Of a DNA stretch of 21,105 bases, positions 1 through 21,105 are shown piece after piece (position 1 is the stretch's first letter; each line of letters starts with the position of its first letter). The notes below the pieces were generated by a model. It saw only the letters and a list, made by a program, of their open reading frames with translations. It had not been told where the DNA came from and searched no databases. This DNA comes from Verrucomicrobia bacterium 12-59-8 (GTDB lineage Bacteria > Verrucomicrobiota > Verrucomicrobiae > Verrucomicrobiales > Verrucomicrobiaceae). Where the stretch lies: the NCBI GenBank assembly GCA_002279765.1, contig NCCR01000104.1:1-21105 (forward strand), in the 5' to 3' direction. Position numbers and translations under genes: made by a program.

Positions 1-1
1 C

Positions 2-499
2 GGCCTCAAGTACTTCAACGTCTATGGCCCCAACGAAGACCACAAGGCCGACATGCGCAGCCTCGTGCACAAGGCCTGCGGCCAGATCCTCGCCACCGGA
101 AAAGTACAACTCTTCAAATCCCACCGCCCCGACTATAAAGACGGCGAGCAGATGCGCGACTTCCTCTACGTGAAGGACGCCATCCGCATGACCCTCCACC
201 TCGCCGAAACCCCGGCCGCAGGCGGCCTCTTCAACCTCGGCTCAGGAGAATCCCACACCTGGGTCGAACTCGCCACCGCCATCTTCACCGCTCTGGGCAA
301 GGAGCCGAACATCGAGTTCATCGACATGCCCGAGCATCTGCAGTCCAAGTACCAGTACTACACCTGCGCGGATATCACCAAGCTGCGCGGCTCAGGATTT
401 AAGACGGAGATCACGCCGCTGGCTGAAGCCGTGCGGGATTACGTGCAAGGCTACCTCGTGCCGGACAAGCGGCTGGGGGATGAGGAGAGCGCAGACTGA
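2..499 (+). CDS. hldD: ADP-L-glycero-D-manno-heptose 6-epimerase, C-terminal part
   Basis: This is the 3' end of a short-chain dehydrogenase-like epimerase; the 5' end lies outside the window. The enzyme converts ADP-D-glycero-D-manno-heptose to the L-glycero form used in the LPS inner core, in the cytoplasm. The visible 165 residues match the second half of HldD/RfaD: a YFNVYGPNE substrate-loop motif at the very start, then RDFLYVKDA, then FNLGSGESHTW, then YQYYTCADITKLR near the end. The Rossmann NAD-binding half and the catalytic Tyr-Lys pair would lie upstream and cannot be checked. The reading frame is open from base 2 to the TGA at 497-499. A related sugar-nucleotide epimerase is possible, but the late YQ..T.ADITKLR block is typical of HldD. 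It converges on the TIR gene with 44 bp between the two stops. Confidence 0.9.
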   Translation, partial: GLKYFNVYGPNEDHKADMRSLVHKACGQILATGKVQLFKSHRPDYKDGEQMRDFLYVKDAIRMTLHLAETPAAGGLFNLGSGESHTWVELATAIFTALGKEPNIEFIDMPEHLQSKYQYYTCADITKLRGSGFKTEITPLAEAVRDYVQGYLVPDKRLGDEESAD

Positions 500-543
500 A
501 TGCCTCAACGATTCAAGCGCGAACCTGGCACATATAGAAGCGA

Positions 544-1188
544 TCAAAGCCTTTTCAATTCCGTAGCTACAGGTCCGTGTGTCGAAACGCCCAAACGGAA
601 GGTGATCATGTCACCCGCTCGTAGCTCCTCATACGCGATACCATTCAGTTCGCGATGATGAAAAAAGAGGTGTTTTATTAGCGGAGGGCTTTTGAGGAAC
701 CCAAAACCGCGAGGATTCAATGTGTATACCTGGCCCATCCTTGAGTACTTTTCAACGTAGTTTAGCTTTGACTTTTCTTCGCCTTCATATCGGAACACTC
801 GAAGCAGCTTGTTCAAGCCCACCAAGTAGTCGGGAAACAGGTCCAATCTGTGAAGCTCACGGAGAGCTTTGAAGGTAGGCTCACACTCCTCAATTCGAAC
901 CGGAATGATGAACAATTTGTCCTCTGGGTACTCCTCTGCGACTTCAAGTGCACGGCGCAGTTCCTTTTGCACGTGACCGCGCTTTCCGACGGAAAGTTTT
1001 GACTGAACTGCTATGAAGTACGCACTACGGCTGATCGCCTTCTCAATCTCTGGCTCCCACGATTGTCCCGGAAGTAAGTCATAGAAGTCCATCCAAGGCT
1101 TTGTTCCAGCGTGTTTCAAATCAAGATAAAGCCGTTCGGCTAATAGCCGATCTTCCTTGGCGTAGGAGATAAAAATTAAGTCCGACAT
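544..1188 (-). CDS. TIR domain-cold-shock domain fusion protein
   Basis: The product has two clear parts. Residues 3-130 (counted from the GTG at 1191) form a bacterial TIR domain: LIFISYAKED first strand, the W-x-P-E-I-x-K-AI helix near 45-52, and a GHVQKEL segment whose E77 sits where TIR NADases carry the catalytic glutamate. Residues 152-213 form a cold-shock (CSD/OB-fold) domain: G-Q-V-Y start, RNP1-like GFGFLK at 162-167, RNP2-like LFFHH at 175-179, and a closing GDMITFRL...GPVATE block. TIR domains of this type often hydrolyse NAD+ or make cyclic-ADP-ribose-type signals. CSDs bind single-stranded RNA or DNA. My inference is a nucleic-acid-sensing NADase acting in anti-phage defence. 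An ATG at 1188 and a GTG one codon earlier (1191) are both possible starts, with no strong Shine-Dalgarno sequence. It lies 41 bp downstream of the HNH gene on the same strand. Confidence 0.85.
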   Translation of the reverse strand: MSDLIFISYAKEDRLLAERLYLDLKHAGTKPWMDFYDLLPGQSWEPEIEKAISRSAYFIAVQSKLSVGKRGHVQKELRRALEVAEEYPEDKLFIIPVRIEECEPTFKALRELHRLDLFPDYLVGLNKLLRVFRYEGEEKSKLNYVEKYSRMGQVYTLNPRGFGFLKSPPLIKHLFFHHRELNGIAYEELRAGDMITFRLGVSTHGPVATELKRL

Positions 1189-1229
1189 CACATGAGTACT
1201 GAGTAAGGCCGAGCCCGCTACAGCGCAGG

Positions 1230-2006
1230 TTAGGCGTTCCCAGGTTCTTGGAGAAGAAGATTGTGATAGGCCACATACTTCAAGTCAACAGGATGCCCAA
1301 CTGCATGACGTAATGCGGTAAAGATGATCGGCACGACGAGGTAATCGAGTTCCGCGTGATGGTTGGGGCAAAGGCAAAGAATATTACCGATGACATCGGG
1401 GCCGTTGTGTGGCGCGCCAAGTGGCTGGATATGGTGCGCCTCAGCGTAACGTGAACCATCCGCCAACTCTATGGTGTGTCCGCAAATCTGGCACCGAAAC
1501 TCGTGAGCGGTTTTCACACGTCGCGCTAAATCGGTGTCGCGTAAGATCCGGTAAATGGTCGTGGCAATCTTTTCTGGCTGCGGTGGGGGGATGTCGATTG
1601 CTTTTTTGGTTGGCGGAGGTGGAGAAGACAAGAACTGCTGCCAAGGGTACGTCAATGACTGCGAAATTTGGTCCGTCCACCACGGAAAGTCATCGTGGCG
1701 TTTTTGAAAAAGGTCAAAGTAACCTTGGCCTGGACGCAGGTAGGAGTCACTGTCTGGCAACTGATTGACAATTAGGCCGGTGATTGCTGGATGCCCGTCA
1801 TGCAGCGTCCACTCGGCCAGGTCTGCAAGGCCCTGAACCTTGAGACTGTCTCCATAGGTTTTCGCGCGCAGAGGAAGACCGAGGGCATCGTGAATCTGCT
1901 TGTAGCCAGGGTATGTCTCAGGCCGATTCGGAACAATGCGATGAGTAGCTATGAGACTCAGTATCTCGCGGAGAATGGCTTTGGCGGGTGGTGGAAGCGA
2001 GGTCAT
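1230..2006 (-). CDS. HNH endonuclease with N-terminal accessory domain
   Basis: The 258-residue protein ends in an HNH (beta-beta-alpha metal) nuclease domain at about 165-222. It shows a C172-x-x-C175 knuckle, the H191-H192 pair carrying the first catalytic histidine, N208, and C213-P-N-H216-H217. Such domains cut DNA using one divalent metal ion. The N-terminal half (1-125) is a compact domain with GYKQIHDALGL, LADLAEW, ITGLIVN and PGQGYFDLF motifs ending in DFPWW. I have the impression of this arrangement from other HNH proteins of restriction or defence type, but cannot name the family. A proline-rich linker (129-143) joins the two halves. The ATG at 2006 has no obvious Shine-Dalgarno sequence. 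It sits between the 96-residue gene and the TIR-CSD gene, all on the minus strand. It is not IscB: there is no RuvC part and the protein is far too short. Confidence 0.85.
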   Translation of the reverse strand: MTSLPPPAKAILREILSLIATHRIVPNRPETYPGYKQIHDALGLPLRAKTYGDSLKVQGLADLAEWTLHDGHPAITGLIVNQLPDSDSYLRPGQGYFDLFQKRHDDFPWWTDQISQSLTYPWQQFLSSPPPPTKKAIDIPPPQPEKIATTIYRILRDTDLARRVKTAHEFRCQICGHTIELADGSRYAEAHHIQPLGAPHNGPDVIGNILCLCPNHHAELDYLVVPIIFTALRHAVGHPVDLKYVAYHNLLLQEPGNA

Positions 2007-2118
2007 TGTAGGACGCGTAAGGGACCGCTTAATTATTAATGCTGTGCCGACTGCCCGTGACTCGCGGTCAAAGGCGGCGGGGCAGCCGGAGCCATTCGTT
2101 GCAACGCATGGTTCTGCG

Positions 2119-2409
2119 TCATGGTTGGTGCTCTCTTAAGGCTGTCAAAATATTGTTGAGGTTGCCCCAACTTGGGTTGCCGTTGACTCGGTCAAGCAAC
2201 TCCAAAAGGATGTTTTTGGTGGCGAAATCCGGCTCGACATACCAAAGGGGATTGCCGCCCTGACTCGGATAACCATCATTCCATCGCACGCCAAGACATC
2301 TGTCGGCGTCCTCCTCGTAGCTGCCCCAGATTGCCGAGTTAGTGCCGTCGTCATAAAGGTCGAGGATGCTGCTCCACTTTTGTGGTCTGACTAAGTGTCC
2401 TGCTGGCAT
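2119..2409 (-). CDS. Unrecognised 96-residue protein in the TIR/HNH cluster
   Basis: I do not recognise this family. The product is a small, soluble, acidic, tryptophan-rich protein with no signal peptide or membrane helix. Notable segments are WSSILDLYDDG (12-22), IWGSYEEDADRCLGVRWN (27-44), NPLWYVEPDF (53-62) and a helical ILLELLDRV (67-75). The mixture of a strand-rich first half and a C-terminal helix would suit a small adaptor or immunity-like fold, but this is a guess. It starts at an ATG 35 bp downstream of the membrane-protein gene's stop, and 112 bp separate its stop from the HNH start. That gap holds an imperfect hairpin (about 2054-2095). Composition is AT-richer than the backbone, as in its neighbours. 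It may be a real gene because the ORF is open, in tandem with its neighbours and of plausible protein composition. Confidence 0.55.
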   Translation of the reverse strand: MPAGHLVRPQKWSSILDLYDDGTNSAIWGSYEEDADRCLGVRWNDGYPSQGGNPLWYVEPDFATKNILLELLDRVNGNPSWGNLNNILTALREHQP

Positions 2410-2444
2410 ATTGCTTAATTTGGGCGTTGGTTACGGCACGAGGG

Positions 2445-2957
2445 TCACTTCTTCTTTCGCTTCTTAGCCGTAGCCGGTGCGAGCTTCGTTTGTTTTGGGA
2501 ACGCGCCCGCAAGCTGTTTGGGCGTGATGGTCGTTCCGGTGGGAATCCGCAGAATCGTCTCTTCGGTATATTCGCCGTATTTGGTGTGGCCGCGGACGAT
2601 AATCTCCAAAGGTTCGGATGGCCTATCGCCGCGTTTGATGCCCTCGGAGCGGGCTTTGATGATTGTTGTAATTAGCTCTACAATGCTCTTGGCAAGAGAC
2701 AGGCCGGCAGTGGCTACAGCCAAATAAACAAGAATCTCGGGGCCGCTCTCGTGCTCCTCGATCTGGTAATGAACATCAGACAAGTCAGCATCTGCTACGT
2801 AGCCGTCGATGAGGCTGTAGGCCTCGGGAGAATGCTCTCGATGAAAACAGCCGCCTGCCACTCGGACTTTTATTGAGACTGGCGCAAAGCCACCAAGGTT
2901 CTTGGTGTCGAACTGCGCCATGCGTGTCCGAAATTCTGTTTTCCAGTTGGTGTTCAT
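2445..2957 (-). CDS. Small protein with one central hydrophobic segment
   Basis: The 170-residue product is not a family I can name with certainty. From the ATG at 2957, residues 1-72 are polar and strand-rich, 75-101 form one long hydrophobic stretch with few charges that could span the membrane once, 102-140 are again polar and strand-like (EIIVRGH, EETILRIPTG), and the tail ends in a lysine run (165-170). The frame is open upstream to 3041, but those 28 residues are basic and repeat-like, so the later ATG is preferred. The plan (globular part, glycine, hydrophobic helix, basic residues, beta-rich tail) faintly recalls the EACC1-type membrane components described in NTP-dependent conflict systems; only the layout matches, not a motif. 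It is the first gene of the four-gene minus-strand cluster. Confidence 0.6.
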   Translation of the reverse strand: MNTNWKTEFRTRMAQFDTKNLGGFAPVSIKVRVAGGCFHREHSPEAYSLIDGYVADADLSDVHYQIEEHESGPEILVYLAVATAGLSLAKSIVELITTIIKARSEGIKRGDRPSEPLEIIVRGHTKYGEYTEETILRIPTGTTITPKQLAGAFPKQTKLAPATAKKRKKK

Positions 2958-3118
2958 TGGAGATCTGCGGGAGCAGCAGCTAACGACTCCAAGTCTCAGC
3001 CACCGTGCCGGACGACGCAACATGAACTTCTTCCTAAGCACATGTGGCAGTCAACTGGGGTGTACTACCCAATGGTGCCCACTTGCTATACGTGCCATTC
3101 GCCCGTCAGTGAGTCACT

Positions 3119-3496
3119 ATGTCAGACAAAATCAAAAAGCGTTTCGGAATCTGGATGGACACTCACCACGCGACCATCATCGGCTACGCTCCCGCCGCCG
3201 CCGTGTTCACCGTCCTTGGTCATGCCAAGAATCCAGGTCCGGGCTCCAACTCGAGCGAGAATGCCGCGAACCACCTGGAAATCACCCTGGTTCACAAATT
3301 CTTCAAAGAGATCGACCACCATCTGGTGAACGCGGATGAGATTCACATCACCGGCAGCGGCACCATTCAGGAGCAATTCGTCCACCACCTAGCCGAAACG
3401 CCCCAGTTCAAAAAGACGGCCGTTTCCCAAAGCACCTCCAATCCGATGAGCGATGACAAGCTGGTGGAGTTCATCACCAGCCATTTCAAGAACTAG
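3119..3496 (+). CDS. Small protein resembling eRF1 domain 3 (baeRF-like)
   Basis: The 125-residue soluble protein starts KKRFGIWMDTHHATIIG, which recalls a family of small bacterial proteins opening with a GIW(M/L)D strand. It later has HKFFKEIDHHLVNADEIHITGSGTIQEQF, a helix-strand-glycine pattern resembling the L7Ae/Pelota-like third domain of archaeal and eukaryotic release factors. It ends in DDKLVEFITSHF. Bacterial relatives of such domains (baeRF group) are proposed to act at the ribosome. The assignment rests on pattern memory, not on a catalytic motif. The ATG at 3119 gives the longest sensible product; no clear Shine-Dalgarno sequence precedes it. It is divergent from the four-gene accessory cluster, with about 160 bp between the two starts, and has higher GC than that cluster, so it probably belongs to the backbone. 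Confidence 0.6.
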   Translation: MSDKIKKRFGIWMDTHHATIIGYAPAAAVFTVLGHAKNPGPGSNSSENAANHLEITLVHKFFKEIDHHLVNADEIHITGSGTIQEQFVHHLAETPQFKKTAVSQSTSNPMSDDKLVEFITSHFKN

Positions 3497-3555
3497 GGCG
3501 TGATTTGAAAAACTTCGGTGCGACGTCACGCCGCAGAGTCTTGGAGATCGCGCCA

Positions 3556-3643
3556 GCGTCTTGGAGTGCTCCAGTCCTCTGGAGCTTTGCGCAGGCCAAG
3601 GGACACTCGAAAGCGCCGGAGGACCGGCGCACTCCAAAACGCA
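3556..3643. repeat. Nested inverted repeat with compensatory changes
   Basis: Two arms of about 31 bases (3558-3588 and 3610-3640) are inverted copies of each other around a 21-base spacer. Each arm is itself a palindrome: CTCCAG-TCCT-CTGGAG on the left and GCGCCGG-AGGA-CCGGCGC on the right. Most differences between the arms keep the inner stems paired, so the small hairpins are conserved rather than the letters. The unit lies in the 223-bp gap between two convergent genes. No transposase is present; it looks like a REP/BIME-type intergenic repeat. Confidence 0.75.
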
Positions 3644-3719
3644 AAGCGCTTTTGCTGCTGAGGTTCTCAAAAAATGCTCAGGATGCCGACGCGATGTTGG
3701 CGTATTGAAAAACCGAGTA

Positions 3720-4616
3720 TCACATCATTCTGGTGGGTGGGGTGGCGCGATTTGTTTTGGCGGTACTGAGCTTGGTCCAGAGCCATTTGCGGCAGTGCGG
3801 ACAACGCTCATACCGTTCATCGCCGAAGTTGATGGCAAGCGCCGAAGGCTCGAAGTCGGCCGAGCACTCCGGGCAGTGCCGGAGGCCGTACATCCAACGC
3901 AGGGGCAGAACCTGCCCAAAGATGAGGTAGGCGAGCCATGCCAACGCTCCCACCAAGAGTGTCGCCAGCCACAAGCCCACGATCACTTCCCAATTCGTCC
4001 GGCCCAGACTGCCCACATTCCAGGCCATGAGGGTGAGCGGAAAGTTCGCCGCCCAGTGAGCAGCCATGGCTCCGCCAAGTCCTATCCACCAGCCCCGGCG
4101 CAAACGGGAGAGGGTGATGGCCACAAAGGCGCTGTGAAACACGCATGTCATCAGACGCTCACTCACGTACCCGCCAAACTCATAAAACGGCAGCTTAGCC
4201 AAGGCGGGCTGGTGAGAGACACGCTCCGCGACGAACCACATCTCCCCCAGCGCAAAACCGAGCCCGATGGCGAGAGTATAGCGTGGAAAATTGTCAGGCC
4301 GTATGTCGCGCAAGATCGCTGGAACCAGCAGGACCAGCAGCTTCGCAGGCTCCTCCGTCAGGGGCGCATACAATGTCACCAGCCACTGATAAGCGGTGGA
4401 TGTTCGCGTCAAATGTCCGGCCAGCCAATGGTCCAGTGGCAGTCGCACGAAGTAGAAAGCCAGCGGCTGAAGCGGCAGGCAGATCAGGACCGCCGCGAAC
4501 AACAGCCAGCCTTTTGCCGGTTTGTCCAGCTTGCGAATGAGTCTGCCAAAGCCAACGATGGCGAGAAGGCTTGTCTGAAGGGCAGCGATGTAGATTCCGT
4601 GCATTTCAGAGGTCAT
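3720..4616 (-). CDS. PrsW-like intramembrane metalloprotease with C-terminal zinc ribbon
   Basis: This 298-residue membrane protein carries the conserved blocks of the PrsW/CPBP-related protease group: E88-E89-P-A-K, G-L-G-F-A-L-G-E125, H161-S-A-F-V-A and A-A-H187-W-A-A-N. In PrsW such Glu and His residues inside the membrane are thought to bind the catalytic metal, and the enzyme cuts anti-sigma factors or related membrane proteins. About seven hydrophobic segments span residues 15-235. After the last one, residues 245-280 hold C248-x-x-C251 and C272-x-x-C275, a zinc-ribbon knuckle on the cytoplasmic or periplasmic tail that the core family lacks. The start could be the ATG at 4616 or the one at 4604. 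It lies about 60 bp downstream of the small-gene operon on the same strand. The gene for its substrate is not obvious. Confidence 0.82.
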   Translation of the reverse strand: MTSEMHGIYIAALQTSLLAIVGFGRLIRKLDKPAKGWLLFAAVLICLPLQPLAFYFVRLPLDHWLAGHLTRTSTAYQWLVTLYAPLTEEPAKLLVLLVPAILRDIRPDNFPRYTLAIGLGFALGEMWFVAERVSHQPALAKLPFYEFGGYVSERLMTCVFHSAFVAITLSRLRRGWWIGLGGAMAAHWAANFPLTLMAWNVGSLGRTNWEVIVGLWLATLLVGALAWLAYLIFGQVLPLRWMYGLRHCPECSADFEPSALAINFGDERYERCPHCRKWLWTKLSTAKTNRATPPTRMM

Positions 4617-4617
4617 T

Positions 4618-4680
4618 GGTACAGTCGAACGCTCCCTAGCTCAGTGACCGTGGAGCGCGGCGCGGTTCGATGAAGTTCAT
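4618..4680. repeat. Intergenic hairpin repeat
   Basis: Between the stop of one minus-strand gene and the start of the next lies an imperfect hairpin: CGAAC (4626-4630) pairs with GTTCG (4665-4669) and CGCTCC (4630-4635) with GGAGCG (4652-4657). Its minus-strand reading (PNHELHRTAPRSTV) is one I recall as recurrent spurious peptide sequence in annotated Planctomycetes and Verrucomicrobia genomes. The repeat supplies the TGA stop of the upstream gene at 4677-4679. Confidence 0.55.
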
Positions 4681-5078
4681 GGTTGGGCTGCATGGCGGAA
4701 TTCATCAGTGACGTCTGTAATCGATTGAGCAACCACGAAACCGGCAAAGCCGATGGAAGAGCTGATGTCCCAAGCTTTGTAGCCGCCAGCTTCGAGCTTC
4801 GCCTGATAACTGGCGCGATCGTCTCGATCCCAGTGAGGCACGCCGCCGTGCTGCTGCGCCCAATGCAGGATGCGCTCCCAAAACTCATCGAGAATCCGCG
4901 AAATCGGAACCTCATCGATGCCGAAGATGATCGCTCCGCCGGGGTGAACGAACTGATAAAGCTCAACGCCACTGAAGCGGACGTGTGACTCCTGGCCCGC
5001 CAGCTCGAGGTGAAGCACGATCTCGTCGCCAAACTGCCGGACTTCGTAGCCAGAGAGGTGAAAGTCATGGCAACGCAT
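4677..5078 (-). CDS. Unrecognised 133-residue protein
   Basis: I do not recognise the family. From the ATG at 5078 the product is soluble and acidic, with a strand-rich N-terminal half (HDFHLSGYEVRQFG, IVLHLELAG, HVRFSGVELYQFVHPGGAIIFGI) and a helical C-terminal half (RILDEFWERILHWAQQHGG, YQAKLEAGGYKAWDI). The frame is open upstream to 5153, but the ATG at 5078 follows the upstream gene's TAA by two bases and has GAGGA about 12 bases upstream (5091-5095, minus strand), so translational coupling fits. The last residues and stop run into the hairpin repeat, so the original C-terminus may have been slightly longer or shorter. The size and fold pattern would suit an immunity-type or small regulatory protein, but nothing proves it. 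Confidence 0.6.
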   Translation of the reverse strand: MRCHDFHLSGYEVRQFGDEIVLHLELAGQESHVRFSGVELYQFVHPGGAIIFGIDEVPISRILDEFWERILHWAQQHGGVPHWDRDDRASYQAKLEAGGYKAWDISSSIGFAGFVVAQSITDVTDEFRHAAQP

Positions 5079-5080
5079 GG

Positions 5081-5461
5081 TTATTTCGTCTCCTCGGGTA
5101 GAAGGTGAAACTGGCGCATGATGCCAAGCCATTGTGAAAGAGCCGCCGCACATTCTGCACGCTGATCACGTGAGTATGCGGCCTCCTGCTCAAGATAGTC
5201 GGCAATTTCACTGAACTTGTCGAAGTCTGATGCAGCCATGGGTAAATTGGCAGCAACATAGCACCGCCGCAAAGTGTCGAGCCAGAGCAGAAGTGCCTCG
5301 AAACGCTCGCGATCAAAAACGCACGCACAGGCCAATCGGTCGAGAAAGCGTGACCGAATGTCGTGGAACTCGGCGCGCACGTGACTGCGAACCTCGTCGT
5401 CGCCCAAGGTGGATTCGCGTGGCGGCCTGAAGAACGGATTTGGTGGAGACTCCGAAATCAT
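5081..5461 (-). CDS. Unrecognised 126-residue helical protein
   Basis: No family is recognised. From the ATG at 5461 the protein begins with a proline-rich stretch (PPNPFFRPPRE) and is then almost entirely helical: EVRSHVRAEFHDIRSRFLDRLACACVF, RERFEALLLWLDTLRRCYVAANL, DFDKFSEIADYLEQEAAY and QRAECAAALSQWLGIMRQF. There is no signal peptide or membrane segment. A start at 5494 is possible but would overlap the upstream gene; 5461 leaves a 7-bp gap instead. It lies between the SnoaL-like gene and the 133-residue gene, with gaps of 7 and 2 bp, so the three are almost certainly one transcript. Confidence 0.6.
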   Translation of the reverse strand: MISESPPNPFFRPPRESTLGDDEVRSHVRAEFHDIRSRFLDRLACACVFDRERFEALLLWLDTLRRCYVAANLPMAASDFDKFSEIADYLEQEAAYSRDQRAECAAALSQWLGIMRQFHLLPEETK

Positions 5462-5468
5462 GGCGTTG

Positions 5469-5876
5469 TCATGTCTCTGCCTTTTCGAAACCATTGACCG
5501 TTGGCAGTGAACAAACCTCCATGCCCTGAATCAAGCCCCGCTCAAAAGCAAAACGATGCCCCACGCGGTCATCGGCCAATAGTGTTCCGGCCAGATCGCG
5601 CACGACCTGATGCACCTCGACCAGGATCCGTCCGTCATCCTCCGGGTGAAAAGCCAGCGGCTCCACATGCGGATCGATCTCGCTCCACTGCTCCGTCCAG
5701 TAAGCGCGGACCTCCTCAGGCCCACGGACAAAACCGCCTTTGAACGCTCGCGGCCAGGCCACGTCCGGCGTCATCAGGGCGAGGGCGGCTTCAATGTCCC
5801 GCGCATTGAAAGCTGCGTAGGCTGCGCGGAGCCGTTCGTTTGGTGGTGAGGATTGATCGGGTAGTGTGCCGGGCAT
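5469..5876 (-). CDS. SnoaL/NTF2-like domain protein
   Basis: The 135-residue product has the NTF2-like cone fold pattern of SnoaL-type and ketosteroid-isomerase-like proteins: helix RLRAAYAAFNARDIEAALALMTPDVAWPRAF at 16-46, then GGFVRGPEEVRAYWTEQWSEI and alternating strands (HVEPLAFHPEDDGRILVEVHQVVRDLAG, RVGHRFAFERGLIQGMEVC). Members bind small hydrophobic ligands, and many have no known activity; no catalytic Asp/His pair can be assigned here. The ATG at 5876 is preferred over an upstream start at 5930 because the domain begins just after it. It is the first gene of a tight three-gene minus-strand run. Confidence 0.8.
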   Translation of the reverse strand: MPGTLPDQSSPPNERLRAAYAAFNARDIEAALALMTPDVAWPRAFKGGFVRGPEEVRAYWTEQWSEIDPHVEPLAFHPEDDGRILVEVHQVVRDLAGTLLADDRVGHRFAFERGLIQGMEVCSLPTVNGFEKAET

Positions 5877-6398
5877 AAGTGTGGGTGTTCTTGGCTTTCG
5901 TGAGTCGGAGCGTTCACGACCGCAGAGCACGCGATGGCGAAAGTCGGCTGGTTGTCTGATTCAGCCTTCATGTACATCAAAAAAATCGAAACAATCGGCA
6001 AGCGAGGGTAATCCTGAATCAATCGGGTCCGCATGCAAGTCCAGCCACCCGCAGGAGAGTATAAATATGGTGATCGACGGGCGAGAAAGCTCGGACTTGG
6101 GCCGCGAATCTATTGACGCCCCAGCCGAACAGAGCCAAACCCAATCCTGTGAACTCAGACGAAACGCCATCCAGCTCTGGCGCGCCACTGCCAGAGGGAG
6201 GGTTCCTCGCCCTTTTTAAGCAGGTCCTCGGCAGTTACTCGGTTCTCAAGCCTTTCTGTTTCCTCTGCTCGCACGGTTGTCCAGCCGGCCATTCATGCCA
6301 TAGAAGGAAAACGACAATTCCAGTACTGTGTGTTACTGCATCTAGCATCCACCAGGCTTCCAAAAGCCGCATCTGCTGATGCCTGACACATCCAAAGC
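5877..6398. other. 522-bp intergenic stretch without a supported gene
   Basis: This lies between divergent genes (SnoaL-like on minus, antiporter on plus) and so must hold both promoters, but no convincing sigma-70 boxes were found. Short ORFs exist on both strands but have low-complexity or basic composition without domain motifs. A minus-strand reading near 6080-6140 (GLALFGWGVNRF-like) has the feel of scattered repeat-derived peptides in this group. Nothing else is seen. Confidence 0.5.
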
Positions 6399-7670
6399 AT
6401 GACCGCTTCTCCCATCGAAATCCTCGCGACCTCACTCTTTGCACTCGCCGTGCTGCACACCTTTGCGGTCAAGCGGTTCGCCCACTGGGCGGCGCGCTGT
6501 CCCGATGGCTCAATCAAGGAGAATGTGCTGCATTTTCTGGCCGAAACGGAGGTTGTGTTTGGTCTCTGGGGCGCTGCGTTGTTCGCGGGAATCATCGCGC
6601 TGAAACACTCGCTTCATGATGCGGTGACCTACATCGAAGGGCTGAATTTCACGGAGCCCAAGTTTGTCTTTGTCGTCATGGTCGTGGCGGCGACTCGTCC
6701 CGTGGTGCAACTGGCGGAAACCTGCATCTCAGGCCTCGCACGCGTGCTGCCGTTTCAAGCCAGCGTGGCCTATTACTTTGCCGCCCTGTCCTTCGGCACC
6801 CTGCTGGGCTCGCTCATCACAGAGCCTGCGGCAATGACCTTGATTGCGATCCTCCTGAAGCGGCGTTACTTCGACTGCGGCATCGGAATAAATCTCGCGT
6901 ATGCCACGCTCGGGCTGCTGTTTGTGAACATCTCCATCGGTGGCACGCTCACGCACTTTGCCGCGCCGCCCGTGCTCATGGTGGCCTCGAAGTGGCATTG
7001 GGACACAGGGTTCATGCTCACCCACTTTGGCTGGCGTGCCGTCGTCAGTTGCGTCGTTGCCACCGCTCTCATCACCTTTCTATTCAGAGCCGAGCTGAGC
7101 CGTGTGGAAGTGGTTGAGCAGCCCGCGCAGCCACTCCCTGCATGGCTCACGATGCTCCATGTCGTTTTCCTGGCGCTCGTTGTGTTGTTCGCGCATCACC
7201 CGGATGTGTTCTTCGGCGTGTTCATGCTCTTCCTCGGCCTGGTCAGCGTCACGAATGAATATCAGGACGATCTGCGCCTGCGTGAAGGTCTGCTCGTCGG
7301 CTACTTCCTCGCCGGTTTGGTCACGCTCGGCTCGCTGCAATCCTGGTGGCTGCAGCCGCTCATCGCCGGACTCGATGGCTCCAGCATGTTCTTTGGCGCC
7401 ACTGGCTTGACCGCCCTGACTGACAATGCCGCTCTGACGTATCTAGGCTCATTGGTCGAAGGCATCTCTCCCAAGCTCCAGTACGCCCTCGTCGCCGGTG
7501 CCGTCACAGGCGGTGGCCTCACCGTCATCGCCAATGCACCCAATCCCGCCGGCATCGGCATCCTGCAAAGTTCCAAGGTCTTCAGTGACGAAGGCATCAG
7601 CCCGCTGCGGCTCTTTCTCGGAGCCTTGCCGCCGACCTGTGTCGCCATTGTGTTCTTCTGGTTCATCTAA
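6399..7670 (+). CDS. Putative Na+/H+ antiporter (PF07399-type)
   Basis: The 423-residue inner-membrane protein has about ten to twelve hydrophobic segments and matches, by overall pattern, the putative Na+/H+ antiporter family common in Chlamydiae, Verrucomicrobia and Planctomycetes. Characteristic stretches are HFLAETEVVFGLWGAALF (45-62), SLITEPAAMTLIAILL (137-152), NISIGGTLTHFAAPPVLMVA (176-195), GLTALTDNAALTYLGSL (near 340) and VTGGGLTVIANAPNPAGIGIL (near 370), each with the small polar residues expected in a transport core. It would exchange sodium and protons across the inner membrane. The family assignment rests on sequence pattern; ion specificity is unproven. The ATG at 6399 opens directly into the first membrane helix. 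The gene stands alone and is followed by a palindrome with a T-run that could terminate it. Confidence 0.83.
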   Translation: MTASPIEILATSLFALAVLHTFAVKRFAHWAARCPDGSIKENVLHFLAETEVVFGLWGAALFAGIIALKHSLHDAVTYIEGLNFTEPKFVFVVMVVAATRPVVQLAETCISGLARVLPFQASVAYYFAALSFGTLLGSLITEPAAMTLIAILLKRRYFDCGIGINLAYATLGLLFVNISIGGTLTHFAAPPVLMVASKWHWDTGFMLTHFGWRAVVSCVVATALITFLFRAELSRVEVVEQPAQPLPAWLTMLHVVFLALVVLFAHHPDVFFGVFMLFLGLVSVTNEYQDDLRLREGLLVGYFLAGLVTLGSLQSWWLQPLIAGLDGSSMFFGATGLTALTDNAALTYLGSLVEGISPKLQYALVAGAVTGGGLTVIANAPNPAGIGILQSSKVFSDEGISPLRLFLGALPPTCVAIVFFWFI

Positions 7671-7725
7671 ATCCGGCAGGCTGTTGCCAGCCGTGCGAGT
7701 CCCGCACCCATCGTCTGCCGGTTTT

Positions 7726-7769
7726 GATGCCAGATGCCACGCCTAAGCGCGGCATCACGGCATCTTTTT
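7726..7769 (+). terminator. Doubled-word palindrome with T-run downstream of the antiporter gene
   Basis: GATGCC-A-GATGCC and GGCATC-AC-GGCATC can pair as a roughly 13-bp stem with a loop around GCCTAAG, followed directly by five T residues (7765-7769). It lies 55 bp after the antiporter stop. Shape and T-run fit an intrinsic terminator, though it is also the left end of element A. Confidence 0.45.
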
Positions 7770-8021
7770 CGGCCCACCACCCCAATTTCGTGCATGCCAT
7801 GGCATGGAGTGGTAGTTGATGGCAACCGATGGAAATCCTGATACCACAAAGGGCGCATGTGCGGCATCTTTTTTGGCATGTGTTTGATGCCGTGGATGCA
7901 GGTAAAGAGGCGTGGGAATGCCGGGAAGGAAAGAGCCTTTCGTGCGGCATGCAGCACAAGCTATCAGGCTTGCGGGGCGGCATCCTTAATGAGGCCTACA
8001 TAGTCATCGCATAATATATAT

Positions 8022-8110
8022 ATGAATGGCCCTCAATGAAGGCACATCATCCTGCCATTGAGCGCCGCAGACCTGAGCGTCCCGGCGCGCGGACATCCAG
8101 TCCGCAGCAC
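8022..8110 (+). ncRNA. Possible degenerate HEARO-like RNA
   Basis: ATGAATGGC (8022-8030) is followed by a small hairpin GCC-(CTCAATGAA)-GGC, then a stem GCGCCG (8062-8067) with CGGCGC (8083-8088) and a perfect hairpin GCGGAC-ATCCA-GTCCGC (8089-8105). The first hairpin resembles that of the better candidate at 19187: the loop is alike, and the stem is GCC/GGC instead of GCG/CGC. The long-range helix of the other copy is not found here, so this may be a remnant. Confidence 0.22.
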
Positions 8111-8161
8111 TCCGCATGCACCCATGACTCCGCACGTCTATACAGCTTCTCTGCCTCCAGC

Positions 8162-8212
8162 GAAAAAGATGCCGTGATGCCGTGCTTAGGCTGGGCATCT
8201 GGCATCTTTTTT
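8162..8212. repeat. Right terminal palindrome of element A
   Basis: This is the inverted copy of 7726-7770: doubled GATGCC, core GTGCTTAGGCTG, doubled GGCATC. On the plus strand it is followed by six T residues (8207-8212). On the minus strand the opposite arm is followed by five T residues, so it could terminate transcription from both sides, including the methyltransferase gene that ends at 8388. Confidence 0.7.
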
Positions 8213-8387
8213 CATTTCACCCCGCCAATCGTGGCAAACCAAGGCAGAAGATAGAATCGTAGTGCATCAAAGCGCAGTTTTCGGGCGGTCAGCCAGGAAA
8301 AGACGGCATCTTTTGCGCCTGGATTTGATGCCATGAATTCCAGCGGCAGCCGATCCGGATTCCATCAACTCTTTTCACTCCTCTGCC

Positions 8388-9335
8388 CTACCGCCGAATG
8401 TGCAGAAACAAATTCACGCCCTCAGGCTCCCACATCACCTCGATCGAATCCGCTGCCGCTCCAGCCTCCAGCGCGAGCTCGCGCAGGTGGTCCCGCGTGC
8501 GGTGCTGCAGCACCCAGTCTCCCAGCAGTTCCATGTAGTCGCGGCTGGGATTGTGGTCGGAGAAATTACCCACCACGACTTCGCCGCCGCGCTTCGTCAC
8601 AGCCATGAGGGCCTTGAGCAGAAAGACAAAAGTGCGGTCCGTGAGGTAGTCGAAGAGCCCGGCGGACCACACGAGTTCGTAGCCCTTGGCGGGAATGAAG
8701 CGCAGCACGTTGCGGTGGTAAAACTCCACCCGCCTGGCAAACGGCGCGCACAGCTGCTTGGCACGCTCGATGGCGTGAATCTCGGCGTCCACGCAGTCGA
8801 AAAACACATCGCGCTCCGGATTGTCCAGCACCCACTCGCGCACGTCCCGTGCCGGGCCGCTGGCCACATTCAGCACATTCAGCGGGGCCCTGGTGCGCCC
8901 CACGGAGTGCGAATTCAGGAGCTGATGGAAGTAGGCCTTGCGATTGCGCACCGCATTGGGTGCCGCCTGCGAGTGGAAGTAGAGATCCCAGCGCCGCAGA
9001 TGCGGCTCCTGGGCGATCTGCAGGGTGTAAATGGCCTCGATGATTTCGAAGTCTCCGCTATAGCCGTATTTTTTTCCCAGCGCCCGCGCCTGCATGGTGC
9101 CTTCCAGATACCGGTTCGTAACGTCCTGCGCGTAGGCCAGCACATCATCGCGGGCGATCACCTTGGCCCGCACCGCATCCCCGAGCAGCCGCAGCGTGCG
9201 GTTCATCTGCGCATAGTCATTCGGCATCGGCCCGCCTTGAGCGATGAGTTCACGCAGCAGATCATCACATTCAATCAATGGCGCAAAGTCGTTCTTGCGA
9301 ACTGAATAGCGTTCTTGGAGGACAAGGGGCGGCAT
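8388..9335 (-). CDS. Class I SAM-dependent methyltransferase, PhcB-like
   Basis: The 315-residue protein has a helical N-terminal region (1-145) and a Rossmann-type methyltransferase domain. Motif I is VLNVASGPARDV (154-165), followed by an acidic strand end FFDCVDAE (178-185). Then come LVWSAGLFDYL (221-231) and GGEVVVGNFSDHNPSRDYME (250-269), and the protein ends in EPEGVNLFLHI. The GLFDYL, GNFS..NPS and DW.L..RT blocks recall the methyltransferases that make 3-hydroxy fatty-acid methyl ester signals (PhcB type in Ralstonia) and their relatives. The substrate here is unknown, and no sensor kinase partner lies in the window. The ATG at 9335 follows a GGAGG-like run at a distance. The gene stands alone, divergent from the sigma factor gene. 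Confidence 0.82.
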   Translation of the reverse strand: MPPLVLQERYSVRKNDFAPLIECDDLLRELIAQGGPMPNDYAQMNRTLRLLGDAVRAKVIARDDVLAYAQDVTNRYLEGTMQARALGKKYGYSGDFEIIEAIYTLQIAQEPHLRRWDLYFHSQAAPNAVRNRKAYFHQLLNSHSVGRTRAPLNVLNVASGPARDVREWVLDNPERDVFFDCVDAEIHAIERAKQLCAPFARRVEFYHRNVLRFIPAKGYELVWSAGLFDYLTDRTFVFLLKALMAVTKRGGEVVVGNFSDHNPSRDYMELLGDWVLQHRTRDHLRELALEAGAAADSIEVMWEPEGVNLFLHIRR

Positions 9336-9509
9336 GCGCAGGTGGGGGCAGATTGAGGCCTCGGTAGGCTTAACTGGTTGATAATAAGCGTTTATTTACA
9401 TTTCGGGAAGCGAAAAATTACACTCACCTGCCGCAACCCCTGTTTTGCGCCAATTCAGCATTCGTCCGTAAAAACCGTCCATTGAGCGGAGATAGAGACA
9501 TGTCTGCCC

Positions 9510-10043
9510 ATGTCCCCAACCGAAAACGAACGCCACCACCGCTTCCTGCGCAGCTTCACCGCGCATGAGCCCGCCATCCGCGCGCATGTGCGGCGGCTGG
9601 TCCCCGCACGAGCGGACGCAGATGACGTGATGCAGGAAATCAGCGTGGTGTTGTGGGAAAAATTCGACTCCCTGCGCGAGGGCGCAGATTTCAAACCCTG
9701 GGCCTTCGGCGTGGCTCGTTACGAAGTCCTGGCATGGCTGCGGGACCGTGGCCGCGACCGCCTGGTGCTGGATGAAGAAGTCATCACGAAGATCGCGGAG
9801 GAAACCACCGCTATGGAGCCGCTGCTGGAGCGCCAGCGCGAAGCTCTGGAACTCTGCATGCAGAAGGTGCCCGCTGACCAGCGCGGCCTCCTGGTGCAGG
9901 CCTATCAGCCGGACTCAAGCATCCAAACCGTGGCGCAGGGCAGCGGGCGCACGGTGCCCGGCTTTTACCAATGGCTGCACCGCATGCGCAAGCTGCTGCT
10001 CGACTGCATCCGCCGCGCCTTGACTCAGGAGGTGGCGTCATGA
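9510..10043 (+). CDS. ECF RNA polymerase sigma factor, Rhodopirellula/Verrucomicrobium type
   Basis: The 177-residue protein begins with [24 protein letters not shown] and has the region 2 core [17 protein letters not shown] (36-52) and the promoter-melting helix [24 protein letters not shown] (61-84). Region 4 spans about 105-170: [21 protein letters not shown], then a helix-turn-helix ending [20 protein letters not shown]. This is the size and layout of the sigma factors typical of Planctomycetes and Verrucomicrobia. It would direct RNA polymerase to a small regulon, probably including its own operon. The ATG at 9510 is chosen because the earlier ATG at 9500 is in another frame. Its stop overlaps the anti-sigma gene's start by 4 bp (ATGA at 10040-10043), so the two are coupled. 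Confidence 0.92.
10027..10032 (+). promoter_or_regulatory. Perfect Shine-Dalgarno sequence for the FecR-LamG gene
   Basis: AGGAGG lies 7 bases before the ATG at 10040, inside the last codons of the sigma factor gene. It fixes the start of the downstream gene at 10040 rather than at the upstream in-frame start and supports translational coupling. Confidence 0.8.
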
Positions 10044-11494
10044 AAGTCGACCTCGCAGATCTCATCGCCGCCTATCTCGACGGCTCCATCTCCGCACCCC
10101 AGATGCAGCAGCTCAACACCCTGCTGCTCGCCGATGCTGAAGCACGGCGTGGGTTTGTCGAACTGCTCAACGTGGACTCCGCACTCGCAGCGCTGGCCGC
10201 AGACTGGACATCCGCGCAGGAGACAGTGAAGCCAAGCCGCTGGCTCACGCATTCACCACGCTGGATCGCCGCCGCAGCCTGCATCTCCCTGCTGCTCGGT
10301 GCCTGGTGGTGGCAGGACGCCCACCGTGCCTATGCCACCGTGGGAAAAGCCGCTGGCGTGGTGGAGCTGGTTGATGGCACAAGACTGCGCGGCGAATCCT
10401 ACGCCATCAGCGCAGGCAGCATATCCCTCATCACCGCACGCGGGGCACGCATCGTCATCGAAGCCCCGGCGGAGTTTCGCTTTGAATCCGCGCAGCGTCT
10501 GCACATGAAGCGCGGCCGACTTGCCGCTGATGTGCCTCCTGCGGCGAAGGGCTTCACCGTCATCACACCTTCCGGAGATGCGGTGGATCTCGGCACGCGA
10601 TTCGGCGTGGATGTGCCCTCCAGCGGCGCGGCAGAGGTTCACGTGTTTCAGGGCGAGGTCATCACCAAGGCCTCCGGCGCGCAGGCCAATCAAAGTCTGC
10701 GCGGTGGAGATGCGGTATCATTTGCTCAAGGTGCCAGCACCGCTCGCGAGCTGCGCTCCTCCGCCTTCATCCAGCCTGATGAACTCCCCGGCCTCACTGC
10801 CGGCCTCGCCGCCGGTCAGCGTGCGCGCTCAGCAGCCGCACTCGCCGCTTTGAAGCAGGACCCCGCGCTGATCGCACTGCTTGATTTCGAGTCAGCCGAT
10901 GAACTGCTCGGCGTATATCGCCGTGTGCAGGGCCGCTGGCCCGGCTCGCACGCGCCGGAGTTTGTGAATGTGGGCGATCACTTGAAGCTCGATGTCGGCG
11001 GTGGCCGCGACTGGCCGCAGCTCACGCTCGCTGCCTGGGTGCGCATCGACCGCCTCGGCGCGCCCTACCAGTCCCTGCTACATACGGATGGCTGGAGCCA
11101 CAACAACCCCGGTCAGGTGCATTGGATCATCAATCGCGACACCACCATGCGACTCGCGCTCATTGGCAACACGCTCGCTCCCGGTGCCATCGAACGCCAG
11201 GGCCACCCTGACTCGCGTACGCCCGTGCTGCCAGAGCAGGGCCGCTGGGTGCATCTGGCCACCGTCTATGACTCCACACGCGGCATTGTGCGTTTTTATC
11301 TCAACGGTCAGTTTGACAGTGAAACCCACCTGCTGATCGCTCATCCCGCACGCCTCGGCCCCGCGCAGATTGGCAACTGGAACCAGCAGGACCGCAAGCT
11401 CAGCGGCCGTGTCGATGAACTCCTCCTGCTCGGTCGCGCCATGTCGGACGCTGAAATCCACGCCCTGCACGCCGCAGGCAATCCCTACCGCTGA
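10040..11494 (+). CDS. FecR-like anti-sigma protein with C-terminal LamG-type domain
   Basis: From the ATG at 10040 the product has 484 residues. The first 60 are cytoplasmic and helical ([15 protein letters not shown]...) and likely hold the sigma factor. One membrane helix spans about 74-91 ([17 protein letters not shown]). A periplasmic FecR domain follows at about 98-230, with the marker [19 protein letters not shown] (174-192) and VHVFQGEV. Residues 300-480 form a concanavalin/LamG-like jelly roll: [48 protein letters not shown]. Such domains often bind carbohydrate or other ligands, so this protein may sense an extracellular polymer and release the sigma factor. This function is inferred from the operon order sigma, FecR, PSD1, which recurs in this phylum. 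Confidence 0.9.
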
Positions 11495-11503
11495 TCACAC
11501 CGC

Positions 11504-14239
11504 ATGAAGTTGGTTGCTCTCATCTTTTTCACTTCTTCCGCACTCGCCGCGCCTATTGATTTCGTGCGCGATGTGCGCCCCATCCTCCAGCAGCACTGCT
11601 ACAACTGCCACGGGGAGAAAAAGCAAAAGTCCGGCCTCCGCCTCGACATCAAAGCCGCAGCCTTCCAAGGCGGCGACAAACACGCACCCGACATCATCTC
11701 CGGCAAAGCGAAGGACAGCCCGCTGATCCACTTCCTCACCACCGATGACGAAGACGAACTCATGCCTCCCAAAGGCAAACTCTCCGCCGCCAACATCGCC
11801 ACCCTCACCACCTGGATCAACGAAGGTGCCCCATGGCCCGATGGCGTCGATCTTGCGAAACTCGAAGACCGCCTCGACCACTGGTCCTTCAAACCTCTGG
11901 AACGGAGTGGGGGCATCTTGCCCCCATCTTCTAGCGCCATCGACTCCTTCATCGACGCCAAACTCGCCGAAAAAAACCTCCACAGCTCCCCTCCCGTCGA
12001 TCCCGTCTCCTGGCTGCGCCGCGTCACCTTCGACCTCACCGGCCTGCCGCCCACGCCTGCTGAAGTCGCCGCCTTTGTGCAGCACCAGGATCATGCCACC
12101 GTCATCGAACGTCTTCTGAAAAGCGAGCGCTACGGCGAACGCTGGGCGCAGCACTGGCTCGATGTCGTGCGCTACGCCGACACGCACGGCTTTGAAGTGA
12201 ACACCGAGCGCCCCAACGCCTGGCCCTATCGCGACTACGTCATCCGCGCCCTCAACAAAGACACGCCCTATGATCGCTTCATCAAAGAGCAGATCGTGGG
12301 AGATGCCATGGGCCAAGACGCCGCCACCGGTTTCCTCGTCACCGCTTCCGTGCTGCTGCCCGGCCAGATCGGCAAAGACGACGCCTCCAAACGCCTCGCA
12401 CGGCAGGATTCGATTGATGAGATGGTCATGAACATCGGCCAGACCTTTCTCGGTCTCAGCATCGGCTGCGCACGCTGCCATGATCACAAATTCGATCCCA
12501 TCACCGCCAAAGATTACTACGCCATGCAGGCCTTCGTCGCCGGAGTCGAGTATGCTGACCGCGACTTGCACACACCCGAAGCGGAGGCCTCACGTGCGGA
12601 GGCGGCGCGGCTTAAACAACGCCTCGCGCAGATCGACAAAGAACTCTCCCAGTTCGTGCCGATGGTGAAATCCGGCACTGAGCGCCCCATGATCAACGCC
12701 CGCGAAAACGCCGACCGCTTTGCGCCGGTGAAGACCCAGCGCGTGCGCTTCACCATCAAGGCCACGACCAACCTGGAGCCCTGCATTGATGAGCTCGAAA
12801 TCTTCAATACGAGCGGTGAAAACGTCGCTCTCGCCTCCTCTGGCACCAAGCGCAAATCCTCTGGTGACATCGGCGTGGCCGAGCGCCACGAGCTACGCTT
12901 CCTCAACGACGGCCGTTACGGCAACTCGCGCAGTTGGCTCTCCAACAAGCTGGGCCAGGGCTGGGTGGAGCTGGAGTTCCCGCAGGAGCAGCTCGTCGAG
13001 CGCGTCGTCTGGAGCCGAGACCGCGATGGCAAATTCACCGACCGTCTCGCCACCGATTATCAAATCGAAATCAGCGATGCCGCAGGTCACTGGCACACCG
13101 TGGCCGATGCCAGCGACCGGCAGAAGTTTGATCCGAAAAACAAGAAGCTCATCAAGCCCACACTCGGTGGCCTCAGCGCAGAGGAAGCCAAACGCGCCAA
13201 GCCATTGATCCAGGAAAAAGCCGCCACCGAAGCAAAGATCGCCCAAGCCATCAACGCTCAGAAAGCCTTTGCCGGAACCTTCCGCACCCCGGACGACATC
13301 CACCTCCTCAGTCGCGGCGATCCCGAGCAGCCGAAGGAACCCGTCACCCCCGCCGTGCTCAGCGCCCTCGGTGATTTAAAGCTCCCCAAGGAATCCGCCG
13401 AGCAGGAACGCCGCCGAGTTCTCGCTGACTGGATCGCCAACGCACAAAATCCGCTCACCGCACGAGTCATGGTGAACCGCATCTGGCAGGGCCACTTCGG
13501 CACCGGCCTCGTCCAGACCCCGAGCGATTTCGGCCGCATGGGCATGAAGCCCACCCATACCGGACTCCTCGACTGGCTCGCCATCGAGTTCATCCGCAGC
13601 GGCTGGAGCGTGAAGCACATGCATCGTCTCATTCTCTTATCGCAAACCTATGGTCAGTCTTCGCAGAGCATCAAAGAAAACGAGACCCTCGACTCCGACG
13701 TCCGTTACCTCTGGCGCTACCCATCCCGCCGCCTCGAAGCCGAATCCATCCGCGACTCCATACTCGCCGTCAGTGGTCGCTTGAATTTGAAGATGTATGG
13801 CCGCGGCTACAATCTCTTCGATCAACGCGGCGGCCTCAGCGGCTTCGATCCCATCGAGACCTTCAACGCCGAGAACCAGCGCCGCATGATCTACGCCCAC
13901 AAAGTACGCCGCGAGCCCGAAACCGTCTTCGGTGCCTTCGACTGCCCTGACGCCGGCCAGAGCACCGCGCGCCGCATCGAAAGCACCACCCCCATCCAGG
14001 CCCTCAATCTCTTCAACAGTCGCTTCACCCTCGAACAAAGCGAAGCCTTCGCCACCCGCGTACAGCAGGAAGCTGGCACCGATCCCGCCAAACAAATCAC
14101 CCTCGCCTACCAGCTAGCCCTCAGCCGTACACCCACCGCCGACGAACTCGCAGACACCACGCCACTCGTTCTCAAACATGGCCTGTCTGCCGTTTGCCGT
14201 GCGCTGTTCAACAGCAACGAGTTCCTCTTTGTGCCATGA
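11504..14239 (+). CDS. PSD1 and planctomycete cytochrome C domain protein
   Basis: The 911-residue protein starts with a short signal peptide (1-15, cut after SSALA). A PSCyt1 cytochrome-like domain follows, with heme motif C32-Y-N-C35-H36, then PSCyt2/DUF1549 at about 146-350 (FIDAKLAEKNL, FDLTGLPPTP, YGERWAQHWLDVVRYADTHGF) containing a second C322-A-R-C325-H326-DHKFDPI. Residues 405-545 hold an inserted F5/8 type C (discoidin-like) domain, and PSD1/DUF1553 runs from about 640 to the end (NPLTARVMVNRIWQGHFG). Such proteins are periplasmic and are linked to polysaccharide use. It lies 9 bp after the FecR-LamG stop, in the same operon. A palindrome insertion adds SGGILPPSS at about 135-143. 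The DUF1501 gene that usually follows is absent. Confidence 0.93.
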   Translation: MKLVALIFFTSSALAAPIDFVRDVRPILQQHCYNCHGEKKQKSGLRLDIKAAAFQGGDKHAPDIISGKAKDSPLIHFLTTDDEDELMPPKGKLSAANIATLTTWINEGAPWPDGVDLAKLEDRLDHWSFKPLERSGGILPPSSSAIDSFIDAKLAEKNLHSSPPVDPVSWLRRVTFDLTGLPPTPAEVAAFVQHQDHATVIERLLKSERYGERWAQHWLDVVRYADTHGFEVNTERPNAWPYRDYVIRALNKDTPYDRFIKEQIVGDAMGQDAATGFLVTASVLLPGQIGKDDASKRLARQDSIDEMVMNIGQTFLGLSIGCARCHDHKFDPITAKDYYAMQAFVAGVEYADRDLHTPEAEASRAEAARLKQRLAQIDKELSQFVPMVKSGTERPMINARENADRFAPVKTQRVRFTIKATTNLEPCIDELEIFNTSGENVALASSGTKRKSSGDIGVAERHELRFLNDGRYGNSRSWLSNKLGQGWVELEFPQEQLVERVVWSRDRDGKFTDRLATDYQIEISDAAGHWHTVADASDRQKFDPKNKKLIKPTLGGLSAEEAKRAKPLIQEKAATEAKIAQAINAQKAFAGTFRTPDDIHLLSRGDPEQPKEPVTPAVLSALGDLKLPKESAEQERRRVLADWIANAQNPLTARVMVNRIWQGHFGTGLVQTPSDFGRMGMKPTHTGLLDWLAIEFIRSGWSVKHMHRLILLSQTYGQSSQSIKENETLDSDVRYLWRYPSRRLEAESIRDSILAVSGRLNLKMYGRGYNLFDQRGGLSGFDPIETFNAENQRRMIYAHKVRREPETVFGAFDCPDAGQSTARRIESTTPIQALNLFNSRFTLEQSEAFATRVQQEAGTDPAKQITLAYQLALSRTPTADELADTTPLVLKHGLSAVCRALFNSNEFLFVP
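11908..11926. repeat. Palindrome inserted in frame within the PSD1 gene
   Basis: TGGGGGCA-TCT-TGCCCCCA is a perfect 8-bp stem with a 3-base loop, encoding the start of a Ser-Gly-Gly-Ile-Leu-Pro-Pro stretch between the cytochrome-like domain and DUF1549. The peptide reads like a linker and not like the flanking domains. I recall SGGILPP as a recurring insert in proteins of this phylum. Confidence 0.7.
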
Positions 14240-16142
14240 GCTTGTTCATGGCGAAGGCACACGATGGATGATGCGGTGGGTGCCGGTGGTTCTCGCTTGC
14301 CAAGCTTCGCTGCACCCCCGGCTCATTTCCGTACTCCCTCTGGGAGCAGGCAGACGGGCGGGCTGTCGCCACACTCATCCTAATAAACCGCTTTGCGATG
14401 AAACAGAAAGCTTGGGGGGCGGTGGGCTGAATGGAATGCGCGGCATCCGTGGCGAGTGCGGGCAGATTCGTTTCGGAGGCGGAGATCAAGGCGCAGGTGC
14501 CGCTGCGGTCGGTGCCGGTTTCCCAGCTACCGATGCGATTCAGCGCGAGCAGGCCGTGCGCGGGATCGTCGGCGACTTCGATGAAGGCGCTGCCATTCCA
14601 GGCGTGCCACAGCACGAGGGCGTCGGTGTGCAGCATCTCGCCAGTGTGCAGGGTGCGCATGTCGGTCAGGGCTTCGCTGTTTTCCGCGCACCAGTAGAGC
14701 GCGTTGCCGAGGATGAGGGGAAAGGAGGGCAGCAGGGCGAGCTGCTCCGACTGCGAGGGTGAGAACGCGGCGACCACGAGGCGCTGGCCGTCGTACTCTC
14801 CGGCGGCCAGCACGGTTTCATTCCCGGCGATCCACAGCGGTTCAATCGAGGCCGGCAGAGTCAGCAGGGCGGTCTGGGTGACGGCAATGCGGCTGCTGCT
14901 GGCGCGGAAGAGCACGGGATGGTCTGGCTGCACGGAGCGCACGCCGTCATACGGCACGCTTTTGATGGCGCGTGTTTTCACCGGGCCGGAGCTGCTTTGC
15001 GGAGTGAGGGCGATGACCGGGCGGTCTGTGGGCCATTCCTTGGGAAGCCAGTGCTCAAACACATAAACATCCGGCTGTTCTTTGGGTGGCCAGGCCGTTG
15101 GGTCTCCTTTGCGCATTTCGATGCGGCCGTTTTCGATCAGCGCGGAGAGCGCGAGCTCGGTGAAGGGATCGGGCTTCTCTGAAAACCACGCGACGGTGAG
15201 AGGCTTTGTTTTCGGAAGCGGTGCCGCGAGGCCATCGTCCCAGCCGAAGCAATCGCTTGCGGTCTTCAGGCGGATTTCCAACTGCTGCCCGCGCACGCCT
15301 TCGAGCGGCAGGATCAGCGCGCTGGATTCACCGGGGGCGAGATCCAGCTCGCGCAACTGCGCGATGCGGCCGGAGATGGAGACCTCGAGCGTGGTCGTGG
15401 TCTTGCTCTTGTTGTCGGCGGCGGCGCTGACTTTGACGAAGGCCTCATAGCGGTCACGTGCCAGCGGGCTGTGGCGGATCTGAAAGCCAGTGAGGCCCAC
15501 ATTGAGCGGCTCCTTGAGGGCCACGGGAATCCAATCGACGGCGGTGGTGGCAGGAGGTTGCGAATCGCTTGCCAGCCAGATGCGGGAGTGTGTTTCGAGA
15601 TCGGCGAGACGCTGGGCGACGGTCAAAGCGGCCTCCGGCTTGCCTTCGATGGGTACGGGTGTGAGTTCATCGAGCAGGCGCAGGCACTCGCGGTGGTTGC
15701 GGCTGCGGGAAAGCAGCACGCGGGAGCGCGCATCAAAGGCGATGAGAGATACCACTGTCTGGTCTGGCAGCGCGCGGATGCGCGCTTTGACGCCTTGCTT
15801 GGCGGCGTCGAGCCGGGTCTGGCCCTGCAGGTCCTGCGCTGCCATGGAGGCAGAGCAGTCCACCACCATGACCACGGCGCTGATGGCATCGGCGGAGAGA
15901 TTGCCGCTGGGCCTGGCGAGCGCCAGGATGGCGAAGAACAGCACCAGCAGCGTGAGTAGGAGCGAGAGCCATTTCTTGATGCGGCGCAGCCACGCGGACT
16001 CCTGATGCTCACGCGCGAGCGATTTGAAAAACAGCAGCGTCGAGACTGGCACCCGCTTCGCCTGCCTGCGGAAGAGCCACAGCACCAGCGGGATCAGCGC
16101 GAGCCAGAGGAGGTGCAGGTAGCTGGGGGTGAGGAAGCGCAT
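14208..16142 (-). CDS. BatA-type VWA domain membrane protein, C-terminus apparently replaced
   Basis: The 644-residue reading frame starts with the aerotolerance BatA N-terminus: a first membrane helix (FLTPSYLHLLWLALIPLVLWLFRR, 3-26), a basic VPVSTLLFFKSL segment and a second helix at 57-76. The VWA domain follows, with MIDAS motif D95-C-S97-A-S99. Strand-rich periplasmic domains follow to about residue 565. Family members usually end in a third membrane helix. Here the last 70 or so residues instead read like intergenic repeat sequence (NEPGVQRSLASENH, HPPHHPS), and the stop lies inside the end of the convergent PSD1 gene, overlapping by 32 bp. This suggests the native 3' end was lost by deletion or repeat insertion. 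The ATG at 16142 begins the family's N-terminus directly. BatA proteins bind metal through VWA and often act with MoxR ATPases, not seen here. Confidence 0.82.
   Translation of the reverse strand: MRFLTPSYLHLLWLALIPLVLWLFRRQAKRVPVSTLLFFKSLAREHQESAWLRRIKKWLSLLLTLLVLFFAILALARPSGNLSADAISAVVMVVDCSASMAAQDLQGQTRLDAAKQGVKARIRALPDQTVVSLIAFDARSRVLLSRSRNHRECLRLLDELTPVPIEGKPEAALTVAQRLADLETHSRIWLASDSQPPATTAVDWIPVALKEPLNVGLTGFQIRHSPLARDRYEAFVKVSAAADNKSKTTTTLEVSISGRIAQLRELDLAPGESSALILPLEGVRGQQLEIRLKTASDCFGWDDGLAAPLPKTKPLTVAWFSEKPDPFTELALSALIENGRIEMRKGDPTAWPPKEQPDVYVFEHWLPKEWPTDRPVIALTPQSSSGPVKTRAIKSVPYDGVRSVQPDHPVLFRASSSRIAVTQTALLTLPASIEPLWIAGNETVLAAGEYDGQRLVVAAFSPSQSEQLALLPSFPLILGNALYWCAENSEALTDMRTLHTGEMLHTDALVLWHAWNGSAFIEVADDPAHGLLALNRIGSWETGTDRSGTCALISASETNLPALATDAAHSIQPTAPQAFCFIAKRFIRMSVATARPSACSQREYGNEPGVQRSLASENHRHPPHHPSCAFAMNKLMAQRGTRCC
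14240..14400. repeat. Repeat-like sequence between convergent genes
   Basis: Between the PSD1 stop and the recognisable part of the BatA gene lies about 160 bp whose minus-strand reading (GNEPGVQRSLASEN) I recall from scattered spurious ORFs in related genomes. It interrupts the expected C-terminus of the VWA protein and the place where a DUF1501 gene would be expected. Confidence 0.4.
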
Positions 16143-16158
16143 TGGAGGGGATCAGAAG

Positions 16159-16380
16159 AATGACGAATGAGTAAATCCGAATGACTAAATAATGTCGAAA
16201 TCTGAATGACGAATGTGGCGTGGTGGGATGGCTGGGTTCGTCCTTATTCTCGTTCTCCTACTCGAACTCGAACTCGTCCTCGGTCATGGCGCGTCGAACG
16301 TCGAATGAAGGAGCAAGCGAGCCGAGAATGGCTGCGGTGGTGGTTGGAAATTCGTCATTCGGATTTACTCATTCGTCATT
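16159..16380. repeat. 222-bp inverted repeat with perfect 27-base arms
   Basis: The arms at 16159-16185 and 16354-16380 are exact inverted copies built from a GAATGAC/GAATGAG word; a further GAATGACGAATG copy follows the left arm at about 16203-16214. The 168-bp middle includes a short CGAACT/CGAACTCG tandem run near 16260-16280. The right arm supplies the last bases and the TGA stop of aroB (16376-16378). No coding gene is supported inside. It resembles intergenic repeats of this phylum and may also block read-through between aroB and the VWA gene. Confidence 0.8.
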
Positions 16381-17476
16381 TGCGAAGCTCGTCGAGCGCC
16401 TGCTTCAAATGGCCTTCGATCACGTCCTTGCTCACGTAGGCTTCGCCGATCTTGCGCAGGAGGACGAAGCGGATCTTGCCGTTCTCGAATTTCTTGTCGG
16501 TGCGGGCGATGCGCATGATCTCCTCGGTGTCGAGATCGTCCGGCAGGCGCACGGGGAGGTCGCAGAGCTTGAGCAGCGTGAGGATGCGCTCGTAGTCGTC
16601 GCTGGTGAGGTCGGAGATTTGGGTGGAGAGCCAGGCGGCGGCGCGCAGGCCGAGGCTGATGGCCTCGCCATGCAGCATTCTGCCATAGCCTGCAGCGGCT
16701 TCGATGGCATGACCGAGGGTGTGGCCGAAATTAAGCAGCGCACGCGTGCCGATGGTTTCGTACTCATCGGCCTCCACGATGACGGCCTTGATGGCGATGT
16801 TCCGGCGGATGAGGGCGACGATGTCTCCTTTGCCTGCGGCGATGTCTTCGATGGCCTTGAACATGGAGGCATCGCGAATGCAGGCGTGCTTGATGATCTC
16901 CGCGAAGCCTTCGTTCCATTCGCGGGTGGCGAGGGTGCTGAGGGTGTCGAGATCGGCGATGACGTGGACGGGCTGGTGAAAGCAGCCGACCATGTTTTTC
17001 GCATTGGGCAGGTTCACGCCGGTCTTGCCGCCGACGGAGCTGTCCACCTGGGAGAGCACCGTGGTGGGCACCTGCACGTAGGGGATACCGCGCTGGTACA
17101 CGGAGGCGCAGAAGCCCGCGAGATCGCCAATGACACCGCCGCCGAGGGCGACCACGAAGCTCTTGCGGTCCAGGCCAAAGCGCACCATCTCGCTGAGCAC
17201 GGACTCGCTCCAGGAGAGGGATTTGGAGGACTCCCCGGCGGGCACGGTGACGAGGTTGGGCTTTTTGCCGGCGTCACGCAGGCTTTGCAGCACGGTTTCG
17301 GCGTAAAGGGGGCCGACGTTGGAATCCGTGACCACGACGCAGCTCGTGCGGTCTGGCAGCTTCTTGTTCACCTCTTCACCCAGCGTTTTGAGTTGATCAC
17401 GACCGACCTGAACGAGGTAGCTGCGCGGACCTAGATTGACGAAGACGGGGCGGACGGGCTGGACGGGCGGAGGCAT
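16376..17476 (-). CDS. aroB: 3-dehydroquinate synthase
   Basis: The enzyme converts DAHP to 3-dehydroquinate in the shikimate pathway, using NAD+ and a divalent metal in the cytoplasm. From the ATG at 17476 the product has 366 residues, the usual length. It shows VVVTDSNVGPLY (47-58), the NAD-binding loop ALGGGVIGDLAGFCASVYQRG (110-130), the substrate loop PTTVLSQVDSSVGGKTGVN (137-155), the metal ligand glutamate in EGFAEIIKHA (189-198), and the histidines in LNFGHTLGHAIE (248-259) and MLHGEA (267-272). The open frame extends to 17569, but 17476 fits the family N-terminus. It overlaps the upstream miaA gene by 46 bp, so the two are probably co-transcribed and coupled. The final codons merge into an inverted repeat arm that provides the stop. 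Confidence 0.95.
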   Translation of the reverse strand: MPPPVQPVRPVFVNLGPRSYLVQVGRDQLKTLGEEVNKKLPDRTSCVVVTDSNVGPLYAETVLQSLRDAGKKPNLVTVPAGESSKSLSWSESVLSEMVRFGLDRKSFVVALGGGVIGDLAGFCASVYQRGIPYVQVPTTVLSQVDSSVGGKTGVNLPNAKNMVGCFHQPVHVIADLDTLSTLATREWNEGFAEIIKHACIRDASMFKAIEDIAAGKGDIVALIRRNIAIKAVIVEADEYETIGTRALLNFGHTLGHAIEAAAGYGRMLHGEAISLGLRAAAWLSTQISDLTSDDYERILTLLKLCDLPVRLPDDLDTEEIMRIARTDKKFENGKIRFVLLRKIGEAYVSKDVIEGHLKQALDELRK

Positions 17477-18369
17477 GGAAAAAGTTCGAGAAGATGGGGG
17501 AGCGCGTACTGTGCCGCCGGAACGGAATCGAGGCAAATCGTTTGGAAGCAGCGCTCGCGGCGAAACCACGTGATTTGTCGCTTGGCATAGTGCCGGGTGG
17601 CCTGCTGAATGGCGGCGATGGTGTCCGCCAGAGGCACCTGCCCGGCCAGGTGCGCACGCACCTCGCGCACGCCGATGGCCTTTTCCGCCGTGGGGGAGAG
17701 CGGGCCCTGCGCGCTGACCTCTGCAACGAGCCCGGCGGCAAACATGTCGAGCGTGCGTTGATTGATGCGGCGGTAGAGCGCCTCGCGGTCCCAGGTGAGG
17801 ATGGCGCCATTCACCTGCGGTTCGACTTGCTCAAACGAGCGCCGCAGGCCGGACTGTGGGCGGCCGCTGAGCAGGCAGATCTCCAGCGCACGCTCCACGT
17901 AGCGCGGATTGCGCAGGTTCACGGTGGTGGCGGCTTCGGGATCGCGCTGCAGCAGCCACACGATTTTCTCGCCGGGGCTGAGCTGCTGGAATCGCGCCCG
18001 CAGCTGGGGCGAGGCGGCGGGCAGGGGAGAGAGGCCGTGGGTGAGCGCCTTGATGTACAGCCCGGAGCCGCCCACCACGATGGGCACGCGACCACGCGCG
18101 GCGATTTCGTGGATGACCGGCAGCGCCAGCGCGTGGTAGCGCTGCGCATCGCAGGCCTCGGTGAGGGGTATTACCCCATAGAGGTGGTGCGGCACGCGTG
18201 CCATGTCCGCCGGCGCTGGCTTGGCCGTGAGGAGGTCCATGCCCGCGTAGAGCTGGAAGGCGTCCGCATTGACGATCTCCCCACCGACGTGCTCCGCCAG
18301 GGCGATGGCCAGAGCGGACTTGCCCGAGGCTGTGGGCCCGGCGATGAAGAAGGTGCTGTCAGGAAGCAT
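17431..18369 (-). CDS. miaA: tRNA dimethylallyltransferase
   Basis: MiaA adds a dimethylallyl group to A37 of tRNAs that read codons starting with U, in the cytoplasm. From the ATG at 18369 the product has 312 residues, as expected. It has the P-loop GPTASGKS (11-18), then VNADAFQLYAGMDLLTAKP (33-51, with the catalytic-site aspartate D36; most relatives read DSRQVYRGMDIGTAKP), then VPIVVGGSGLYIKAL (95-109) and TRHYAKRQITWFRR near the C-terminus. The frame is open upstream to 18501; the longer start would add 44 residues that look like a separate secreted-peptide remnant, so 18369 is preferred. The ORF ends in a serine/proline-rich tail that overlaps the start of aroB by 46 bp. Confidence 0.95.
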   Translation of the reverse strand: MLPDSTFFIAGPTASGKSALAIALAEHVGGEIVNADAFQLYAGMDLLTAKPAPADMARVPHHLYGVIPLTEACDAQRYHALALPVIHEIAARGRVPIVVGGSGLYIKALTHGLSPLPAASPQLRARFQQLSPGEKIVWLLQRDPEAATTVNLRNPRYVERALEICLLSGRPQSGLRRSFEQVEPQVNGAILTWDREALYRRINQRTLDMFAAGLVAEVSAQGPLSPTAEKAIGVREVRAHLAGQVPLADTIAAIQQATRHYAKRQITWFRRERCFQTICLDSVPAAQYALPHLLELFPCLRPSSPSAPSSSI

Positions 18370-19055
18370 TCGGGGGCCGCAAAGGACTGCGCATGAGAAG
18401 GCGTGCTCGATCTTGCGACCGATTGTGGAAATGTCTTCGTCGGTCTTTTCAAAGGCGTGGTCCACTGCCACGGCGGGAAGGGAGGGAGAAAACAGCGACA
18501 ATGAGGAAAGAGGCGATGATTTTCATGGTGGTGCAGGGTAGTGCAGGGGGAGGAAAGGCTCAAGAGGGGAGTGAAGGAGCGGTTGTTGCAATCCTCCTCC
18601 TCGATGCTTCTACGGCCCAGCGGCCAAACGTGGGCACATTGGAAAAGAGGGAGTGCGATGGGGCCTCAGCCCGCGCTGGGACGAAGGGATTCTACGGACG
18701 CTCACATCCCTACCTGCCCACTCGCTGTGCAGGTAAGGATGGTAGGGAACCGCTGTGCGGGTCCGTGATTTCGGGTCTATCTCCCGCGCAGGCGATGAAA
18801 AAGGTGCGCCGTCCGTGGGGCTTCCACTATTTCCAGAGTTTGAACGGGGGCAGTGTACGCGCATTCCAGTGCCGAGTGGGGGCCAGGAATGCTCCGAAGC
18901 ATGCCCGAAATCATGTCACTCATGCGCCCCCTCTGGTTGCCGCCTTTTGGGGTGCTCATGGCCTTGAGAGGCTTCCTCGGCGTGCATCATCATGCCACCG
19001 CGTTCCACCGGACGCAGCCTCCTGCGTAGCGTTCTGGCGCGGTCATCAGCGCCAC
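18370..19055. other. Non-coding stretch upstream of miaA, with a broken signal-peptide ORF
   Basis: No intact gene is supported. On the minus strand an ATG at 18526 encodes a signal-peptide-like MKIIASFLIVAVFS that, after a frame change, would continue as LPAVAVDHAFEKTDED in the miaA frame; this may be a decayed small secreted protein. Further upstream the sequence is repeat-like. CCCTACC (18708-18714) pairs with GGTAGGG (18741-18747) around an inner CCTGC/GCAGG, giving a hairpin. Nothing else is recognised up to 19055. Confidence 0.45.
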
Positions 19056-19095
19056 GGTTGCCGGTTGCCCACCCTAAGCGTGGAAACTGGCAACC
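19056..19095. repeat. Left terminal palindrome of element B
   Basis: Doubled GGTTGCC (19056-19069) faces GGAAAC-T-GGCAACC (19082-19095), a stem with two mismatches, around a CCTAAGC core. No T-run follows, unlike the units of element A. Confidence 0.7.
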
Positions 19096-19186
19096 AGCGG
19101 CGGTGGGGCGCAGACTGCCGCAGTGGTGTTGTTATGCACTGGGGGCGTGGAGAGATGGGCCTGCAGGTGTGTGAATAGGTATGTAC

Positions 19187-19340
19187 ATGAATGGCGCTCA
19201 GTTAAGCGCGTGATCGCAGGCGAAACCCCAGGGAGCATACGCCAAGCCTCGGCACCACCTGGGCTGTATTCCGCAGCTCCGTTGGAGCTGAAGAGGGCGG
19301 ATCACGGAAGGCCGCCAATGGTCGAGCCACCGCCTTAACC
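19187..19340 (+). ncRNA. Candidate structured RNA, HEARO/omega-RNA-like
   Basis: Starting at ATGA-ATGGC, the region can form GCGCT-CAGTTA-AGCGC (19194-19209), a long-range helix CGTGATC (19209-19215) with GATCACG (19300-19306), GGCG (19219-19222) with CGCC (19240-19243), and a perfect hairpin CAGCTCC-GTT-GGAGCTG (19274-19290). CCCAGG (19227-19232) inside the GGCG/CGCC loop can pair with CCTGGG (19258-19263), which would make a pseudoknot. HEARO RNAs (the omega RNAs of IscB) are pseudoknotted, are described as inserted next to ATGA or GTGA, and often occur without an ORF. No IscB gene is in the window. The family name is inferred; the structure is seen. Confidence 0.4.
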
Positions 19341-19606
19341 GAGTGCCAATAGTATGTATATATACCTTGGATATAGCCTGTTCAGGGCCTAACCGAGCGT
19401 GGGTGCCAGCGCAGCGCACGGTGTTGTGTCACCGCTGCGCGGTTCTATGTGGGCGGCTTTTGCGCTGGGAAACCATGGCAACCGAAAGGGTGGGGCAATG
19501 GTTGCCGTCATGTGCCTGGATGACTTGCCATAAAATGCTTCCGGGTGCTATGCTATGCCATCAATTGCTATTATATGCGCTGATGGTGCGGGGGATCGGG
19601 AGGCTT

Positions 19607-19645
19607 GGTTGCCGGTTGCCGTGCTTAGGGTGGGCAACCGGCAAC
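19607..19645. repeat. Right terminal palindrome of element B
   Basis: GGTTGCC (19607-19613) and GGTTGCC (19614-19620), core GTGCTTAGGGTG, then GGCAACC (19633-19639) and GGCAAC (19640-19645) form a near-perfect 13-bp stem. The core is almost identical to that of the right unit of element A at 8182-8193. Confidence 0.75.
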
Positions 19646-19668
19646 TTGAGGTGCGGTGGCGGTTTGCG

Positions 19669-19684
19669 CCCTGAAATGTCAGGG
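19669..19684. terminator. Small perfect hairpin after the aldo/keto reductase remnant
   Basis: CCCTGA-AATG-TCAGGG lies about 30 bp beyond the minus-strand stop at 19715. It has no T-run on the minus strand, so a terminator role is only a possibility. Confidence 0.25.
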
Positions 19685-19714
19685 GGCTTTCTGCTTCGCG
19701 GGTGAGGTGGCGGA

Positions 19715-20657
19715 TTACAGCCGCCGCAGGCCGTCCTCCGTCATCGCGCAGGGGATGGTTTCATCAATCTCGTTGATGCGGGCGAGGGTTTCAGCGCTGA
19801 GCACGAGATCGGCGGCGGCGACGCTTTCGTTCAACTGCGCCACCGTGGTGGCTCCGACGATGGTGGAGGCGACGAAGTCGTGCTGCTTGCTCCAGGCGAG
19901 GGCGAGCGCGGTGACGCTGACGCCGAGATCTGCGGCGATGACTTGCAGGCGCGCGGTGGTCTCAAGGCTGCGCTCATTGACGAAGCGCGCGGCCATCTTC
20001 TTCTGACGCGGGCCGCCGTTTTGGATGTAGTCGGTGAAGCGTGCGCCTTTGGGCAGGGCTCCGCCATTGTACTTGCCGCAGAGCACGCCACCACCGAGGG
20101 GCGAGTAGGGCAGGAGGCTCACGCCTTCCTTGCGGCAGACCTGGACCAGCTCGCTCTCGCAGCGGCGATTGATTAGGGAAAAATTGTTCTGCACCGTGGC
20201 CATGCGGGCGAGGCCGTGCTTCTCGGCCTCCCAGAGATTTTTCATGACACCCCAGCAGGTTTCATTGCTGGAGCCCCAGGCGCGGATCTTGCCCTGGTCG
20301 ATGAGATCGGTCAGTGCGCCGAGGGTTTCCTCCTGCTGCATGCCGTGATCCGGCCAGTGGGTCTGGTAGAGGTCGATGTAATCTGTCTGCAAGCGCCGCG
20401 TCGATGTAATCTGTCTGCAAGCGCCGCAGGCTGTCCTCACACGCCTGGAAAATCTGACGGCGGTCCAGCGCCGTGAAGCCACCGCGAATCGGCGGACGGA
20501 ACCAGCCGTGGCCGGGGCCGGTGACCTTGCTGGCGACGATGATCTCGCCCCGCGTGCGGCCTTTGAGCCATTTGCCGACGATCTGCTCGGTCACGCCGAA
20601 GAGTTCGGCGCTCGGCGGCACGGGATACATCTCGGCAGTGTCGAAGAAGTCGATCCC
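19715..20657 (-). pseudogene. Aldo/keto reductase (Tas-like), frameshifted and 5'-truncated
   Basis: Two reading frames together give most of an NADPH-dependent aldo/keto reductase close in pattern to the Tas group. The N-terminal piece (about 20400-20657) starts in GIDFFDTAEMYPVPP, with the catalytic Asp and Tyr, then [15 protein letters not shown] with the catalytic Lys, and [11 protein letters not shown]. The C-terminal piece (19715-20399) repeats [10 protein letters not shown], then YQTHWPDH with the catalytic His, [29 protein letters not shown] and [20 protein letters not shown] 28-bp tandem duplication (20372-20427) breaks the frame between them, and the first 40 or so residues, including the strand before the active site, are missing. 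A functional enzyme is unlikely. Loss seems recent because all other codons remain intact. Confidence 0.88.
20372..20427. repeat. 28-bp perfect tandem duplication
   Basis: Bases 20372-20399 and 20400-20427 are identical. The unit starts GTCGATGTAATC and ends AAGCGCCGC. Since 28 is not a multiple of three, it shifts the aldo/keto reductase frame; removing one copy would restore [18 protein letters not shown]. Confidence 0.95.
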
Positions 20658-20825
20658 AAGCAGCCCTACTTTGAGAATGATTTTGAGGGAGCGAAGTTCA
20701 TCTGGACTGATGATCTCGCACTGGACAATACGATCATCTTTCGCACCAAGATTGTGAAACCCGAGTGGAAGCAGCGCTGGAACACGAAACCTGATCTTGA
20801 TGTCACTGGAGCACCTTTGAAATGA
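20652..20825 (+). pseudogene. 3' remnant of an unrecognised plus-strand gene
   Basis: A protein-like segment of about 57 residues (PYFENDFEGAKFIWTDD, then ALDNTIIFRTKIVKPEW, ending GAPLK) runs to a TGA at 20823-20825 that overlaps the sulfatase start by ATGA. Its upstream part is lost: before about 20652 the frame is only the shadow of the reductase on the other strand. The coupling to the sulfatase shows that it was once the upstream gene of that operon. The family is not recognised. Confidence 0.5.
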
Positions 20826-21105
20826 AAACACTTCTCATATTGAGCCTTGCTCTTCTGCTGGCCGGGAATGCCTGGGCCAAGGCACCGAATATCCTCTTCA
20901 TCCTCGCGGATGACCAATCATGGAGCGGCACCTCGGTGCGCATGATGTCCAATGAGCCCGACAGTGCGGGACGCGAATTTCGCACGCCGAATCTCGAAAA
21001 GCTGGCTGCGCAGGGCATGACGTTTTCACAGGCGTATGCGGCCCACTGCAAATGCGAGTGTTCGCGTGCCTCCATCCAGATGGGGCGCACCACGAGCACG
21101 CTGAA
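20822..21105 (+). CDS. Secreted sulfatase, N-terminal part
   Basis: The product begins with a signal peptide (MKTLLILSLALLLAGNAWA, 1-19) and continues with the sulfatase core strand PNILFILADDQSW, whose D30-D31 bind calcium. FRTPNLEKLAAQGMTFSQAYA (53-73) follows, then the active-site region C78-E-C80-S-R82-A-S-I-Q-M-G-R. In this family the first Cys of C-x-P-S-R is turned into formylglycine; here the third position is Cys instead of Pro. The enzyme would cleave sulfate esters from polysaccharides in the periplasm or outside. The ATG at 20822 has GGAG about 10 bases upstream and overlaps the preceding remnant's stop. The gene continues past the window end, so the rest of the active site cannot be checked. 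Confidence 0.93.
   Translation, partial: MKTLLILSLALLLAGNAWAKAPNILFILADDQSWSGTSVRMMSNEPDSAGREFRTPNLEKLAAQGMTFSQAYAAHCKCECSRASIQMGRTTSTL

Follow-up and report, generated by a model that had tools for sequence, protein, structure and literature searches.

Two inserts with word-matched palindromic ends in a Verrucomicrobiaceae contig, and related bracketed gene slots

Anatomy of the two inserts

The window, which is the whole 21,105-nucleotide stretch analysed here from Verrucomicrobia bacterium 12-59-8 (contig NCCR01000104.1), contains 74 inverted-repeat pairs, the two longest of which delimit two elements, e1 and e2. The e1 pair (7726-7771/8161-8206) has arms of 46 nt that are 93% complementary and 389 nt apart, and the e2 pair (19057-19096/19606-19645) has arms of 40 nt that are 90% complementary and 509 nt apart. 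Genes for an Na+/H+ antiporter and a methyltransferase converge on the e1 insert, and e2 lies in the miaA slot. Each end bears a palindrome (P) in which a doubled word is inverted about a core. The element end is ordered as P, a comb of half-words, and a satellite inverted pair (S); the occurrence of comb and S beside P is a new observation. The e2 element is read on the minus strand, with its right end (RE) at the 19057 palindrome and its left end (LE) at the 19608 palindrome. The features are as follows.

7684..8387, no strand: e1 insert, the stretch absent in genome G003 and replaced in G004
7726..7763, minus: e1 left palindrome P(-), GATGCC doubled on either side of a CCTAAGC core
7800..7834, plus: e1 comb, TGGCA at 7800, TGGTA at 7810, TGGCA at 7820 and TGGAA at 7830, in exact 10-bp steps
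7863..7891, plus: e1 left S, GGCATC-N17-GATGCC, 96 nt after P
8168..8206, plus: e1 right palindrome P(+), GATGCC words, core GTGCTTAGGCTG
8305..8332, plus: e1 right S, GGCATC-N16-GATGCC, 96 nt after P, within the insert but beyond the P pair
18821..18845, minus: motif I, GTTCAAACTCTGGAAATAGTGGAAG, also present next to P at the miaA locus in relatives
18912..18941, minus: e2 RE S, degenerate, read by eye and not scored by the S search
18993..19007, minus: e2 RE comb remnant, two half-words with 10-bp spacing
19057..19094, minus: e2 RE palindrome P(-), GGTTGCC words, one word GGAAACT
19477..19506, minus: e2 LE S, GGCAACC-N16-GGTTGCC, 99 nt from P
19608..19645, plus: e2 LE palindrome P(+), GGTTGCC words, core GTGCTTAGGGTG

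The plan of word-word-core-word'-word' with inverted ends, proposed for both loci in the initial annotation, is read directly from the DNA, with e2 starting at 19057 rather than 19056, and the two cores, described there as nearly the same, are exact in the right-hand units. The further claim that every half-palindrome carries the word of its own locus holds for e1, where 8/8 words are GATGCC/GGCATC, but only 6/8 are exact in e2, with GGAAACT in the left unit and GGCAACT at the end of the right unit. Extra internal copies of the locus word do occur as S pairs; however, two of the four S lie outside the P pairs, and the comb half-words follow a general TGGHA instead of the full word of the locus. 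RNA-fold z scores of -6.7 and -7.4 (100 and 20 shuffles) indicate that the palindromes are not due to chance. As read by eye, hairpin and T run, the traits of an intrinsic terminator, occur together at e1 (T runs on both sides of the right P and on one side of the left P), and T runs are absent at e2. No Rfam match reached the gathering threshold in the window, and the e2 region, the only query used, matched neither plasmids nor phages.

The e1 insert is cleanly absent in relatives. In G003 the alignments of the two e1 flanks abut, with 7684..8387 missing between them, and in G004 about 31 nt replace the insert (there from 7662). The proposed search for empty sites thus succeeded at e1, and the target duplications sought with it were not seen by eye, either at e1 or at a second locus, G004:C3, against empty sites. 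Two further flank searches for empty sites returned only short matches in other genomes.

Distribution, word matching and comb geometry

A model search of 68 genomes from a single Verrucomicrobiaceae family found P in 12. Eleven of the 12 belong to one genus, and the sole carrier outside it (G056) has one P. In a class-wide draw of 384 genomes, P passed strict filters solely in G003 and G007, and a degenerate core pattern, scanned against 84,980 species with each represented by one genome, hit only 6 stretches, all in Verrucomicrobia metagenome-assembled genomes. Pattern scans of viral contigs gave 6, 1 and 0 stretches, none of which had a palindrome. P-bearing genomes contain 1 to 18 model matches at E 1e-4 and up to 22 at E 0.1, often representing both strands of one P. 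When P regions from separate loci within a genome were compared, the best match of at least 120 nt was 83% over 165 nt, and no recent second copy was found. A regular expression applied to 40 stretches annotated 90 P with seven words, so that further copies on the same plan, with other words, do exist; it misses some P, such as the single P of G028 found by the model.

The core is mostly 12 nt long. TAGG is kept, being present in 62 to 66 of 68 twelve-nucleotide cores per position, but the remainder varies and GGTTGCC is also found with a 19-nt core, so that the core constancy noted initially extends to TAGG alone. In 34 distinct P, 505/544 cells are Watson-Crick paired (shuffle maximum, 482), and the mismatches comprise 8 G-T and 11 A-C, which gives no sign of an RNA strand.

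Words are matched within pairs. With blind bracketing and strands called by core motif (34 pairs, 22/90 P unpaired), word similarity was 0.943 within pairs (n=34) versus 0.779 between pairs of the same genome (n=86); with strands called by the model (32 pairs, 26 P unpaired), it was 0.932 (n=32) versus 0.766 (n=74). The permutation test gave 0/2000 under both methods. The matching of words within pairs exceeds that given by permutation, which partly supports the initial interpretation. However, both e1 and the miaA locus of e2 have orthologues in several species, and orthologous loci retain their own word, which is locus-bound and inherited, so that much of the matching is descent. Nor is mixing absent: AAGTTGCC is paired with AAGTTTCC at G004:C10, the miaA array of G003 is a mixture of GAGTTGCC and GGTTGCC, two word pairs are interleaved at G007:C14, and the excess is small in G014 and G007.

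Adjacent P within 5 kb, with strand by core motif (n=50), were ordered (-,+) in 30 cases, (-,-) in 10, (+,+) in 10 and (+,-) in 0. Model strands over 92 places gave 27/12/9/2 for the same classes, and a strand margin of at least 8 bits gave 25/10/7/0 of 42 adjacent pairs. Strand calls are uncertain because the cores are nearly symmetric, and the two methods differ in 11/87 P. Neighbouring P obey a bracket grammar and stand in inverted doublets, as REP/REPIN sequences do, and P-comb modules are directly repeated at both ends in several elements.

The comb is sharply periodic. On 180 sides of 90 P, TGGHA pairs spaced at 10, 20 and 30 nt numbered 49, 22 and 14, a sum of 85 against a shuffle mean of 0.63 and maximum of 5, and chains of at least three half-words occurred 8 times near P and 0 times elsewhere in 471 kb. 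Such helically phased direct repeats are also a trait of iteron origins and centromeres. The two side types differ in phase: taken modulo 10 and assigned from core-motif strand calls, one has its peak at 3, and the other at 6 with a second at 3. S, present in the GATGCC and GTTGCC types, lies mostly about 94 to 108 or about 109 to 136 nt from P, and left and right ends are unlike in both comb phase and S distance. Orthologous loci were counted in several genomes for the grammar, word-matching, covariation and comb counts, which are therefore not independent; single-genome sets answer this for the comb only, where the excess over their own 300 shuffles held in each of the 8 sets tested.

Genes enclosed at orthologous slots

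P pairs in relatives enclose accessory genes, several of which match defence models, and contents differ at one slot. At the slot beside an AAA_25-type gene, P pairs enclose an HNH nuclease (G003), PDC-S36 (G004), LRR-Roc-COR-TIR and HNH (G014), or pentapeptide-TIR (G007); PDC-M31A/B and HNH (G002) or HNH (G048, where the contig ends) adjoin one P, and G037 has none. At the miaA slot, Fic lies inside P pairs in G001 and G048 and, by likeness, in G028 and G014; no Fic remnant was found in e2. The AAA_25-type gene adjoins P in G003, G004, G014, G037, G048 and G007, at only one of the several P loci per genome, and Pfam confirms AAA_25 for G003, G004, G037 and G007. Of 7,996 candidates scored, 409 are relatives of this gene at E 0.001, and a search for AAA_25 in viral contigs returned nothing. 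G003 also bears a four-P array, one P(-) and three P(+), that includes small ORFs. G004 has a pair where G028 has a single P, which lies about 100 nt from the end of its contig, and at one site the gap is filled by other sequence without P, which indicates that gene turnover does not need P.

The linked transposase or recombinase anticipated initially did not appear: no recombinase was found in or beside the elements scanned (the neighbour scan included 30/73 ORFs of 12 loci), and the scans of cargo and neighbours, made at a subset of P loci, gave no transposase family above its cut-off.

Interpretation and comparison with known systems

We consider it about an even chance (roughly 0.5) that e1 and e2 belong, as small and probably decayed members, to a low-copy family of non-autonomous inserts found in Verrucomicrobiaceae of the Prosthecobacter type, whose ends serve a trans-acting oligomeric recombinase. 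Each insert end would be a nucleoprotein assembly site, in which half-words every 10 bp place the comb on one helix face. This DNA-binding recombinase may bind word and comb and recombine at or near P, making P-bounded inserts mobile. The word would be its recognition sequence, and words would match at both ends because one protein reads both. The single P of G028 could be the expected leftover of excision, or of deletion between 16-nt direct repeats. In relatives the interior holds accessory genes that are exchangeable, and several of these are of anti-phage type. Against the recombinase reading count the failure to find a recombinase in or beside the elements scanned, the lack of a visible target duplication, the lack of a clear gene in e1 or e2, the lack of a recent second copy, the site filled without P, and some cargo that is not defence-type or has no match, together with the uncertain strand calls and the nearby contig end at the single P of G028. 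More tentatively, a site-specific recombination system not described before may move anti-phage cassettes between fixed intergenic Prosthecobacter slots, with distinct ends bearing a variable address word that has to match and several mutually insulated systems, even nested or interleaved, per genome. If true, gene cassettes would gain a new type of boundary, marked by a readable address word and a rigid 10-bp geometry and delimiting genes of defence type across a whole bacterial group. Because a pattern search suffices to find the slots, they would offer a route to list new defence genes and hunt the enzyme, and the matched words would be a clean test case of how two ends far apart retain matching recognition sequences.

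P may instead mark fixed DNA boundary sites (an insulator, bidirectional terminator or nucleoid-protein site) flanking gene-exchange hotspots, where ordinary homologous recombination changes the interiors, hairpin-templated correction keeps the words palindromic, and descent accounts for matching pairs. Word retention at orthologous loci, the P-less fill, and the T runs and convergent genes at e1 are consistent with this account, but we regard it as somewhat improbable given that T runs are missing from e2 and from most GGTTGCC and GAGTTGCC types, few or no neighbours have the (+,-) order, comb phase differs between the two side types and e1 is missing as a unit. An origin or centromere of iteron type, inherited from an ancestral integrated replicon with comb and P as a Rep or Par binding array, perhaps with the AAA_25 ATPase, is suggested by direct repeats at 10 bp that accompany an operator-like inverted site, as in iteron systems, and by the AAA_25-type gene adjoining P in six genomes; it is unlikely because that gene borders one of several P loci and has many relatives, two ends per element are odd for an origin, and no Par partner was seen.

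REP/REPIN-like or TIR-type repeats mobilised by one of many RAYT (Y1) transposases are equally doubtful. The inverted doublets agree with them, Y1 transposases occur in 17/17 genomes searched, and REPs are reported in Verrucomicrobia, in Opitutus terrae (PMC3733652). RAYT repeats were dropped because 0 P occurred in the 30 RAYT loci returned, a part of all RAYTs (97 kb, 1.5-kb flanks); in addition, the P-free G016 has 27 RAYTs, the REP tetranucleotides GTAG and CGTC occur in 0/180 and 2/180 P flanks, and copy number is low. Cargo and comb are not known to be REPIN features. Integron attC-like cassette sites, suggested by the G003 array and by integrases over cut-off in 5/20 genomes, are mostly refuted, very improbable and were dropped: the integrase is over cut-off in P-free G015 and G018 and not over it in 8/11 P-bearing genomes, and no P was found at the integrase loci fetched beyond one place at E 0.12. 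A script for attC R boxes (RYYYAAC/GTTRRRY) found none in the window, yet none at true integrase loci either.

Like the RAYT-associated REP doublets known as REPINs, as described in PMC3116915 and PMC3733652, the P family consists of intergenic palindromes in inverted pairs with several sequence classes per genome; unlike REPINs as described there, it is low in copy, has neither a GTAG tag nor a linked RAYT found, encloses genes, and has S as well as a comb at 10-bp steps. The gene cassettes of integrons likewise place exchangeable accessory genes between structured palindromes, as in the one four-P array, but P has no IntI link, its conserved core is central rather than at the edges, its left and right sites differ, and it occurs in both orientations. 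MITEs and cargo-bearing non-autonomous transposons share the inverted terminal structures, the empty site and the lack of an own transposase, whereas for P elements neither target duplication nor parent transposase was found at the loci scanned and P-comb is directly repeated at the ends in several elements. In the iteron arrays of plasmid origins and in centromeres of the ParR type, an inverted site is accompanied by helically phased direct repeats that have the half-word in common with it, an arrangement that the comb and P reproduce; unlike these arrays, P-comb is chromosomal and occurs twice per insert, and no cognate gene was identified.

Doubled-word palindromes in the window and its relatives

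Both inverted palindrome pairs described in the initial annotation are present, being the longest 2 of the window's 74 inverted-repeat pairs, and the plan word-word-core-word'-word' was read directly in each palindrome. The claim that every copy carries the word of its own locus held exactly for GATGCC (8 of 8 copies) and approximately for GGTTGCC (6 of 8).

7726-8206, GATGCC palindrome pair (first element)
7800, 7810, 7820 and 7830, comb half-words of the first element, in 10-nt steps
19057-19645, GGTTGCC palindrome pair at the miaA locus (second element), palindrome-comb-satellite plan on the minus strand, right satellite degenerate

Further copies of the plan, which the annotation had proposed to seek, were found: 90 palindromes were annotated on 40 stretches, with seven words (GATGCC, GGTTGCC, GAGTTGCC, AAGTTGCC, AAGTTTCC, ATGTTTCC, and GGTTTCC). 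TAGG is almost invariant in the twelve-nucleotide cores (62 to 66 of 68 at each position). Within the genus, a covariance model built from 24 palindromes had matches in 15 of 48 genomes (E value, 0.1). At 1e-4, palindromes occurred in 12 of 68 genomes of the family, 11 of which belong to the genus, the other being G056; in a class-level draw at 1e-5, the model matched 2 of 384 genomes (G003 and G007). A degenerate core pattern matched 6 stretches among 84,980 species (one genome each), every one from Verrucomicrobia. These sequence comparisons indicate that the palindromes are a real family across relatives. In 34 distinct palindromes, 505 of 544 cells are Watson-Crick pairs (shuffle maximum, 482). 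The arm mismatches, 8 G-T versus 11 A-C, prefer neither strand, a pattern that suits DNA rather than RNA.

The window also contains the following features.

544-2006, accessory gene islet without palindromes: a TIR plus cold-shock-domain protein adjoining an HNH_2 protein, both with weak to moderate defense-model matches
3556-3642, hairpin repeat, 75 nt at 93% identity with L043 3741-3815 (another genome)
16159-16380, further short repeat: inverted, 30 bp long (97%), containing AATGACGAATGA words and found again at L043 10002-10034
18639-18825, interspersed repeat of about 190 nt with its own hairpin, abutting the second element; copies are 77 to 80% identical and tandem at L043 10714-11657 (spacing of about 207 bp)
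20372-20427, perfect 28-bp tandem duplication within an aldo/keto reductase gene that looks broken in the window sequence, 28 not being divisible by 3 and the reading frame being divided at this point between ORFs 19715-20482 and 20262-20831

Bracket order, word matching, and the comb

Adjacent palindromes less than 5 kb apart, with strands read from the core, were ordered (-,+) in 30 cases, (-,-) in 10, (+,+) in 10, and (+,-) in 0. Strands from the covariance model (92 places) gave 27, 12, 9, and 2, respectively, with almost tied strand scores in both (+,-) cases, and a strand margin of at least 8 bits gave 25, 10, 7, and 0 (n = 42). The (+,-) order thus amounts to 0 to 2 of 50, depending on the strand-calling method, and the word matching and comb evidence are independent of this count.

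The proposal that words are matched per element was borne out in part. Word likeness in pairs set by blind bracketing was 0.943 within 34 pairs versus 0.779 between pairs of one genome (n = 86) for core-read strands and 0.932 within 32 pairs versus 0.766 (n = 74) for model strands. The within-pair value was never equalled by permutation (0 of 2,000 under either method), but words are mixed at locus C10 of G004 and in the miaA array of G003. The within/between gap is slight in G014 (0.81/0.79), G007 (0.92/0.87), and G003 (0.92/0.87) for model strands. At locus C14 of G007 (L162 6087-6974), two word-matched pairs, AAGTTTCC and ATGTTTCC, are interleaved instead of nested.

Beside the palindromes, half-words form a comb. 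TGGHA pairs numbered 49 at 10 nt, 22 at 20, 14 at 30, and 8 at 40, with at most 4 at any other spacing from 5 to 44 nt; the total of 85 at 10, 20, and 30 nt compares with a mean of 0.63 and a maximum of 5 in 300 dinucleotide shuffles. The window's own eight palindrome sides gave a count of 8 (shuffle maximum, 1), and GGMA as the half-word gave 59 pairs at 10 nt versus 3.1 expected. Chains of at least three half-words occurred 8 times near palindromes and 0 times elsewhere (471 kb). The comb phase peaks at 3 mod 10 on CCTAAGC-reading sides and at 6 mod 10, with a second peak at 3, on GCTTAGG-reading sides. A satellite (word', about 16 nt, word) lies beyond many GATGCC- and GTTGCC-type palindromes, mostly at 94 to 108 or 109 to 136 nt, and by the same rule is absent from most AAGTTTCC-type palindromes. 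Directly repeated palindrome-spacer-satellite modules form both ends of the first element, G004 locus C3, G048 locus C6, and the G048 miaA locus. At G007 locus C9, the direct repeat consists of palindrome plus comb (75% over 173 nt), and the relatives' miaA locus has extra inverted copies and motif I.

Occupied and empty sites and their cargo

The search for empty sites suggested in the annotation was successful: G003 lacks the first element (7684-8387), the alignments of its two flanks abutting there, and G004 has only about 31 nt in its place. The orthologous place carries GATGCC pairs in G001, G002, G032, and also G048, where the left neighbor differs. In a comparison of 21 miaA loci, several on short contigs, palindromes were found in 8 other genomes (G028, G001, G005, G003, G014, G002, G004, and G048) and not in G044, G015, G041, G023, G035, G040, G016, G025, G018, G017, G019, and G039, nor on the G037 contig. 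The C3 pair of G004, about 630 nt apart, corresponds to a near-empty place in G005, G014, G041, G035, G025, G045, and G040 and to other sequence, with no palindrome by eye, in G003, G001, G002, G032, G015, and G048. In G028 a single palindrome stands there, close to a contig end (about 100 nt away), and connects one palindrome's left flank with the other's right part. This state fits either excision within the palindrome or deletion between 16-nt direct repeats. This same intergenic gap in G003, G001, G002, G015, and G048 (L191, L192, L193, L198, and L199) holds varied sequence without palindromes, by eye including small HNH-like and toxin-antitoxin-like genes, and is a gene-exchange hotspot.

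Palindrome-bounded interiors often contain accessory genes, and the interiors of the window's two elements contain no convincing gene. At the slot next to a conserved AAA_25-type ATPase gene, 6 of 7 genomes have defense-model matches (raw count) to differing genes, and G037 has none.

Defense-model matches at the AAA_25 slot
G003, inside the pair: HNH nuclease
G004, inside the pair: PDC-S36
G014, inside the pair: LRR-Roc-COR-TIR and HNH
G007, inside the pair: pentapeptide-TIR
G002, adjoining a single palindrome 4.4 kb from the ATPase: PDC-M31A/B and HNH
G048, adjoining a single palindrome: HNH (contig ends)

Pairs at the miaA slot enclose a Fic gene in G001 and G048 (PDC-S04/SoFic models) and, assigned by likeness, in G028 and G014; G004 has clear Fic remnants, G002 and G003 have weak ones, and the window has none. 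Among other scanned cargo, a DMP19 protein, a 234-aa protein, and a 182-aa protein had no defense match, and some further cargo has functions other than defense.

A candidate mechanism and known systems

The grammar, the two unlike ends, the helical phasing, and the shared word together suggest a word-reading protein, which would bind the comb copies side by side. The most likely type would be a putative trans-acting recombinase or transposase that forms oligomers. The linked transposase or recombinase that the annotation proposed to look for did not emerge: no such family exceeded its cutoff among the scanned cargo and neighbor proteins, which included 30 of the 73 neighbor ORFs at the listed loci. 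The AAA_25 protein serves as no more than a lead; one member has a subthreshold IS630 transposase match (17.6 bits versus a cutoff of 100), one relative has a Tnp_DNA_bind domain, and another is transposase-like by source annotation. We give the cassette reading as a whole a probability of about 0.5.

Integron integrases above the curated cutoff occur in 5 of 20 genomes of the genus (G015, G018, G037, G028, and G003), in palindrome-bearing and palindrome-free species alike. Among the titles and abstract openings listed by literature searches of one library, none described such elements in Prosthecobacter or Verrucomicrobia. Compared with known systems, the elements did not show the full set of defining features of REP/REPIN sequences, integrons, MITEs, iterons, or terminators.
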